Of a stretch of DNA of 64,000 nucleotides, positions 1 through 64,000 are shown one piece after another (position 1 is the stretch's first letter; the number at the start of each line of letters is the position of its first letter). This DNA is from Flavihumibacter profundi (lineage in GTDB: Bacteria; Bacteroidota; Bacteroidia; Chitinophagales; Chitinophagaceae): contig NZ_JAIQXE010000002.1 of the NCBI RefSeq assembly GCF_020076305.1, positions 434,001 through 498,000 on the forward strand, written 5' to 3'. A program made the position numbers and the translations under genes. A model generated the notes under the pieces. The model did not search any database, was not told the DNA's origin, and worked only from the letters and a program-made list of their open reading frames with translations.

Positions 1-893
1 AGTTTTCCTGTTGTAGTAAATATCGTTATTCCATCATGATTAAGCATGGATTTTGCAACAGAGGCATAAGATTTTAAGTTGATTGATGTTTCATTCGTTT
101 TGTTATCTTCTGCCTCCTTAATTAAGAATTCAAAATCAATTGGCTCAATCAAATAAATCCCGCCTTCCGAGGTTATTAATTCCTTTAACTCTTGAATACT
201 ATGTGATTGATAATCAACTACACCTATTAAATTTCCATGACCATCTTTTAGAGCCTCATCAATTACTTTTTCAAAAAATGCCTGTAAATTGACTTGAATC
301 TTTGGGTCGCAATGTTGAGTAATTTGCGACACAACTGATTTTACTTCATTTTGTGAAACATCTGGTGCTTCATCTAGTGTCAAATAAATTATCATTCGTT
401 TTTTAAGACCAACTAATTCTACTGTTTTTTGCCCTATATTTTTGATATATGCGATTTTTCCTTCTTTATAGGTATCTCCTAGACCTAGCTCACCTACTGT
501 TTGCTTATATAGGCTTGGACTTGTTTCACTCATTTCTGCACTTGTAATTCCATACTTCATATTATCTCCGCTCACTTCTATAAATATTACCCAACTATCT
601 TTAGCTAAAGGGGCGCAAAGTTTTAAAGCATTCCTGAACTCATCTTTGCTTAATTTTGTTACTTTAATTGTCAACTCTCGATTTGGTATAGATTCGAAAT
701 ATTTCAAATTGTCGGTAATAATGATTTCAGGAAAAAGAGTACGACCCTCTTCTTGGTAATCTGAAATGGAATTGATTATTTCTAAAATTCCATATTTCAG
801 ATGTTCCGAGGTTGCAAATTGCTCCTCGTAAAGAAAATCACCAATTGAAGATAGAATATTACTTCTTAAAGAGGCTTTCGTTAGTTCCTGCAT
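1..893 (-). CDS. Possible DAC-like (diadenylate cyclase-fold) protein, C-terminus cut by window edge
   Basis: An open frame of 297 codons starts at ATG 893 and runs off the window; no stop is seen. The product is soluble, with no signal peptide or membrane segment. Near the visible end a helix-rich stretch is followed by a strand reading DGITIFTTTGK, which resembles the Asp-Gly-Ala strand of DisA_N/DAC domains and the DAC-like sensor families (DACNV and relatives) described near conflict systems. That likeness is by eye only and the catalytic half would lie outside the window. It follows the GHKL ATPase gene with a 77-bp gap on the same strand and is probably the third gene of that operon. 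It could equally be an unrelated regulator. Confidence 0.55.
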   Translation of the reverse strand, partial: MQELTKASLRSNILSSIGDFLYEEQFATSEHLKYGILEIINSISDYQEEGRTLFPEIIITDNLKYFESIPNRELTIKVTKLSKDEFRNALKLCAPLAKDSWVIFIEVSGDNMKYGITSAEMSETSPSLYKQTVGELGLGDTYKEGKIAYIKNIGQKTVELVGLKKRMIIYLTLDEAPDVSQNEVKSVVSQITQHCDPKIQVNLQAFFEKVIDEALKDGHGNLIGVVDYQSHSIQELKELITSEGGIYLIEPIDFEFLIKEAEDNKTNETSINLKSYASVAKSMLNHDGITIFTTTGK

Positions 894-970
894 ACTTTGA
901 AAATGGAGACATTTTTATTTATGATAGTCTTAAATGTAGTGAAAAAACTGCAAGACATATATAGTTATTT

Positions 971-3016
971 CTATATCCCAAGTCTTTCAAAAAGAATTCT
1001 ATTTCGCTTTTTGGCATCAAATAAAACTTTTTCAAAAGGCAAGACTTCTATGTAGGCGTTATAATATGCCGTTTTGAATTTATAATATCCTAGGCCGTCT
1101 GGAGTTTTTAAAAATTCTCTCTTTTTCAAAATATTTTCTAAGGATGGTGTTATATCACATACTATGTAAACATAGAATGGGGTATTTACAGTTACTGTTA
1201 TAGTTCTGCCTGTTCTGCTTTTTACTTTACCATTTAGTAATTCATCAATATATTTTTCAACCTGATCCAATGGGTTTTTTTTGGGATCATTATCTTGGTA
1301 ATCGGTGCGTTGCGGTTTTTTAAATTCGACAATAGTGAAAGATTGATGTGGATGAAGCTGTTCCTCTGAAAAAGCTAATGCGTCATTGTAAATAAGTAAA
1401 TCTACTCTGTCCTGATTTTGTGATTGCAATTGTTTTATTTGATCAAATCTTTTATCGGAGGCCAAAAATGAGTGATATGTTAATCTTTCATCTAATAGCC
1501 AAAGATTTTGCTTATCAGGCGGTATTTCATCTGTACTACTTCTAATTGGAAAAAATATACTATGAATTATATCTTCATCGGAAAATTTATTTTCATTATT
1601 AAGCTGTAATAAGTTTTCTAGCAACTCAATGACTGATTTTCGATGAACGACATATCTAGCTAAATCCGATTTGCCTAACTCGTTAAATTCTGTTAAAAAT
1701 CTTTTATATCGTTCTTTGTATCCTTCAAGATTTTGAATATCCTTCGACTCCTCCAATAACTCACTGCGGGTTTCCTTTATCTCAATTTTCCAATCCGCTT
1801 CAATTTTGTACAAAGCTATATCTAACTTGTCTACCGTTAAATTAGGCGGCAACCTTCTTATTTCCTCTGGTTTATGATGCCAGACTGCTCGATATTGGGG
1901 CATTTCGTCATGAACGGTTGGCATATATTTAGTTACTTTCTTTTCCCTGACATCATTTAAGTAGTCTTCTAGTAGAACTTCAATACAATTAATTGCTTTC
2001 TTTCGAATTTGGGACAATGTAATTACATCGTCTTCTTCATCTTCTTCATCTTCCCCATTTGGAAAATCAAAACCAATTCGTTCTTGGTTAACAGTTTCAT
2101 CAAATAATTGGCTGACAATATATATTTGGTAATAAATATTTTGTGTTTCAATAGTAACTGGATATTTCCCCAAGTCAACAATTCTATTTACTAAAGCGTC
2201 TTCCTTTACGGCACGGTTGTGTGCGCAGTAATATATTTTATGGCTTTGAGCTTTAGAGGATCTTGTTAGATATAGTTCAAAGCTATATTCGTTTATTTCG
2301 AAAGTTGTTGATTTTATTTCTTCTTTAAAATAAGTATTGAAATGTGTTTGGCAGTTTACTTCTATATTATTTTGATTTATTACACGGATGTTGGGTGCAG
2401 CGTTTCGTATAAAGTATAACTGAAAGTGTGTTATTATTTCTCTGGCTATCGATTCCAATTGCCTAGGAACATGCTTTTGATATTCATCGCGATATTCATA
2501 TAGTGTAATTTTTGTTCCAATTTTTCTAAACTCTGGTGCATCGTATTGATCAAAATTGTGATAGCCTTCTTTTGTTGATTTAAACTCAAACTTTCTAACC
2601 ATTTTTGTGTTTCCGTTATTAAAGCAACTATCTACGATCATCATGCTGAATGCTTTAATGCAAATGAATCTTCCAACACCCTTGCCTCCAATTTCAAATT
2701 TGTGATCTGTATCAGATTCTACAAAAGAGTTTAGATTTTCATCATCCATTCCTATTCCATTATCTATTATTTCAAATGAGATAATGGGATAACTGTCAAT
2801 TTGCTCCATTGTTGATAGCGTGTCTTCATTTCCGCGCCGAAGAAGATTTATGGTTATTTCGCCTTCATTTTGTAAATAGTTCTTTTTTTTTGCATCTTCA
2901 ATTGCATGTATAGAATTACTAATGACCTCAAATAAGGGCATTAGTGCCTTGGTCTTGGGTAGACTGGTATTTCTTACCTTATTTTTGATGTTACTTTTTG
3001 GATGAAGATCTTTCAT
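971..3016 (-). CDS. GHKL (Hsp90-like) ATPase fused to a PD-(D/E)XK-like nuclease domain
   Basis: The 681-residue protein has an N-terminal GHKL ATP-binding fold: an N-box at about residues 30-40 (E30, N34), DNGIG at 85-89 and GGKGVG at 110-115. The middle is mixed and helical. The C-terminal part has the layout of a PD-(D/E)XK nuclease: D539 in VDLLIY, then E564-F-K566 in IVEFKKP, 25 residues apart. There is no signal or membrane segment, so it should act in the cytoplasm. ATP-driven clamp closure and DNA cleavage would be expected from the two folds, but activity is inferred. The start ATG lies 13 bases after the stop of the MmeI-like gene, which argues for one transcript and a defence role. 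The ORF is intact. Confidence 0.75.
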   Translation of the reverse strand: MKDLHPKSNIKNKVRNTSLPKTKALMPLFEVISNSIHAIEDAKKKNYLQNEGEITINLLRRGNEDTLSTMEQIDSYPIISFEIIDNGIGMDDENLNSFVESDTDHKFEIGGKGVGRFICIKAFSMMIVDSCFNNGNTKMVRKFEFKSTKEGYHNFDQYDAPEFRKIGTKITLYEYRDEYQKHVPRQLESIAREIITHFQLYFIRNAAPNIRVINQNNIEVNCQTHFNTYFKEEIKSTTFEINEYSFELYLTRSSKAQSHKIYYCAHNRAVKEDALVNRIVDLGKYPVTIETQNIYYQIYIVSQLFDETVNQERIGFDFPNGEDEEDEEDDVITLSQIRKKAINCIEVLLEDYLNDVREKKVTKYMPTVHDEMPQYRAVWHHKPEEIRRLPPNLTVDKLDIALYKIEADWKIEIKETRSELLEESKDIQNLEGYKERYKRFLTEFNELGKSDLARYVVHRKSVIELLENLLQLNNENKFSDEDIIHSIFFPIRSSTDEIPPDKQNLWLLDERLTYHSFLASDKRFDQIKQLQSQNQDRVDLLIYNDALAFSEEQLHPHQSFTIVEFKKPQRTDYQDNDPKKNPLDQVEKYIDELLNGKVKSRTGRTITVTVNTPFYVYIVCDITPSLENILKKREFLKTPDGLGYYKFKTAYYNAYIEVLPFEKVLFDAKKRNRILFERLGI

Positions 3017-3029
3017 GGTTCAATTATTG

Positions 3030-5840
3030 TTAGATATCTTTTCGGCTTTTTATTTCATTTTTTGCATATAGTCCGGAAGTATATTTATCATAAAGCTCAA
3101 ATAGGTATTCTATCCTCTTTGTTTCATTGGGGAATGGCTGGGTCCTATATGCCAGATCAATGGCCTTATCAAGCTGCTGATGGGCTTTAATTAAATCTGG
3201 TGGCATAGTGTTAGGGTCATAAAGGTCAGCTAAGCTACTTTGGGGATATATGGCTCTAGCATCCAATACCCCCTGAGCTGCTTTCTCTATTGCATCTTTT
3301 TGCTTTTCAGAAGGGCTTTCTGGCCAAGGAAAATTATTGTAGACAATTCCATTTGAATATTGCACATCACTTTTTAACCTTCCAGTAACTGATTTAAGCC
3401 AAACATTATGCATAATAGAATTAAGTATGCCAAAATGATATAAAGTTGCATTAGGCAGCATGTAATTCTTATTGCTGCTAATTACATTTGCATTTATATA
3501 TCCGATAGGCAGGTATTTTCTTCGCTCAGACGATACTTCAGGAATCACCAAATAGTCACTTCCGGTGTGCCTAATTTCATCAAATAAAGTTGGTGTACTT
3601 GCTTTTTTAATTGTAGCTGCTTTGGGGCTTAATAATCTATACTCTTTAACTTTTTGAACCCTATCATACACCATAGGAAGGCTCTTTAACTCAGCCGGAG
3701 AAATATCCTTTAACCACAAACACCATCTTTCTGTGCTATTGATAAACTCAGTAGATCCAATAAATCTTTTAAACCAGATTGCAGCACCCGGCTCTTTTAT
3801 AAGGAATTCTGCTTTCTCATCACTATTGAAAAGAAAGTTCCCATTATCAGTTGGCTGGTTCCCTTTAACTAATTCTGGCACATTGCAAATTGGCTGCTTT
3901 CTTCTCACTACAAATTCATCTTTGCCCTCTACAAGATAAGGATTGATATTTTTTACCTTGAATTCATGAGGTTCGCTGATCAAATTGGCATACTCAAATA
4001 TTTTCTTCTCAAGGATATTGAAGTTTGAGAATCCAACTATTACCACATGCACCGCTGCATTACCCTTTGCCTCATTTCCCCATCTAAATGTTTTATGTGC
4101 AAAATGAATTTTAATACCAAATTTATTGAATAGGGTGCCCCATAGCATTGCAACCTGCTCGCCTTGAGTAATTGAATTTGTACTTACAAAAGCTGTGACA
4201 GTTTTAAGGTCCTTAGTAAAATCATTAGTTAATTTCATGTACTGCGCTGCCCTTATGTACCATGCAGATACATAATCCAATGCACCAGAAGGAGAGATAC
4301 CGTTAAAAACCAATTCCATGTCTTTCTTTTGCTCTGCATTCTGATATTGCTTTCCTAAAAATGGAGGGTTACCTAAAATATAATTGAATTTATTATCACC
4401 CATTTCCCAAGGCATGGGATCTATCAAGCTCTGCCAATCAGTTCTAAGGGCATTCCCGTGCTTAATGCTGGCAGATTTCCTTAAAGGAAGCCTTACATAG
4501 TACTCGCCAAATGTATTGGAAACAAGCTGGTTCATTTGGTGATCCATCAACCACATACTAACGGTAGCAATTTGAGCAGGAAACTCTTCATACTCAATCC
4601 CATAAAACTGATCCACGTCACATTTGATCAGATACCCAACATCCATTCTTGCACTCTTAAGCACTTCATTACGGTAACCCTCCAACTTTAATAATTGTTT
4701 TATAATATCTATCTCCAATAGCCTTAATTCCCGGTATGCAATTATCAAGAAGTTACCGCATCCACATGCCGGATCAAGAAATTTAAGCTTACTTATTTTA
4801 TCATGGAATTTCTGGAGCTTAGCTTTGTTACCCTTTACCTGATCATATTCCTGCCATAGATCATCAAGGAAAAGTGGCTTAATCAACTTAAGGATGTTTT
4901 TCTCACTGGTATAATGAGCACCAAGCGACCTTCTTGTCTTCTCATCCATTACACTTTGGAATAATGAGCCAAATATCGCTGGAGATATTCGCCCCCAGTC
5001 GAGAAGACAACACTCAATTAATGCTTTCCTCATTTCACTATCAAATCCGGCAAGTGGTAATCTTTCCTCAAATAACTTACCATTTACATAAGGGAAGGCA
5101 CCCAAGCTCTCATCCAGATTTTTTAGCCTATTGGCCTCAGGGGTATTTAGGACGTTAAAGAGAGCATCAATGTGCATGGCTAGGTCAGAGCCATCCTGAT
5201 TGGTTTTGAGGTCGATATAGTCGTGAAAAATGCCCCTCTCGAATATGCTAGTATCATCAGCGAATAGGCAGAACAGCAATCTTACCAGATACAGCTCCAA
5301 TTGATGCCCAGTGTAACCAATTGCCTTCAGCTTATCATGGAGTTTACCCATCAGCTCAGCAGCCTCAATATTTACTGGATCTTGATCTTTATAGGTTCTT
5401 TTTTGATACCCGGCTATAAAACCAAACAGGTGAACATGATCTACCAGAGTATCCAGTTTAAATTCCTGCTTAGTATTTTCCTCCAGATCATACAACCTGA
5501 ACCTTTCAAAATCACTAACAAGGATGTATCGGGGTAACTCCTTTTCAGTTAGTCCGGGAAAATAGTCCTTTGCTTGCTTATAGGCTCTGTCCAGATCCTT
5601 CCCCCTGCTCTTATGTTCAACCAGTATCATTCCTTTCCACAATAGGTCTATAAAGCCTGTTTTGGCATCAATCTTCTTAACCTGCTGCTCAAAGGTTGCT
5701 ACTCGCCTCCTGCTAATTCCATAAATGTTGAAGAAACCATCCCAGAAACTCTTAGCTTCGGCATCCTCGCTTACTTCATCTTTCCATTCGTTGCTAAATG
5801 TTGATGCTCGACTTTTTATTTCATTCCAGCTAAGAGGCAT
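3030..5840 (-). CDS. MmeI-like type IIG/IIL restriction-modification enzyme (nuclease and DNA methyltransferase in one chain)
   Basis: A 936-residue protein with the MmeI layout. The N-terminal nuclease motif is D65-x9-E75-H-K77, the same spacing as D70-x9-E80-x-K82 of MmeI. A helical spacer follows, then a class I SAM methyltransferase with motif I LDPACGCGNF (D356) and the amino-methyltransferase motif IV NPPF (N491), then a target-recognition region and a C-terminal helical part. NPPF predicts N6-adenine methylation. All key residues are present, so both activities should be intact; the recognition site cannot be read by eye. It is the first large gene of an operon with the ATPase-nuclease and the DAC-like gene. 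About 216 bases without a strong promoter match lie upstream. Confidence 0.9.
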   Translation of the reverse strand: MPLSWNEIKSRASTFSNEWKDEVSEDAEAKSFWDGFFNIYGISRRRVATFEQQVKKIDAKTGFIDLLWKGMILVEHKSRGKDLDRAYKQAKDYFPGLTEKELPRYILVSDFERFRLYDLEENTKQEFKLDTLVDHVHLFGFIAGYQKRTYKDQDPVNIEAAELMGKLHDKLKAIGYTGHQLELYLVRLLFCLFADDTSIFERGIFHDYIDLKTNQDGSDLAMHIDALFNVLNTPEANRLKNLDESLGAFPYVNGKLFEERLPLAGFDSEMRKALIECCLLDWGRISPAIFGSLFQSVMDEKTRRSLGAHYTSEKNILKLIKPLFLDDLWQEYDQVKGNKAKLQKFHDKISKLKFLDPACGCGNFLIIAYRELRLLEIDIIKQLLKLEGYRNEVLKSARMDVGYLIKCDVDQFYGIEYEEFPAQIATVSMWLMDHQMNQLVSNTFGEYYVRLPLRKSASIKHGNALRTDWQSLIDPMPWEMGDNKFNYILGNPPFLGKQYQNAEQKKDMELVFNGISPSGALDYVSAWYIRAAQYMKLTNDFTKDLKTVTAFVSTNSITQGEQVAMLWGTLFNKFGIKIHFAHKTFRWGNEAKGNAAVHVVIVGFSNFNILEKKIFEYANLISEPHEFKVKNINPYLVEGKDEFVVRRKQPICNVPELVKGNQPTDNGNFLFNSDEKAEFLIKEPGAAIWFKRFIGSTEFINSTERWCLWLKDISPAELKSLPMVYDRVQKVKEYRLLSPKAATIKKASTPTLFDEIRHTGSDYLVIPEVSSERRKYLPIGYINANVISSNKNYMLPNATLYHFGILNSIMHNVWLKSVTGRLKSDVQYSNGIVYNNFPWPESPSEKQKDAIEKAAQGVLDARAIYPQSSLADLYDPNTMPPDLIKAHQQLDKAIDLAYRTQPFPNETKRIEYLFELYDKYTSGLYAKNEIKSRKDI

Positions 5841-5876
5841 TTAGATAAAGGTTTAGGAATGAAAATACTGAAAATT

Positions 5877-5984
5877 CTAACCTTCCTGTACTCTTGCAAA
5901 TAAAATTCTCTCATAATGGGACACATATTCAGGAATATTTGTATTGCCCTCTACATTGTTGGACAAATTGATTACTTCAGGCAT
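5877..5984 (-). CDS. Possible 35-residue leader peptide or gene remnant
   Basis: ATG at 5984 opens 35 codons ending in TAG, 36 bases before the start of the MmeI-like gene. The composition (Asn/Glu rich, ending ERILFARVQEG) reads like protein rather than random sequence, and the position suggests a leader peptide, a small control protein as in some restriction systems, or the remains of a longer gene. No helix-turn-helix can be seen, so a C-protein role is not supported. Low confidence. Confidence 0.22.
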   Translation of the reverse strand: MPEVINLSNNVEGNTNIPEYVSHYERILFARVQEG

Positions 5985-6056
5985 TATGACGATTTGTAAT
6001 TAAGTGAATAAAAAATGAGGCTTTAAAGAAATGCTTGAATGATATTTTCGGGGGAG

Positions 6057-6698
6057 TTAATAGCCTCCCTTTTCATTTAATAGTTCATATTGTTTGATAT
6101 GTAATTCATATCTCTTATTTTCACTAACCATCATACTGTTAAGCTCATAAACAAGTTTATCGGTATCTTCTTCTAAATACTTATAATCTTTTTTAGGCTT
6201 ATTTTTTCTATCTCGATTCTTGACTATTAGCAATGCTTCCTTTAATTCAAGCTTAAACTCTTGTTCAACAATATTCATTATATAGCCATAATAATCTGCT
6301 AGTAGCACATGGTCAAAAGCATTTCTTGGAACATCATAATCATGAACATCAGGAAAAACAAAATCCCCTCGACTATTCCTCCAAGGGTGGGCAATAACTT
6401 GATTTCGAAAAGTTCGCAATTGGCTCCATTTATTTATTCTTCTAAATAATGGTTTACTACAATTTTTAACACTTGAAACTCTTGCTCTATAAAAAGGTTC
6501 AGCCCTTTGGAAAAAATATTCCTCAAATTCCTGTCGAAATACTTGACTTTCTAAGATTATATGTTGAAGTAATATTTCATAGAATAAAGTTTTTGTATCA
6601 ACATTACGCTCATCAGCTTCTATCAATAATCCATTTATTGCTTGTATGGACTTGTTACATTTGAAAAATATAATCAAAGACTCATGTATTTTTTTCAT
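6057..6698 (-). CDS. Unknown helical protein with HEPN-like RNxxxAH motif
   Basis: A 213-residue, mostly helical protein. Residues reading RTFRNQVIAHPWR contain R-N-x3-A-H, which fits the R-polar-x(3-5)-H signature of HEPN ribonuclease-type domains seen in abortive-infection proteins and toxins. The C-terminal third is charged and probably coiled. No signal peptide or membrane segment. It is the last gene of a four-gene operon, 12 bases after the preceding stop, behind three proteins with membrane segments. A role as the effector of that set is a reasonable guess. HEPN assignment rests on one motif and helical content. Confidence 0.6.
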   Translation of the reverse strand: MKKIHESLIIFFKCNKSIQAINGLLIEADERNVDTKTLFYEILLQHIILESQVFRQEFEEYFFQRAEPFYRARVSSVKNCSKPLFRRINKWSQLRTFRNQVIAHPWRNSRGDFVFPDVHDYDVPRNAFDHVLLADYYGYIMNIVEQEFKLELKEALLIVKNRDRKNKPKKDYKYLEEDTDKLVYELNSMMVSENKRYELHIKQYELLNEKGGY

Positions 6699-6710
6699 AG
6701 TATTAAATTC

Positions 6711-7148
6711 TTACTTGTTGAAAAATAGTGTGTACAGTAACGAAATAAATGAAATAATAATGGCTCCAACTGATAATCTAAAACTCCAAACTTGTCTCTG
6801 AGCATTCTTTAAATCCAACTTTCTTTTTAAATAATCATCCTCCTCCTTTTCTAAATCCTTAAGCTGTCTAATATTATCACGTTTCAATTTTTCAACCATC
6901 CCTCCAAGCTTTACTATCTCCTTTCCTTTAGTTGTAATTTCAAGAAATTGAACTCTATCACCTGTTACGTTTAAAAATCCTTGGTCTTCTAATTCCTCTA
7001 CGCCTGCTTCATAATAATTTAGTGCTACTCCCTTTGGGTTTCTATGAGTATATAGAACATTAATTGTTTGTTGCAAAGGCTGCCTGCCATCTTTAAGATG
7101 AAGCAATATCTCATCCATTGCAATCACTAAATCTTTATCAAATTTCAT
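6711..7148 (-). CDS. Unknown winged-helix-like protein with coiled coil and C-terminal membrane tail
   Basis: The 145-residue protein has three parts: an N-terminal region of about 75 residues that looks like a winged helix (ending EITTKGKEIVKLGG), a charged coiled coil at about 82-115, and one membrane segment near the C-terminus (SVGAIIISFISLLYTLFF). This should be a tail-anchored topology with the sensor part in the cytoplasm. The gene at 7775-8233 has the same three-part layout and matching positions (TKEGREVLQMGG, coil, C-terminal membrane segment), so the two are probably paralogues. It sits 8 bases after 7157-7765 and 12 before 6057-6698. Confidence 0.6.
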   Translation of the reverse strand: MKFDKDLVIAMDEILLHLKDGRQPLQQTINVLYTHRNPKGVALNYYEAGVEELEDQGFLNVTGDRVQFLEITTKGKEIVKLGGMVEKLKRDNIRQLKDLEKEEDDYLKRKLDLKNAQRQVWSFRLSVGAIIISFISLLYTLFFNK

Positions 7149-7156
7149 AAAATAAA

Positions 7157-7765
7157 TTATTTAAATTCAATATCTCCAAATTCTTCATCATCTATTCCAT
7201 ATTCATACTCCTTAATAAATGCTTCCATTACTTTCATCCGTACTTGTAAATGAACTAGCATAATTGAATCAACATTTTCCAATAAAACTGGATGAGTAAC
7301 AATCAATCTTTCATTAAGTGTACTAACCCAATCACCTTCAATACTTATATATGTCTTTAATTCATATCTATTTCCATTATCAGAACTTCGCCAATTTGAA
7401 CTAATCCTAATCTTACCAGCATTGGTATTTACATATTCAATACATTTATCAAAACCAAAACGCACATATAATTCAGTATAATTCTTAGCCATTTGAAAAT
7501 TAAGTTTCCAAAACCTTTTCAGTTCCTCTTTTTCAAATTCTATCCTAGTTATTTTTTCCAAATCTTGCTTTCTGAATCTATTACTTAATCTAAATCCAAT
7601 TCCTGCACCTATTACGCCAAATAAAAATAGTTGTTCAATTCTTATTTGAAATTCGCCGACACTTCCTAATAGATACCAAAATATAAAATTGATTAGATAG
7701 CCGACAAAACATCCGGAAAAAAAACCTATTAAACAACCTGTTATCCAATAATGTGTTTTCCTCAT
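7157..7765 (-). CDS. Unknown membrane protein with N-terminal TM pair
   Basis: A 202-residue protein with two N-terminal membrane segments (about 8-35 and 45-62, Gly/Phe rich) followed by a charged region R-L-S-N-R-F-R-K and a soluble domain of about 130 residues. The domain contains a beta-rich stretch and ends acidic. No known family was recognised. It lies between the two paralogous tail-anchored genes, with gaps of 9 and 8 bases, so the three membrane proteins are made together and may form one complex. Confidence 0.55.
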   Translation of the reverse strand: MRKTHYWITGCLIGFFSGCFVGYLINFIFWYLLGSVGEFQIRIEQLFLFGVIGAGIGFRLSNRFRKQDLEKITRIEFEKEELKRFWKLNFQMAKNYTELYVRFGFDKCIEYVNTNAGKIRISSNWRSSDNGNRYELKTYISIEGDWVSTLNERLIVTHPVLLENVDSIMLVHLQVRMKVMEAFIKEYEYGIDDEEFGDIEFK

Positions 7766-7774
7766 AAACTAAAA

Positions 7775-8233
7775 CTATTCTGAAAGTTTTAAATAGAGTA
7801 AAATAAGTGATATTACTAGCGCGGTAATAGAAAATGCAAATGTCCACCAGTAAGTTTTATAAATTCGCTTAGAATTCTTTACATCATACCTCAACTTTTC
7901 AAGCTCCAGCTCCTGTTTTACTTTTACATTATTTTTTCTTTCTTCATCTCTTTTCAATAATTCATTATACCCTCCCATTTGCAAAACTTCTCTACCTTCC
8001 TTTGTCAACGTCAAATTTTTATATCCGCTTTTTGTTTCTTCAAATAAAAAACCATCTGCTTTCAATCTTATGAGAGATGGAGTAAATCTATCATCTTCCA
8101 TAATTGAATAACCCCCTACAAAAGGGATACTTCCATTACCTTTTTCAATGAACTTCAAAATTTCATCAGCATAAATTAGAGGTTCTTTATAATCTCCCAT
8201 TATCAAAGGTTTAGGTAATAAAAAAAGTTTCAT
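7775..8233 (-). CDS. Unknown winged-helix-like protein with coiled coil and C-terminal membrane tail (paralogue)
   Basis: A 152-residue protein, first gene of the four-gene operon. The N-terminal half has a helix-rich fold with a winged-helix feel (LIRLKADGFLF, then LTLTKEGREVL). Residues about 90-120 form a strongly charged coiled coil, and the C-terminus is one membrane segment (FAFSITALVISLILLYL). It resembles 6711-7148 in order of parts and around the TKEGREVL / LGG-MGG turn. Two diverged copies in one operon suggest a heteromeric membrane-bound sensor. The upstream 176 bases contain no clear TAnnTTTG promoter. Confidence 0.6.
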   Translation of the reverse strand: MKLFLLPKPLIMGDYKEPLIYADEILKFIEKGNGSIPFVGGYSIMEDDRFTPSLIRLKADGFLFEETKSGYKNLTLTKEGREVLQMGGYNELLKRDEERKNNVKVKQELELEKLRYDVKNSKRIYKTYWWTFAFSITALVISLILLYLKLSE

Positions 8234-8409
8234 TTCTGAGCCCTTGCAAAATAGGGCTATTTCACCCCTGTAAAAACCGTTCTTTAACCCTTGTTGATAA
8301 CTTTTTCTAACACCCTAATCATTTCTTCCTTTTTATTGTTTCGGCCACCATAAGCTATTCTGGAATTTTTCTTGCATTCCTGTATTTAGGCAATCTAATT
8401 TTATAATAT

Positions 8410-8889
8410 TTAGCTAAGAATGCAGGTTTCTTCAAAGAATGAATAATAACCACCAGATGTAATTATTAAGTGGTCTAACACTTTGATATCCAATAATAAG
8501 CCCGCATCTTTTATTTTCTTTGTGAGAATTTCATCTGCGTTACTTGGGACTAGTTTTCCACTTGGATGGTTGTGAGCTAAAATTATACTGCTTGTATTTG
8601 CTTTCAATGCTGCAACAAATATTAGTCGGATATCAGCTACCGTTCCAGAAATACCCCCAGAAGATAAATTGAAAATGGCAATTACCCGATTTGCCCGATT
8701 AAGATATATTACTTTAAATTCTTCGAGCAATTCGATCTTTTCCATATTCCAATTACGTAGGATGAGATCGTAACAATCCCTTGAAGATTTAATTTCAGGT
8801 CGTTCAGAAGCTGAGATATTAGCTTTATAAACTAATTCTACTTCGCCCACAATGTATTCTGGTATTAATTGTTTCTCTTTCTTTTTCAT
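8410..8889 (-). CDS. RadC/JAB-domain protein (mobile-element type)
   Basis: About 159 residues with a JAB/MPN metalloprotease-fold core of the RadC (DUF2466) type: the motif HNHPSGKLVPSNAD gives H-x-H-x7-S-x2-D, the zinc-binding signature. No helix-hairpin-helix DNA-binding domain precedes it, as is usual for the short RadC proteins on Bacteroidota mobile elements. Their role is unknown; recombination or protection from host systems has been suggested. The start is placed at ATG 8889; an upstream TTG at 8922 falls inside an inverted repeat and is less likely. It is the distal gene of the backbone set at 8.4-11.5 kb. Confidence 0.8.
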   Translation of the reverse strand: MKKKEKQLIPEYIVGEVELVYKANISASERPEIKSSRDCYDLILRNWNMEKIELLEEFKVIYLNRANRVIAIFNLSSGGISGTVADIRLIFVAALKANTSSIILAHNHPSGKLVPSNADEILTKKIKDAGLLLDIKVLDHLIITSGGYYSFFEETCILS

Positions 8890-8913
8890 TTGGATTCTGT
8901 TTTTAATAATAAT

Positions 8914-8943
8914 GGTCAGCAATACTTAGAAGTATTACTGACC
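8914..8943. promoter_or_regulatory. Inverted repeat between element genes
   Basis: GGTCAG-x-AATACTT, a 3-base loop, then AGTATT-x-CTGACC gives a 13-bp stem with one mismatch, just upstream of the RadC-type gene start. No U-run follows on either strand, so it looks more like an operator or processing hairpin than a terminator. Confidence 0.55.
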
Positions 8944-8961
8944 TGTAAGTGTTGTTGTCTG

Positions 8962-9207
8962 TTAAAAGGATAGCTTAATTTCGAAGAGAGTATGTGGGAA
9001 GGGTCTACCAACCACCCAATAAAGTAATTCATCAGTTGGCGTTGCAGCTACCTCCTCGACCCAAACCCACATACCTTTTTTAAAATCAGTCGTATCTGTT
9101 GTGCATTTAACCCTAAAGGGGCAGTAGAGTTTTCTAAGTATCCCGGCATTATTTATTACCAGTATACTATTTGCATCACAATATTTTGGGATAAGTATGT
9201 ATTGCAT
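8962..9207 (-). CDS. Unknown small protein of element backbone
   Basis: An 81-residue protein with no signal peptide. It is beta-rich (WVWVEEVAATPTDELLYWVVG) and may form a small barrel. It lies 28 bases after DUF3871 and 72 before the RadC-type gene, all on one strand, so it is part of the element core rather than cargo. No family was recognised. The frame, ATG start and codon use fit its neighbours. Confidence 0.55.
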   Translation of the reverse strand: MQYILIPKYCDANSILVINNAGILRKLYCPFRVKCTTDTTDFKKGMWVWVEEVAATPTDELLYWVVGRPFPHTLFEIKLSF

Positions 9208-9235
9208 AATGAATTGGTGTATTGGCCATTGGGAT

Positions 9236-10225
9236 TTAGTTTAAGAACCAATTAGTTTCTTTCCTTTCCAATGCTACTCCTAAATCATGTGCAAATTGAA
9301 ATGCATTACTAGAGCGATCAAGGAATGTATCTATATAGCTGGATTTATTACTACCTGTAAGGAGGTTATATAATTTCCACAGGTTGATGTTCCCATTTTC
9401 TGCTTTGCAGAAGGAATTATCCCGGTAATAATCTTTTACAACCGAACCAAGTTGAGTATCACTTAATAGTAGTGGGGTGATTTCATTTCTCTGGTTTTGT
9501 GGTAAATTATTGTACATCCGGCATCTACCTATAAGGATGGCAAACTGTTGTTCGGTCAATTCATAATTTGCCAGTTTCTGCAATGCCGAAATATGTTTAT
9601 GTGCATTGTAGTTCTCAACCAAGGAACGAATACTTGCTTTAAGTTGTGAAGCATTTTTTACCTTTAGATCACTGATATAACCATCACTCCATACACATAG
9701 GTTGGTGCAAACCTTGTTCTGGAAGCCTACAAAAATTTTGAAATGCTCATCAGCACCTTTGCGATGGTATAAGTTGTCTAGGTTATATGCTTTTACACCT
9801 CCAATGGTTAGAGATAGTGTATTGCCAGCTATTGTGTCTTGAATTGAAGCGATTTCTATTGCAAATGCCATTCGTTCAAAGTAAAGTGTCTTTTCATGCT
9901 CTAAGAGCTGATTTGCGGGCTTCTGTTTCGCCTCGGGTATTCGTCCTTTAACTGGATGCGATAGCCTTACAGAGGGCTTTAAAATGATTTCCCCGGCGAA
10001 CAAATCAGCAACAATGGACTGAGTACATTCAATGAAATCCGAATGTGAAATTACTGGCTCATTATCCTTTATAAAAACCGGGATAACATGGCTAGCCTTT
10101 ATTTCCGATAAGGAACTTCGAACTGTATTGGCAATAATGAATGGACTACTGCTGGATTCTTGGTCTGAGCTTTCCCGATCATCTATTAAAGCAAGTTCTT
10201 CTCTATTGAATATTTCCGTTTCCAT
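9236..10225 (-). CDS. DUF3871 family protein
   Basis: A 329-residue protein recognised as DUF3871, a family of unknown function found on Bacteroidota mobile elements. The first 60 residues are Ser/Glu rich and probably disordered; the conserved part begins near IPVFIKDNEPVISH and includes KPSVRLSHPVKGR, AFAIEIASI and KAYNLDNLYHRKG. The start overlaps the 3' end of the ATPase gene by 23 bases, so the two are translated together and probably act in one DNA-processing step. A decayed relative lies at 38956-39414. The biochemical role is unknown. Confidence 0.8.
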   Translation of the reverse strand: METEIFNREELALIDDRESSDQESSSSPFIIANTVRSSLSEIKASHVIPVFIKDNEPVISHSDFIECTQSIVADLFAGEIILKPSVRLSHPVKGRIPEAKQKPANQLLEHEKTLYFERMAFAIEIASIQDTIAGNTLSLTIGGVKAYNLDNLYHRKGADEHFKIFVGFQNKVCTNLCVWSDGYISDLKVKNASQLKASIRSLVENYNAHKHISALQKLANYELTEQQFAILIGRCRMYNNLPQNQRNEITPLLLSDTQLGSVVKDYYRDNSFCKAENGNINLWKLYNLLTGSNKSSYIDTFLDRSSNAFQFAHDLGVALERKETNWFLN

Positions 10226-11093
10226 TTGCTGTTACATTTAGGTTGAGTAAATCATGAGTTTTTACGGAATTCGGCTTTACTACCGATTTTCGTAGGGTGA
10301 AATGTTCGTGATATGGCTTGTGCTTATCCGGATTTAGCATGTATAAAGCCAGTAGATCTGTCCAGTTATGGCATGCATTGATCCGCTTGATGAATCCTTC
10401 ATCTAATTCATCCTGAATCCCTTGGTTGCACCAGTTGGCAATAAGTTTCCCGGTTTCTACTGAAATGGTAAACTCTGGTTTGTCCATAAATAACCCGGTT
10501 CTGTCCTTTGTTGCTGTTGCATGGTGCTTTATATCTACATCTAGTACGATGGTCATTTCATAGTCCATTCCTTCGCGGGTTACGCCTTTAAGTCCAACCT
10601 TTTCAGGCACTTGCTTTCCATTACGCTCATTTAGAACATATTCCTGCTTGCTGCGTATTGTGCCGATTATGTGCGCCGGGCTTTGTAGTATGGATTGAAC
10701 AAAGGCGTTATGCCTTGGGGTTATTTTGGCCCAGTTGGTAAAAGAATTGCCAGCCATGTTCCCATGGATATCTAAGATTCCACCTGATCCTTCCCATTCA
10801 TGGCTAATGCTATCAATGATAATCACCTCAATTCCAGCATTTTCGCATAGGTGAATCGCATCCATATATTTTTCCGGTGTAAAAGGGGCAGCTATATTCA
10901 CGACAGAATATCCACCTAAATTGGCGTAAAGCGAGGCTGAATGATTTTCAGTATCTATTACTGCTATCTTTCCCCAATCTCCGCATAAGCCAAAGGCGAG
11001 CAATAATGCCCCCATTGTTTTCCCGCTTCCTGAGCATCCCTGCAAACCAAGCTTCATTTTAGCTTGTTTGCGTTGCGCAATTTTTAATTCCAT
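10203..11093 (-). CDS. RecA-like P-loop ATPase of phage/element type (AAA_24, Sak4-like)
   Basis: A 296-residue protein with Walker A GCSGSGKT (residues 19-26), a strand-Asp-x-Glu at VIDTEN and Walker B IIIDSISHEWEG (D94). The arrangement matches the compact RecA-fold ATPases of phages (Sak4 and AAA_24 types) that bind single strands with an SSB partner and help annealing. The C-terminal 80 residues are unassigned. It lies between the 114-residue gene and DUF3871, overlapping the latter. Role in element replication or recombination is by family analogy. Confidence 0.75.
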   Translation of the reverse strand: MELKIAQRKQAKMKLGLQGCSGSGKTMGALLLAFGLCGDWGKIAVIDTENHSASLYANLGGYSVVNIAAPFTPEKYMDAIHLCENAGIEVIIIDSISHEWEGSGGILDIHGNMAGNSFTNWAKITPRHNAFVQSILQSPAHIIGTIRSKQEYVLNERNGKQVPEKVGLKGVTREGMDYEMTIVLDVDIKHHATATKDRTGLFMDKPEFTISVETGKLIANWCNQGIQDELDEGFIKRINACHNWTDLLALYMLNPDKHKPYHEHFTLRKSVVKPNSVKTHDLLNLNVTANGNGNIQ

Positions 11094-11150
11094 TAGTGAT
11101 CAATTTGAAGGTTAAAAAATGAAAAGGCGGTTTTAGCCGCCTTGCCTGTG

Positions 11151-11495
11151 TTATACTGTAACTCTGGAAATAGGCTTTTCCAGCATCATCATAGGTTTCT
11201 CATCTGGTACATACACATAGGTGTGGCTGAGGATAAGTATTTCCCCAGTTTCTTTAACTGTGTATTCATAAGATTCTGCTTCGACGCGATCTATGCGTCC
11301 CGGCATTTGTCTTCCAATTAAGGATTTGGCAATCTCCTCCGAAAAAGTGGAAGAAATAGTGCACCGCTTGGCAGTTGCATAAAACCTTCCGGTTTCTGTG
11401 GATTGTATCATTTCCACATCACCAGATAATTCCAGAGCGATAAAAGATTTTCCTTCATTGCTCTGCCGAACAAAATAATTTGAGATAGTAACCAT
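11151..11495 (-). CDS. Unknown small beta-rich element protein
   Basis: A 114-residue protein that reads as mostly beta strands (FIALELSGDVEMI, GRFYATAKRCTISSTF, EILILSHTYVYV) with no signal peptide. It is the first gene of the leftward backbone operon, 57 bases before the RecA-like ATPase. Its place beside a Sak4-like ATPase would fit a single-strand-binding or accessory protein, but no OB-fold signature could be confirmed. It diverges from the excisionase-like gene across a GC-rich control region. Confidence 0.55.
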   Translation of the reverse strand: MVTISNYFVRQSNEGKSFIALELSGDVEMIQSTETGRFYATAKRCTISSTFSEEIAKSLIGRQMPGRIDRVEAESYEYTVKETGEILILSHTYVYVPDEKPMMMLEKPISRVTV

Positions 11496-11597
11496 TTTAA
11501 AATGATTTTAAATTTAAGAATGGCTTCAGCCTAGGAGCTTAAAATAGTTTGAGCACCCGGGGCATGGAAGCACTGTCAGAAGCAAGGGGGGGAGGTG

Positions 11598-11642
11598 TTG
11601 GCACCGGGCAAGAGTGTGGGCCTATATTTAAAGTACCGGTAC
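11598..11642 (+). promoter_or_regulatory. Promoter and possible operator of excisionase-like gene
   Basis: TTG at 11598-11600 and TATATTTA at 11623-11630, 22 bases apart, fit the Bacteroidota -33/-7 pattern. A 10-bp palindrome GTACCGGTAC at 11633-11642 sits just after the -7 box, where a repressor or the gene product itself could bind. The gene starts at 11685. Confidence 0.5.
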
Positions 11643-11684
11643 CCCAATAAACTTAGGGTATTTCATAAATTGAGGAAAAGACTA

Positions 11685-11978
11685 ATGAGACCCTCTATTA
11701 TCCTTCAAGGAATAACACTGGATGAATTCCTGTTCCAAATCGAATCGATTATTGATAAGAAAGTTCAAGAGGCAGTAGACCGCCTGCAAAAACCAAATGC
11801 TTATAAATTCATGAATGCAAAAGAGGTAAGCGCTTGGCTACAAATTAGTACCGTCACCCTGCATAATTGGGCTAAAGCAGGTAATATCAAACAGCACCGG
11901 GTAGGTTCCAAGGTCCTTTATCGCTCTGACGAAGTTGAAGCTGCTTTAGCTGGGAAGAAATTTAAAAGACGGTGGTAG
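11685..11978 (+). CDS. Excisionase-like helix-turn-helix protein (MerR/HTH_17 type)
   Basis: A 97-residue protein with an N-terminal helical part (30-45) and a C-terminal winged helix of the HTH_17 type (FMNAKEVSAWLQISTVTLHNWAKAG, then HRVGSKVLYRSDEVEAAL, shortened here), basic at the end. In Bacteroidota elements such proteins act as excision factors or regulators. The start ATG 11685 is chosen for the GAGGAAAAG upstream and conserved-domain fit; a longer frame to 11595 would read through GC-rich control DNA. Its own promoter with a palindrome points to autoregulation. It diverges from the backbone operon. Confidence 0.7.
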   Translation: MRPSIILQGITLDEFLFQIESIIDKKVQEAVDRLQKPNAYKFMNAKEVSAWLQISTVTLHNWAKAGNIKQHRVGSKVLYRSDEVEAALAGKKFKRRW

Positions 11979-12130
11979 AATCAAAAATGCTATAGTATTA
12001 ATAATAGGATGGGAGTACCTGATTGTTCTGGAATGGCTTAAAAAATGAACCTTTTTTATGGGGTGTTTAAATGGCTATATTTAAAATAGTATCTTTTTAA
12101 GATTTAAATAAGTGAAATATGTTATAATGG

Positions 12131-12577
12131 TTACTCCTTCACACCAATGAATATGTAATATTTCTCTGGACTCATCAAAGGGCCAGTAACAATTTGGAAA
12201 CTGATTCTTTTAAGTTCAGGTTCGTAGGTGAAATCTAAACCATCACCAAATCCGGTATCTGATCCAACCACATCTATATTACCACTTTTCTGAGGCTTTA
12301 CTTTACCTGAAAAAATTGGTGATGATTCTTCCGTATTTTTCTCCACGATAAAGGGAGGTAATGGACCGTTGCTTAATTGTTTGATTGAATAGGTGTTGCC
12401 TCCAGTTTTTGAAACCTGTATTTTAAAATTGAAGTCTTGATAGCCAAAGTTCGTTTCATGTAAAAAACCTGTGTAATTGCCTATAGGCAAATCAATCCCT
12501 ACTGTAGAAGGAGCAGCACTTTTTTTGCATGATATTAATATAGCCGAAAATGTAAGTATTGCAATTAGATATTTCAT
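12131..12577 (-). CDS. Small lipoprotein, unknown
   Basis: A 148-residue protein with a lipoprotein signal (hydrophobic stretch then LISC, Cys at residue 17) and a beta-rich mature part (GNYTGFLHETNFGYQDFNF and following strands). It should be anchored in the periplasm or outer membrane. It follows the other lipoprotein gene by 25 bases on the same strand, forming a two-gene cargo unit. No family was recognised. Confidence 0.6.
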   Translation of the reverse strand: MKYLIAILTFSAILISCKKSAAPSTVGIDLPIGNYTGFLHETNFGYQDFNFKIQVSKTGGNTYSIKQLSNGPLPPFIVEKNTEESSPIFSGKVKPQKSGNIDVVGSDTGFGDGLDFTYEPELKRISFQIVTGPLMSPEKYYIFIGVKE

Positions 12578-12602
12578 AATAATTTTTATTTAGTTGGTGG
12601 AT

Positions 12603-13433
12603 TCAATTAGAAGCATAACTATAACTCATGTATTGTGAGCCATCAATTTTAATTTCAGTTATATATCCATCATTATTAAAGGTGTAAGTTGGCAATATGG
12701 TTTTATTCACTCCGGAAGGTGTTTTGTATGAAATGCTCGATAGGCATTTTGTTCCATAAAAAATATTTATTGGATAACTTGAGCCAATATTCGTTGATCC
12801 AAAAAGGGAATACGCTTTCTGAAATGGATCAATAAAATACATAAATGGGCTAATAAGTTTCCAGTTAGTTTCCTGATTTGAATATGAAATTTCGGCGGTT
12901 CCTAATAACACTTTTTTCCCGTCGTAATACCTGATTTTGGATGGGTCTTTAAAACTATTCATTTCATATTCCTCATATGCATAAGGTTTGTCCTGATATG
13001 TTTTAGTCACCTTTGATATATCTCCAGTTACCAATAAACCTGCCTGCCATTTCGGATGTTGATATATGGGTAATGTATCTTTACTGCAAATGATGGGATC
13101 GAAAGTGGCTTTTAAGTAATATACAGAATCAACTACTTGGTACCCATTAGTGAAATGGTCGGCAATCAGATAGGAAAGATCCGTTGAATAAGGTAATTGA
13201 GTCATTTGTATATCATCTCCTGTATTTCCTGCTAACCCGGTAATTTCATCACCTGTATAGGTAACTGTATATTGGTTTGAAGTAGTGGGGTCTCCAGTAA
13301 GGTGATGGTTGATAATTTTGGCAAGATGGTATTTTCCGGCGTCTTGAGGTGAATCATCGGGTTTGGAGCAGCTTAAGATTGTAATGAAAATGGTTATTAG
13401 GCACATTAAAGCCTTTAAATTGATTTTCGGCAT
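12603..13433 (-). CDS. Lipoprotein of the DUF4595-like type
   Basis: About 276 residues with a signal peptide and lipobox (FITILSC). The mature part is a repeated beta hairpin pattern with short turns (YTVTYTGDEITGLAGN, then NNDGYITEIKIDGSQYMSYSY), similar to the DUF4595/YD-like surface lipoproteins of Bacteroidota. The start is set at ATG 13433; the open frame extends upstream through a structured leader that would not encode a signal peptide. It is the first gene of a lipoprotein pair placed between the excisionase-like gene and the primase operon, so it is cargo. Confidence 0.6.
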   Translation of the reverse strand: MPKINLKALMCLITIFITILSCSKPDDSPQDAGKYHLAKIINHHLTGDPTTSNQYTVTYTGDEITGLAGNTGDDIQMTQLPYSTDLSYLIADHFTNGYQVVDSVYYLKATFDPIICSKDTLPIYQHPKWQAGLLVTGDISKVTKTYQDKPYAYEEYEMNSFKDPSKIRYYDGKKVLLGTAEISYSNQETNWKLISPFMYFIDPFQKAYSLFGSTNIGSSYPINIFYGTKCLSSISYKTPSGVNKTILPTYTFNNDGYITEIKIDGSQYMSYSYASN

Positions 13434-13455
13434 ATGGTTAAGGTTTAATAAAAAA

Positions 13456-13544
13456 ATGGCGTGGAACTTAGCAATTACCTGCGCCTGAAGGAGGGTCGAA
13501 TCTCCTGTACAACAAGGTAACGTAAGTCCACGCCGTAGCGTGGC
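13456..13544 (-). promoter_or_regulatory. Structured leader with competing hairpins (attenuator-like)
   Basis: Read on the minus strand, GGCGTGGACTTA (from 13534) can pair with TAAGTTCCACGCC ending at 13458, which is followed by seven T bases: a long terminator-like stem with an inner small hairpin (GGAG/CTCC). The same GGCGTGG segment can pair instead with CCACGC just before it (CCACG/CGTGG, 13529-13544). Such mutually exclusive pairing just ahead of a lipoprotein start (13433) is what an attenuator looks like. The rest of 13545-13768 has an 8-bp inverted repeat (AATTTATG-tttt-CATAAATT at 13639-13658) and no gene. Confidence 0.45.
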
Positions 13545-13768
13545 ACTTATCATATACCTCCCCGTTGTACTTTCAAATTTTCGACCTTTCTCAGACATCA
13601 GGAGCGTATAGCTAAATGCTACAATATAGGGTTTACGAAATTTATGTTTTCATAAATTGGTTCTTAAGTTTGATTGCAATTTAGCCTCTTTCGAGGGTTT
13701 TTTAAAAAATGTCATTATCTATATTAGATCTTGGCCAATAATATTTTGTAAAAGGATCATTCATTCAT

Positions 13769-15343
13769 TCACTCACTCGATTTTTCCACCATAGGTTCCG
13801 ATTGTTTCTCTGATGAACTTAGTGAATGAAGTGAATCATTTTCGAAGACTTTGTTCTGAGCAAATACATATATACTGCCACCAGCCCCTAACCTTTGAGA
13901 ATGAAATCCTAGTGCTTTTAATTTTTCAGAAAATTTCCTTGTACTTATGCAATGAAAATGATTACCCCTGCAATGATGTAAATATTCAGTGTATAAATCT
14001 CGAAATGAAATTTTGTGTGTTGAGCTTTGAACGATTCCTGATTCCTCAAAATAACTTAGGACAGTGTCGGAATTTATTTTGAACGAATTTAAGGTTTCTT
14101 GAACTATAGTATTTTTACTGAAATTTTTATTTTCTAGCAATCTATTCAAGCCACTCAATATCCAGTTGAATACCCCAGCTAGTTCATTATTTATAATTTC
14201 TTTTGCCAATGATGCATTCCGTTCATTTTCTGGGATAGTTACATTAAAGGGTATTATAATAAATCTTCTGTAAAAAGCTTCATTATCTTCTACGTTTTGT
14301 GGTAGTTCATTGCAATTGAAACATAGTCTTGCATAATTTGTTATTATTACGGAATTTTGATACTTTAATCTTGCTTGAATTGGCTCCCCTGAAGTTAGTA
14401 ATTTGAAAATTTCAGTATCAATATTTGGCTTGTTGTCACTCCCATAATTTAGAAGCTTGTTGGCAATTAAGTATCTGTTATGTTCCTGTGTTAAATTTGA
14501 AAGTGAAAAGTTGGAAACATTTTCTTGCCCTAGTAATGCATTTATTATTTCAAAGAAAACGGACTTCCCATTTGCTCCTGATCCATATAAAAGCAAACAT
14601 TTTTCAAGCTTTAAGTTTTTCGCGAAAATATACCCCATAAATTCAGCTAATATGGATTGTACTCCGTTATCAGGTAGTACCCTATCAAGATATCTTTGAA
14701 ATATAGGTGCTGTGGCTTTTTCATCAAAATTGAAGTTTAGCTGATAAGTTAATCTATCTTCATTCCTAAATTCTCTAAGAAATTGTCCTTTATCAGTTAT
14801 TTCAAAAGTGCCGTTTTTTAGGTTTATCAGAATTTTTGGTTCACTCTTTGACACCATCATATAATCATTTTCTGACGCTATAAACTGCCTATATAATTGG
14901 TCCCTGAATTTATAATACTGTGCCAAAGTCCTCGGGACGCCCATTTTTTGTGCCATCTCACCTAAAAAAAGTTTGAAACTTTCAGTATTTAAGGATTTCC
15001 AATATTCCCCATTGTATAAATGTGGATAATCATTAAAAGGCTTTAAATTCACATTGATTTGATTGGATATGCGTTTCAACTCATCAATTGATGAAACAAC
15101 AAGTACTCTTTCATTGATCTTTTCAGATTCACTTAGATTGGAGACCGCTCTAAAATCTGTTTGCATAATTGCAGAAAGTAATTGTTTCAATGTGCTATCA
15201 ACTGTTGAAAGGCTTTTATGTTCTTTCAGTGGAACATTTGGTTGAACTTCTGATTTTTCAGTAATTCTAATTCTTTCTGTTACTAGATGTCTCTTTTTTT
15301 GTGTGATTTGCATAAAATAGATGCTACTAATTTTATGTAGCAT
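13769..15343 (-). CDS. Phage/plasmid primase-helicase (D5 / SF3 helicase family)
   Basis: A 524-residue protein with the SF3/D5 helicase core: Walker A YGSGANGKS (K260), then the D5-type LLNYGSDNKP, CFNCNELP and RRFIIIPF motifs, and a C-terminal winged-helix-like region. The first 150 residues hold a D5_N-like linker but no recognisable primase catalytic motif, so it may be helicase only. It would unwind the element's replication origin. It follows the 295-residue gene by 59 bases. The start may be 15343 or the in-frame ATG at 15313; both lie within or after an inverted repeat (15321-15343). Confidence 0.85.
   Translation of the reverse strand: MLHKISSIYFMQITQKKRHLVTERIRITEKSEVQPNVPLKEHKSLSTVDSTLKQLLSAIMQTDFRAVSNLSESEKINERVLVVSSIDELKRISNQINVNLKPFNDYPHLYNGEYWKSLNTESFKLFLGEMAQKMGVPRTLAQYYKFRDQLYRQFIASENDYMMVSKSEPKILINLKNGTFEITDKGQFLREFRNEDRLTYQLNFNFDEKATAPIFQRYLDRVLPDNGVQSILAEFMGYIFAKNLKLEKCLLLYGSGANGKSVFFEIINALLGQENVSNFSLSNLTQEHNRYLIANKLLNYGSDNKPNIDTEIFKLLTSGEPIQARLKYQNSVIITNYARLCFNCNELPQNVEDNEAFYRRFIIIPFNVTIPENERNASLAKEIINNELAGVFNWILSGLNRLLENKNFSKNTIVQETLNSFKINSDTVLSYFEESGIVQSSTHKISFRDLYTEYLHHCRGNHFHCISTRKFSEKLKALGFHSQRLGAGGSIYVFAQNKVFENDSLHSLSSSEKQSEPMVEKSSE
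15321..15343. promoter_or_regulatory. Inverted repeat over primase-helicase start
   Basis: ATGCTAC, a 9-base spacer and GTAGCAT form a perfect 7-bp inverted repeat that covers the first possible start codon of the primase-helicase gene. It could fold in the mRNA and hide the start, or serve as an operator. Confidence 0.4.
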
Positions 15344-15402
15344 AACAAAGTAACTCTACCTATAAAGGGTTTAGGGTAAACTAGTAAGAGGGCTTACTAA
15401 TC

Positions 15403-16290
15403 TTACCGTTTTAAGATTTTTGAAAAAAAAGTATCAATTTCTTTCTTCCCTTTAACTTCTATTGTACCATTATACGATTTACTCAAATTTACGGCCGTAA
15501 ATGGCTTCCCATTTTTACTTATAAATCTTCGAGATTTTGCAATTGTTGCCCATAAGTTTTGGACATTAGGAAAAAGTTTACTTAAAATGTATGCTGCTTG
15601 TCTAGTTTCACAGCCAAATTGTATTAATTCCGTCTTTATCAAATTTGGCTGTGATGTAAGAATTCTTACAAAAGATGATTCGGTTGTTAAATCCTTATTT
15701 ATAAAATCTCCTGATTCTAAATTTAATTCATTATAGATTTGGCTAAGTGACGCTTCTGGTCCTTGGTATACGAGTTGGTATTGATGTATTTGTGATTTCT
15801 TGGTGCCTTTTTTCTGGACAGTATTTACTCCTTGCTTTTGAATAGTTTGCTTTAGACTAATTATCAAACTCTGTAATCTTCTGGAATAATCTACAAGGAA
15901 TAATTTTAATTCATCAGATTCAGGTTGCTCGGAAATTGAAAGGAATATTTTTCTGAAATCTATTGATATGTAGTTTGAAAACTCTTCTTTATATAATGCA
16001 TCTTCAATTATTATTGGAAGAGCAATTTGGATTTCAGATTGAAGATTCTTTTCTAAATTGTAAAGGACAGTTTGGAGTGCTTTTTGAAGTGTTACGATAT
16101 CCCTGCCATCTGTGAAGGGATTAAATCTTGAATCATCCTCATCATATTCGTATATCCGGTAATCATTTTTGGCATCGTAAGTTACATTCTCTATAAAATG
16201 TGAAGATATTTGTGGATTTCTAAAATCGTGAATGAACTTGTTTAAGCCTTCAGATGTGAGTAGGGTAGTAATTTTATTTAGAATCCTCAT
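15403..16290 (-). CDS. Unknown element protein upstream of primase-helicase
   Basis: A 295-residue soluble protein, helical in its first 180 residues with a lysine-rich hinge (about 165-175), then a second domain. Similar proteins of unknown function often sit next to replication genes in Bacteroidota elements, but no family can be named with certainty. The C-terminal domain (TRQAAYILSKLFPN, RRFISKNGKPF) may be a small DNA-binding fold. It is co-transcribed with the primase-helicase and could be an origin-binding or regulatory partner. Confidence 0.55.
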   Translation of the reverse strand: MRILNKITTLLTSEGLNKFIHDFRNPQISSHFIENVTYDAKNDYRIYEYDEDDSRFNPFTDGRDIVTLQKALQTVLYNLEKNLQSEIQIALPIIIEDALYKEEFSNYISIDFRKIFLSISEQPESDELKLFLVDYSRRLQSLIISLKQTIQKQGVNTVQKKGTKKSQIHQYQLVYQGPEASLSQIYNELNLESGDFINKDLTTESSFVRILTSQPNLIKTELIQFGCETRQAAYILSKLFPNVQNLWATIAKSRRFISKNGKPFTAVNLSKSYNGTIEVKGKKEIDTFFSKILKR

Positions 16291-16356
16291 TTTGTATTAT
16301 GTTTCGGATAAGAATCATTTAGAGAAATATTATTTTAAATATATATGTTCTAATTA

Positions 16357-16377
16357 TTCATTCCGTTCATTCACTCA
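16357..16377. repeat. GAATGA-type repeat at head of primase operon
   Basis: On the minus strand this reads GAGTGAATGAACGGAATGAA. Similar words (AGTGAGTGAATGAATGAATG, AGTGAATGAAGTGAATCA) lie at 13758-13779 and 13830-13847 at the far end of the same operon. Such short direct repeats around a replication gene could be iterons; this is only a pattern match. Confidence 0.3.
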
Positions 16378-16415
16378 TATTTCTTAAAAAGCGGCAAATA
16401 AAAGCCTGTAAAAGC

Positions 16416-16446
16416 TTGGTAATTAACAAAATAAGAATTATATTTG
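16416..16446 (+). promoter_or_regulatory. Promoter for 89-residue gene
   Basis: TTG at 16416-16418 and TATATTTG at 16439-16446, 20 bases apart, give a near-perfect Bacteroidota promoter. The start codon is 100 bases downstream; the leader contains an AT-rich inverted repeat (AAATTAAA/TTTAATTT near 16475-16495). The intergenic region 16291-16546 is otherwise AT-rich and without genes. Confidence 0.6.
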
Positions 16447-16546
16447 TATTATATATAAAAGGTTGATTTATATTAAAATTAAACTTCCTTTTAATTTAGC
16501 ATTGCGATTTTGCAAGCAATTATTTTTTAACTAAAGAACAAAAAAT

Positions 16547-16816
16547 ATGCTTACGAAAAAGCAAACAAGGCAAAAGAGATTCTGGTCATCTAAAGGCACA
16601 GAACTTATAAATCAAATTGAAGACTCTTCCGGAGTGCCAGTTTTTTTAACTGGTTTTAAAACTCACTTACAAAAGTTGAAGGAATTGGTCCAGCGGTTCC
16701 CGAATAACAAATTTTATGCTTCTTTATGGAGGCAATCAAAACGGTATTCATTTAGTCCAAAACAATTGTCTAGCATTTATGAATGCTACGATAAGTGGAT
16801 AAATAAGTTGCAATAG
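16547..16816 (+). CDS. Unknown small basic protein
   Basis: An 89-residue, Lys/Arg/Gln-rich protein (MLTKKQTRQKRFWSSKG start) with a C-terminal helical part (LSSIYECYDKWINKL). The charge suggests nucleic-acid binding. It has the best promoter match in the element and a separate transcription unit pointing towards the HNH gene and integrase. No family was recognised; a regulator of excision or replication is possible. Confidence 0.55.
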   Translation: MLTKKQTRQKRFWSSKGTELINQIEDSSGVPVFLTGFKTHLQKLKELVQRFPNNKFYASLWRQSKRYSFSPKQLSSIYECYDKWINKLQ

Positions 16817-16901
16817 GGATCAAAAATAATTTAATAAAATTAGAGACATTTTTCTCTTTACAAGATAGCCCAAATCATTGGGGAAAGTAAAGCATAGAAA
16901 A

Positions 16902-17411
16902 ATGGATGTACTAATTTGGAGGCCTGTGAAAAACTATGAGGGCCTATATGAAATAAACAAAGACGGCGAAGTAAGAAGCCTTCATAAAAGGAATTTTGAG
17001 AAAATAATGCCACAGAGAATTGGAAGAGGAGGGTATAACACTGTTCGGCTAAGTAAAAATGGCAGGGATTCTACTAAGTATGTCCATAGATTATTGGGTT
17101 TTGCTTTTATTATTAATCCTGATAATAAACCAATAATTAATCATAAGGACTGCAATAAACTTAACAATCACATTGATAATTTGGAATGGGTAAACCAAAG
17201 TGAGAATATGAAGCATGCCTATAATGCTGGTGTATTATATAAGAATCTAGGCGCAAATCATCACGAAGCAGTAAGGCTTCAATCAATGGAAACTGGTGAA
17301 CTGTTTGAAACTATAAAGGAGGCTGCTGAGAAAGCAGGAGTTAATTATAACACATTTAGGAACTCCCTAAATTCAGGTACTAATTATGACTACTTAAAAA
17401 TAGCTGGATAA
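16902..17411 (+). CDS. NUMOD4-HNH homing-type endonuclease
   Basis: About 169 residues: an N-terminal NUMOD4 motif (WRPVKNYEGLYEINKDGEV), an HNH_3 core (VHRLLGFAFI, then INHKDCNKLNNHIDNLEWV, with the His and Asn residues present) and a C-terminal NUMOD1-like helix-turn-helix (TIKEAAEKAGVNYNTFRNSL). These are free-standing DNA nicking or cutting enzymes of phages and mobile elements. The start is put at ATG 16902; a TTG 24 bases upstream is in frame. It is convergent with the integrase, separated by a large hairpin. Confidence 0.8.
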   Translation: MDVLIWRPVKNYEGLYEINKDGEVRSLHKRNFEKIMPQRIGRGGYNTVRLSKNGRDSTKYVHRLLGFAFIINPDNKPIINHKDCNKLNNHIDNLEWVNQSENMKHAYNAGVLYKNLGANHHEAVRLQSMETGELFETIKEAAEKAGVNYNTFRNSLNSGTNYDYLKIAG

Positions 17412-17419
17412 TTAGAATG

Positions 17420-17482
17420 GCTACTCACAATAGGTACAGAGGCATTTTTTTAGTTTGCCTCTTTACCGAATAAGTGAGTAGC
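17420..17482. terminator. Large two-tier hairpin between convergent HNH gene and integrase
   Basis: The outer arms GCTACTCAC (17420-17428) and GTGAGTAGC (17474-17482) are perfect 9-bp complements. Inside, GGTA-x-AGAGGCA pairs with TGCCTCT-x-TACC around an 11-base loop that begins with seven T bases. It fills the 77-base gap between two convergent genes and may stop transcription from both sides, though the T-run is in the loop rather than after the stem. Confidence 0.55.
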
Positions 17483-17488
17483 TCTCTG

Positions 17489-18718
17489 TTAGTTTCCTTT
17501 TTTTCTTGCTTCTTCCAGTTTGTCCCTTAATCCTTGCATGTCCTGACTGATTTTCAAATCTGAAACTACTGCATATTGGGCCGTTATTTTTGTACTCGTA
17601 TGGCCTAATATTTTACTGATTGTTTCCAATCCAATTCCATTTGCCAGTGCAATTGTAGTTGCAAATGTTCTTCTGCCCACATGGGAGGTTAGGCTTTTAT
17701 TGATTTCACACAGTTCAGCTATTTCATGTAAGTAGGCATTGAATTTCTGTAGGCTATAAAAATCAAAGAGTGGTTTATTTGAATTTGCATCTTTATTATT
17801 ATACCGATCTATAATTTCCTCCGCCTCAAATAGTAGTGGTATAGCTGCCCTTACGTCTGTCTTCTTCCTTCTTGTAATAATCCATTTAGTACCATCAATA
17901 CCCGGTGCTATATTGCCGAATGTTAATTTAGCCATATCGCTATAGGATAAGCCAGTATAGCATTGGAAAAGAAATAAATCTCTTACTAAGGTTAAACGTT
18001 CCAATCGGAATTCCTTCTTTTTTATAATGGTTAATTCATGGAGAGTAAGGTATATACGGTCTACATCCTTGTAGGATGCTTTAAAATGATCGAATGGGGA
18101 ATCTTCTAACCATTTGTTCCGAATACCTAGCCCCAATATCTTTTTAAGATTTTTTAGGTATTTGGTAGCTGTATTATGTTCATTGCCGTCATGGTTTTTA
18201 AGATAAAAATCAAAATCAGCCATAAACTTAATGGTGAGGTCCTTAAGTCGTATATCCTTTTTTTGGTAGGTAAGTGCTATAAATGCCTCCAATTTCCGAC
18301 GTAGGATATCATATTTCTCGAATGTTGAAGGAGCATAGTCGGTTCCGATTCTTGCTTGAAAATCATTATTATGGTATTCCACTAGCTCTAATAATGTGTG
18401 GTTAGCCGTGTCTTTCCCAAAAAACCTATCAATAAGAATTTCTAGGTTCAGATCTCCTTCTTTAAGCATTTCTGTAAATAGCTCCATTAACCTAGCCTTG
18501 GTATGCGCAATGTAATTGTTGATTTGAACCGCATCCTCTTTAGTACCCCTAACCAATCCTTTTTGCTGATCCCATCTATTGGATATTATTGCAAACCCGG
18601 TAGAAATGTTTTTTCTGCTGGTCTCATAACTTATACGCAGATATATGGGGGTTTCACCTTTTTTGTTGGTTTTAGCCTTAAAGAGCCAGAAAAGTATATT
18701 AAAATTATTTTTTGCCAT
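17489..18718 (-). CDS. Tyrosine recombinase / integrase (IntDOT-like)
   Basis: A 409-residue integrase with an N-terminal arm-binding domain (1-90), a SAM-like core-binding domain (about 100-210) and the catalytic domain. Catalytic residues seen: H346-x-x-R349 (SHVGRRTF), H373 (LGHTS) and Y382 (AQYA); a Lys in the ITRRKKTD hairpin. The first Arg is replaced by Ser (S258 in CYTGLSYSD), as is known for IntDOT of CTnDOT. The gene is transcribed away from tRNA-Asn, with GGTAACC repeats between them, so it should catalyse integration into that tRNA. It is intact. Confidence 0.92.
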   Translation of the reverse strand: MAKNNFNILFWLFKAKTNKKGETPIYLRISYETSRKNISTGFAIISNRWDQQKGLVRGTKEDAVQINNYIAHTKARLMELFTEMLKEGDLNLEILIDRFFGKDTANHTLLELVEYHNNDFQARIGTDYAPSTFEKYDILRRKLEAFIALTYQKKDIRLKDLTIKFMADFDFYLKNHDGNEHNTATKYLKNLKKILGLGIRNKWLEDSPFDHFKASYKDVDRIYLTLHELTIIKKKEFRLERLTLVRDLFLFQCYTGLSYSDMAKLTFGNIAPGIDGTKWIITRRKKTDVRAAIPLLFEAEEIIDRYNNKDANSNKPLFDFYSLQKFNAYLHEIAELCEINKSLTSHVGRRTFATTIALANGIGLETISKILGHTSTKITAQYAVVSDLKISQDMQGLRDKLEEARKKGN

Positions 18719-18938
18719 GTTAGCCTTGTTTTTGGGAAATTAAATGGGGTGGGGTTTAGAGTTATTTTTCAAACTCAATACAGAAAAGGGTTTCCGAGGA
18801 AAAAGTGGTAACCTTTATTTTGAATGATGGTAACCTTTTTGGTAACCTCTCCTGACGATATTGGGGTGATTTCAGGAATGCTCGCAAACAAAAAGTCCTC
18901 GCAAAACTTACGTTCTGCAAGGACTTTTATCTTTTCCG
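18719..18938. other. Attachment-site region with GGTAACC direct repeats
   Basis: The gap between the integrase start and tRNA-Asn holds three exact copies of GGTAACC (18807-18813, 18829-18835, 18841-18847), spaced 22 and 12 bases. Each is palindromic apart from the centre. Position and repetition fit arm-type binding sites for the integrase or its excision factor. The tRNA terminator (18891-18929) also lies here. The crossover core is expected in the tRNA 3' end (near 18939-18960) but was not proven. Confidence 0.5.
18891..18929 (-). terminator. Rho-independent terminator after tRNA-Asn
   Basis: On the minus strand AAGTCCT-x-GCA-x-AAC pairs with GTT-x-TGC-x-AGGACTT, followed by TTT. It lies 10 bases beyond the tRNA 3' end and should end its transcript. 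It is on the element side of the tRNA. Confidence 0.7.
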
Positions 18939-19012
18939 CTCCCCCTGCTGGACTTGAACCAGCGACCCTCTGATTAACAGTCAGATGCTCTAACCAACTG
19001 AGCTAAGGAGGA
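18939..19012 (-). tRNA. tRNA-Asn(GTT)
   Basis: A 74-nt cloverleaf: acceptor TCCTCCT pairs with AGGGGGA (one G-T), anticodon stem TCTGA/TCAGA with loop CTGTTAA, anticodon GTT, and T-arm with GGTTCAAGTCC. Discriminator base G; CCA is not encoded. Its 3' end faces the integrase, as expected of an integration target. Confidence 0.95.
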
Positions 19013-19084
19013 ATAACCACCTGCCGAAGCAGATTCCCTTTTGGGGAGTGCAAAAATAGGGATTTTCTGCACCGTACAAAATTT

Positions 19085-19456
19085 TTAGTGGGGATTTCTA
19101 CTGAAAAAACTGAACAGCCCCTTATCCTCTACACCTACATATACTCCAGACTCGCGCAATTCAACGGGCCAGTGCTTTAAATAATATCCCTCGCCGCTCA
19201 CATTACGGCCATTCGCCATATTAAACTTATAGCGGTGCAAGGGACAAACTACATTGCCCAGGGCATCAATGAAGCCTTCGGCAAGTAAGCCGCCGGCATG
19301 CGGACATTTATGCGCAAAAGCAAAGAGCGCACCCTTGTGCCGCCCCACGCAGATGGATTTGCCATCCAGGTTGGCCACAGCCAGCTCGTTGGGGCCAAAA
19401 TCCAGCTCCGCCTCGCTTTCGGCTATCTTATGCCATTGGTAGGTCTTCCCGCTCAC
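19085..19456 (-). CDS. Rieske [2Fe-2S] ferredoxin-type protein
   Basis: A 123-residue protein with the Rieske ligands C51-P-H53 (KCPHAGG) and C71-P-L-H74 (CPLHRYKF), 17 residues apart; it is a stand-alone soluble Rieske domain of the dioxygenase-ferredoxin/nitrite reductase small subunit type. It should carry electrons in the cytoplasm; the partner is unknown. The GTG start overlaps the TGA of hflX by 4 bases, so the two are translationally coupled, an unusual pairing. The short C-terminal tail (LFSFFSRNPH) is unassigned. Confidence 0.88.
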   Translation of the reverse strand: MSGKTYQWHKIAESEAELDFGPNELAVANLDGKSICVGRHKGALFAFAHKCPHAGGLLAEGFIDALGNVVCPLHRYKFNMANGRNVSGEGYYLKHWPVELRESGVYVGVEDKGLFSFFSRNPH

Positions 19457-20643
19457 TCGTAAAGGAATTCGGTCTTGTACGGATACCGCTCACGGTATAA
19501 CTGCCGCACTTTTTGCAGGATGGTGGCACGCAATACTTCAACATTGCGTTTCTCAATGGCGGAAATAAACACGCAATTGCCCAGGGTCTCATTTTCCCAG
19601 CGCTCGCGCAATTCCTCCAGGATCTGGTTCTTTACCGCCGGATCCAGCCATTCATCAAAACAGTTTTTCTCGTATTGGTCCAGCTTGTTGAAAATCGTAA
19701 TCACCGGCTTCTCGGTTACTTTCAGCTCCTGCAGGGTCTTGTTCACCACATTCAACTGGTCTTCGTAATTCGGGTGTGATAAATCGACCACATGTAATAA
19801 GATATCGGCTTCCCGCACTTCATCCAGCGTGCTTTTGAAGCTTTCTACCAGGTGGTGGGGCAATTTGCGGATAAACCCTACTGTATCACTTAACAGGAAT
19901 GGCGTGGTCTCAAATACCACCTTGCGTGTAGTGGTATCAAGGGTTGCAAAGAGCTTGTTCTCTGCAAATACCTCGCTCTTGCTCAGCATGTTCATGATGG
20001 TGCTCTTCCCTACGTTGGTATAGCCCACCAGGGCCACCCGTATAAATTCACCGCGGTCTTTCCGCTGGGTAAATGCCTGCTTGTCTATCTCGGATAACCG
20101 GCGCCGTAAGAGAGCAATTTTTTCCTTTACTATCCGGCGGTCGGTTTCAATCTCCGTTTCACCCGGACCCCTGGTTCCGATACCACCGCCCTGGCGCTCC
20201 AGGTGTTTCCACATCCCTTTCAGGCGGGGTAGCAGGTACTGGTACTGGGCCAGCTCTACCTGGGTTTTGGCCTGCGCCGTTTTGGCACGGCGGGCGAATA
20301 TATCCAGGATAAGGTCCGAACGGTCAATCGTCTTTACGCCAAGGGCCTTCTCGATATTAATGATCTGTGAACCGGTTAGCTCATCATCAAAAATCACCAG
20401 GTTAACATCCCTGCCGGTGATATAGTCCTTGACTTCTTCCAGCTTTCCCTTTCCAATAAAAGTCTTGCTGTCGGGGTGTGCCAGCTTCTGCATAAACCTT
20501 CTCACCGTAATGGCCCCGGCGGTTTCTGCCAGGAAGGCCAGTTCCTCAAGGTATTCCTTCACCTGCATCTCGTTCTGGTCTTTCTGGATAACCCCTACGA
20601 GCACAGTTTTTTCATTTTCTTCTATCTGCTTAGTTTCTATCAA
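19453..20643 (-). CDS. hflX: GTPase HflX
   Basis: A 396-residue ribosome-associated GTPase that splits stalled or stressed ribosomes. The N-terminal HflX domain has the family signature GTRGPGETEIETDRR (about 165-180). G-domain motifs: G1 GYTNVGKS (about 206-213), G3 DTVGF, G4 NKLD. Length and domain order are normal for Bacteroidota. A terminator hairpin just upstream separates it from the barrel-protein gene. The 3' end overlaps the Rieske gene by 4 bases. Confidence 0.96.
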   Translation of the reverse strand: MIETKQIEENEKTVLVGVIQKDQNEMQVKEYLEELAFLAETAGAITVRRFMQKLAHPDSKTFIGKGKLEEVKDYITGRDVNLVIFDDELTGSQIINIEKALGVKTIDRSDLILDIFARRAKTAQAKTQVELAQYQYLLPRLKGMWKHLERQGGGIGTRGPGETEIETDRRIVKEKIALLRRRLSEIDKQAFTQRKDRGEFIRVALVGYTNVGKSTIMNMLSKSEVFAENKLFATLDTTTRKVVFETTPFLLSDTVGFIRKLPHHLVESFKSTLDEVREADILLHVVDLSHPNYEDQLNVVNKTLQELKVTEKPVITIFNKLDQYEKNCFDEWLDPAVKNQILEELRERWENETLGNCVFISAIEKRNVEVLRATILQKVRQLYRERYPYKTEFLYE

Positions 20644-20675
20644 TATTTATTCAGTTAAGGCCACAAAATTAATGT

Positions 20676-20703
20676 AAAAAGCGGGCCACCGGGACCCGCT
20701 TTT
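20676..20703 (-). terminator. Terminator after outer-membrane protein gene
   Basis: AGCGGG (20680-20685) pairs with CCCGCT (20695-20700), flanked by A-run and T-run; on the minus strand the stem is followed by TTTTTAC. It lies 28 bases after the stop of the barrel-protein gene and 33 before hflX. It may also work from the other side. Confidence 0.75.
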
Positions 20704-20730
20704 CATTTCCTGCCGATATAAGGCTATAAT

Positions 20731-21471
20731 TTATAATCCGCTTAGCGTCAAACCGATTGAAAAGGGATGCACCGCCGGACCAGCATTATCCTTGAATAAG
20801 GGGTTAAGCTGGTAAGCTCCGTACAAGGTGAATGGACCATATCCTACCCGCATGGTTGCTGCAAACCGGGTGGTATTAAAATACCGCTTGGTAGACTCTT
20901 TCATAATAAAAGAATTCACAGCGGCGCCAGATTTGCTCACCTGGTCCTTGCCCTTGGTGTGCGCACTCAGCATTGTCCCGAGTTTCATACCAAGCGCAAA
21001 CTTGAAACTGTTATTCGTATTCAATGGGTTCGATACAAAGCGAAATTCAACCGGGATCTCGGCCCAGGCTTCTGTTAATTTGAATTTCTTGAAATGGGTG
21101 GTGTCTTTAACGTCACTAAAAACTATAACAGGTGTATGCCCGGCTATCTGGGCTTCCTGCTTGTCAAAATATATATTGCTGGAACCAATGCCTAGTCCAC
21201 CTGCTATGCTGAACCTTGGATCGCTTTTAAAGGGTTTATCCAGCATAAAATAAAAATTGAGGTGCCGGCCAAATCCTTTTGTGCGGATGGTATCCGGGGC
21301 GCTTCCCCAGCCATCATAACCTGCCTGGATCATAAAATGGTCGTTTGCTCTTCCGCTCAGGGTTACTTTACTCCAGTCTTTTTTGCCATTTTTCTTTGCG
21401 GTTGTATCGGTTTGCGCCTGAACGCCCATCACCAGCATCACGGCAGCCAGTGCTACTAAAAGTTTTCTCAT
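20731..21471 (-). CDS. Outer-membrane beta-barrel protein, unknown
   Basis: A 246-residue protein with a cleavable signal peptide (MRKLLVALAAVMLVMGVQAQ) and alternating strands through the mature part (HLNFYFMLDKPF, RFAATMRVGYGPFTLYGAYQL), ending in an aromatic/Leu strand as small barrels do (FSIGLTLSGL). About 8-10 strands can be drawn. The function is unknown. It is a single transcription unit ended by the hairpin at 20676-20703. Confidence 0.75.
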   Translation of the reverse strand: MRKLLVALAAVMLVMGVQAQTDTTAKKNGKKDWSKVTLSGRANDHFMIQAGYDGWGSAPDTIRTKGFGRHLNFYFMLDKPFKSDPRFSIAGGLGIGSSNIYFDKQEAQIAGHTPVIVFSDVKDTTHFKKFKLTEAWAEIPVEFRFVSNPLNTNNSFKFALGMKLGTMLSAHTKGKDQVSKSGAAVNSFIMKESTKRYFNTTRFAATMRVGYGPFTLYGAYQLNPLFKDNAGPAVHPFSIGLTLSGL

Positions 21472-21617
21472 AAAAGTTGATAAAGAACAAAACTATCGGT
21501 CCGGACCTAAGTGCCGTCCCTCCTTACTGTTAATGTTAAGAAAAATCCCGTTTTTTTACGGAGACGCAAAAATAGGGGCTTTGGGCGGGAATCTGGTAAA
21601 AAGCAATACATACAAGA

Positions 21618-21625
21618 TATATTTG
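21618..21625 (+). promoter_or_regulatory. -7 promoter element of SDR gene
   Basis: TATATTTG matches the Bacteroidota -7 consensus TAnnTTTG and sits 19 bases before the SDR start codon. The -33 TTG is not exact (CTGG about 20 bases upstream). Confidence 0.5.
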
Positions 21626-21644
21626 CCATATCAAAACCCTTCCA

Positions 21645-22595
21645 ATGCAAACAATCTTAGGTTCCGGTGGTGCTATTGGCAAACCCCTTGCCCTTGAACT
21701 GGCTAAATATACCGGCAATGTCCGCCTGGTCGCCCGTAATCCACAAAAAGTGAATGCCACAGACGAACTGTTCCCGGCCGACCTTACTAACAAAGAACTG
21801 GTTGATGCGGCTGTTAAGGGATCTGAAGTTGTTTACCTGGCAGCCGGACTGGAATACAAATTGTCCGTTTGGCAACGCGATTGGCCCCGTATCATGGAAA
21901 ATGTAATTGAAGCCTGCGTCCGCCACAAGGCCAGCCTGGTTTTTTTCGATAATGTATATATGTATGCGCCGGAAGAAATTCCGCATATGACCGAAAAGAG
22001 CAGGGTCAACCCTTGCAGCGAAAAAGGGAAAGTCAGGGCCACACTGGAAAAAATGATTTTCGACGCCACCCGGGACCGGCAATTGCATGCGTTAATAGCC
22101 CGGAGTGCCGATTTTTATGGCCCGGCAATCAAAACCAGTATGCTGAAAATGATTGTCGTTGATAATTTCCTTAAAGGCAAGAAAGCGATGTGGCAGATGG
22201 ATGCCACCAAAATCCATTCTTTCACCAATACCGAAGATGCCGCAAAAGCTACCGCTCAATTGGGCAATACCCCGGATGCCTATGGACAGGTCTGGCACCT
22301 TCCAACCTCCCCGGAGAAATTGACCGGCAGGGAATTCATTGAAATGATTGCGGCCATGATGGGCACCAAACCACGCTACACCATCCTTAACCGCACCATG
22401 TGCACTATCCTGGGCATCTTCATCCCCGTCTTAAGGGAATTGAAAGAGATGATGTACCAGAACGATCGCGACTACTTTTTCGACAGCAGCAAATTTGAAC
22501 AGCGTTTTGGCTGGGGGGCTACCCCTTATCGCCAGGGTATAAAGGTGATGGTAGAGGATGCTTTAAAAGAAAAGGCTCAATCCCAAGGTCAATAA
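21645..22595 (+). CDS. NAD(P)-dependent epimerase/dehydratase family (extended SDR)
   Basis: A 316-residue Rossmann protein. The nucleotide-binding motif at the N-terminus is GSGGAIGKPL, an in-frame variant of GxxGxxG, followed by VRLVARNP. FDNVYMYAP takes the place of the usual catalytic segment, with Tyr residues but no clear YxxxK, so it may be an atypical SDR rather than a standard epimerase. The C-terminal half has substrate-domain features. Its last 77 bases overlap the convergent Gfo/Idh/MocA gene. The substrate is unknown. Confidence 0.8.
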   Translation: MQTILGSGGAIGKPLALELAKYTGNVRLVARNPQKVNATDELFPADLTNKELVDAAVKGSEVVYLAAGLEYKLSVWQRDWPRIMENVIEACVRHKASLVFFDNVYMYAPEEIPHMTEKSRVNPCSEKGKVRATLEKMIFDATRDRQLHALIARSADFYGPAIKTSMLKMIVVDNFLKGKKAMWQMDATKIHSFTNTEDAAKATAQLGNTPDAYGQVWHLPTSPEKLTGREFIEMIAAMMGTKPRYTILNRTMCTILGIFIPVLRELKEMMYQNDRDYFFDSSKFEQRFGWGATPYRQGIKVMVEDALKEKAQSQGQ

Positions 22596-23625
22596 CCCGT
22601 TTCTCAGCGCTGCTTTTAAATGCGGCATCAATAATGCGCATCGTTTTCACCGCATCGCTTGCCGGTACCGGATTAGCAGCCTGGCCGGTAATCGCTTTGT
22701 ACACGTCGTCATAGTAAAACATATAATTGCCGGATGAGGAGGTTGTCGACTGTTTTACTTCCAGCCCGTTAATGGTGGCATGCAAAAAGCCATCGGGTTG
22801 GCTAAGTGGCGGACACCAGTTACCCATAGAGGGATTCACATTGGCCAGCAGTTGCTGCTCCTGCAGGTCAGACCTTTCCTGCATAAAACTTCCGAGCATC
22901 CCGTTCAGGATATAGCCCGGGTATTGTGCACGGGCAACCAGCGAAGCCTTGAGCCGTACCCGCATTTTCTGGTACATGAGGATCAGTTCAAAATAATCAT
23001 TGGCCTTAACACCTTCCCGCATGACACAGATATCAGCGAATAACGCTTTCGGCCAGCCGAATAACTGCAGGGCCTGGTCAATCAGGTGCGACCCCAGGTC
23101 GTGCAGGTTGCCTGCCCCCGCGAGTTCACCTTCCTTATGCTCCTTTCCGCTGGGGTCCACCCGGTAGCGGTCGTAACGGATCTGCACTTCTACCAGTTCA
23201 CCGAGGACACCCTGGTGAACAATATTTTTTAACGCCCCGAAATCGCCATCATACCGGCGATTCTGGTAAACGCTGAGGAATCCATTGGTCTCTTTGGCAA
23301 TCCTGTCGAGCTCTTCAGCTTCATCACCATTCGTGGTGAAAGGTTTTTCCGCAATTACTTTTTTGCCGGCCAGCAAAGCAGCTTTCACATATTCAAAATG
23401 CGTTTGCACAGGCGTGTTCACTACTATTAATTCAAGTGCAGGATCTGCAATGAGCTCCTCAAAGGATCGGTAAATCCTGGCATTGGGATACCTTTCCCGC
23501 GAATCATTTTTATGCCGTTCAACTATACCCGACAATTCAAAATTGGGATGGTTTTCAATAAACGGGGCGTGGAATAATTTGCCGCTCATGCCATAGGAGC
23601 AGATGCCTGTTTTTATTTGCTGCAT
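22519..23625 (-). CDS. Gfo/Idh/MocA family oxidoreductase
   Basis: A 368-residue sugar-type oxidoreductase with an N-terminal Rossmann domain (GICSYGMSGKLFHAPFI; the glycine motif is reduced to GxSGxxFH as in the YdgJ/YvaA-like subgroup), the family motif AEKPFTT (about 91-97) and a C-terminal alpha/beta dimer domain with DLGSHLIDQALQLFG. It would use NAD(P) to oxidise or reduce a polyol, inositol or sugar in the cytoplasm. The 3' end overlaps the convergent SDR gene by 77 bases, so the two transcripts are antisense to each other there. Confidence 0.9.
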   Translation of the reverse strand: MQQIKTGICSYGMSGKLFHAPFIENHPNFELSGIVERHKNDSRERYPNARIYRSFEELIADPALELIVVNTPVQTHFEYVKAALLAGKKVIAEKPFTTNGDEAEELDRIAKETNGFLSVYQNRRYDGDFGALKNIVHQGVLGELVEVQIRYDRYRVDPSGKEHKEGELAGAGNLHDLGSHLIDQALQLFGWPKALFADICVMREGVKANDYFELILMYQKMRVRLKASLVARAQYPGYILNGMLGSFMQERSDLQEQQLLANVNPSMGNWCPPLSQPDGFLHATINGLEVKQSTTSSSGNYMFYYDDVYKAITGQAANPVPASDAVKTMRIIDAAFKSSAEKRVIDLGIEPFLLKHPLPSPLYPGDKG

Positions 23626-24068
23626 GTTATAAGAATAATGGTGTTGATTAAAAGTATTAACCCTGGTTAGCCGAAATTAACTGGTTTAATCCAATTCCCG
23701 GCTTATCATCAACCCGGGTGCCGGCCTTCTTAAATAAGACATCCTTACCAGGTAGCCACAGGTCAGGCCAAAGAAACCGGCATTTTTCGTGGTTAAACCC
23801 GGAATGGACCGGAAGGTTGGGGAGCTGCTTCATATAAAACAGGTTTAAAGGTGGTTTATATCGAAATTGAAATCTAATGAATAATTCTTCAATGGCTATT
23901 GGTAAAAAACCTGATTTATATCAACTTTTTTATCGGCGGGAATCAATGTTTTTCAAATGTTAACAGGTTAGGTTTGGTGCAGGAAACACAAGACCCAAAT
24001 ATTTTTTGCCGTAAAAATTTGTATATTTCTAGAATAGTCAGCAGGCTATAACCAAATAATCTTTTAGT
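23626..24068. other. 443-bp intergenic leader of complex I operon
   Basis: No gene is seen. TATATTTC at 24022-24029 is a close match to the -7 consensus and would start transcription about 35 bases before nuoA; the nearest upstream TTTG (24005-24008) is only 13 bases away, so the -33 part is weak. The AT-rich segment 23880-24010 and the GC-richer part before it show no long repeat or tRNA-like fold. Confidence 0.4.
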
Positions 24069-24419
24069 ATGGGCTCCGCTTCATTGATTGCGCTTGCCCT
24101 TGCCGCCATTCTCTTCTCGGCAGGGGGTATACTTGTAGCAAAGCTACTGGTAAAGGGATCTTCCAATACCCAGAAGGGGCAGGCTTATGAATGTGGGATT
24201 CCATCTGTCGGTTCACCCTGGAACCAGTTCAATATCGGTTATTACCTGTTCGCCCTTATCTTCCTGATTTTTGATGTGGAACTTATTTTCCTCTACCCAT
24301 GGGCGGTAGTCGTTAAGAAAATGGGACTGGTTGCTTTGGCAGAGATCATTGTATTCCTGTATATATTATTCATGGGCTTTTTATATGCCCACAAAAAAGG
24401 GGCATTGAAATGGATGTAA
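24069..24419 (+). CDS. nuoA: NADH-quinone oxidoreductase subunit A
   Basis: A 116-residue membrane subunit of complex I with three TM helices. The conserved loop after TM1 reads [20 protein letters not shown], the NuoA/ND3 signature, and TM2 carries [11 protein letters not shown]. It sits at the junction of the peripheral and membrane arms. First gene of the operon; its end overlaps nuoB by 10 bases. Complete and of normal length. Confidence 0.97.
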
Positions 24420-24961
24420 GAGAAGAGATCCGTGAAAAGAACAAGGACTTCCCCGGGGAAGTCCATCCTGTGCTAGGTGGTGGCATAATGTTAAGCAGTT
24501 TCGATGATATCGTTAACTGGGCCAGGTCCAACTCCTTATGGCCACTGACCTTTGCTACCAGTTGCTGCGGTATTGAAATGATGTCTGTGGCTTCTTCCAA
24601 ATATGATTTTTCACGGTTTGGGTTTGAAGTGGCCCGTGCTACACCCAGGCAGGCTGATGTGATCATCATTGCCGGGACTATCGTGAATAAAATGGCGCCG
24701 GTCCTGAAACGGTTATACGACCAGATGGCCGATCCGAAATACGTCATTGCCATGGGTGCCTGCGCTATCAGCGGTGGCCCCTTTTTCTATAATACCTATT
24801 CTGTTGTGAAAGGCGCTGACCATATCATCCCGGTTGATGTTTATATCCCGGGTTGCCCGCCAAGGCCCGAAGCTTTATTGCATGCCCTTATTGCTTTGCA
24901 GGAAAAAATTAAAAGCGGTCTCACCAGGGAACAGATCCGCGGGGAAAAACCACAGCCATGA
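24410..24961 (+). CDS. nuoB: NADH-quinone oxidoreductase subunit B
   Basis: A 183-residue peripheral-arm subunit that holds the terminal cluster N2, next to the quinone site. Cluster ligands: the tandem Cys pair in [10 protein letters not shown], one in [10 protein letters not shown] and one in [11 protein letters not shown], all present. The start ATG lies inside the nuoA stop region (10-base overlap), so translation is coupled; the end overlaps nuoC by 4 bases. Confidence 0.97.
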
Positions 24962-25410
24962 CCACAGAAAACTTTAAAGAATACATAACCCGGGTCCTGC
25001 CCGCCGCCATCTTTGATGAAAGCGGGGAATGGCTGAATGTACTGATCGACCCGAAGGACTGGAAAAGCCTGGCGCAACAACTCAGGGATTCGGAATTTGA
25101 TTTCAATTACCTGTTTTGCCTTACCTGCATCGATTGGAAAACACATTTAACCATGGTTTACCACCTCTCATCTACCGGCCACAGGCAAACGATAGTGATC
25201 AAGGCCAACCTCGACCGGGCCAATCCTGAAATCGAAACGGTGTCTGGTATCTGGCGCACCGCCGAATTCCATGAGCGGGAAGTGTATGAGCTTTTTGGGG
25301 TAAAATTCCTGAACCATCCCGACCTGCGGAGACTGATCCTGACCGATGATTTTGAAGGTTACCCGTTGCGGAAAGATTTTGAAGACCCGGTAAACATGAT
25401 CAAACTGTAA
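24958..25410 (+). CDS. nuoC: NADH-quinone oxidoreductase subunit C
   Basis: A 150-residue subunit of the quinone module, with the family segment [20 protein letters not shown] (at about 100) and the end LRKDFEDP. It is separate from NuoD, not the NuoCD fusion seen in some bacteria. It starts in an ATGA overlap with nuoB and is followed by nuoD after 9 bases. Confidence 0.96.
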
Positions 25411-25419
25411 AACCCCAAC

Positions 25420-26574
25420 ATGTACACCGAAACACAGATCATAAAATCAGGTGCGCCGGCTTCAATAGCAGGCGCTTTGGATGGAACCGGCGAGCTGGTG
25501 ATCAATGTTGGTCCGCAGCACCCCGCCACCCATGGCGTATTACACCTGGTGATCACCTTAAACGGGGAGACCATCAGGAAAATAGAACCACACCTTGGTT
25601 ATATACACCGCTCCATTGAAAAAATGTGCGAGAGCCTCAGTTACCGGCAATTCATTTATGTGACCAGCCGCATGGACTACCTCTCTTCCCATATCAATAA
25701 CCACGCTTGTGCATTAACGGTAGAAAAAGGCCTGCAGCTGGAAATACCGCCAAGGGCGCAGGTCATCAGGGTTTTGATGGATGAGCTTACCCGTGTCGCC
25801 TCCCACGAATTATGGTGGGGAGCCATGGCGATGGACCTCGGGGCTTTCACCCCATTCTTCTACGCCTTCCGTGAAAGGGAAACGATTACCGATATTATGG
25901 AAGAGACCTGCGGCGCCAGGCTTACCATGAATTATATTTGTCCGGGTGGCGTGAACTATGATATCCATCCCAATTTCCAGCGCAGGGTTAAGGATTTCAT
26001 CCAACTTTTCAAATCCAAGATCCACGAATACGATGAACTGGTAACCGGCAATATTATTTTCCAGAACAGGATGAAAGGCGTTGGCACCTTATCCCGGGAA
26101 GACGCCATCTCTTTCGGTTGTACCGGGCCGGTAGCCCGCGGAAGCGGGGTGAGCTCCGATATCCGCAAGCTCTTCCCTTACGAAATCTATGACAAGCTCA
26201 ATTTTGAGGAAATCACGGAAACAGCCGGCGATTCATTTGCCCGCTACATGGTAAGGATAAGGGAGATGCACCAATCCATCAGCATTATTGAACAACTGAT
26301 CGACAATATCCCGGAAGGCGATTTCCAGGCCAAGACCAAAGCCGTTTTAAAATTGCCTAAAGGGGAGTTTTATTCGCGCGTTGAGACAGCCCGCGGTGAA
26401 TTGGGCGTGTATATCGTGAGTGAAGGCGGAACCACACCCTACCGGATCAAATTCAGGTCGCCGGGTTTTTCCAATTTGTCGGCACTGGACCATATGGCCA
26501 GGGGCAGCAAACTGGGCGACCTTGTAGCGATGATGGGAACGCTCGACCTCGTAATTCCGGACATAGACCGATAA
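25420..26574 (+). CDS. nuoD: NADH-quinone oxidoreductase subunit D
   Basis: A 384-residue subunit related to the [NiFe]-hydrogenase large subunit; with NuoB it forms the quinone-reduction site. Signature parts: QHPATHGVLHL with the conserved His, HLGYIHRSIEK, and the C-terminal DLVIPDIDR. All look intact. The next gene is nuoH after only 15 bases; the three genes usually placed between them in 14-subunit operons (nuoE, nuoF, nuoG) are missing. Confidence 0.97.
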   Translation: MYTETQIIKSGAPASIAGALDGTGELVINVGPQHPATHGVLHLVITLNGETIRKIEPHLGYIHRSIEKMCESLSYRQFIYVTSRMDYLSSHINNHACALTVEKGLQLEIPPRAQVIRVLMDELTRVASHELWWGAMAMDLGAFTPFFYAFRERETITDIMEETCGARLTMNYICPGGVNYDIHPNFQRRVKDFIQLFKSKIHEYDELVTGNIIFQNRMKGVGTLSREDAISFGCTGPVARGSGVSSDIRKLFPYEIYDKLNFEEITETAGDSFARYMVRIREMHQSISIIEQLIDNIPEGDFQAKTKAVLKLPKGEFYSRVETARGELGVYIVSEGGTTPYRIKFRSPGFSNLSALDHMARGSKLGDLVAMMGTLDLVIPDIDR

Positions 26575-26589
26575 ACAAAAAAACCAGCG

Positions 26590-27666
26590 ATGTTTAGCTT
26601 AGAAGGCCTTACAAATTCTTTACAGCAATGGCTGGCCGCAAATTTCAGCGCCGGCTGGGTACTGGTCATTGAAAGCATTATTGTGATCCTGCTGGCCATT
26701 GCCTTGTTTGCGGTACTCGGATTAATTCTCGTACTCATGGAAAGGAAAGTTGCCGCACACATGCAAATCAGGCTTGGACCAAACCGCGTTGGGCCCCAGG
26801 GTATGTTCCAGACTACTGCAGACACGCTTAAGCTGATCATGAAAGAGGGACTTACACCAGACGGTGCCGATAAATTCCTGTTTAACCTCGCACCATTCGT
26901 GGTGATGATTGTCGCCATGCTCTTACTGGCACCCATCGCCTTTGCAAAAAATTTCCAGATCTGGGATATTAATATCGGCGTCCTCTTTGTTTCGGCAGTT
27001 TCTTCCATTTCCGTCATTGGTATCCTGATGGCAGGATATTCCAGTAATAATAAATATTCATTGCTGGGCGCCATGCGCAGCGGCGCGCAGATTGTGAGTT
27101 ATGAATTGTCAGCCGGACTGTCCATTATTTCCATCGTGGTATTGACCGGCAGCCTGCAGCTTTCCGACATTGTGGCTTCCCAGCAAAACGGCTGGTGGTT
27201 GTTCAAAGGACATATCCCCGCACTCATTGCTTTCGTCATATTTATTATAGCCGTCACAGCGGAGACCAACCGCGCCCCTTTTGATATGGCCGAAGCGGAA
27301 TCTGAATTGACCGCAGGCTTCCATACCGAATATTCCGGGATGAAATTCGCGCTGTTTTTCCTGGCCGAGTATATCAATATTTTTATTGTTTGTGCCATTG
27401 GCGCAACCTTGTTCCTGGGCGGATGGATGCCCCTGCATTTCGGTAACCTGCAGGGTTTCAACCACCTCATGGACTATATTCCTTCTTCTATATGGTTTTT
27501 TGGCAAGGTCTTTTTCCTGATTTTCCTGATCATGTGGTTCCGGTGGACTTTCCCAAGATTACGTATTGACCAGTTGTTGAACCTGGAATGGAAATATCTT
27601 TTACCGATAAGTATGCTGAACCTGCTGGTGATTACCATTATGGCCATTATGGGTTGGCATTTCTAA
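26590..27666 (+). CDS. nuoH: NADH-quinone oxidoreductase subunit H
   Basis: A 358-residue membrane subunit with 8-9 TM helices that holds the quinone channel entrance. Conserved parts: MERKVAAHMQIRLGPNRVGP, ETNRAPFDMAEAESELTAGF (acidic loop E/D residues present) and FRWTFPRLRIDQLL. It should connect the quinone chamber to the proton-pumping arm. It directly follows nuoD and precedes nuoI by 17 bases. Confidence 0.97.
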   Translation: MFSLEGLTNSLQQWLAANFSAGWVLVIESIIVILLAIALFAVLGLILVLMERKVAAHMQIRLGPNRVGPQGMFQTTADTLKLIMKEGLTPDGADKFLFNLAPFVVMIVAMLLLAPIAFAKNFQIWDINIGVLFVSAVSSISVIGILMAGYSSNNKYSLLGAMRSGAQIVSYELSAGLSIISIVVLTGSLQLSDIVASQQNGWWLFKGHIPALIAFVIFIIAVTAETNRAPFDMAEAESELTAGFHTEYSGMKFALFFLAEYINIFIVCAIGATLFLGGWMPLHFGNLQGFNHLMDYIPSSIWFFGKVFFLIFLIMWFRWTFPRLRIDQLLNLEWKYLLPISMLNLLVITIMAIMGWHF

Positions 27667-27683
27667 TGTATTAATAAACGCAA

Positions 27684-28160
27684 ATGTTTATAAAAGACTA
27701 TATCTCGGATGTGTACAAGGCGGTCCGGTCATTACTGACCGGGATGAAAACGACCGGAAAGTATTTTATCCATCCCGGTGAAATCATCACGCAGCAATAT
27801 CCCGAAAACCGCGACCAGCTGCATCTCCCGGAAAGGTTCAGGGGTGAAGTGGTGATGATCCACGATGAAAACAATGAACACGCCTGCACAGGGTGTACGG
27901 CCTGTGAACTGGCCTGCCCGAATGCCACCATTAAGATCATTACCAAATTCGATATATCGCCGGAAGGGAAAAAGAAGAAAGCACTGGATACGTTTATTTA
28001 TCACCTTGAATTGTGCACCATGTGTAACCTATGTATACAGGCCTGCCCGACCGATGCCATTAAAATGGCGCAGAATTTTGAACATAGTGTGTATGACCGG
28101 AGTAAACTGACGAAAAAACTGAACCAACCCGGATCTAAAATAAAGGAGGGGGTAGAATGA
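27684..28160 (+). CDS. nuoI: NADH-quinone oxidoreductase subunit I
   Basis: A 158-residue ferredoxin-like subunit with two 4Fe-4S motifs: CTGCTACELACP and CTMCNLCIQACP (C-x2-C-x2-C-x3-C-P each). It passes electrons from the input module to N2 on NuoB. The N-terminal amphipathic part anchors it to the membrane arm. It overlaps nuoJ by 4 bases. In a complex lacking NuoEFG, NuoI is the likely docking point for a soluble donor such as ferredoxin. Confidence 0.96.
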   Translation: MFIKDYISDVYKAVRSLLTGMKTTGKYFIHPGEIITQQYPENRDQLHLPERFRGEVVMIHDENNEHACTGCTACELACPNATIKIITKFDISPEGKKKKALDTFIYHLELCTMCNLCIQACPTDAIKMAQNFEHSVYDRSKLTKKLNQPGSKIKEGVE

Positions 28161-28690
28161 ACGCATCAGCAATTGCTTTTTACGCTATTTCAGCTTTTAT
28201 CCTGGGTGCAGGAATATTGGCTGTTACCACCAGGAAGATATTCCGCTCTGCCATCTGGTTGTTGTTTTCACTGATAGGCATAGCTGCTTTATACTTCTGG
28301 ATGCAGGTAGAGTTCATCGCCGCATTGCAGATCATTGTCTATGTAGGCGGCATTGTTGTATTAATCATCTTTTCCATTTTCCTTACCCAGAGCTCGGGTG
28401 AAAAAATGAAGGCCCCAACGGCCAAACGAAATATTTTCGCGATCCTGGCCGCATTATTCGGCTTTGCGTTTTCTGCTAACCTGATCCGCGAATACGGCTT
28501 CCCCGCAACAGCAGCACAGCCTTTTGAAGTGAAGGTTTCTGATATCGGTGAAAGGATGCTCAGCCTTTCGGACTACGGCTATGTGTTGCCGTTTGAACTG
28601 GTGAGTGTTTTGCTGCTGGCCGCAATGATTGGCTGTATTGTGATCGCAATGAAACAAACAGTACCTGTAAAAAAGGAGGAAACAATATGA
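28157..28690 (+). CDS. nuoJ: NADH-quinone oxidoreductase subunit J
   Basis: A 177-residue membrane subunit with five TM helices; the third contains the family segment IVYVGGIVVLIIF with the pi-bulge helix. It takes part in coupling quinone reduction to proton pumping. It starts in an ATGA overlap with nuoI and ends in an overlap with nuoK. Confidence 0.95.
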   Translation: MNASAIAFYAISAFILGAGILAVTTRKIFRSAIWLLFSLIGIAALYFWMQVEFIAALQIIVYVGGIVVLIIFSIFLTQSSGEKMKAPTAKRNIFAILAALFGFAFSANLIREYGFPATAAQPFEVKVSDIGERMLSLSDYGYVLPFELVSVLLLAAMIGCIVIAMKQTVPVKKEETI

Positions 28691-29001
28691 ACAGCATTCC
28701 ATTGACGCATATCCTGTTTGTCAGTACCGCCCTGTTTTTTATTGGCATGTATGGCTTGTTCACCAGGCGTAACATGATCACCATGCTGATGTCAGTCGAA
28801 TTGTTACTGAACAGTGTCAATATCAATTTTGTAGCCTTCAATAAATACCTCTACCCGGGAAACCTGGAAGGGATATTCTTTACGATGTTCATCATTACCA
28901 TTGCTGCTGCAGAAGCTGCTGTGGCTATTGCCATCATCATTAACCTCTACAGGAGCCATCAGTCTATTGACGTGGAAGACGCTACCGATATGAAATATTA
29001 A
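28687..29001 (+). CDS. nuoK: NADH-quinone oxidoreductase subunit K
   Basis: A 104-residue membrane subunit with three TM helices; the conserved buried Glu residues appear in MSVELLLNSVNINF and TIAAAEAAVAIAI. It is the MrpC-like channel subunit next to NuoN. It overlaps nuoJ by 4 bases and precedes nuoL by 5. Confidence 0.96.
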   Translation: MNSIPLTHILFVSTALFFIGMYGLFTRRNMITMLMSVELLLNSVNINFVAFNKYLYPGNLEGIFFTMFIITIAAAEAAVAIAIIINLYRSHQSIDVEDATDMKY

Positions 29002-29006
29002 AGTCT

Positions 29007-30935
29007 ATGCTAAACGTTGCCTATATAGCCGCTATCCCGCTTCTGCCACTGGCCTGTTTTGTGGTATTGGGATTGTTCGGTAAAGAATATTTCAGCAGTT
29101 CAGCCGGATTCCTTGGAACGGTTGCACTGGCAGGTTCTGCTGTCTTGTCCCTGCAGGTTGCCTGGCAGTATTTTTTTGTGGAAGGGAAAGTGAATGGTAT
29201 TTACCAGCAGTTGACACCCCTGAAACTGACCTGGTTATCATTCAGCCCGTCCCTGTCTATTGACCTTGGAATTATCCTGGATCCCATATCGGTGATGATG
29301 ATCGTGATCGTGAGTTTTGTTTCCCTGATGGTGCACATCTTCAGTTTGTGGTATATGAAGGGGGAAGAACGTTTTGCTACCTATTACGCCTTCCTTTCAC
29401 TGTTTACGTTCTCCATGCTGGGACTGGTTCTTTCCGCTAACTTATTCCAGATCTATATTTTCTGGGAGCTTGTAGGCGTCTCCTCTTTTTTACTGATCGG
29501 CTATTATTACCAGAAACCATCCGCGGTGGCTGCTGCAAAAAAAGCATTTATCGTTACACGGTTTGCTGATTTTGGTTTCCTGGTCGGCATCCTCGTCCTG
29601 GCTTTTTACAGCAATACCCTTGATTTCGGGACATTGATCGCCAGGTTGACAGACGCGTCATCCGCTCCATCCCAGGCCATTCATACAGCCTCATTTTTAG
29701 GGATTTCCGCACTCACCTGGGCATTGGCGCTTGTATTTACCGGCGGTGCGGGTAAGTCGGCCATGTTCCCCCTGCATATCTGGTTGCCCGACGCGATGGA
29801 AGGCCCTACACCCGTTTCGGCCCTCATCCATGCCGCTACCATGGTAGTGGCCGGTGTTTCCCTCGTGGCCCGGTTATTTCCTTTATTCAGCCTTGACCCT
29901 GCAGTACTTACCCTAATCCGTTATACAGGGATAATTTCAGCCTGTATAGCCGCAATCATTGCCTGCACCCAAACCGATATTAAAAGGGTGCTCGCTTTTT
30001 CCACCATGTCGCAGATCGGGTATATGATGTTTGCGCTGGGCCTCTCACCGGAGGGCGGCGATAACAGCCTTGGTTATATGGGTTCCATGTTCCACCTCTT
30101 TACCCATGCTTTCTTTAAATCATTGTTATTCCTTTGCGCCGGCGCTATTATTCATTTCGTACACAGCAATGATTTACGCGATATGGGCGGACTCAGGAAA
30201 TTAATGCCAATTACCCATATAACTTTTTTAGTTGCCTGCCTGGCCATTGCCGGTATTCCGCCCTTTGCGGGCTTCTTCAGTAAGGAGGAAATCTTAATGG
30301 CAGCCTCCGAATCCAATAAGGCAATCTATTTACTGGCACCTGTTATAGGGGGGCTTACGGCTTTTTATATGTTCCGCTTATACTTTTCCATTTTCTGGAG
30401 TAAGGCTGCTGTTCAGGAGAACCACCATGGGGAAGGAAACATCTGGATGAAAATCCCGCTCCTGATTTTGGCTGCCTGTTCCTTGCTGGCCGGGCTATTG
30501 CCATTTTCTGAATTTATCACCGCAAATGGCCGTCCCCTCGAAACGCATATCAATTTGGGTTTTTCCGTGGTACCGGTATTACTGGCTGTTACAGGCATTG
30601 CGCTTGCTGCATGGCTATACAAAACAGCCAATGATAAACCGGCTAAACTGGCAACATCCCTTGGTGGCTTTTACCAGGCCGCCTATAAAAAATTCTATAT
30701 CGATGAGCTATACCTGTTCATCACCAAAAAAATACTTTTTAACCTGGTAGGCCGGCCGGCTGCCTGGTTCGACCGGAATATTGTGGATGGTACCATGAAC
30801 CTGCTGGCTTCAACCACTGCAGCCATTTCGGACCTGGTCAAAGGCTGGCAGTCCGGCCAGGTGCAACGGTATGCTATCTATTTTTTCGGTGGCATCTTTA
30901 CGCTGGGTGTAATATTCATTTACCTGTGGAAATAA
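29007..30935 (+). CDS. nuoL: NADH-quinone oxidoreductase subunit L
   Basis: A 642-residue antiporter-like subunit at the distal end of the membrane arm, with about 16 TM helices. Family parts: FWELVGVSSFLLIGYYY (key Glu), HIWLPDAMEGPTPVSALIHAATMV and the discontinuous-helix HAFFKSLLFL. The C-terminal region provides the long lateral helix. Complete and of normal length. Confidence 0.96.
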   Translation: MLNVAYIAAIPLLPLACFVVLGLFGKEYFSSSAGFLGTVALAGSAVLSLQVAWQYFFVEGKVNGIYQQLTPLKLTWLSFSPSLSIDLGIILDPISVMMIVIVSFVSLMVHIFSLWYMKGEERFATYYAFLSLFTFSMLGLVLSANLFQIYIFWELVGVSSFLLIGYYYQKPSAVAAAKKAFIVTRFADFGFLVGILVLAFYSNTLDFGTLIARLTDASSAPSQAIHTASFLGISALTWALALVFTGGAGKSAMFPLHIWLPDAMEGPTPVSALIHAATMVVAGVSLVARLFPLFSLDPAVLTLIRYTGIISACIAAIIACTQTDIKRVLAFSTMSQIGYMMFALGLSPEGGDNSLGYMGSMFHLFTHAFFKSLLFLCAGAIIHFVHSNDLRDMGGLRKLMPITHITFLVACLAIAGIPPFAGFFSKEEILMAASESNKAIYLLAPVIGGLTAFYMFRLYFSIFWSKAAVQENHHGEGNIWMKIPLLILAACSLLAGLLPFSEFITANGRPLETHINLGFSVVPVLLAVTGIALAAWLYKTANDKPAKLATSLGGFYQAAYKKFYIDELYLFITKKILFNLVGRPAAWFDRNIVDGTMNLLASTTAAISDLVKGWQSGQVQRYAIYFFGGIFTLGVIFIYLWK

Positions 30936-30945
30936 ATTATAACAA

Positions 30946-32433
30946 ATGAACCTCAACCTGCTCATATTAGTACCGATGCTTACTGCCATTGGTATCTTGT
31001 TTTGTAAGGGACTGAAACAGGTGCGGGCCCTTTCCCTGGTGGGTGCACTGGTTCAGTTGGCGCTTGCCTTTAACCTGCTGGTGAAGTATCTCCAGGAAAG
31101 GGCCGCCGGCAATAACGCGGCCATGTTATTTGACTATAAGCAGGCCTGGTTCACCGCCCTGAATATCAATTACCATATTGGTGTGGATGGCATTTCCATT
31201 GCCATGATCCTCTTAACCGCATTTGTTGTAGTGGCTGGTGTACTGGTGTCCTGGACCATGGAAACCCTGAACCGCGAGTTTTTCTTCCTCCTGGTCTTCC
31301 TTAGCCTGGGTGCCTATGGATTCTTTATTTCCCTGGACCTCTTTACCCTTTTCTTTTTCCTGGAATTGTCAGTAATCCCGAAATTCCTGCTGATCGGCAT
31401 CTGGGGAAGCGGCAAGAAAGAATACAGCGGTATGAAACTGGCCCTGATGTTAATGGGCGGGTCGGCATTGCTTTTTGTCGGACTGGTTGGACTTTATTTC
31501 AACACCGCGACTAATGGTGGCAGTTATACCTTTGACCTCCTGGAAATTGCAGCAAGGAAAATCCCTGTGCATGCCCAGATGATCTTCTTCCCGTTTGCAT
31601 TTCTCGGCTTCGGCATCTTCACAGCGATATTTCCTTTTCATACCTGGGTGCCCGATGGCCATGCTTCCGCACCTACTGCGGCTTCTATGTTCCTGGCAGG
31701 TATTTCCATGAAACTGGGTGGTTATGGCTGCCTGCGCGTGGCAACATTCCTGATGCCCGACGGCGCCGCTGCATATTCCTGGATCATCATCCTGCTGGCC
31801 ACTATCGCAATTATCTACGGGGCATTCGCGACCATGATGCAGACTGACCTGAAATATATTAATGCGTATTCTTCGGTTAGCCATTGTGGTTTTGTATTGC
31901 TGGGCATTGGCATGCTCACGCAAACATCGGTTACCGGTGCAGTGTTACAAATGGTTTCGCATGGACTGATGACTGCCCTTTTCTTCGCGGTTATTGGCAT
32001 GGTCTATAGCAGGACACATACCCGCCAGGTTGCCCAGTTGGGTGGATTATTAAAAGTGATGCCCTTCATCTCTTCTGTTTTTGTTATTGCGGGCCTGTGT
32101 TCACTCGGCTTGCCGGGCTTCAGTGGCTTTGTGGCAGAAATGACTGTCTTTATGGGATCCTGGCAAAACCCCGATCCCTGGTACCGATTCGCCACCATCC
32201 TGGCCTGCGCATCAATTGTAGTAACTGCAGTGTATATACTCAGGGCAACCGGCCAGACTGTTATGGGACCCATCACGGCAGCTCACCAGGAATTGGGCGA
32301 TGCGGGCTGGAATGAAAAAATGGCTGCTGTCTTACTGGTCGCCGGCATTTTAGTAATTGGCGTTATGCCTTTCTGGCTCAATGACCTCGTTCAGCCGGGA
32401 ACCACATTGATCATGACAAAATTCTTACGGTAA
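30946..32433 (+). CDS. nuoM: NADH-quinone oxidoreductase subunit M
   Basis: A 495-residue antiporter-like subunit with about 14 TM helices: FFFLELSVIPKFLLIGIWG (key Glu), FHTWVPDGHASAPTAASMFL and SVSHCGFVLLGI. It is the middle proton channel of the membrane arm. It starts 10 bases after nuoL. Confidence 0.96.
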   Translation: MNLNLLILVPMLTAIGILFCKGLKQVRALSLVGALVQLALAFNLLVKYLQERAAGNNAAMLFDYKQAWFTALNINYHIGVDGISIAMILLTAFVVVAGVLVSWTMETLNREFFFLLVFLSLGAYGFFISLDLFTLFFFLELSVIPKFLLIGIWGSGKKEYSGMKLALMLMGGSALLFVGLVGLYFNTATNGGSYTFDLLEIAARKIPVHAQMIFFPFAFLGFGIFTAIFPFHTWVPDGHASAPTAASMFLAGISMKLGGYGCLRVATFLMPDGAAAYSWIIILLATIAIIYGAFATMMQTDLKYINAYSSVSHCGFVLLGIGMLTQTSVTGAVLQMVSHGLMTALFFAVIGMVYSRTHTRQVAQLGGLLKVMPFISSVFVIAGLCSLGLPGFSGFVAEMTVFMGSWQNPDPWYRFATILACASIVVTAVYILRATGQTVMGPITAAHQELGDAGWNEKMAAVLLVAGILVIGVMPFWLNDLVQPGTTLIMTKFLR

Positions 32434-32449
32434 CACCTAACCCTATACG

Positions 32450-33856
32450 ATGAACGATCTATTTATAATATTGAAACAGGAGCTCCTGCTCACGATCATC
32501 ATCTTTGTGTTGCTGACACTGAAGGTCGGTAAAGAGATGGGCAATGCCCGGTTATTGAACCTGGTGAACTTCCTGTTGGTGGTGAATTTCCTTGCAGGTT
32601 TCTTTTTCCCGCAGGATGGCATCCTCTTTAATGAAATGTACCATACCAATGCTTTGGTCATCCTGGAGAAAAATATCCTGAACCTCGGCACCCTCATCAT
32701 TTCCCTGCAATCTTATGCCTGGCTTAAAGACCACCAGCATGTATCAGAGTTTTATATTCTTTTGCTGAGCACCCTGCTGGGTATGTTCTTCATGATTTCT
32801 TCCGGTAATTTATTGATGTTCTACCTGGGACTGGAACTTTCTACGATTCCGCTGGCTGCCATTGCGAATTTCGACCTGGGAAAAAGAAAATCGTCCGAAG
32901 CGGCCATGAAACTGATCATCTCTTCGGCTTTTTCATCGGGACTATTGTTATTCGGTATCTCCCTGATTTACGGCACTACGGGTACCGTCGGCTTTGCAGG
33001 TATCACGACACATATCAGCGGTAATCCGTTGCAGGTATTCGCTTTCATTCTGTTACTGGCGGGATTTGGTTTCAAGATATCTGCCGTCCCTTTTCACCTC
33101 TGGACCGCCGATGTATATGAAGGGTCGCCCGTTGCTGTTACCTCATACCTTTCCGTGATTTCAAAAGCCGCAGTCTTATTTGTTTTTGTTTCTGTGCTGT
33201 ATACTGTTTTCAAACCTTTGGCTGATAGCTGGTATTATATGGTTTCCCTGCTGGCAGTTGTATCCATTACTGTAGGTAATTTATTCGCCATACGGCAGGA
33301 GAACTTCAAACGGTTCCTGGCTTTCTCTTCCATTGCGCAAGTGGGATTTATCCTGGTGGCGATTACCGGGTCTTCTGCTGCAGGCAGTACCGCAGTAGTT
33401 TATTTTGTGTTGATTTATGTCTTCTCCAACCTGGCCGCATTCGGTGTAATATCATTGGTAAGTGCAACTACAGGCAGGGAAAGTATCAGCGATTATAAAG
33501 GTTTCTACAAAACAAACCCGGTTTTATCCTGGGTGATGGCGATCGGGCTTTTCTCGCTTGCAGGCGTACCGCCAACAGCAGGATTTTTCGGTAAATTTTT
33601 CCTGCTCATTGCAGGTGCAGGGAAGGGCAATTATATACTGGTTACTATTGCAGCGATGAATATGATCATCTCTTTGTATTATTACCTGCGGGTGATCAAG
33701 GCAATTTTCATGGATAGCAATGAGCAGCCGATCCAACCGGTTGTTATTCCGGCTTATCCAAAACTGGCCTTCCTGATTTGTATCGCAGGCATTGTTTCCA
33801 TTGGTTTTGTAAGGTTTGTGTATGACTATATCCAATCATTGAGTATCGGATTTTAA
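32450..33856 (+). CDS. nuoN: NADH-quinone oxidoreductase subunit N
   Basis: A 468-residue antiporter-like subunit with about 14 TM helices: FYLGLELSTIPLAAIAN (key Glu), FHLWTADVYEGSPVAVTSYL and AGVPPTAGFFGKFFL. It is the proximal proton channel and the last complex I gene. A small unknown gene follows after 10 bases and is probably on the same transcript. Confidence 0.96.
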   Translation: MNDLFIILKQELLLTIIIFVLLTLKVGKEMGNARLLNLVNFLLVVNFLAGFFFPQDGILFNEMYHTNALVILEKNILNLGTLIISLQSYAWLKDHQHVSEFYILLLSTLLGMFFMISSGNLLMFYLGLELSTIPLAAIANFDLGKRKSSEAAMKLIISSAFSSGLLLFGISLIYGTTGTVGFAGITTHISGNPLQVFAFILLLAGFGFKISAVPFHLWTADVYEGSPVAVTSYLSVISKAAVLFVFVSVLYTVFKPLADSWYYMVSLLAVVSITVGNLFAIRQENFKRFLAFSSIAQVGFILVAITGSSAAGSTAVVYFVLIYVFSNLAAFGVISLVSATTGRESISDYKGFYKTNPVLSWVMAIGLFSLAGVPPTAGFFGKFFLLIAGAGKGNYILVTIAAMNMIISLYYYLRVIKAIFMDSNEQPIQPVVIPAYPKLAFLICIAGIVSIGFVRFVYDYIQSLSIGF

Positions 33857-33866
33857 AAAGAACGGT

Positions 33867-34193
33867 ATGGCGATCAATAAAAATCATGAGTTTGAAGACC
33901 TGGAAGGCGTTAAATGTGCTATCGTTGAACGTAAAGCTTCTGCGGAGAGGCTGGCTTTCCTTAAACCCCTGCTCGAAGCCAATAATTTTACCGTGATTGC
34001 GGTGCCCACTGAAGATACGTTCACGATTGGGGTTACCGATGTGATGTTCAATCCCGTTAATGCCATTTTTGGCCGCCTGCTAAAAACGGAAAGCGGCCAG
34101 GTTGTAAGCCTTGCTTATTGGAAGCAGCAACAGCAGGAACCTGTTGATGGTGAACCTATTCCTTATTTTGCCCGGAATGCCTCTTGTGATTGA
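33867..34193 (+). CDS. Unknown small protein following nuoN
   Basis: A 108-residue soluble protein with an alternating beta-alpha pattern (FTVIAVPTEDTFTIGVTDVMF). No cofactor or membrane motif is seen and no family was recognised. The 10-base gap to nuoN suggests co-transcription with complex I. Its last 31 bases overlap the convergent ABC transporter gene. Confidence 0.65.
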   Translation: MAINKNHEFEDLEGVKCAIVERKASAERLAFLKPLLEANNFTVIAVPTEDTFTIGVTDVMFNPVNAIFGRLLKTESGQVVSLAYWKQQQQEPVDGEPIPYFARNASCD

Positions 34194-35959
34194 CTTTTCT
34201 CCAGCTCTTCCTGGTGTCTCCAAAGCTCACGGAAAAGCGGGCCATTTTCGCGCAGGTAATTGAAACTGCCTTCTTCAGCGACACGGCCTTGTTTCAGTAC
34301 GATGATATGGTCAAAATGGACCAGCAGGTGCAGGCGGTGCAATGCTGAAACCACTACTTTATCTGCGCAGGCAGCAAAAAGATTGGCATAAATATGCGCT
34401 TCTGTTTTCGGGTCTACACTGCTGGTTGGTTCATCCAGCAAAATCACTTCACTTTCTTCAGCAGCAAGGATGCCCCGTGCCAGGGCAAGCCGTTGTTTTT
34501 GTCCACCTGAAAGGTTGACCCCTTTTTCCTGGATGGATGATTCCAGGCCTTTGGGCAGTTGGGCGATGACCTCGGTAAAATGTGCTGCTTCGCAAACTGC
34601 CCTGACCCTGCTTTCTTCAAAAGGCAGTCCCAGGGTAACATTGTAGGCGATGGTATTTTCGAAAATCTCCGGTTCCTGCGGGAACAAGGTTACTGATTGG
34701 TTCAGTGCATCAAGTGTAAGCGGCGTTCCGTCAACTGTTATTTCCAGTCCGGGTTCCGGGCTGTACAAGCCGCGCAGCAATGCCAGTATGGTCGTTTTCC
34801 CGCTCCCGCTTTCCCCGATAAGTGCTGTTTTTTTCCCTTTTTCGAGCACGAGGTTTATTTCATGGATGCTTTGTGGCGCATGTGCGTCGCTGTAAGAATC
34901 GCGGTGTGAAAAGCTGAGGCCTTTGATCACTATGCGCTGCCAGTTTTTGGGCAGTGCGGAAGGGTTGTCTGGCCTGTGTTCATCGGTATAGGCCGATGCT
35001 ATACCGGATGCGGTTTGCACATCTGTATTGTACTGCACGATCTGGGTATACTGCCAGGCCACATCATGGAAAACACTGGTGAACTGGTTTACGTAGCCAA
35101 GCAGGGTAACCAGCCCGCCGACATAAAATACTTTAGCCGGGTCCCATTGCTGGTAAATATAGCCGAAGGTGATAACGCCATAGGTAACGGCCACCAGCAT
35201 ATCAGCCGTGAACCATTTCCATTCATTGATGATCACATTTCTCCGGAATGGTTTCAGCAGGTCTTTGACTTTTGAAAGCAGTCCGCTTTCCATGCTTTTT
35301 TCCAGCCGCAGGGTGATGACCGTATTGATATTGGACAAGCTGTCGAACAGGGTTGCGGAAATGATATGTTCCCTTTCATTCACCTCTTCCTGTGTTTTGA
35401 TGAAGGGCTTGTCGAATTTGAAGATTACCCAAATGGTAAGTATGCCCAGCCCGATGCCGATACTGCCGAAAAGCGGGGAAAAATAGAGCATCGCAGCGAA
35501 GGAAAAGAAAAATTTGGATAAGGCATGGATATACAGGAAACCGCCGTCAAAAAAGCCCTTCAGGGCTTCGTAGGCTTTACGGATACGGTTAATGGTGGCC
35601 CCGCTGTGGTGGTCCTGGTGCCATTTTACCGGCAGGTGCAGCGCCTGGTGGTACCGCTCCTGCAGGAAGTTCCGGCTCAGGTTAAAAGCCAGCTGCCGTT
35701 CCAGGATTCGGGCCGGACCATGAAATGCCCATTCCGATAATTTTAATACGATAAAGGCCCCAACATACAGCATGGTGAAATGCAGCACCTGGTCATTGTG
35801 CTTCTGTACCTTATCAATGAACCAGCCGAATAGGATAGGGTGTGCGGCAGATATTATGTTAGCGCAGATAAAAAGGCCGTAAACGAAAACAAATTTCTGC
35901 TTTTCCTGGCGGGCATAGGTCCAGGCCGTTCGAAGGAGCGAGACATAAGGATTGGCCAT
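34163..35959 (-). CDS. ABC transporter, fused permease and ATPase (exporter type)
   Basis: About 598 residues: six TM helices in the first 330 residues (ABC membrane domain) and an ATPase domain with Walker A GESGSGKT (about 380-387), signature LSGGQKQR (about 483), Walker B VILLDEPTS and a switch His in SALHRLHLL. It would work as a dimer in the inner membrane; the substrate is unknown. The start is set at ATG 35959, as the open frame upstream has no membrane features and would run into the divergent gene's leader. Confidence 0.88.
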   Translation of the reverse strand: MANPYVSLLRTAWTYARQEKQKFVFVYGLFICANIISAAHPILFGWFIDKVQKHNDQVLHFTMLYVGAFIVLKLSEWAFHGPARILERQLAFNLSRNFLQERYHQALHLPVKWHQDHHSGATINRIRKAYEALKGFFDGGFLYIHALSKFFFSFAAMLYFSPLFGSIGIGLGILTIWVIFKFDKPFIKTQEEVNEREHIISATLFDSLSNINTVITLRLEKSMESGLLSKVKDLLKPFRRNVIINEWKWFTADMLVAVTYGVITFGYIYQQWDPAKVFYVGGLVTLLGYVNQFTSVFHDVAWQYTQIVQYNTDVQTASGIASAYTDEHRPDNPSALPKNWQRIVIKGLSFSHRDSYSDAHAPQSIHEINLVLEKGKKTALIGESGSGKTTILALLRGLYSPEPGLEITVDGTPLTLDALNQSVTLFPQEPEIFENTIAYNVTLGLPFEESRVRAVCEAAHFTEVIAQLPKGLESSIQEKGVNLSGGQKQRLALARGILAAEESEVILLDEPTSSVDPKTEAHIYANLFAACADKVVVSALHRLHLLVHFDHIIVLKQGRVAEEGSFNYLRENGPLFRELWRHQEELEKSQSQEAFRAK

Positions 35960-36074
35960 ACTAAGCAAACTTAATATTTCCCTAAACGATCCAATGAAAA
36001 TAATAGCAGGTCCTATAACTTCATCATTCCCTATAAAGGCTATTTTAGTAACAGGGCCACTCAAAAAAAACTTT

Positions 36075-36938
36075 ATGAACGGTAATGATGTAATCATCAC
36101 AAAAGCATCGGGAATACAGGCTACTTTCTCGGAGGAGAAATTAAAGCAATCGCTGCTTCGCTCCGGTGCTGCCAATAATGTGGTTGATATGGTAGCAGCA
36201 GAAGTTAAGAGTAAATTATATGCCGGGATGCCGACAAAGAAGATTTACAAACTTGCTTATGGACTATTGAAAAAATATTCAAAACATGTTGCTGCAAAGT
36301 ATAAAATAAAAATAGCGATCATGGAGTTAGGCCCATCCGGGTACCCGTTTGAAAAATACATTGCCGAACTGTTGAAAAACAATGGCTTTACTGTTAAGGT
36401 TGGTGAGATTGTTAATGGTCATTGTGTAAAACATGAAATTGATGTGATTGCTGAAAAAGAAGATAAGTACTATATGATTGAGTGCAAGTATCACCATGCC
36501 CAGGGAATAATCTGTACTGTCAAAATACCGCTATATGTTGAGGCCCGGTTCAGGGACGTGGAGAACGGATCGGATAAAGCTGCTGCAGACAGGACCAGGT
36601 TTCACCAGGGCTGGCTGGTAACAAATACCCGGTTTTCAACGGATGCGGTGCAATATGGAACCTGTGCGGGGCTGCACCTTGTAGGCTGGAATTACCCGTC
36701 CAAAGGAAGTTTAAACAACCTGATAGAAAAATCGGGCTTATATCCCTTAACCTGCCTGACCTCATTAACCAGGAAAGAAAAACAGTTGCTGCTTGACAAT
36801 AACATTGTGCTCTGCAAAGAGATTTGTGAGAATCCTTCCTTGTTGAAGCTTGCCCATATCAGCGAACCAAGGATTAATAATATCCTGGGGGAAGGGCTGA
36901 TGCTTTGTAAAGGCGGGACGGACCAGGGTGTAGCCTGA
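36075..36938 (+). CDS. ATP-cone domain fused to Mrr-like restriction endonuclease domain
   Basis: About 287 residues. Residues 1-90 look like an ATP-cone, the nucleotide-binding regulatory domain of ribonucleotide reductases (VIITKASGIQATFSEEKL and a KLYAGMPTKKIYKLAY helix). The next part is an Mrr-like PD-(D/E)XK nuclease: E121-I-D123 in HEIDVIAEKEDK and E136-C-K138 in MIECKYH. The C-terminal 100 residues are helical and unassigned. The start is ATG 36075. A nuclease switched by nucleotide level is suggested; no methylase is nearby, so a type IV-like role is possible. Confidence 0.75.
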   Translation: MNGNDVIITKASGIQATFSEEKLKQSLLRSGAANNVVDMVAAEVKSKLYAGMPTKKIYKLAYGLLKKYSKHVAAKYKIKIAIMELGPSGYPFEKYIAELLKNNGFTVKVGEIVNGHCVKHEIDVIAEKEDKYYMIECKYHHAQGIICTVKIPLYVEARFRDVENGSDKAAADRTRFHQGWLVTNTRFSTDAVQYGTCAGLHLVGWNYPSKGSLNNLIEKSGLYPLTCLTSLTRKEKQLLLDNNIVLCKEICENPSLLKLAHISEPRINNILGEGLMLCKGGTDQGVA

Positions 36939-37112
36939 ATGCCTGGAACCCTTTCCTGTATTGCTCTCCCCCTGCCGGACCTGCTTCAGGTCTTACCACC
37001 CGTATCCGTAGAAGGATAATACAAATATTGTTTGCCGTTAGTTTGGCGTTCTTTAAAGCAAGATCATAGCAGGATCATAGCGTCATGGAAGCACCTGCGT
37101 AGCATTGCTGAC

Positions 37113-38096
37113 CTATTCCGTGACAAACATACCATATCCCCATGACGATTTATTTTCAGTAACCAACTTATGTTCCGTTCCATTCTTCCAATACTTTGCT
37201 ACACATGTACTTCTTGTATAATCTACGCCAACTACATAAACATCATTCCTAAAAATGCACATACCCATGGCGCCATCATTTGCCTGGGGGTCACTTATAA
37301 CTGTTTCAATACCATTCTTCCAATACCTAGCTTTGTAACCCACTGCATCGGCTATTTCACCACAAACATATACATCATTGTTTGTTATACAAATAGATTC
37401 TACATATGCACCATGTGTACTTGTACCCAGTACTTTCCTAATTCCATTTTTCCACAAGATTATGGATCCATCTGTTGCTGATGCTTCGGACAATGCGATA
37501 TAAATATCCCTTCCAGATACACAAATCGCAGTGGCGGCACTAAATAATACACTATCTGGAGATAAACTATATCCACTCACTCCATTCTTCCAGTATTTTG
37601 CCTTATTACCTTCATATCCGGCGAGGTAAATATCTTTACCGGAAACAAAAATAGAAAGAGCAGATGCTTTCTTTGTTCCGTCTGTCAAGGCTACCTCTGA
37701 TCCATTCTTCCAATAGGTGGCATAGCTTCCATTTTTGCCAGCTATAAAAACATCAGAACCGGAAACGGATAAAGCATTCACTTCTGCATCTTTTGAACCA
37801 TCAGTTAAATTAAATGGAATACTATTTATCCAATATTTTGCAGTTCGAAGGTTTCCATTGTTACCACCTCCGGCAACAATCACATCTGAACCATTAACAC
37901 AAATTGCTTTAGCATAAGAGCCGCTATCTAAAACCATAAGTTGTCCATTTTTCCAGTAAACAGCAGAGGCTTTAGCTCCATCAACGTACATTTTCCCTGC
38001 AACATATATATCGGGAGTCTTCCCCTGATTAACCTCTTTTTTACATCCAATCAACAGAAAAAAGAAACTTGTAAAAATAATCAGCTTTGGAAACAT
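37113..38096 (-). CDS. Repeat-containing (beta-propeller-like) lipoprotein
   Basis: About 327 residues with a lipoprotein signal (FFFLLIGC) and six to seven repeats of about 40-48 residues, each ending in a version of AKYWKNG and containing a strand like DVYVAG. The pattern suggests a beta-propeller in the outer membrane or periplasm. Tryptophan-Lys-Asn-Gly turns repeat almost exactly, which points to recent duplication within the gene. The start is ATG 38096. The ligand is unknown; no neighbour gives a hint. Confidence 0.75.
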   Translation of the reverse strand: MFPKLIIFTSFFFLLIGCKKEVNQGKTPDIYVAGKMYVDGAKASAVYWKNGQLMVLDSGSYAKAICVNGSDVIVAGGGNNGNLRTAKYWINSIPFNLTDGSKDAEVNALSVSGSDVFIAGKNGSYATYWKNGSEVALTDGTKKASALSIFVSGKDIYLAGYEGNKAKYWKNGVSGYSLSPDSVLFSAATAICVSGRDIYIALSEASATDGSIILWKNGIRKVLGTSTHGAYVESICITNNDVYVCGEIADAVGYKARYWKNGIETVISDPQANDGAMGMCIFRNDVYVVGVDYTRSTCVAKYWKNGTEHKLVTENKSSWGYGMFVTE

Positions 38097-38376
38097 AATT
38101 ATTGAAATATTAATTCTGGCTAAACTATAAAAAAACTGGTACAAGTGAAATTAAACAGCAGATACATTATAAACTTTATGTAGTTGAACAGACAGGAGAA
38201 AAATATTGATTAACGAAATGAAGTAAAGATTTAACATACTTGGCAAAATAAAAAGCCAGAATTTACTAAGTGAAAACGCTTGCCATAAAGAATTTGGTAG
38301 GCTACACTAAAAACCTATGACAGGCTGTAACGTAATTCGTTCTTCATTGTCATAAAAGGAGTGCAAAGCTATCCCC

Positions 38377-38957
38377 ATGCATAAAAATTATTTTAATCCT
38401 CTTTCCGGAATCTTAGGATTATAAGCTTTATACTTCCCTCAATATTATTGGCCTCGTTGCAGGATTGGTTACCTGTATGCTGATCCTGATATATACTTGA
38501 TTAATTGAGTTTTGACAGGTATTATGAACATGCCGGCAATTTTTACCACATAAACTATAAAATAAAGTTTGGCGACAACTATTTCGATGCAGCACAAGGC
38601 CTGGCCTTGAAGGGCTCCGAAATTGTAAATGAATTTCCCTGGAGAAACAATATACACGGCTACACTGGTACGGTAGTTTTTTGGTAAAAAAAAGGAGCTG
38701 AAAAACCTGAGCGAAAACCGGGTGGGATAGGCCGATTCTACGCTGTTCGAAGTGTTTACTTTACCCTTGCTATCATGTAATCTAAATTCCGCATTGAAAG
38801 ATCCGCATTCATTGGTTACCAAAGAAATCATCGCAAAAAAAATATTTCAATAAAACCGATGTAATTGGAAAGGATTTGCTGATCAATGGCACCAGTAATT
38901 TTAAGGTGACCGATGTAATAAAAGATAAACCCGTTCAATCGCATTTGAATTTTTTGT
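38377..38957 (+). pseudogene. Decayed MacB/FtsX-like ABC transporter permease, N-terminal half
   Basis: The remains of a permease of the Bacteroidota MacB-like family can be read in pieces: MHKNYF, then after a frame change KLYTSLNIIGLVAGLVTCMLILIYT, a stop, then DRYYEHAGNFYHINYKIKFG, further SENRVG-stop-ADSTLFEVFTLPLLS and TDVIGKDLLINGTSNF, in different frames (segments shortened). At least two stops and three frame changes are present. It ends abruptly near 38957, where DUF3871 sequence begins, so the 3' half was lost by a deletion or insertion. Confidence 0.75.
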
Positions 38958-39414
38958 ACCATTTTCTGAAATCAGCGAGAAGCACACTATCCCGGTCTTT
39001 GCGAAAGTTAATGAGCCAACGCTCAGTCACGCAGGCTTAGTTGAAGCGAGGACAGAGGTGCTTAGCGACATTTATCATGGAGAAACCATATTCAAGCCGT
39101 CGGTCTGTTTAAGCCAACCGATCAAAGGGCGAACACCAGATGCCAAGTACATGAAAGCCCAGGACCTGATGTACAATGAGCCTACCCTGTATTTCGAGCC
39201 CATTGCGTTTGCTATCGAGATCCCTTCCATTTGGGATGAAGTTAGTGGTAACAAATTGTCTTTGACCGTGGGAGTTCCAAAGCCTACAACCTGGATAACC
39301 ATTACCAAAAGAAAGGCGCAGCAGAGTTTTGTTTACCAAAAACTCCAACCTTTTTATCGTAACAACGAGCCTTTTGTTATATTTTCCCATATGGTCACTT
39401 CATTTGACCGCTGA
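38956..39414 (+). pseudogene. Decayed DUF3871 fragment
   Basis: The frame from about 38956 reads SEISEKHTIPVFAKVNEP, then KPSVCLSQPIKGR, PTLYFEPIAFAIEI and, after a frameshift near 39272, KAYNLDNHYQKKGAAE. Each part matches the intact DUF3871 protein of the tRNA-Asn element (IPVFIKDNEP, KPSVRLSHPVKGR, FERMAFAIEI, KAYNLDNLYHRKGADE). The N-terminal tail and the C-terminal half are gone. It is the relic of an element of the same kind as the one at 1-18,960. Confidence 0.8.
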
Positions 39415-39598
39415 TGGCGAATATATATCCCCCCCCTTTCTATTTATAAAATTTTTTATCCCGTTTAGTTATACTTAATAAATACCCTTCGATATCCACA
39501 GGATTAGGTTATTCTTTGCCAATCGCACAACGATTGTTGTATTTGACCACGCTCTTTTTTCAGGTTCCAAAAACAGGTTGGATAAACCCTCCTGGAGG

Positions 39599-40822
39599 TT
39601 ATTGTTTTGTTTTGGGGATCCTGTAAATGGCTGCATCTCCCGGGTCGACTTCCATCGAGGGCTCATAGGCTGAGGCCGGAACAATGGTCCCGTCTTTGAG
39701 TATTTTCTGCAGTGAATCATCCCCATAGATGGTCAAATCCATGCTTTTCAGGAAGTCTTTATTGACGATGACCAGGTAATAGTTATCCCCCTTTTCCAGC
39801 AGTGATACCAGGGCGGGGGCACCGGCGGTTTCCAGTACTTTTATACCTTGCGGTAAAGCAGTAAGCCTTATTGTTCCATTGGGGATCCTGCCCCTGCCCA
39901 TATGACGAACCCAGACCGGTTTGGATCCGAGAAAAACCCCTGAAAGCGCCTTAATTTCCCCGCTCATCGCTTTTACCCGGTCATAGACCACGGTTCTTTT
40001 GCCTGCGGCACTGATGGGGGCACCGCGCTGGTCTTCTGAAGAAGGTGCATTTAGCGAAGTAGCTGACCAATACGTAAAATACTGGATACCCTGCGCCCCA
40101 TAGGCCAGGTCACTATAAACCTGCAACCGGATAGCTGCCAGGGTTTGCGGTGTCAGGTGATCCTCATCGTAATTGGTCGTGAGCGCAAAAGCCCAAAATG
40201 GCTTTCCTGCCCGGGTGGCCGCCTGGGAAATCTGCTCCAGGTTCTCATACCAGCTAAGCGAAAGCCGGTCCTTGAGGACGGGATAATAGTCAAAGGACAG
40301 GAAGGAGACCGGAATCTGTTTTACGGATTCGTTTACATATTCCAGGTAGCTTTTTGTACCCAGTTGGGAGGAATCCGCAATATTGGGAAACAGATTGACA
40401 TAACAGAAATGCTTATTATCTATGGATTGGATCTTCCTGGCCCAATTGCCCAGTTCTGCAAAGGCAGATAGGCCAGGCTCATCCATCAGGTGATAACCCG
40501 CCAGGGCCGGATGTTTCATCAGCCGCCGGACAGTTCCTTCGGGATCTGATTTCAATTCCGGGCAGGAAGCAACGATCCTGATCCCGGCTTTTGAGGCTAT
40601 ATCCATCGCCTTTAGCAATTCCTCAATATTGGAATAGTTATTGACCTGGAAACTAATCCCTGCCTCCTTCATCTCCTGGTACCTGGCCAGGGAGGTTTCT
40701 GCGGCTGGAATACTATACCAGGCCAAAATGGGGAGATCTCCTGATGAAACCAATTTTTCCTGGGAAAATACCTTTCCTTGAAAAAGGAAGGCGACAATCA
40801 AGCATCCGATTAATTTTTGCAT
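39599..40822 (-). CDS. Secreted TIM-barrel glycoside hydrolase-like protein
   Basis: A 407-residue protein with a signal peptide (IGCLIVAFLFQGKVFSQ) and a TIM-barrel pattern: YQEMKEAGISFQV, then LAGYHLMDEPGLSAF with a possible acid/base Glu, and YFTYWSA late in the barrel, followed by a beta-rich C-terminal domain from about 300. It resembles GH42-like/DUF4434-type proteins, but no family is certain. It is a single gene between the pseudogenes and tRNA-Met; it may be old cargo or a chromosomal gene. Confidence 0.65.
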   Translation of the reverse strand: MQKLIGCLIVAFLFQGKVFSQEKLVSSGDLPILAWYSIPAAETSLARYQEMKEAGISFQVNNYSNIEELLKAMDIASKAGIRIVASCPELKSDPEGTVRRLMKHPALAGYHLMDEPGLSAFAELGNWARKIQSIDNKHFCYVNLFPNIADSSQLGTKSYLEYVNESVKQIPVSFLSFDYYPVLKDRLSLSWYENLEQISQAATRAGKPFWAFALTTNYDEDHLTPQTLAAIRLQVYSDLAYGAQGIQYFTYWSATSLNAPSSEDQRGAPISAAGKRTVVYDRVKAMSGEIKALSGVFLGSKPVWVRHMGRGRIPNGTIRLTALPQGIKVLETAGAPALVSLLEKGDNYYLVIVNKDFLKSMDLTIYGDDSLQKILKDGTIVPASAYEPSMEVDPGDAAIYRIPKTKQ

Positions 40823-40883
40823 AACGGCCCTATTGAAATAATAATAACTAATCTATATCAAATAATTGAGTGCCTGGTGCAAT

Positions 40884-40922
40884 TAAAAAAGCACCTAGCC
40901 GTGTTACCGTACTAAGTGCTTG
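40884..40922 (-). terminator. Rho-independent terminator after tRNA-Met
   Basis: On the minus strand AAGCAC-x-TAG pairs with CTA-x-GTGCTT, followed by TTTTAATT. It lies about 10 bases beyond the tRNA 3' end. Confidence 0.7.
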
Positions 40923-40931
40923 ATTTTTATG

Positions 40932-41005
40932 TGGGCCCTGCCGGGCTCGAACCAGCGACCCTCTGATTATGAGTCAGATGCTCTAACCAGCTGAGCTAAG
41001 GGCCC
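40932..41005 (-). tRNA. tRNA-Met(CAT)
   Basis: A 74-nt cloverleaf: acceptor GGGCCCT/AGGGCCC, anticodon stem TCTGA/TCAGA with loop CTCATAA, anticodon CAT, discriminator A. The full 5' acceptor pairing argues against an initiator; elongator Met is most likely, though a lysidine-modified Ile tRNA also has CAT. Much of its body is the same as tRNA-Asn, including the stretch from AATCAGAGG to GCTGGTTC. Confidence 0.92.
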
Positions 41006-41097
41006 ATGTCCTGACTTCACGGAAAGGACATTGAGGCCGCAAAAATATAAAAAGACAGACGAATCTGAACTTTTAAGCTAAAAATATTCCCCGGACC

Positions 41098-41919
41098 TTA
41101 TTTTAACTGGTACGCCACCACATTATTCTTAAAGAAGGTCGGCACATATACAATTTTTTTTACTGCATCATAACCGATATCGGCCGTATTGATTTTCCCC
41201 GCCCGCACATCTAACAGTTGCTGGTAGGCACCCTTTTTGGGTACATAATAGATCACCCCTTCCCAGGAGGATACGATAAAACTATTGCCATCTATCGCTT
41301 CTATACCGTCGGTACTGGGGTTCAGTCCGGATGCCAGGACGGTGGTTTTTTTGTCCGCCCCAACTTCCAGCAATTCCCCGCTTGCCAGCACATACAATTT
41401 GCCTTTTTGGGCCAGCAACCCGTTCGGTCCTTTCAATCCGGACAGGTAGGTGCTTACTTCACCTGCTTTAAGCTGGTGGACCTTCCCCGTTTCTGTATCA
41501 GAAACATAAACAGTTCCATTTTCATCAACTGTTACATCGTTCAGGAATTTTGCACCTTCTACAGGGATCCTTTTCTTGATTTTTGCCGAAGGGATATCGA
41601 TGACTGCAATTTCATCCAGGTCGGCCACATACAAAAGGTTCTTATGTCGGCCCATACCTTTTGGTGCATTCAGTCCGGAGACCCAGGCACCATTGATGAT
41701 TTTGCCATCCAGCCCTAGCCTGGCTATTTCACCTTTGCCATCTTTTTTATTGTTTTCCCCGTCAATCAGGGATACATACAACAACTTGCCGGCCCCATCA
41801 AATAATACCGATTCCGGCACTGGCAGTACAGCATCCGTAGCCCATAATTTTGTCAGGGTATGTTGTGCCTTTGCATGCACGGAAAATAAAAGCAAGGCTG
41901 CTATTACTATTTGTTTCAT
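41098..41919 (-). CDS. SMP-30/gluconolactonase-like beta-propeller protein
   Basis: About 273 residues with a signal peptide (IVIAALLLFSVHAKAQ) and a six-bladed propeller pattern: PESVLFDGAGKLLYVSL, GMGRHKNLLYVADLDEI, FLNDVTVDENGTVYVSDT, GPNGLLAQKGKLYVLASG (metal-site Glu/Asn/Asp positions are plausible). It may act on sugar lactones in the periplasm, which would fit the PQQ-type dehydrogenase encoded 19 bases upstream on the same strand, since that enzyme makes lactones. The start ATG 41919 gives the proper signal peptide. Confidence 0.75.
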   Translation of the reverse strand: MKQIVIAALLLFSVHAKAQHTLTKLWATDAVLPVPESVLFDGAGKLLYVSLIDGENNKKDGKGEIARLGLDGKIINGAWVSGLNAPKGMGRHKNLLYVADLDEIAVIDIPSAKIKKRIPVEGAKFLNDVTVDENGTVYVSDTETGKVHQLKAGEVSTYLSGLKGPNGLLAQKGKLYVLASGELLEVGADKKTTVLASGLNPSTDGIEAIDGNSFIVSSWEGVIYYVPKKGAYQQLLDVRAGKINTADIGYDAVKKIVYVPTFFKNNVVAYQLK

Positions 41920-41938
41920 AATATAATTATTGATTTGT

Positions 41939-43129
41939 TTATTTTTTACTGATACGGAATAGGATGCCACCGTCTGATACAGCGTATAATTTTCCGTTTA
42001 ACTGCGTTACATCACGGATGCGTTCTTTCTGGTCGGATAACAAACTTTCTTCCCCGACAACTTTATTGTTCTCAATCACCAACCGGATAAGTTGCATGCT
42101 GCTGAGTCCGCCAATAAAGAGGTTGTTTTTCCATTCGGGAATGGCATCACCGGTATAAAATATCATGCCGCTTGGCGAAACCACCGGGTCCCAATAATAT
42201 ACAGGTTGCTCCATGCCTTCTTTCTGCTGGATGGAATCCCCAATCTTTCGTCCATCGTATTCAATGCCGTAAGTGATAACCGGCCAGCCATAATTTTTAC
42301 CGGGTTTAATCAGGTTCAGTTCATCACCACCCCTGGGCCCGAATTCCGCTTCCCACAGGTCACCGGTAACCGGATTGATATCCAGGCTTTGCGGATTCCT
42401 GTGGCCGTAAGAATAAATCTCCGGTTTGGCATCAGCCTGGTTGACGAAAGGATTTCCCGGCGCTGGTTTGCCGTCTTTAGTGATCCTGAAAACCTTGCCC
42501 AGTCCGGAGTTCAGCCACTGCGCCTGTTTCCGGCCATCCAGGATTGACCTTTCCCCGGCGCTCACAAACAGGTAGCCATCTTTGTCAAATAACAAACGGG
42601 AACCGTAATGTGCTTCGCTCTTTAAATCGGGTGTGGCACGGAATATAACCACCGGGTTTTTAATGCTGCCGTCTGCTTCAGATAATTCCCCTTTAGCCAC
42701 AGCAGTTAAATTACCCTGGCCATACTTTTCTGAAAAGGTCCAGTAAATGATTTTGTTCGTCGCAAATTCCGGATCCAATGCCAGGTCGAGTAAGCCGCCC
42801 TGCCCGCTGTCATCAACCGGTGGTAACCCTGTAATCTTTTTTAATACAGCACCATCAGCAGAAACAATATTGATGAAGCCGGACTTATCTGAAACCATCA
42901 ACCTGCCGTCTGGCAATGGTACAATCGCCCATGGCCTCCCTAATTTTTCATTGATCCTTTCTACGGTAAATGGCGTAACCGTTTTTACTTTATTGATTCG
43001 CGTCTGCCCTGTAAATGCCGGCTTGTAATTGGTATTCGGCTGGTTGGGATCCACCGCGTTTTTTTTGTTGGTGCAACCTGCCTGGACTAATGTTCCGGCA
43101 ACAATAGCAATGTAAAAAATCTGCTTCAT
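41939..43129 (-). CDS. PQQ-dependent sugar dehydrogenase (GSDH/Yli-type), lipoprotein
   Basis: About 396 residues with a lipobox (LVQAGC) and a six-bladed propeller of the soluble glucose/sorbosone dehydrogenase family: GRPWAIVPLPDGRLMVSD, GLLDLALDPEF, HYGSRLLFDKDGYLFVSAGER, YGHRNPQSLDINP, WEAEFGPRGGDELNLI and NYGWPVITYG (segments shortened). These are the family's conserved blade motifs, with the catalytic-type His in the HYGSR segment. It oxidises aldoses or related sugars and gives electrons to quinone or a cytochrome. It shares a divergent control region with the ECF sigma gene. Confidence 0.85.
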   Translation of the reverse strand: MKQIFYIAIVAGTLVQAGCTNKKNAVDPNQPNTNYKPAFTGQTRINKVKTVTPFTVERINEKLGRPWAIVPLPDGRLMVSDKSGFINIVSADGAVLKKITGLPPVDDSGQGGLLDLALDPEFATNKIIYWTFSEKYGQGNLTAVAKGELSEADGSIKNPVVIFRATPDLKSEAHYGSRLLFDKDGYLFVSAGERSILDGRKQAQWLNSGLGKVFRITKDGKPAPGNPFVNQADAKPEIYSYGHRNPQSLDINPVTGDLWEAEFGPRGGDELNLIKPGKNYGWPVITYGIEYDGRKIGDSIQQKEGMEQPVYYWDPVVSPSGMIFYTGDAIPEWKNNLFIGGLSSMQLIRLVIENNKVVGEESLLSDQKERIRDVTQLNGKLYAVSDGGILFRISKK

Positions 43130-43210
43130 TTGAATATTTGAGTGTAAAAAGTTAATCATTAATTCCCTTATATGATTTAACTAATATCAAATCTTGTGTA
43201 TGATAATTAA

Positions 43211-43236
43211 TTAAAATTGATAATTATCAATTTTAA
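43211..43236. promoter_or_regulatory. Perfect 26-bp palindrome between divergent operons
   Basis: The 26 bases are exactly their own reverse complement, built around TTGATAATTATCAA. They lie 81 bases before the dehydrogenase start on one side and 91 before the sigma gene on the other. The length and perfection fit an operator for a dimeric repressor or activator controlling both units; a transcript hairpin is also possible. Confidence 0.6.
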
Positions 43237-43327
43237 AAACATGCACAAACAGGCGAAAAAAAATATCGGCAAAATGCATCATTATTGTACATTTAATTGC
43301 CTTTGATTAATAACGATTAGTAGACAA

Positions 43328-43915
43328 ATGATTGCTTCAGCCAGAATACAATTCCTGAAGGAACGTATTGCGCGTTTCAACGACCAGCAGGCCTACAAGG
43401 AATTATTTGTCGCATTTTTTCCCCCTTTGCTAAAGTTTGCCATGGGCTTTACCCGCGGAAGGCAGCCGGCTGAAGAAATTGTTTCCGATGTTTTTATCAG
43501 CATCTGGGAAAAAAGGTCAAGGCTTGAACATATCAGCAGCCTTAAGTTATATCTCTATACAACTACGCGTAACAAATCCCTGAATTATCTTTCCCGCGAA
43601 AACCGTGTCTTATTGACAGACCTCAGCGAATTGCCGGTGGAACTGGGCAACCTGCCATTGGACCCGGAAAGGATGATGATTACGGCAGAAATGAAAAAAA
43701 TGATCAGGGAGGTAATAGACCGCCTTCCTGCCAGGTGCAGGCTGATTTTCAAACTGGTTAAGGAAGATGAATTAAAATACCGCGAAGTGGCAGAGCTGCT
43801 GAAAATTTCCCCTAAAACAGTAGAGGCCCAAATGACCATCGCCCTAAAAAGGATTGGCGAGGCCGTTAAATTTGATATCAACAAAACCGTTTCAGCCACT
43901 ACCGGTAAAAAATAA
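43328..43915 (+). CDS. ECF-type RNA polymerase sigma-70 factor (PUL regulator)
   Basis: A 195-residue sigma factor with region 2 (QAYKELFVAFFPPLLKFA, AEEIVSDVFISIWEKR) and region 4 (LPARCRLIFKLVKEDELKYREVAELLKISPKTVEAQ, shortened here), typical of the Bacteroidota SusC/SusD-linked ECF group. It is followed by a FecR-type gene after 64 bases and SusC, so it should turn on the receptor operon when the glycan binds. The start ATG follows an AT-rich leader. Confidence 0.9.
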   Translation: MIASARIQFLKERIARFNDQQAYKELFVAFFPPLLKFAMGFTRGRQPAEEIVSDVFISIWEKRSRLEHISSLKLYLYTTTRNKSLNYLSRENRVLLTDLSELPVELGNLPLDPERMMITAEMKKMIREVIDRLPARCRLIFKLVKEDELKYREVAELLKISPKTVEAQMTIALKRIGEAVKFDINKTVSATTGKK

Positions 43916-43979
43916 ATTTAACATTGCTTTAGGGGTATGCCCCTCGTTTCTGTGTCATACTCGGCACAACCAGCATTAC

Positions 43980-45083
43980 ATGACACAGGACAGGATTTGG
44001 GAATTATTGGCCAAGAAATTGGCAGGCGAGGCCACAGTGCATGAGCTGGAAGAATTGGAAGAGATGTTGCGTGAGTCACCTGGTATGCATTATCCATTTC
44101 AGACGATCTCGGATTTATGGTTTCACCATCCCGTCCAGTCTGAAGACGCCTTTGCTGCTTATGAAAAGCATATAGCCCGGATGAAAGAGCTGGGCGTTAA
44201 TCTTGATGCTGACCAGGAGGCCGAACCGGAAGAAATTTATCCATCCGAAGGAAGCAGGTCCCGGAAATTCCTTTGGCTTTCGCTGGCTCTTGTCTTAATC
44301 ACCGGGGCAATATATTACTGGTATCCTTCCGGGGTGAAGCCGGCAATAGCCAAAGAGAGCCTGTCATCGCAGGGAAATGAAGTGTCTACCCGCAATGGGT
44401 CTAAATCGAAAATCACGCTCCCCGATGGCAGCCAGGTCTGGTTGAACTCAGGAAGCAAATTGACGTATAGTAAAGAATTCGGTTCGGTATTAAGAGAAGT
44501 TACATTAACAGGTGAAGCCTTTTTTGATGTGGTAAAAAATCCGGCAAAACCTTTCCTTATCCACGCCAGGAATATCAATATACGCGTGGTTGGAACTGCC
44601 TTTAACGTAAAATCTTATCCCGGTGATAAAACCACCGAAACCAGCCTTATCAGGGGAATTATTGAAGTCAGGATAAATAACCGGCCCAAAGAAAAAATTA
44701 TCCTTAAACCAAATGAAAAACTGGTTGTGGCGGTGGATGACAAACCCCTGGAGAAAACCCTGAAACCCAGGCTGGCAGCTGTCCATAAAACACCCCAGGT
44801 GGTTATTGACAGTATCAGTTATATGCCGGTTGACAGTACGGTAATAGAAACCTCCTGGATGGAAGGAAAATTGATTTTCAGGGATGAATCTTTCCAGGAA
44901 CTGGCCTTGAAAATGGAACGCTGGTATGGGGTTACTTTCCAGTTTTCAGACAATCGCCTGGATCAACTTCGTTTCACGGGAGTCTTCCAGGATGAAACAT
45001 TACAACAGGCACTCAGGGCACTTAAAATAACTGCACCATTTTCCTATAAAATTGACAAGGGAAAAGTAATTATATCACCATAA
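43980..45083 (+). CDS. FecR-type anti-sigma factor
   Basis: About 367 residues: an N-terminal cytoplasmic sigma-binding part (AKKLAGEATVHELEELEEML), one membrane segment at about 97-112 (WLSLALVLITGAIYYW), a periplasmic FecR domain (ITLPDGSQVWLNSGSKLTY, LTGEAFFDVVKN) and a C-terminal DUF4974 domain that contacts the receptor's STN domain. The start ATG 43980 is used because a longer frame overlaps the sigma gene without conserved sequence. The partner STN is in the SusC gene next door. Confidence 0.9.
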   Translation: MTQDRIWELLAKKLAGEATVHELEELEEMLRESPGMHYPFQTISDLWFHHPVQSEDAFAAYEKHIARMKELGVNLDADQEAEPEEIYPSEGSRSRKFLWLSLALVLITGAIYYWYPSGVKPAIAKESLSSQGNEVSTRNGSKSKITLPDGSQVWLNSGSKLTYSKEFGSVLREVTLTGEAFFDVVKNPAKPFLIHARNINIRVVGTAFNVKSYPGDKTTETSLIRGIIEVRINNRPKEKIILKPNEKLVVAVDDKPLEKTLKPRLAAVHKTPQVVIDSISYMPVDSTVIETSWMEGKLIFRDESFQELALKMERWYGVTFQFSDNRLDQLRFTGVFQDETLQQALRALKITAPFSYKIDKGKVIISP

Positions 45084-45132
45084 CAAAAACAAAAAAACGA
45101 TTGTGTATGCCAGAAAACAGCACCTAAAAAAA

Positions 45133-45156
45133 CGGGAAATGCGCTAACATTTCCCG
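45133..45156. promoter_or_regulatory. Hairpin between fecR-type and susC genes
   Basis: CGGGAAATG and CATTTCCCG form a perfect 9-bp stem around a 6-base loop. On the plus strand no U-run follows; on the minus strand there is a run of seven T bases, so it looks like a terminator for antisense transcripts, or a processing/stability hairpin between two unequally expressed genes. Confidence 0.5.
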
Positions 45157-45228
45157 CGGGAAAAACAGGTAGAAATCAACCCGTGCAAAAGTTGATAAAC
45201 CATTTTTTTAACCCTAATTGCTCAAAAT

Positions 45229-48200
45229 ATGAAAAAAACGTCACTTGGTGAAGCCACCAGGCTGAACCCGGGTATGTTAAAGTTTGTCCGAATCATGAAA
45301 TTGACCGCTCTATGTATGCTGATTTGTTGCCTGCAGGTCTCTGCAGCTGGCTTTTCCCAAACGAAAGTCAGCCTGAAACTGGAAGGCATTAATATCAAAA
45401 AAGCGCTGAATGTTATTGAACGGAAGTCGAGTTACCGGTTTTTGTATAACCAGGCTTTGTTCAGCGAAAATACCACGGTAGATATTAAGGCGGTGAACGA
45501 AGATGTCACTAGTGTTTTGGATAAAATGCTCAGTAACACAGCTCTTACCTATGAGGTGCTGGATAATTACCTTGTTGTGTTTAAATACAAGGGAGAGGAA
45601 TTCCTCCAGCAAAAAGTTACGGGAAGGGTAACGGATGCAGCAGGCAATCCCATACCGGGAGCCTCCATACGTATTAAAGGAACTTCCGGGGGAACTTCTG
45701 CAGACAATGCAGGAAATTTCTCCATTACTGTACCTGAAAATGCATTGCTGATCATTTCCAGTGTCGGCTTTGAAGACATGGAAGTATCGGTATCCGGTAA
45801 AACCATCCTGAACATTACTTTGCAGGGTTCCAAAAAACTGCAGGACGAAATAGTAGTGATTGGTTATGGTACTGCTTCTAAAAGGGACCTCACAGGTTCT
45901 ATTACCAAGATCTCCGGTAAGGAAGTGGCCGATAAGCCTAACAGCAACCCCGTTGCTTCCCTGCAGGGTAAGGTTGCCGGTATGTATGTCGTTAATAACG
46001 GTACACCCGGTGCCAGTCCGGATATTCGGATACGTGGTACCGTGAGTATCGGCCAGGTCGCTCCTCTCTATGTTGTTGATGGTATTTTCAACGACAACAT
46101 CGACTACCTGAACCCGAATGATATCGAATCGATCGAAGTGTTGAAAGACGCTTCCTCCCTCGCTATTTTCGGGGTGAAAGGGGCTACAGGGGTGATTGCC
46201 ATCACTACCAAGAAAGCCAAAGCCGGTACTGTCAGCGTGAACTTCAATACCACCTATGGTTTCAAGCAGCTGACCGATAAGATCAAAATGGCCAATGCCA
46301 GCGAGTTCGCAACTTTATTTGCCGAGGAAAGGGCCAATAACGGCGTTACGGAACCTTTCGATTATACTGGCCTCAGCGCTAATACAAACTGGATCGACGC
46401 AGTGACCAGGACGGCTAATTACGGTACCAGTAACCTGCGCATATCAGGCAGTACTGAAAAAAATAAATTCAACCTGGGTGTCGGCTATATTTCCGATGAG
46501 GGTATTATCCGCCACGAAAAGCTGGAGAAATGGCTGATGGCACTGAATGATGAACTTAAAGTGAGCAAGGCCGTCAAAGTAGGGGTGAACCTCAATATCT
46601 CCCGCCAGAATAATCCATATGATGCTACCTGGGTGCTCGATGCTGCCAGGAAAGTAATTCCCCAGGTTTCTTCTGGTACCAAGCGCTTTTTGGTTAAAGA
46701 CCCCTACAGTCCCGATAGCCTGAATACCGATATTTATTCCGGCCTTGATGTGGGCCTGCAATCTTCAGGCGTTGTGAACCCCCTGTTGCAACTGGAAAAT
46801 GAATGGAATAAGACGGTCAATATCGAATACCGCACCGTAGGTAGTGTATATGGTGAAGTGAACTTCGCAAAGAATTTCAATTTCCGCGCTACCCTTTATG
46901 GTGATATGAGTACCGTGGACAAGCGCCAGTATACACCCTTGTATTATGCGTATAACCCGAAAGATGATGTGCCGTATTTATATAGCCAGAATACTTCTGT
47001 CAGGGAAGATATTAACAACTACCGCAAATTCCAGCAGGATTATATCCTGAATTATAAGAAGAATTTCGGTGACCATGGACTGACCCTTACCGGTGGTTTC
47101 ACTACTTATTATTTCGGCAATTTCAACCGTGCCACCAAAGTGAGCCAGTTCACCGGTCCAACGGCCCTGCCGATCCCGAATGACAAGCGTTTCTGGTATA
47201 TCAATAATGGATTCGGTGATCCCACCAGCGCTTCTGAAATTTCCTCAGGATCCAACCAGAGTGAATACTCCACCGTTTCCTTCCTGGGAAGGGCATTGTA
47301 TAACTACAAGAGCAAGTATTTCCTGAATGCTTCCATCCGGAATGATGCGTCTTCAAGGCTTCCTGAAGCCAACCGTAACCAGGTATTCTGGGCTTTAGGT
47401 GCTGCCTGGGACATGACCCGGGAGGATTTTATGAGGAACCAGAAAATCTTTGATTTCCTGAAACTGAAAACCTCCATTGGTGTACTGGGTAACCAAACCG
47501 CTTCAAGGCTTGACGGCACTCCGCTTAACTATCCATTCTATCCCAACCTGTTGACTGGTAACAATGCTGTTTTCGGCACAAATGTTTATTCTGCTGCTGA
47601 ACGCGAATATATCCCGAACCCTAACCTGAAATGGGAAACCGTTACAGCGTTTGAGGTCGGCGTGGAAGCGAACGCTTTCCAGAACAGGTTGCATTTTGAA
47701 GCCAACTATTACGACCGCACCACCAATAACCTGATGACTTTCGTGGATCGGTCACAGTTAGGCCTGAAGAATGAACTGGTGAACGGCGGTAGCCTGCGGA
47801 ACTGGGGTGAGGAATTTGCAGCCAGCTGGAACCAGGCAATCAACAAAGATTTCAGCATAAACATCGGTGGTAATATTACTTTCCTGAAAAACAAAGTGCT
47901 GAGCCTTAGTGAGGAACTGCCTACCGGCTTCCTCTCCAGGTCTTTCATGAACAATGGAAGCGCCGAAAGCCGCACCGTTCCCGGTATGCCGATCGGTTCT
48001 TTCTATGGTTACGAAGTGGCTGGTATCTACCAGAGCTATGCTGATATCCTCGCCTCACCGGTCGCTTCTTCTATAGGCGCTTATCGTCCCGGTGATTTCA
48101 AATTCAAGGACCTCGCAGGTCCCGGTAGTAAAGGCCCGGATGGACAAATCACTTCCGACGACCGCACTTTTATCGGTAACCCCACACCGAAATTCACCTA

Positions 48201-48672
48201 TGGCGGGTCCATTAACCTGACCTATAAAGGGTTCAACCTTGGCCTTGATTTTAACGGTGTATATGGTAACCAGATCTTCCGTACCTGGGGATCACTGGAA
48301 TCACCTTTCCAGCGTGTGAATTATTCAGCTGACAAAATGGGCCGCTGGCATGGCGCCGGTACCTCCAACTGGGTGCCACTTGTTAGCCAGGGTGATCGCT
48401 TCAACTACAACGGGTCTACTTATAATATCGAAGACGGTAGTTACTTCAGGCTGAGAAATATCCAATTGGGCTACAATTTCCAGCGTCGGTTAATCGAGCC
48501 TTTAAAAATCGAAAATCTTCGGGTCTTTGCTAACGTTCAAAACTTGAAAACCTGGAAGAACAGTACCGGCTACACCGCTGAATACGGTGGAGATGCCACT
48601 GCTTTCGGGTATGACAATGCAGGTGGCGCTATTCCCATGGTTACCACCTTCGGCTTGAACGTAACATTTTAA
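45229..48672 (+). CDS. SusC/RagA-type TonB-dependent receptor with STN domain
   Basis: A 1147-residue outer-membrane glycan importer. Order: signal peptide (about 22-45), STN domain (about 50-120), carboxypeptidase-D-like fold (VTGRVTDAAGNPIPGASI, about 130-200), plug (DEIVVIGYGTASKRDLTG, about 208-330) and a 22-strand barrel ending VTTFGLNVTF. The STN domain links it to the FecR-type protein. It works with the SusD protein encoded 18 bases downstream and takes glycans in by TonB energy. The ORF is complete. Confidence 0.96.
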   Translation: MKKTSLGEATRLNPGMLKFVRIMKLTALCMLICCLQVSAAGFSQTKVSLKLEGINIKKALNVIERKSSYRFLYNQALFSENTTVDIKAVNEDVTSVLDKMLSNTALTYEVLDNYLVVFKYKGEEFLQQKVTGRVTDAAGNPIPGASIRIKGTSGGTSADNAGNFSITVPENALLIISSVGFEDMEVSVSGKTILNITLQGSKKLQDEIVVIGYGTASKRDLTGSITKISGKEVADKPNSNPVASLQGKVAGMYVVNNGTPGASPDIRIRGTVSIGQVAPLYVVDGIFNDNIDYLNPNDIESIEVLKDASSLAIFGVKGATGVIAITTKKAKAGTVSVNFNTTYGFKQLTDKIKMANASEFATLFAEERANNGVTEPFDYTGLSANTNWIDAVTRTANYGTSNLRISGSTEKNKFNLGVGYISDEGIIRHEKLEKWLMALNDELKVSKAVKVGVNLNISRQNNPYDATWVLDAARKVIPQVSSGTKRFLVKDPYSPDSLNTDIYSGLDVGLQSSGVVNPLLQLENEWNKTVNIEYRTVGSVYGEVNFAKNFNFRATLYGDMSTVDKRQYTPLYYAYNPKDDVPYLYSQNTSVREDINNYRKFQQDYILNYKKNFGDHGLTLTGGFTTYYFGNFNRATKVSQFTGPTALPIPNDKRFWYINNGFGDPTSASEISSGSNQSEYSTVSFLGRALYNYKSKYFLNASIRNDASSRLPEANRNQVFWALGAAWDMTREDFMRNQKIFDFLKLKTSIGVLGNQTASRLDGTPLNYPFYPNLLTGNNAVFGTNVYSAAEREYIPNPNLKWETVTAFEVGVEANAFQNRLHFEANYYDRTTNNLMTFVDRSQLGLKNELVNGGSLRNWGEEFAASWNQAINKDFSINIGGNITFLKNKVLSLSEELPTGFLSRSFMNNGSAESRTVPGMPIGSFYGYEVAGIYQSYADILASPVASSIGAYRPGDFKFKDLAGPGSKGPDGQITSDDRTFIGNPTPKFTYGGSINLTYKGFNLGLDFNGVYGNQIFRTWGSLESPFQRVNYSADKMGRWHGAGTSNWVPLVSQGDRFNYNGSTYNIEDGSYFRLRNIQLGYNFQRRLIEPLKIENLRVFANVQNLKTWKNSTGYTAEYGGDATAFGYDNAGGAIPMVTTFGLNVTF

Positions 48673-48690
48673 ACGATTAAACGCAGTTGT

Positions 48691-50298
48691 ATGAAAAGAA
48701 GTAAAAAAATAGTTTGGATAATGGGCATCACCATTCCCCTGATAGTGTTTGCCGTAGGATGTTCCAAGTTCCTCGATCGTAAACCACTTACAGCTACGCT
48801 CGATGACTTGCACCAGGGTAGCCTGGAAGGGCAGGTCCTGGGTATGTATACCATTCTGAGAACCTATGCCGGCTTTTCTACCCTTCCCTGGATTGATTTC
48901 CACAGCATCCGTGATGATGATGCGCAGAAAGGCAGTGATGCCAATGATGGTCGGGAAGTTATTACCGAGTTTGAAACTTTCCAGTACACCAAAGACGACT
49001 GGGCGCCAAATACTTATTGGAATGACCACTACGCGATGATTAATAATGCTAATGCTGCTATTGCCGAAGCAAAAGCTAATAATGTTTCAGATGAGCCCTC
49101 ATTAAGGAACGTTGGTGAAGCAAGTTTCTTCCTCGCTTATTCCTATTTCGAACTGGTGAAAACCTATGGCGAAGTGCCATTGTTCAAAGAACCGATCCTC
49201 AGTCCGTCAGATGGCATTAAAGACAAGTCGCCCATCAAGGATATCTATGAATTCATTGATTCAAACCTGGCAGTTGCGGTGAAATACCTGCCTTTGAATG
49301 CCTCTGCTTATGGTACCGGTTACGATGGCCGGCTTACCAGTGGTGCCGCTAATACACTATGGGCACAGTCTTACTTGTTCAGGCCAATTGATCTTTCCCC
49401 GGACAAATGGAACAAAGTGAAAGACCTGTGTACCGCTGTTATCGAATCTAACCAGTACAAACTGGCCGATAATTTCTCTAATATCTGGCGCGATGGCGTT
49501 GATGGTGCAGGCAAAAACACAAGGGAGTCCATTTGGGAAATGCAGGCTAATGTGGGTGAAAAAGGGCAGAGTAATTCAGCTGTAGATAATGGATCGGGCT
49601 GGGGCACCTGTCAGCAGGTTCGCCAGAACGGAGCCTCGAATGACTGGAACCTGGGCTGGGGCTGGAATACGCCAACACAAAACCTTGTAGACGCCTGGCC
49701 TGATGATGACCCCCGTAAAAAGCAAACCATCCTGTACTCAGGTGAGTCAGATGGTGGTACAGCTTTGGGTGGTTTTGGGGCTACACTGCCGGCCTATACC
49801 AATCCCGATGGCACTGGTGGACTTGCACAGAAATACTGGAATAAAAAACTCTATACGGGTAATGATCCCGCTATGCGCTCTTTAACCGGGTTTATCAATA
49901 ACAATGGCGCTGCCGGATGGATCAACCACAGGATATTGCGTTATGCCGATGTATACCTGATGCGGGCCGAAGCATTGAATGAACTTGGTGATGGTCCGGG
50001 TGCAGCAGCCGACCTGGAGGTCATCCGTAATCGCGCCAGTGGCGGTCTCGGACCCAACCGTGATATTGTAAAGCCTATCCCGTATGTTAGCCATGACCAG
50101 ATGCTTACAGCTATCAAGAATGAACGCCGCTGGGAATTTGCGTTGGAGGGCTACCGATTCTATGACCTGGTGCGTTGGGGGGATGCGGATAATGTGTTAT
50201 CCGGACTGGGCTATACCCACCGGTGCCGCTATTATCCGATTCCGCAGAAAGCCATAGACCTCACGGGCAATGTGCTTAAGCAGAACCCCGAATGGTAA
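48691..50298 (+). CDS. SusD/RagB-type glycan-binding lipoprotein
   Basis: A 535-residue lipoprotein (lipobox VFAVGC, Cys at about 24) with the SusD_RagB layout: TPR-like helices, PTQ/DALYLMRAEALNELG-type segment (YLMRAEALNELGDGPGAA) and the end NERRWEFALEGYRFYDLVRWG, DLTGNVLKQNPEW. It is the cell-surface lid of the SusC channel. It overlaps the frame of the LamG lipoprotein region but ends 30 bases before its start. Confidence 0.95.
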   Translation: MKRSKKIVWIMGITIPLIVFAVGCSKFLDRKPLTATLDDLHQGSLEGQVLGMYTILRTYAGFSTLPWIDFHSIRDDDAQKGSDANDGREVITEFETFQYTKDDWAPNTYWNDHYAMINNANAAIAEAKANNVSDEPSLRNVGEASFFLAYSYFELVKTYGEVPLFKEPILSPSDGIKDKSPIKDIYEFIDSNLAVAVKYLPLNASAYGTGYDGRLTSGAANTLWAQSYLFRPIDLSPDKWNKVKDLCTAVIESNQYKLADNFSNIWRDGVDGAGKNTRESIWEMQANVGEKGQSNSAVDNGSGWGTCQQVRQNGASNDWNLGWGWNTPTQNLVDAWPDDDPRKKQTILYSGESDGGTALGGFGATLPAYTNPDGTGGLAQKYWNKKLYTGNDPAMRSLTGFINNNGAAGWINHRILRYADVYLMRAEALNELGDGPGAAADLEVIRNRASGGLGPNRDIVKPIPYVSHDQMLTAIKNERRWEFALEGYRFYDLVRWGDADNVLSGLGYTHRCRYYPIPQKAIDLTGNVLKQNPEW

Positions 50299-50327
50299 TT
50301 TTTATCAGTACACTAAAACATTTAAGG

Positions 50328-51167
50328 ATGAAAAATATATTCAGATTATCCCTGTTGGGTATGCTGGTAATACTGATAGGGGGTAGTTGCCAAAAAACTT
50401 CCAGGCCCCCTCTTGGGGATTATCCGGTGGATGCAAATCCACCAGGCGGACCATTAAAATTTTATACAGCTTTTGATGGCACAACCGATAACCCCCTGAT
50501 GAACGCAGTGGATAGCATAAGGGCAAATTTTCCCAGCGCTAATCCGCTCACTTCTATTCCTGGGGTAAGCGGACAGGCAGTGCAGGGTGCATCCGGCGTA
50601 GCCATTAATTATCCTTCTGCCAACGATTTTAAAACCGCTACCAGCTTCACCCTGGCCTTCTGGGTAAAGCGGTCAGTGAACACCAATACGGAGTTTTATT
50701 TTTCGTTGAAGGATGATACGTATGGCTGGTCGCACAGTGCCATCTTCCTGCTAGTGGAACATGGTACGGACACAGCAGCCAGCTTTAAAGTGGGCCTGAT
50801 GGACCAATGGATGGAATTCCCCGATTCCCATCAGTTCCATGAACCTTTGCTCGATGGCAACTGGCATCACCTGGCAATTGTCTATGATGAAACAACTTCC
50901 CAGATGGCCTATTATTTCGATGGCGAGCAGGTTACCGATGTGCCGGCTTCAGCCCTGAATGTCACCAAAAATGGCCAGCCACGCGGACCGCTTGACCTGA
51001 CGAAAGCCACCAACTTCGTAATTGGGGGCTGGAATAAACATGCAGGTTTGTCGGGACCTACAGACGACTGGGTCAGCTCCTTCGGCGGAGCCATGGACCA
51101 GTTCAGGGTATACGGGAAAGTCCTGACCCCAACCGAAATCAAGGATTTATTTACCAATAAGCAGTAA
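50328..51167 (+). CDS. LamG-domain lipoprotein (surface glycan-binding candidate)
   Basis: About 279 residues: signal and lipobox (ILIGGSC), a Pro-rich linker, then a LamG/concanavalin-like jelly roll (SFTLAFWVKR, GNWHHLAIVYDETTSQMAYYFDGEQV, GGAMDQFRVYGKVLTPTEI, shortened). Such proteins in third position after SusC/SusD often bind the glycan at the surface (SGBP-like). The start ATG 50328 gives the signal peptide. A terminator follows directly, so SusC, SusD and this gene form one operon. Confidence 0.85.
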   Translation: MKNIFRLSLLGMLVILIGGSCQKTSRPPLGDYPVDANPPGGPLKFYTAFDGTTDNPLMNAVDSIRANFPSANPLTSIPGVSGQAVQGASGVAINYPSANDFKTATSFTLAFWVKRSVNTNTEFYFSLKDDTYGWSHSAIFLLVEHGTDTAASFKVGLMDQWMEFPDSHQFHEPLLDGNWHHLAIVYDETTSQMAYYFDGEQVTDVPASALNVTKNGQPRGPLDLTKATNFVIGGWNKHAGLSGPTDDWVSSFGGAMDQFRVYGKVLTPTEIKDLFTNKQ

Positions 51168-51185
51168 GTGTAAATACAGATCAGC

Positions 51186-51222
51186 AAAAAAGGGTTGCAT
51201 GAAATAATTGCGACCCTTTTTT
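51186..51222 (+). terminator. Terminator closing the SusC-SusD-LamG operon
   Basis: AAAAAAGGGT-x-GC pairs with GC-x-ACCCTTTTTT around a short loop; this is a strong Rho-independent terminator, 18 bases after the LamG gene stop. Enzyme genes after it need their own promoter or read-through. Confidence 0.85.
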
Positions 51223-51247
51223 ACTCCCGAAATCATGGCCTATTTAT

Positions 51248-52477
51248 ATGAGTGGAATGGATAAATACAGGCGCTCCATTATTACCATGGTAACAATTGT
51301 TATGATGGTGGCCCTACTTACAAAATGTATCGGCAGGCAAAACCAGGAAGAAGTTAAAACATCGGACTGGCCTGAGTTTGCAGGATCAGCAGCCTGTGAA
51401 GGTTGCCATAAGGATATTTATGCGGCCCATATTAAAACCGCCCATTTCCTCACTACAAAACCTGCCACTGAAACTTATATTAAAGGCAGTTTCGCTGCCG
51501 GGAAAAATAAATTCCTGTTTAATAATGGGATGGAAGTGGCCATGGAAAAAAGAAATGACAGCTTTTACCAGGTTGCCTACCTCAATGGTATTGAAAAGAA
51601 AATAAGGCGTTTCGATATCGTTATAGGATCAGGTACAAAAGGTCAGAGTTTCCTGAACTGGAAAGGCAACAGGCTGTTTCAAATGCCAATTACTTATTTT
51701 ACTGCAGCTGACCAATGGTCCAATAGTCCGGGTTACCCCGGTAAAGCTGCTTTTGACCGGCCAATTACCTCCCGTTGCATGGAATGCCATACCACTTACG
51801 CTGAAGTTATTTCACCAATAGGAAAAGAACCCGAAGCATTTGACCGGAATAAAATCCTGTATGGTGTGGATTGTGAAAAATGCCATGGCCCCGCTGCCCT
51901 GCACGTCGAATTCCAGACAAAAAACCCACTGGATACTACCGGGAAATACATAGTAAAACCGGAACAGCTAAGCAGGCAGCAGAACCTTGACCTGTGTGCT
52001 TTATGCCATGGCGGGAGACTGGTGAAGACAAGCCCTTCTTTTTCCTTTACTGCAGGAGATACCTTGTCAAAATATTTTGCGATAGACACCTCCCGCAAAA
52101 ATGTTGCTGACATTGATGTGCATGGCAACCAGTATGGACTGCTTGCATCGAGCAAATGTTTTAACAAGAGCCAGATGACCTGTTCCTCCTGTCATAATAC
52201 CCATGAAAATGAAAAAGGGAAACTGGAAGTATTTTCCCAACGCTGTTTGTCCTGCCATAAACAGGAAGATGGAAAGCAGTGTAAGCTTTTTGCAAAGCTT
52301 GGCCCGGTGATCAATAAAGACTGTATTGACTGCCATATGCCGAAGCAGGCGTCAAGGTCTATTGCCGTTTTCCTGCAGGGGGAAAACATACCCACGCCGG
52401 CCTTATTACGGACGCATTTTATCAGTATATATCCTGAAGAAACGAAAAAGGTACAGGGGAAAATGGCCAAAAAATGA
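51248..52477 (+). CDS. Multihaem c-type cytochrome (seven CxxCH motifs)
   Basis: A 409-residue protein with an N-terminal membrane segment ending LLTKC (a weak lipobox) and seven haem-binding motifs: CEGCH (50-54), CMECH, CEKCH, CALCH, CSSCH, CLSCH and CIDCH. The spacing is like the cytochrome c554/multihaem-reductase group. It should be periplasmic or on the outer membrane and move electrons. The end overlaps the next gene by 4 bases. Finding it inside a glycan utilisation locus is unusual; partners could be the sugar dehydrogenases nearby. Confidence 0.85.
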   Translation: MSGMDKYRRSIITMVTIVMMVALLTKCIGRQNQEEVKTSDWPEFAGSAACEGCHKDIYAAHIKTAHFLTTKPATETYIKGSFAAGKNKFLFNNGMEVAMEKRNDSFYQVAYLNGIEKKIRRFDIVIGSGTKGQSFLNWKGNRLFQMPITYFTAADQWSNSPGYPGKAAFDRPITSRCMECHTTYAEVISPIGKEPEAFDRNKILYGVDCEKCHGPAALHVEFQTKNPLDTTGKYIVKPEQLSRQQNLDLCALCHGGRLVKTSPSFSFTAGDTLSKYFAIDTSRKNVADIDVHGNQYGLLASSKCFNKSQMTCSSCHNTHENEKGKLEVFSQRCLSCHKQEDGKQCKLFAKLGPVINKDCIDCHMPKQASRSIAVFLQGENIPTPALLRTHFISIYPEETKKVQGKMAKK

Positions 52478-55400
52478 ATTTTAAAATAATTGAGGTGAAC
52501 AGAAATATTTTCTTTTATACGGTAATGCTGGGTCTTCTTTTGGCTTCCTGTCGCCAGGAAAACAAACAGTTTTCCAGTGTTTCCCCGTCAGCTTCGCATA
52601 TCCAATTTGAAAACAAACTGGAAAAGCATAAATTATTCAGTATCCTGTATTACCTGTATTATTATAACGGTGGCGGCGTGGCAACCGGCGATATTAATAA
52701 TGACGGCTTAGCTGATATCTACTTTACAGCGAATAACAAAGGCGGCAATAAATTATACCTGAATAAAGGCAATTTCGAATTTGAAGACATCACCGAAAAA
52801 GCCGGTGTGGCCGGGACTTCAGACTGGTGCACGGGCGTTACCATGGCCGATATAAATGGTGATGGCTTGCTCGATATTTATGTTTCGGCTGTTGCTAATC
52901 GCTATGGCCTTAAAGGACGGAATGAACTGTATATCAACAAAGGCAATGGCCATTTTGCAGAAAGCGCAGCAGCGTATGGATTAGATGCTTCCTGCTTCAC
53001 CACGCAGACCGCTTTCTTCGATTATGATCACGATGGCGACCTCGATTGTTATATACTTAACCAGTCGCATCACCCCCACGCAAATATTACCGACACCAGT
53101 TTCAGGCACAAGTACGATTCCCTTTCAGGTGACCGGTTATTAAGGAATGATATCAGTACAACCGGGAAATTTACCGATGTTTCTGCCCAGGCCGGAATTT
53201 ACCAAAGCAGCCTGGGGTACGGGCTTGGCATTGCTATTGGTGACCTTAATAATGATGGCTGGGATGATATATATATTGGCAATGATTTTCATGAAAATGA
53301 TTATTACTATGTAAATAATGGCAATGGCACATTCACTGAAAGCGGTGCCGGCCACTTCAGGCATTATAGCCGATTCAGCATGGGTAATGATATCGCCGAT
53401 TATAATAACGACGGACAACTGGATGTGGTTACAGTAGATATGTTACCTTCTGATGAAAAAATTTTAAAGACCTATGGTAGTGATGAGAACCCCGACACTT
53501 ACAAATTCAAACTGGAGAAAAATGGCTACCAGCAACAGTATTCAAAGAATTGCCTTCAAAGGAATAATGGGAATGGTACGAGTTTCAGTGACATAAGCCT
53601 CATGGCTGGTGTATCGGCTACCGATTGGAGCTGGTGCCCGCTGATTGCGGACTTTGATAATGATGGCCGCAAGGATTTGTTTATTACCAGTGGAATTGTA
53701 AGGAGGCCTGTTGACCTGGATTATGTAAGATTTGTTTCCGACCTGGACGTTAAGAAAGGAAGGCAGGAAACTGATGCATACGATGAAGCCGCAATTAGCG
53801 GGATGCCGGATGGCGCCTCGCATCCTTATTTTTACAAAGGGATGGATGACCATAACTTCCAGGATAAAAGTGCAGACTGGGGAACAGCAAAACTGAAAGG
53901 ATATTTTAATGGCGCTTCCTATGCAGACCTGGATAATGACGGAGACCTCGACCTCGTGATCAATAGCATCAATTCGCCTGCACTGGTGCTGAAAAATACT
54001 GTTGAAAAGAAAAATTATATCCGGTTCAACCTTAAAGGAAACGCTCCAAATACATTTGGTATTGGCGCAAAAATTTACCTGTTTTCAAAAGGTAAAATGC
54101 AATTCCAGCAAGTGATGGCTACCCGCGGATTCCAGTCAGCCAGTGACACACGGCCCTTATTTGGCCTGGATAGCGCAGCAACCATTGACAGCCTGCTTGT
54201 CGTATGGCCGGGCCAGGATTTCCAGCTGTTGAAAAATATTAAGGCGGGTCAAACATTCACTTTGCAGGAATCAGCTGCTAGCGGCCGGTTTGATCATAAT
54301 GTATTTTTTGCACCACAACCGCCCGTTTTGTCTGATGCAGGCATCAATGCAGGTTTCAGGCACAAGGAAAATAATTTCTATGATTACAATGTGCAGTACC
54401 TGATCCCGCATGGTGAATCAACCCGCGGGCCAAAGCTGGCAGTGGCCGATGTAAATGGCGACGGCCTCGATGATTTTTATGTCTGTGGTGCCAGCGGACA
54501 GGAAGGTCAACTAATGTTGCAATCGCATGACGGTCAATTCACCAAAACCGAACAACCTGCTTTTGCCGTATCAGCATTTGCAGAAGATGTCGACGCTATT
54601 TTCTTTGATGCAGATAATGATGGTGACCAGGACCTCTATGTGGTAGCCGGTGGAAATGAATACCCCGATGGAAATCCGCTACTGGCTGACAGGCTTTATA
54701 TCAATAATGGGAAGGGCAATTTCAGCCTTGATAGTGATGCCCTGCCAAAAATACTGACCAACAAATCTTGTGTCTCTGCTGCCGATATTGATAAAGACGG
54801 GGATATTGATTTGTTTGTTGGCGGACTTGCCAACGCAAAAGCCTATGGACTTCCGCAGGATGCTTACTTACTGCTCAATGATGGTAAAGGTAAATTCAAA
54901 GTGGCCGATGGATCCATTATTGCTTCTGGTAAACTGGGTATCGTTACCGCATCTTCTTTTGCAGATTTCGATAAAGATGGTTATCCCGACCTGGTGGTCT
55001 CCGGCGAATGGATGCCCGTTAAAATTTTCCATAACGATAAAGGACACTTTATTGCCATGGATATCGCTAAATCCACCGGCCTCTGGCAATCCGTGGTAAC
55101 AACAGATATAAATGGGGATGGGTTTCCCGATATACTTGCCGGCAACTGGGGCCACAATTCCAAATTGTTTGCCGGTAAAAACGGACCGGTGAAATTGTAT
55201 GTTAAGGATTTTGATAACAATGGTTCAATAGAGCAGGTCATGGCTTATACCGTGGATGGAAAGGAATACCCCTTCCTGGCAAAGGATGAACTGGAGCGCG
55301 CACTGCCGGTATTGAAAAAGGCCTACCTGAAATACAGCGAGGTGGCCGGGAAAACAGTTGACTATATTTTATACGACCTGTTCAAGGATTATACCGAACT

Positions 55401-55776
55401 TAAAGCGGAGACATTATCCTCTACCTGTTTTATCAATGACGGCAAGGGAAATTTTACAGCAACTGTCCTGCCCGATGCCCTGCAGGAAGCCCCTGTCTTT
55501 TCTTTCACCCGGCTTGATACAGGATCAGGAACTTCATTTTTAGCTGCCGGGAATTTTTATAACGTCGTTCCTTTTGAAGGCCGGTATGATGCGCTTTGCC
55601 CTACGTTTTTTTCTTACCAAAAAAACCCTGCTGGTATTATTAGTAAAAGCAAACTCCCCGCCATTAGTGGGGAAATAAGGGATTTAAAATGGTTGCAGAT
55701 GGCAGGAGGAAAAAAACTGCTGGCCATCGCCCGCAATAATGATACGATGCTTTTTCTCAAACTTAATAACGAATAG
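52474..55776 (+). CDS. FG-GAP/VCBS-repeat lipoprotein with ASPIC/UnbV domain (CRTAC-like)
   Basis: A 1100-residue lipoprotein (lipobox LLLASC). It carries many FG-GAP/VCBS calcium-type repeats of the form DxNxDGxxD (GDINNDGLADIYF, ADINGDGLLDIYV, DFDNDGRKDLFI, ADLDNDGDLDLVI and later DVNGDGLDDFYV) that build beta-propellers, and an ASPIC/UnbV domain at about 525-605 (RPLFGLDSAATIDSLLVVWPG). Such proteins sit at the cell surface; the function is not known. It starts in an ATGA overlap with the cytochrome gene, so the two are probably made and used together. Confidence 0.88.
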   Translation: MNFKIIEVNRNIFFYTVMLGLLLASCRQENKQFSSVSPSASHIQFENKLEKHKLFSILYYLYYYNGGGVATGDINNDGLADIYFTANNKGGNKLYLNKGNFEFEDITEKAGVAGTSDWCTGVTMADINGDGLLDIYVSAVANRYGLKGRNELYINKGNGHFAESAAAYGLDASCFTTQTAFFDYDHDGDLDCYILNQSHHPHANITDTSFRHKYDSLSGDRLLRNDISTTGKFTDVSAQAGIYQSSLGYGLGIAIGDLNNDGWDDIYIGNDFHENDYYYVNNGNGTFTESGAGHFRHYSRFSMGNDIADYNNDGQLDVVTVDMLPSDEKILKTYGSDENPDTYKFKLEKNGYQQQYSKNCLQRNNGNGTSFSDISLMAGVSATDWSWCPLIADFDNDGRKDLFITSGIVRRPVDLDYVRFVSDLDVKKGRQETDAYDEAAISGMPDGASHPYFYKGMDDHNFQDKSADWGTAKLKGYFNGASYADLDNDGDLDLVINSINSPALVLKNTVEKKNYIRFNLKGNAPNTFGIGAKIYLFSKGKMQFQQVMATRGFQSASDTRPLFGLDSAATIDSLLVVWPGQDFQLLKNIKAGQTFTLQESAASGRFDHNVFFAPQPPVLSDAGINAGFRHKENNFYDYNVQYLIPHGESTRGPKLAVADVNGDGLDDFYVCGASGQEGQLMLQSHDGQFTKTEQPAFAVSAFAEDVDAIFFDADNDGDQDLYVVAGGNEYPDGNPLLADRLYINNGKGNFSLDSDALPKILTNKSCVSAADIDKDGDIDLFVGGLANAKAYGLPQDAYLLLNDGKGKFKVADGSIIASGKLGIVTASSFADFDKDGYPDLVVSGEWMPVKIFHNDKGHFIAMDIAKSTGLWQSVVTTDINGDGFPDILAGNWGHNSKLFAGKNGPVKLYVKDFDNNGSIEQVMAYTVDGKEYPFLAKDELERALPVLKKAYLKYSEVAGKTVDYILYDLFKDYTELKAETLSSTCFINDGKGNFTATVLPDALQEAPVFSFTRLDTGSGTSFLAAGNFYNVVPFEGRYDALCPTFFSYQKNPAGIISKSKLPAISGEIRDLKWLQMAGGKKLLAIARNNDTMLFLKLNNE

Positions 55777-55779
55777 TTC

Positions 55780-57219
55780 ATGATTAAGACACACCGATTT
55801 AACTGGATCATCATTTGTTGTATTGGGTTGATCTCCATTCATTCCGAATGTAATAAAATTTCCTCCGGTTCACCCGGTGTATCTGGTTCGCCGGCTAAGG
55901 TATCCACCTGGATTACAAAGGGTGACCAGTCAGTACTCTTACAAAAGCAGGCCAATGATATTTCCTTTGCAAAGCCTGCCAATAATCTTCCTGCCATTGA
56001 AATAGACAGCGCAACTTCATTTCAAACAATTGATGGATTTGGGTTTGCTTTAACCGGCGGTAGTGCTTCACTGATTAACACACTCGCTGCGCCACAAAAA
56101 GCAGCACTCTTACAGGAGTTGTTTGGCCAGGGTGATAACGCCATTGGTATTAGCTATCTCCGCATCAGTATCGGCGCTTCTGACCTTGATCCGGAAGTCT
56201 TTAGTTATGACGATCTTCCTGCAGGACAAACTGATCCCGGCCTGGAACATTTTAGCCTCAATAAGGACAGGGAAAACCTGGTCCCATTGCTGAAAGAAAT
56301 TATCGCAATTAACCCCGCGATTAAAATCATGGGCTCTCCCTGGAGCCCGCCAACCTGGATGAAGGATAATGGCCAGTCAAAAGGGGGCAGCCTGCTCCCG
56401 CAATATTTTGAAACGTATGCCCGTTACCTGGTTAAATACCTGCAGCAAATGAAAGCGGAAGGCGTTTCAATTGAGGCTATAACGCCACAGAATGAACCGC
56501 TTCACCCGGGCAATAACCCAAGTTTGCTGATGCTGGAAAAAGACCAGGCAGAGTTTATTAAAACTGCATTGGGACCTGCTTTTAAAGCGGCTGGCATCAA
56601 AACCAAAATCATCATTTATGACCATAACCTCGACCGCCCCGATTACCCGATTTATATATTGAATGATCCGGGTGCCAGTCAATATGTGGATGGCAGCGCT
56701 TTTCATTTGTATGCAGGCGACGTCAGTGCCATGTCCAAAGTGCATAATGCGCACCCCGATAAGAACCTTTATTTTACCGAACAATGGTCGGGTGCCAATG
56801 AAAGTTTTGATGGCAACCTGTTCTGGCATACCAGGAATGTGATTATCGGAACAACCCGCAACTGGAGCAGGATCGCACTGGAATGGAACCTGGCCAGTGA
56901 TCCCGCATATAATCCGCATACTCCCGGTGGTTGCACCGAATGCAAGGGGGCGCTCACTATTGGCAGTGGATCATTTAAGCGAAATGCGTCTTATTATATC
57001 ATAGCCCATGCTGCCAAATTTGTTCCGGCAGGGTCCAGGCGTATTGCCAGCAACCTGTTGCCCGGCATAGATAATGTTGCCTTTTTAACACCGGCCGGTA
57101 AAAAAGTATTGATTGTTGTGAATGACAGGAATACCGAGGTTGATTTTAATATTTCCTTTAATGGCCTGGCTGCTCCAATAAAACTGCCCGCTGCTGCTGT
57201 GGCGACTTATGTTTGGTGA
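55780..57219 (+). CDS. Glycoside hydrolase family 30 (glucosylceramidase-like beta-glucosidase)
   Basis: A 479-residue secreted enzyme with an N-terminal signal (ICCIGLISIHS). It has a GH30 TIM barrel, with acid/base Glu239 in ITPQNEPL and nucleophile Glu334 in YFTEQWSG, and a C-terminal beta domain (FVPAGSRRIASNLLPG). GH30 enzymes cut beta-1,6 or beta-1,3-glucosidic and related links. It starts 4 bases after the UnbV gene, inside the enzyme operon. Both catalytic residues are present. Confidence 0.92.
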   Translation: MIKTHRFNWIIICCIGLISIHSECNKISSGSPGVSGSPAKVSTWITKGDQSVLLQKQANDISFAKPANNLPAIEIDSATSFQTIDGFGFALTGGSASLINTLAAPQKAALLQELFGQGDNAIGISYLRISIGASDLDPEVFSYDDLPAGQTDPGLEHFSLNKDRENLVPLLKEIIAINPAIKIMGSPWSPPTWMKDNGQSKGGSLLPQYFETYARYLVKYLQQMKAEGVSIEAITPQNEPLHPGNNPSLLMLEKDQAEFIKTALGPAFKAAGIKTKIIIYDHNLDRPDYPIYILNDPGASQYVDGSAFHLYAGDVSAMSKVHNAHPDKNLYFTEQWSGANESFDGNLFWHTRNVIIGTTRNWSRIALEWNLASDPAYNPHTPGGCTECKGALTIGSGSFKRNASYYIIAHAAKFVPAGSRRIASNLLPGIDNVAFLTPAGKKVLIVVNDRNTEVDFNISFNGLAAPIKLPAAAVATYVW

Positions 57220-57246
57220 GACGGTAATGGCAGGAAATAATCCCAT

Positions 57247-58926
57247 ATGACTATGGTCTTCAAATATTCAGTAATTGTACCTCTTTTCCTTTGGGGCATA
57301 ACCGGCTGCGGAAGATCATCTACAGCACCTGAACCAACCCCGCCTGCTAAACAAATCAGTGTTAATAGTATAAAGCTGGATGGGTCTGCTTTTAACAGCC
57401 AGCTATACAATGTGGGCATCCGGCCGGCGATAACAGTGGAATTTAATGAACCGGTTTTACCAACTAGTATTGCCAGTGCAGTTCAATTGACCAATGTATC
57501 GGGTGTCAATACCCCGATAACCACTACGCTGCAGAACCATGATTCCGTATTGGTGGTTCAGCCGGCTGCCAATCTCCTTAATTTGAGCAGGTACAATTTT
57601 ACTGTCAGTGCATCCTTGCGATCTGCATCTGGCGGCGCTATTATTGCAACAATCGATAAGAAATTCGTTACCCGGATTGATTCTACACCCAAATTCGCCA
57701 GCATCTCCGATGATGAGTTGTTGACCCTTGTCCAAAAAAAGACCTTTTCTTATTTCTGGGATTTTGCACACCCGGTCAGCGGACTTGCAAGGGAGCGGAA
57801 TACTTCCGGTGATGTTGTTACTTCCGGCGGATCAGGTTTTGGCGTGATGGCCATTGTTACCGGGATACACCGCAATTTTATCACCCGGCTGGAAGGCCTG
57901 GCAAGAATGAAAACCATTGTAGGATTCCTGAATAATAAAGCACAAAAATTTCATGGTGCGTTTCCACATTGGATGAATGGAAGCACTGGTGCTGTTATCC
58001 CCTTTAGTACAAAAGACAATGGCGCTGATCTTGTTGAAACAGCTTACCTGGTGATGGGACTACTGACCGCCAGGCAATATTTTGATGGTGCAGGGGCAGA
58101 TGAAACCGGGCTGCGCAATGATATCAACCTTATTTGTAACGGCGTTGAATGGAGTTGGTTCCGTAAAGGAAATGAAGATGTCCTGTACTGGCATTGGAGT
58201 GAGCAGTATAACTGGGATATGAACCTTCCCGTGAGGGGTTGGAATGAATGCCTGGTTACTTATGTGCTGGCGGCTTCTTCCACCACTCATGGTATTCCCG
58301 CCTCTGTTTATACCAATGGCTGGGCGGGTAATGGTACCAATGGATTTATAAACGGGCACCAATATATGGGTATTCCTTTACCTCTGGGGCCTGCTTATGG
58401 GGGACCGCTGTTTTTCTCCCAGTATTCTTTCCTGGGCATCGACCCGAATGGACTAAAGGATCCTTATGCCGATTATGCAATCCAAACCACTAACCATTCG
58501 CAGATCAATTACCAGTACTGCATAGCCAACCCGAATCATTTTTTTGGCTATAGTGATGCGGTGTGGGGACTGACGGCCAGTGATATTCCCGGCGGGTATA
58601 CTGCTAGTTCACCCACGAATGATATTGGTGTGATAGCCCCAACGGCGGCCATATCTTCGATGCCATTTGTCCCCGGGCCGGCCATGAAAGCCCTTAAGTT
58701 TTATTACTATACCCTGGGTGATAAACTCTGGAAGGAGTATGGCTTTGTGGATGCGTTTTCCTTACAGGAATTGTGGTATGCCGATTCCTTCCTGGCTATC
58801 GACCAGGGTCCAATAATTATTATGGTTGAAAATTACAGGTCCGGTTTATTATGGAACTTGTTTACTTCCTGTCCGGAAGTGAAAACAGGTATGAAGTCGC
58901 TGGGCTTTAATGCACCTTATTTATAA
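57247..58926 (+). CDS. GH144-type endo-beta-1,2-glucanase with N-terminal Ig-like domain (lipoprotein)
   Basis: A 559-residue lipoprotein (lipobox WGITGC): a Big-type Ig domain (about 40-140) and an (alpha/alpha)6 catalytic domain of the GH144/glucoamylase-like family, with signatures KTFSYFWDFAHPVSGLARER, AFPHWMNGSTG, LYWHWSEQYNWDMN, GPLFFSQYSFLGIDP and FLAIDQGPI (shortened). The family includes the Chitinophaga pinensis beta-1,2-glucanase. The next gene encodes a second copy without the Ig domain. Catalytic acids in the cleft were not mapped by eye. Confidence 0.88.
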   Translation: MTMVFKYSVIVPLFLWGITGCGRSSTAPEPTPPAKQISVNSIKLDGSAFNSQLYNVGIRPAITVEFNEPVLPTSIASAVQLTNVSGVNTPITTTLQNHDSVLVVQPAANLLNLSRYNFTVSASLRSASGGAIIATIDKKFVTRIDSTPKFASISDDELLTLVQKKTFSYFWDFAHPVSGLARERNTSGDVVTSGGSGFGVMAIVTGIHRNFITRLEGLARMKTIVGFLNNKAQKFHGAFPHWMNGSTGAVIPFSTKDNGADLVETAYLVMGLLTARQYFDGAGADETGLRNDINLICNGVEWSWFRKGNEDVLYWHWSEQYNWDMNLPVRGWNECLVTYVLAASSTTHGIPASVYTNGWAGNGTNGFINGHQYMGIPLPLGPAYGGPLFFSQYSFLGIDPNGLKDPYADYAIQTTNHSQINYQYCIANPNHFFGYSDAVWGLTASDIPGGYTASSPTNDIGVIAPTAAISSMPFVPGPAMKALKFYYYTLGDKLWKEYGFVDAFSLQELWYADSFLAIDQGPIIIMVENYRSGLLWNLFTSCPEVKTGMKSLGFNAPYL

Positions 58927-58941
58927 AGGATATAAACAACT

Positions 58942-60294
58942 ATGAACCTCCGACAACTTTTACTTTTGCCCGCCGTATTCATTTTTTCTGTCGCGGTTTT
59001 TGGCCAGAAAAAGAAAGCGGCCCCGGTTGCCCAACAAACAGTAACCCGGCCAACAGGCCTTGACGATTCGGCTTTGTTAGACCTGGTCCAAAAGCAAACC
59101 TTCCGGTATTTCTGGGATTTTGCCCACCCGGTTTCTGGCATGGCCCGTGAGCGCAGCAATGTATCTTTTGATTATGGTGATGAGGTGGTAACAACCGGGG
59201 GTACCGGCTTTGGCATCATGGCCATAATTGTAGCCGCGGAAAGAAAGTGGATCAGCCGGGATACTGCCGCAAAGTTCCTGCTGAAAATGGTGAATTTCCT
59301 GGTGAAGGCACAATCCTACCATGGTGCATTCCCGCACTGGATGGATGGCGCAACCGGGAAGACAATTCCTTTCGGCCGCAAGGATGACGGTGCCGACCTT
59401 GTGGAAACTGCTTACCTCTTCCAGGGCCTGCTTTGTGCCCGGCAATATTTTAACGGCAATGGCCAAACGGAGACAGACCTTCGCAATATAATCGGCTGGA
59501 TGTGGGATGATATTGAATGGAACTGGTTTACGCAGGGCGGGCAGGAAGTGCTTTACTGGCACTGGAGTCCGAATAATGGCTGGGCCATGAATTTCCCGGT
59601 ACGCGGTTTTAATGAATGCCTTATAATGTATGTCCTGGCTGCATCGGGTGAACGATACCCGGTTAGCAGCGCTGTCTACCACCGTGGCTGGGCGGTGAGT
59701 AATTTTTTTAAAAACGGCAAGGAGTTTTATGGCATTAAACTACCGTTGGGTTTTGATTATGGCGGTCCGCTTTTCTTTTCGCAATATTCATTCATGGGAC
59801 TTGACCCCAGGGGCTTAAAAGACCAATACGCCGATTACTGGGAACAAAATAAAAACCATACGCTGATCAACCGCGAACACTGTATCAGAAATCCGAATAA
59901 TTTCAAAGGCTATGGAGTAAATTGCTGGGGGTTAACCGCCAGTGATACTTATAATGGATATGATGCCCATTCTCCCACCAACGACAATGGAACCATCACA
60001 CCCACAGCAGCATTATCGGCATTTCCGTACACCCCGGATTATTCCATGCAGGCCCTCCGTCATTTTTATAACGACCTCGGAAACCAGCTCTGGAGTGAAT
60101 ACGGGTTTGTTGATGCTTTTAATGAAACGCGTAACTGGACGGCAAAAAGCCACCTGGCCATAGACCAGGGACCGATTGTAGTGATGATTGAAAATTACAG
60201 GACTGGTCTTTTGTGGAAATTATTCATGAGTGTTCCGGAAGTGCAGGGCGGGTTAAGGAAACTGGGATTTCAAAGTCCATATTTGAAAAAGTAA
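58942..60294 (+). CDS. GH144-type endo-beta-1,2-glucanase
   Basis: A 450-residue secreted enzyme (signal peptide LLLLPAVFIFSVAVFGQ) with the same catalytic domain as the gene before: KQTFRYFWDFAHPVSGMARER, AFPHWMDGATG, LYWHWSPNNGWAMN, GPLFFSQYSFMGLDPRG and LAIDQGPIV. It has no Ig domain or lipobox, so one paralogue is surface-bound and this one soluble in the periplasm. It starts 15 bases after the first copy; a tandem duplication is the likely origin. Confidence 0.9.
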   Translation: MNLRQLLLLPAVFIFSVAVFGQKKKAAPVAQQTVTRPTGLDDSALLDLVQKQTFRYFWDFAHPVSGMARERSNVSFDYGDEVVTTGGTGFGIMAIIVAAERKWISRDTAAKFLLKMVNFLVKAQSYHGAFPHWMDGATGKTIPFGRKDDGADLVETAYLFQGLLCARQYFNGNGQTETDLRNIIGWMWDDIEWNWFTQGGQEVLYWHWSPNNGWAMNFPVRGFNECLIMYVLAASGERYPVSSAVYHRGWAVSNFFKNGKEFYGIKLPLGFDYGGPLFFSQYSFMGLDPRGLKDQYADYWEQNKNHTLINREHCIRNPNNFKGYGVNCWGLTASDTYNGYDAHSPTNDNGTITPTAALSAFPYTPDYSMQALRHFYNDLGNQLWSEYGFVDAFNETRNWTAKSHLAIDQGPIVVMIENYRTGLLWKLFMSVPEVQGGLRKLGFQSPYLKK

Positions 60295-60303
60295 ATATTG
60301 GAT

Positions 60304-60324
60304 CACCGCTCACCGCTCACCGCT
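60304..60324. repeat. Three tandem copies of CACCGCT
   Basis: CACCGCT is repeated exactly three times in the 44-base gap between the second GH144 gene and the GMC oxidoreductase gene. It is a short tandem repeat that may vary in number; no function can be given. Confidence 0.6.
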
Positions 60325-60338
60325 TACTATAAATTGCT

Positions 60339-62066
60339 ATGCCAGATACAACCAACATCCACCTCAACACTGCCGCAAGGGCCGCCAATACCTACGATGC
60401 TATTGTTATAGGCAGTGGCATCAGCGGCGGGATGGCAGCCAAAGAACTTTGCGACAAAGGGTTAAAGACCCTCGTATTGGAGCGGGGCCGGCCAATTGAA
60501 CATATTAAGGATTATCCGACTTATAACCTCAATCCCTGGGAGTTTAAGCACCGTGGTGAAATTCCCCGGGATTTTATTAAGGAAAATCCCCTCATCACCA
60601 GGGCAGCGGGATTTGCAGAAGATACCGCTCATTTTTTCGTAAAGGACAATGACCATCCTTATGTACAGGAAAAACCCTTCGACTGGATCCGCGGCTACCA
60701 GGTGGGTGGCAAATCTTTAATCTGGGGCAGAAGCTGCCAGCGCTGGAGTGATTTCGAATTTGATGCGCCCCGCCGCCTGGGTTACGCCGTCGACTGGCCA
60801 ATCAGGTATAATGACATCGCTCCCTGGTATAGCCATGCAGAAAAATTCGCAGGTATCTGTGGCGAAAAAGATGGCGTTCCTTCTATGCCCGATGGTGAAT
60901 TCCTGCCCGGCTATGAACTGAATTGCGTTGAACAGCACATGAAAGAAGTACTCTGGGAAAAATACAAACGATACTATATTACAGGTCGCTGGGCTCAATT
61001 GACAAAACCCACGGAACTGCACCTGGCCCAGGGCCGGGGCCAATGCCAGAACAGGAACCTCTGCATGCGCGGTTGTCCCTTCGGCGGCTATTTCAGCTCA
61101 GTAACCGCAACGCTTCCCTGGGCGAAAAAAACGGGCAACCTAACTGTCAGGCCGCATTCAGTAGTACACTCAGTTATCTATGATGAGAAACTGGGCAAGG
61201 CAACAGGCGTTCGGGTAATCGACGCAGTTAGCAAACAGGTTATGGAATTTTATGCCCGGATCATTTTTGTAAATGCATCCGCCCTGAACAGTAACCTCAT
61301 CCTGCTTAATTCTACCTCTGCCCGTTTCCCCAATGGCCTCGGAAACGATAGCGGGGTCCTGGGAAAATATATTTGTTTCCACAATTACCGCGGCAGCATG
61401 TATGGCAGGATCGACGGCTTCAAGGACAAATATTATTATGTGCGTAAACCCGCCGAATGTGTGATTCCCAATTTCAGGAACCTCGGAAAAGAAGACACCA
61501 ATTTCATTGGCGGTTATACCATATTCAGCGGGGCCAGCAGGGAAGGCGCAAACCCATGGCGCGTTGCCAATGGTATTGGTGAAGAATTGAAAGCGGAAAT
61601 AACAGAACCCGGCGACTGGACGGTTTACATGTATATGCAGGGTGAAACCATACCCAAAGAATCTAACCATGTTCGCCTCAGCACAGACCAGAAAGACCAA
61701 TGGGGTATTCCCCTGCTGGTCACTTCAGTGGGCTATGATGATAATGATGAAAAAATGGTGAAGGATTTTCTGGAACAGGGAGAAGCTATGTTAAGCAGTG
61801 CGGGTGTAAAAGATATTGTTACCCACGATACACACCAGGCACCCGGACTGGATATCCATGAAATGGGTGGCGTCAGGATGGGTAAGGATCCAAAGACTTC
61901 CATGCTGAACGAGTTTAACCAGCTGCATGCCTGTAAGAATGTTTTTGTAACTGATGGCGCATGTATGACAAGTACCGGTAACCAAAGCCCGTCAATATTA
62001 TACATGGCTTTCACTGCAAGGGCAGTTGACCATGCTATCCGGGAAATGAAAAATGGTAATTTATGA
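60339..62066 (+). CDS. GMC-family oxidoreductase (FAD-dependent sugar/polyol dehydrogenase type)
   Basis: A 575-residue flavoprotein. The FAD motif AIVIGSGISGGMAAKEL is near residue 20; the GMC-type loop QVGGKSLIWGRSCQRWS (about 127-143) and the C-terminal catalytic pair HEMGGVRMG with STGNQSPSIL (His and Asn) are present. It resembles gluconate/2-keto-sugar dehydrogenase flavoprotein subunits, which feed electrons to c-type cytochromes. No signal peptide is visible, as in many of these, so the location is unclear. It overlaps the DoxX gene by 4 bases. Confidence 0.9.
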   Translation: MPDTTNIHLNTAARAANTYDAIVIGSGISGGMAAKELCDKGLKTLVLERGRPIEHIKDYPTYNLNPWEFKHRGEIPRDFIKENPLITRAAGFAEDTAHFFVKDNDHPYVQEKPFDWIRGYQVGGKSLIWGRSCQRWSDFEFDAPRRLGYAVDWPIRYNDIAPWYSHAEKFAGICGEKDGVPSMPDGEFLPGYELNCVEQHMKEVLWEKYKRYYITGRWAQLTKPTELHLAQGRGQCQNRNLCMRGCPFGGYFSSVTATLPWAKKTGNLTVRPHSVVHSVIYDEKLGKATGVRVIDAVSKQVMEFYARIIFVNASALNSNLILLNSTSARFPNGLGNDSGVLGKYICFHNYRGSMYGRIDGFKDKYYYVRKPAECVIPNFRNLGKEDTNFIGGYTIFSGASREGANPWRVANGIGEELKAEITEPGDWTVYMYMQGETIPKESNHVRLSTDQKDQWGIPLLVTSVGYDDNDEKMVKDFLEQGEAMLSSAGVKDIVTHDTHQAPGLDIHEMGGVRMGKDPKTSMLNEFNQLHACKNVFVTDGACMTSTGNQSPSILYMAFTARAVDHAIREMKNGNL

Positions 62067-62482
62067 TCCCGCATTTTTTTTCACCGGAAAGAAAAATATT
62101 TTATGAGCCTGGTATTGCCGGGCTACGCATCATCACCGGACTTTTCCTGGCCTATCATGGCTGGGAAATATTTGATGCACAGAAGATGCAGGACTATGCT
62201 AAATGGCTAACTGATTTGCATTTCCCCAGCCCACCGTTGATGGCCACCCTGGGTAAGCTTGCAGAATTAGTGAGCGGCATATTTATTACCATTGGATTGT
62301 TCACGAGGCTGGCTGTTTGGCCAATGATATTGACAATGCTGGCCATTGTTTTCACCATGGGCCATGGTAAAATATTTTATGAAGACCAGCATCCATTTAT
62401 GTTTGTCCTGGTTGGCCTCTTCCTTTTTTTTAATGGTCCCGGTAAGTATAGTGCCGACCATGCTCTTTTCAGTAACCGTTAA
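62063..62482 (+). CDS. DoxX family membrane protein
   Basis: A 139-residue protein with four TM helices in the DoxX pattern (GLRIITGLFLAYHGWEIF, LAELVSGIFITIGLFTRLA, MILTMLAIVFTMGHGK, FVLVGLFLFFNGPG). DoxX proteins are small quinone-linked membrane subunits in several redox systems. It is translationally coupled (4-base overlap) to the GMC oxidoreductase, so it may be the membrane partner that takes electrons from it. Confidence 0.88.
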   Translation: MIPHFFSPERKIFYEPGIAGLRIITGLFLAYHGWEIFDAQKMQDYAKWLTDLHFPSPPLMATLGKLAELVSGIFITIGLFTRLAVWPMILTMLAIVFTMGHGKIFYEDQHPFMFVLVGLFLFFNGPGKYSADHALFSNR

Positions 62483-62494
62483 CCTTCATTACGC

Positions 62495-64000
62495 ATGCGA
62501 AAAGTAATCTTTCAATATTTAACAGGCCTGCTTTTGTTAACCGGGCTATCCACTAACGGCATCGCACAACAGAAGACCTATTGTAATCCCATCAATATCG
62601 ATTATGGCTATTGCCCTATCCCTAATTTTTCCGAATGGGGAAAACACAGGGCAACAGCAGACCCGGTTATCGTTTTATACAAAGGAGATTATTATTTATT
62701 CTCTACCAACCAGTGGGGTTATTGGTGGAGCAGTGATATGCTCAACTGGAATTTTGTATCCAGGAAATTCCTTAAGCCTTACCACAAAGTTTATGACGAA
62801 CTATGCGCGCCGGCGGTTTGGGCTATGGGTGACACACTGCTTGTTTTCGGTTCAACCTATACCCGTGATTTTCCTATCTGGATGAGCACCAATCCGAAGG
62901 GTAATGTATGGTCTGAAGCTATCGACTCACTGCAGATCGGCGGCTGGGACCCCGCTTTTTTCCTGGATGATGATGGCAAATTATACATGTACAATGGCAG
63001 CAGTAACCGCTATCCTTTGTATGGGGTGGAAATGAACCGTAAAACCTTTCAGCCTGTCGGGACCAGGAAGGAAATGTATTTCCTGGAAGACTGGCGATAT
63101 GGGTGGCAGCGCTTTGGTGAATACATGGACAATACTTTTTTGGATCCTTTTATCGAGGGTGCCTGGATGACCAAACACAAGGGCAAATATTATTTACAAT
63201 ATGGTGCGCCGGGTACAGAAATGAGCGGTTATGCCGATGGGGTAGTGGTGGGTGATAGTCCGCTCGGTCCATTTACCCCACAGTCTGACCCCCTTAGCTT
63301 CAAGCCCGGTGGCTTTGCAAGGGGAGCCGGCCATGGCGCAAGTTTCCAGGATAAATGGAACAATTACTGGCATGTTTCCACCATGATTATTTCAGTGAAA
63401 AATACCTTCGAAAGACGCAATGGGATATGGCCTGCCGGCTTTGATGATGATGGTGTCATGTATTGTAACACCGCATTTGGCGACTATCCGCATTACCTTC
63501 CCAATGGTGAAGCAGACCACCTTAAAAGCCAGTTCACCGGCTGGATGTTACTGAACTATAAAAAACCGGTACAGGTATCCTCTACATTGGGAGCTTATGG
63601 TGCAAACAATGCAGTTGATGAAAGCATCAGAACTTATTGGAGTGCAGCAACTGCTGATAAAGGGGAATGGATCAGCACCGACCTTGGGGCAATTTCGACA
63701 GTGAATGCAATACAGATAAATTATGCTGACCAGGATGCGGAATTTATGGGCAAGCAAACAGGTATTTTCCACCAGTATAAACTATGGTATTCGACAGACG
63801 GGAATAAATGGCGTATCCTCGTAGATAAATCTGCCAGCCAAAAAGACGTTCCCCATGATTACATTGAACTGGAGAAGCCTGTGGAGGCGAGGTTTTTAAA
63901 GTTGGAAAACATCCATATGCCCACGGGGAAATTCGCCATAAGCGGCCTGCGCGTTTTCGGGAAAGGGAAAGGGGAACTACCCAAAAAAGTAAAAGATTTT
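62495..64000 (+). CDS. GH43-like glycosidase with F5/8 type C (discoidin) domain, 3' end cut by window
   Basis: 502 codons are visible; there is a signal peptide (TGLLLLTGLSTNGIAQ). The five-bladed propeller of GH43 clan F has the three acids: D56 (TADPVIVLY), D152 (GWDPAFF) and E221 (PFIEGAWM). After about 370 there is a discoidin-type carbohydrate-binding domain (YGANNAVDESIRTYWSA, RFLKLENI, FAISGLRVFG). It starts 12 bases after doxX and belongs to the same operon. The specificity (arabinan, xylan or galactan type) cannot be told. Confidence 0.85.
   Translation, partial: MRKVIFQYLTGLLLLTGLSTNGIAQQKTYCNPINIDYGYCPIPNFSEWGKHRATADPVIVLYKGDYYLFSTNQWGYWWSSDMLNWNFVSRKFLKPYHKVYDELCAPAVWAMGDTLLVFGSTYTRDFPIWMSTNPKGNVWSEAIDSLQIGGWDPAFFLDDDGKLYMYNGSSNRYPLYGVEMNRKTFQPVGTRKEMYFLEDWRYGWQRFGEYMDNTFLDPFIEGAWMTKHKGKYYLQYGAPGTEMSGYADGVVVGDSPLGPFTPQSDPLSFKPGGFARGAGHGASFQDKWNNYWHVSTMIISVKNTFERRNGIWPAGFDDDGVMYCNTAFGDYPHYLPNGEADHLKSQFTGWMLLNYKKPVQVSSTLGAYGANNAVDESIRTYWSAATADKGEWISTDLGAISTVNAIQINYADQDAEFMGKQTGIFHQYKLWYSTDGNKWRILVDKSASQKDVPHDYIELEKPVEARFLKLENIHMPTGKFAISGLRVFGKGKGELPKKVKDF

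Follow-up and report, generated by a model that had tools for sequence, protein, structure and literature searches.

The paraMORC3 family was described in 2008 by Iyer, Abhiman and Aravind as a GHKL ATPase joined to an E-D-ExK nuclease. According to the part of that paper concerned with these proteins, a subset of the paraMORC3 proteins of proteobacteria and Bacteroidetes stands alone, others lie in restriction-modification neighbourhoods, and paraMORC families in general are often found within such neighbourhoods (PMC2292703). Diadenylate cyclase (DAC) domains are connected with defence through DS-2, a CBASS system with an essential DAC; in the portion of the DefensePredictor study devoted to it, 15 of 30 homologues of the DS-2 DAC lie with CBASS (PMC13092281). 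HEPN domains that are inactive are thought to bind nucleic acid, as stated in the section on such domains in PMC3710099.

We analysed a window of 64,000 nucleotides from Flavihumibacter profundi. An initial annotation had proposed that its first 5840 nucleotides carry a new defence system of three genes, encoding an MmeI-like restriction-modification enzyme, a GHKL ATPase fused to a nuclease and a protein with a DAC-like strand. Surveys of co-occurrence and neighbourhood find these modules apart, and the novelty lies in a pair formed by the DAC-like gene and a fourth, HEPN-HEAT-like gene.

Structure of the locus

The features of the locus are listed in Table 1. As annotated, three open reading frames follow each other on one strand, separated by 13 and 77 bases. 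The proposed operon stands in its frames, gaps and residues but not in its extent: the third frame leaves the left edge of the window, and a fourth gene adjoins it, its ATG overlapping the stop codon of the DAC-like gene by one base (gap −1). The mobile setting was confirmed by an integrase-like frame, a tRNA-Asn gene and a 46-base exact repeat, the second copy of which sits just beyond the fourth gene, giving an element of 20,506 bases. The 5840-nt stretch is the cargo end of this 20.5-kb element integrated at tRNA-Asn. The GC3 of the MmeI-like gene is 0.37, against 0.22–0.26 for the other genes of the stretch. Scanning for promoters and terminators around the DAC-like and HEPN-HEAT genes performed no better than on shuffled sequences. 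No CD-NTase with a cognate effector was found among the operon proteins and four upstream genes (about half of the genes of the element).

Table 1. Features of the locus (positions in the window; those prefixed C2 are on the contig)
Feature	Position	Strand	Basis or remark
MmeI-like type IIG enzyme, 936 aa	3030..5840	-	Pfam, PDB and PADLOC matches, residues
GHKL ATPase with C-terminal nuclease motif, 681 aa	971..3016	-	Pfam HATPase_c, aligned motifs
DAC-like protein	3..893	-	297 of 350 aa inside the window; whole gene G000:C2:433841-434893
HEPN-HEAT-like fourth gene, 431 aa	C2:432546-433841		no part inside the window
Tyrosine integrase of the element, 409 aa	17489..18718	-	putative, from frame sequence and position beside the tRNA
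tRNA-Asn	18938-19012		
tRNA-Asn end of the element	18938..18983	-	46-base exact repeat, also C2:432432-432477

The MmeI-like and GHKL genes

Judged by its predicted domains, the first gene encodes an ordinary full-length type IIG enzyme of the MmeI type. A single chain holds the full set of five Pfam MmeI domains, for nuclease, helical spacer, methylase, target recognition and C-terminal parts; the PDB match is MmeI (5hr4, E=0, 1123.4 bits), and the PADLOC match is REase_MTase_IIG (1226.7 bits). The residues D65, E75 and K77 and the NPPF motif at 491 are present, in line with the single-chain enzyme with intact residues annotated earlier. The genome also encodes, at another place, a paralogue 78% identical to this protein, and the 19 kb examined there contain neither GHKL nor DAC-like nor HEPN-HEAT genes.

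The second gene fits the paraMORC3 family by its motifs. Its match to HATPase_c (E 0.00015, 22.6 bits) is under the Pfam cut-off of 26.4, and the GHKL motif residues E30, N34, D85, G87, G89, G110, G113 and G115 are invariant among 11 aligned proteins, that of the window included. In the same alignment E481 and E564-x-K566 of the putative nuclease are invariant and D539 nearly so, a likeness at the level of the motif. The fusion of an ATPase to a second nuclease was thus annotated in agreement with the motifs present (GHKL, D539, E564 and K566). None of the 11 members of the family has a PADLOC 2.0 match at E≤0.01, and PDB sequence and profile searches with it gave nothing convincing.

The survey named in the initial annotation as its own test found MmeI-like genes without the other genes in 25 of 196 genomes (E≤1e-60), and the GHKL gene with other neighbours in all 11 of the other loci read; MmeI-like, DAC-like and fourth-gene relatives are absent from each of these within the stretches examined. 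MmeI-like and GHKL genes occur together in a single genome of the 196, that of Flavihumibacter profundi. The GHKL neighbourhoods on plasmids were read for 6 of 57 records. Other restriction-modification genes, of type I or otherwise, lie within 8 kb of the GHKL gene at four of these six loci, and in that of Vibrio fluvialis they form one same-strand run with it. These neighbours speak in favour of the initial annotation.

The DAC-like protein

Structure models were made from the homologues at locus L025, which are 55% (DAC-like) and 57% (HEPN-HEAT) identical to the proteins of the locus under study. According to the model, the third gene encodes a protein with the diadenylate cyclase fold and altered motifs. 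Residues 198–354 of the AF2 model match the DAC fold with Z up to 9.9 (121 residues, rmsd 2.8). There are 39 rows with Z 8.1–9.9, of which 38 are titled DAC proteins and one (2fb5) is a hypothetical protein; the next, unrelated row has Z 2.5. Foldseek superposition of the whole chain is poor (TM 0.24). Sequence similarity to true DACs is low (hhalign probability 5.3%), Pfam DAC was matched in only one of 12 members (E=0.081), and PDB sequence and profile searches with the family gave nothing convincing. The DAC likeness first noticed therefore holds, with the correction that the model predicts a whole DAC-like domain rather than one strand. For the first 190 residues of the same model no convincing structure match was found.

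DG-I, GGAR and S-x-DG are conserved in all 15 DAC-like proteins, and in all of them DGI and R-[SRT]-[RK] replace the DGA and RHR that are present in the five true DACs compared. With R-x-[RK] in place of the catalytic RHR, the activity of the DAC-like protein may be limited to nucleotide binding.

The DAC-like gene was found in two of 395 genomes of the phylum of the host: Flavihumibacter profundi and one Bacteroidota genome with a broken remnant, which has no HEPN-HEAT gene in the 9.6 kb examined. A phage collection contained no match to the Vibrio DAC-like protein. A scan of genome contigs with a single sequence and of viral contigs with an alignment yielded no DAC-like relatives; these seeds proved insensitive when the fourth-gene scan later found 12 DAC-like genes in genome contigs.

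The HEPN-HEAT-like protein

Residues 29–161 of the HEPN-HEAT model match 2hsb (Z 9.9, rmsd 2.8, 110 aligned), and residues 160–414 match HEAT/importin-like rows (Z 7–9.5); helical models may reach such values by chance. The HEPN motif of relatives falls in the region matching 2hsb. PDB sequence and profile searches with the family gave nothing convincing, and no PADLOC model matches either the DAC-like or the HEPN-HEAT proteins. The motif NFY-x-E in the HEAT-like half is present in 45 of 45 aligned relatives.

Each of the 39 full-length solo relatives examined carries the HEPN RNase motif (30, plus 4 on plasmids, plus 5; the split or short L059, L062 and L070 were left out of the count). At the aligned place Rx4-6H is missing from all 16 paired or fused members, including that of the locus under study, so that the HEPN domain has very probably been inactivated in the pair, as far as motifs can tell. 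A chance RDVLDAH in L031 lies far outside the HEPN part. In a tree with 20 of the 30 solo relatives, the 16 paired or fused members group together as a single clade (support 1.0). One of them, on a single viral contig, is fused to a caspase-like protease (Peptidase_C14, 1.4e-13); its branching outside the DAC-linked members is poorly supported (0.35).

Members of the HEPN-HEAT family were detected in 6 of 395 genomes of the class of the host, and a DAC-like gene was present only in Flavihumibacter profundi (within the stretches examined). Among plasmids, neighbourhoods were read for 6 of 71 records (two paired, four solo). At L038 a distant GHKL-nuclease gene adjoins a solo HEPN-HEAT gene.

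Conservation and neighbourhood of the gene pair

A close relative of the fourth gene was found at 15 other loci (12 on genome contigs, two on plasmids and one viral). At 14 of them a DAC-like gene lies directly upstream, and the fifteenth is the caspase-like fusion; the partner of the DAC-like gene in all 14 intact copies is thus the fourth gene, not the set of three in which it had been placed. The spacing ranges from −11 to +4 bases across 15 loci, with hosts among Bacteroidota and proteobacteria. Searches that started from the DAC-like protein gave the same result, both plasmid matches being paired. It is the sole gene pair common to the 14 loci, other gene clusters spanning at most three. 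The identity matrices of the two proteins are correlated (r=0.95, reached in 0 of 5000 permutations), which shared ancestry alone could explain. The pair is almost certainly a real conserved unit. No paper listed in searches of open-access literature on HEPN, DAC, HEAT, caspase, argonaute and anti-phage themes describes it in its title or the opening of its abstract.

None of the 15 fourth-gene loci contains MmeI or GHKL genes in the stretches examined; several loci are short, and absence of a gene means absence within the stretch. By comparison of sequences, then, the locus is made up of separable modules: a type IIG enzyme, a paraMORC3-type ATPase-nuclease and the DAC-like/HEPN-HEAT pair. 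We hold with high confidence that the pair is independent of the MmeI and GHKL genes. The latter two are probably independent of each other, a claim rated lower because restriction-modification genes lie near GHKL relatives.

Neighbours of the pairs were searched with Pfam and PADLOC after being picked by eye as likely defence genes, hence they show occurrence and not rate. CBASS phospholipase relatives are found near three of the 14 pairs (L020, L028 and L035) and a CBASS nucleotidyltransferase near two (L020 and L035); L035 has the whole set of phospholipase, nucleotidyltransferase, E1-E2 and JAB. The CBASS genes lie on the strand opposite to the pairs, and 11 of the 14 pairs have no genes clustering with the phospholipase in the stretches examined. 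In L027 SIR2-Argonaute genes adjoin the pair, as they do the caspase fusion in L066; in L025 a gene for a type IIG-like methylase comes before the pair.

Discussion

The best explanation as a whole, to which we would give about an even chance on the strength of motifs and models, combines separable modules with a pair acting as a HEAT-like sensor in which a partner has taken the place of the RNase. The HEAT-like half with its NFY-x-E motif would sense infection. Killing would fall, in the solo relatives, to their own HEPN domain with its intact RNase motif; in the paired lineage HEPN would have lost the motif as the output moved to the DAC-like protein in trans, and on the one viral contig the output would have moved to the fused caspase-like protease. 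Activation would set the conserved nucleotide pocket of the DAC-like protein to work, either using up a nucleotide or producing a signal, which would halt growth of the infected cell. As the 14 loci share no third gene, a receptor of any such signal would be unlinked. That the DAC-like protein is the swapped output is suggested tentatively by motifs and model, a little short of an even chance, and is rated lower because of the CBASS phospholipase near three pairs. The broader proposal is possible though rather doubtful: HEAT-like sensors would swap outputs between a HEPN RNase (solo), a caspase-like fusion and a DAC fold in trans, the last being a new nucleotide-acting effector or pseudo-cyclase.

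The main rival, itself unlikely, takes the pair as an accessory sensor or regulator that tunes nearby defence (CBASS above all, Argonaute or restriction systems), the DAC-like protein binding or making a nucleotide signal and the inactive HEPN binding RNA. The CBASS and SIR2-Argonaute neighbours, the nucleic acid binding ascribed to inactive HEPN domains and the DAC of DS-2 with its CBASS-linked homologues are what this would predict, but the pairs have no constant neighbour, most lack the phospholipase cluster, the CBASS genes have the opposite orientation, and the caspase fusion points to a role in output.

An active cyclase making a c-di-AMP-like messenger for an unlinked host receptor agrees with the fold and the conserved pocket residues and is nevertheless improbable, as RHR and DGA are not kept and no receptor gene travels with the pair. 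Canonical DAC was found in none of 13 genomes (Flavihumibacter profundi and 12 congeners, two of them less than 80% complete), which makes it unlikely that this host has a c-di-AMP network ready for use. Slightly less credible again is a toxin-antitoxin pair in which one protein poisons and the co-translated other restrains: the tight overlap, HEPN ancestry and mobile setting suit it, but the proteins, at about 350 and 440 aa, are both large, and the RNase motif of the ancestor is gone. Least probable of all, and rejected by the neighbourhood and co-occurrence surveys, is that all four genes co-operate as one system, e.g. restriction followed by an abortive response as in PrrC with its restriction system: the common strand and close spacing, the methylase gene in L025, the restriction-modification neighbourhoods reported for paraMORC families and seen around plasmid GHKL genes, and the adjacency in L038 favour it, but the other parts are absent from all 11 GHKL and all 14 pair loci in the stretches examined, MmeI-like and GHKL genes meet in one genome, and the MmeI-like gene differs in GC3.

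If a DAC-fold protein is coupled in the pair to an inactivated HEPN-HEAT protein, this compact unit would extend the role of DAC in defence, which, according to the part of PMC13092281 on DS-2, was only recently validated against phage. The family offers a natural experiment, with an active RNase lacking a partner set against an inactive RNase having a DAC-like or caspase-like one. How a single scaffold may drive different outputs thereby becomes a question open to direct test with two small genes.

Comparison with known systems

The MmeI-like enzyme shares with the MmeI family the five domains over nearly its whole length and intact nuclease and methylase residues, and nothing notable differs. 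The GHKL gene shares with paraMORC3, as that family is outlined in PMC2292703, the N-terminal GHKL and C-terminal E-D-ExK nuclease motif, with no difference found. An S5 domain behind the GHKL domain is a further mark of that family. Compared with CdaA, DacA and DisA, the DAC-like protein has the same fold in its C-terminal domain, and a profile alignment places DG and R-x-R in register. It differs in DGA to DGI, RHR to R-[SRT]-[RK] and the SEExG region to S[QH]DG (the latter matched by eye), and has an extra N-terminal part of ~190 aa. PHROG 27609 matches the HEPN-HEAT family. The R-N-x5-H of the solo relatives falls within the HEPN RNase motif Rx4-6H as given in the motif description of PMC3710099, whereas the 15 copies of the pair have lost this motif and each has a DAC-like partner. 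The pair resembles DS-2, as presented in the relevant portion of PMC13092281, in having a DAC-fold protein in a defence setting, at times near CBASS phospholipase and nucleotidyltransferase genes. DS-2, in that description, has three genes, no HEPN-HEAT partner and predicted catalytic residues that were tested and are essential; in the pair RHR is altered and the HEPN-HEAT partner is constant.

Organization of the locus and the mobile element

Genes 1–3 lie on one strand with gaps of 13 bases (genes 1 and 2) and 77 bases (genes 2 and 3), as described in the initial annotation. The window corresponds to G000:C2:434001-498000. The DNA to its left completes gene 3 and contains gene 4 directly after it. 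An exact 46-base copy of the tRNA-Asn end is located 68 bases past the end of gene 4. The repeat, the tRNA-Asn and the adjoining integrase-like ORF define the bounds of a 20,506-base element with genes 1–4 as cargo at its far end, which agrees with the mobile location suggested initially. The 213-aa protein encoded just upstream of the operon contains FRNQVIAHP, a HEPN-like Rx5H motif, and scores weakly against AbiU2 in Pfam (E 0.021); upstream of its gene are three small genes with membrane-helix-like stretches noted by eye.

Features of the studied locus and of compared loci
Feature	Location	Strand	Remarks
Gene 1, MmeI-type enzyme	window 5840-3030	minus	ORF
Gene 2, GHKL ATPase with nuclease motif	window 3016-971	minus	ORF
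Gene 3, DAC-like, 350 aa in whole	window 893-3, continues left of the window	minus	ORF
Gene 4, HEPN-HEAT-like, 431 aa	beyond the window's left edge, after gene 3		one-base overlap with gene 3
213-aa protein	window 6057-6698	minus	
tRNA-Asn	window 18938-19012		integrase-like ORF adjoins
Second MmeI-like gene of this genome (L106)	G000:C4:421621-424425		
Vibrio sp. qd031 CBASS set	L035:2012-6466		
Viral contig, SIR2-Argonaute gene and caspase fusion	L066:6015-11275		
Massilia HEPN-HEAT and GHKL-nuclease proteins	L038:9671-13196		

Genes 1 and 2

Gene 1 is of a known kind, a full-length MmeI-type enzyme whose nuclease and methylase residues are intact, as first read (D65, E75, K77 and NPPF). A 78% identical copy is encoded on another contig of the same genome; no GHKL, DAC-like or HEPN-HEAT genes were found in the 19 kb read around it. 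This copy is near a gene resembling a resolvase by eye.

Gene 2 is also of a known kind. It encodes an N-terminal GHKL ATPase and, at the C-terminus, an E-D-ExK nuclease motif, an architecture that Iyer, Abhiman and Aravind described for paraMORC3 in 2008 (PMC2292703). They report paraMORC3 as prevalent in proteobacteria and Bacteroidetes, with a subset standalone and without conserved neighbours. Both sets of motifs show little or no variation across 11 aligned proteins; the fusion of an ATPase to a second nuclease is upheld, with the nuclease assigned by motif.

MmeI-like genes were found in 25 of 196 related genomes (E<=1e-60) and gene 2 homologues in six, with this genome the only one to contain both. 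Around gene 2 homologues, the stretches read in five other genomes and in 6 of 57 plasmid records contained no MmeI-like, DAC-like or HEPN-HEAT relatives. MmeI-like genes thus occur without the others, gene 2 has other neighbours in all 11 loci, and the proposed three-gene defence system is not borne out. Other restriction-modification genes lie less than 8 kb from the GHKL gene in four of the six plasmid loci (Manganitrophus, Vibrio fluvialis, Rhodococcus and Agrobacterium). This counts against full independence of gene 2, and the MmeI-GHKL adjacency may therefore echo a loose link of such ATPases to restriction-modification rather than a fixed set. On the Vibrio fluvialis plasmid (L012), the GHKL-nuclease gene closes a same-strand run that also contains type I restriction-modification genes and a Shedu gene, with which it shares four bases. 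Apart from the studied locus, the GHKL-nuclease and HEPN-HEAT families were seen together only in Massilia, where a solo HEPN-HEAT protein with an intact motif adjoins a divergent GHKL-nuclease protein.

Conservation of the gene 3–gene 4 pair

Scans with three gene 4 proteins yielded 41 loci in genome_contigs and five in viral_contigs. Close relatives of gene 4 were found in 15 loci: 12 of the 41, one of the five, and two plasmids (Vibrio sp. dhg and Agrobacterium). In 14 of these 15 a DAC-like gene is directly upstream, with gaps from -11 to +4 bases (-1 in the studied locus). Hosts of the pair include Flavobacterium, Mariniflexile, Chryseobacterium, Mucilaginibacter, Rhodoferax, Vibrio, Agrobacterium and two Deltaproteobacteria. 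The all-against-all ORF comparison of 14 loci showed only the DAC-like gene and gene 4 to be common to all, the next clusters spanning three; the stretches read of the 14 other loci contained no MmeI-like or GHKL genes near the pair. The identity matrices of the two proteins correlate with r=0.95, or r=0.93 when two near-identical Vibrio loci are left out (in both cases 0 of 5000 permutations), a value that common descent alone could produce.

Of twelve aligned gene 3 homologues, that of Flavobacterium (L025; 55% identity with the protein studied here) was folded (mean pLDDT 81.7). The best Foldseek match was DisA (3c1y, E 8.8e-4), with a TM of only 0.24 over the chain. VIA-align matched residues 198-354 to 7dg0 (Z 9.9, 121 residues, rmsd 2.8); its first 39 rows comprise 38 titled diadenylate cyclases and one hypothetical protein, and the next row has Z 2.5. 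In hhalign comparison with five true DACs, DG and R-x-R are in register at a low probability (5.3%). The modelled fold supports the initial DAC-like assignment, with altered motifs: whereas true DACs have DGA, RHR and the SEExG region, all 15 DAC-like members have DGI, R-[SRT]-[RK] and S[QH]DG. The pocket is conserved but unlike that of a standard cyclase. No canonical DAC was found in this genome and 12 congeners (two of the 12 less than 80% complete). A broken DAC-like remnant was seen in locus L118 (G239:C57), with no HEPN-HEAT gene in the stretch read.

The gene 4 family matches PHROG 27609. The L025 homologue, folded with 33 alignment rows (mean pLDDT 87.0), matches a HEPN domain at residues 29-161 (2hsb, Z 9.9, rmsd 2.8) and HEAT/importin-like solenoids at residues 160-414 (Z 7-9.5, rmsd often large); "HEAT-like" is used here descriptively for a helical solenoid. 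Because Z scores in this range may arise by chance with helical models, the HEPN call also rests on the motif in relatives. R-N-x5-H is present in all 39 solo full-length relatives read (30 from collection scans, four from plasmids, five from the host's class) and absent at the aligned place from all 16 paired or fused members, which form one clade (support 1.0; midpoint-rooted tree of 45 sequences). NFY-x-E is retained in 45 of 45 relatives. The viral contig L066 encodes the fused member, in which an N-terminal caspase-like domain (Peptidase_C14, 1.4e-13) is joined to a HEPN-HEAT protein without the RNase motif; its gene follows a SIR2-Argonaute gene. A solo gene with the intact motif RNEFSTAH (L119, G573) is near genes phage-like by eye.

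Neighbours and proposed role of the pair

Neighbouring genes were first picked by eye and then searched in Pfam/PADLOC. CBASS phospholipase genes lie in the opposite orientation near three of the 14 pairs: with a nucleotidyltransferase in L020, in L028, and in L035, where a phospholipase of the same cluster emerged from the all-against-all comparison and belongs to a whole CBASS set (phospholipase, nucleotidyltransferase, E1-E2, JAB) about 2.5 kb from the pair. L025 has a type IIG-like methylase, GmrSD and AbiH; in Mariniflexile the pair is followed by a SIR2-Argonaute gene related to that of the viral contig (28% identity). In three Vibrio loci only (L019, L034, L035) a 204-aa protein with membrane-helix-like stretches and no Pfam match is encoded directly after the pair, almost without a gap.

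The constant part of the gene 4 family would be the solenoid with NFY-x-E, and the variable part the output: a HEPN RNase, a caspase-like protease or a DAC-like partner. Because the solenoid is constant and the output part variable, we propose infection sensing as the task of the solenoid and the DAC-like protein as the output of the paired lineage, acting via nucleotide consumption or signal making. Points against such an output are the lack of a linked receptor, the altered RHR, the single caspase fusion and CBASS near some pairs. In the main rival reading, the pair would assist other defence systems in its vicinity or sense nucleotides alongside them; the phospholipase genes are compatible with a role accessory to CBASS, and CBASS near pairs fits a general defence-island setting equally.

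Searches of the open-access literature yielded no published description of the pair. DS-2 (PMC13092281) provides an example of an essential DAC in defence, as part of a CBASS; no HEPN-HEAT gene is among its genes as described there. We regard the pair as a new variation on known HEPN- or DAC-based defence units; it may prove to be more than that.
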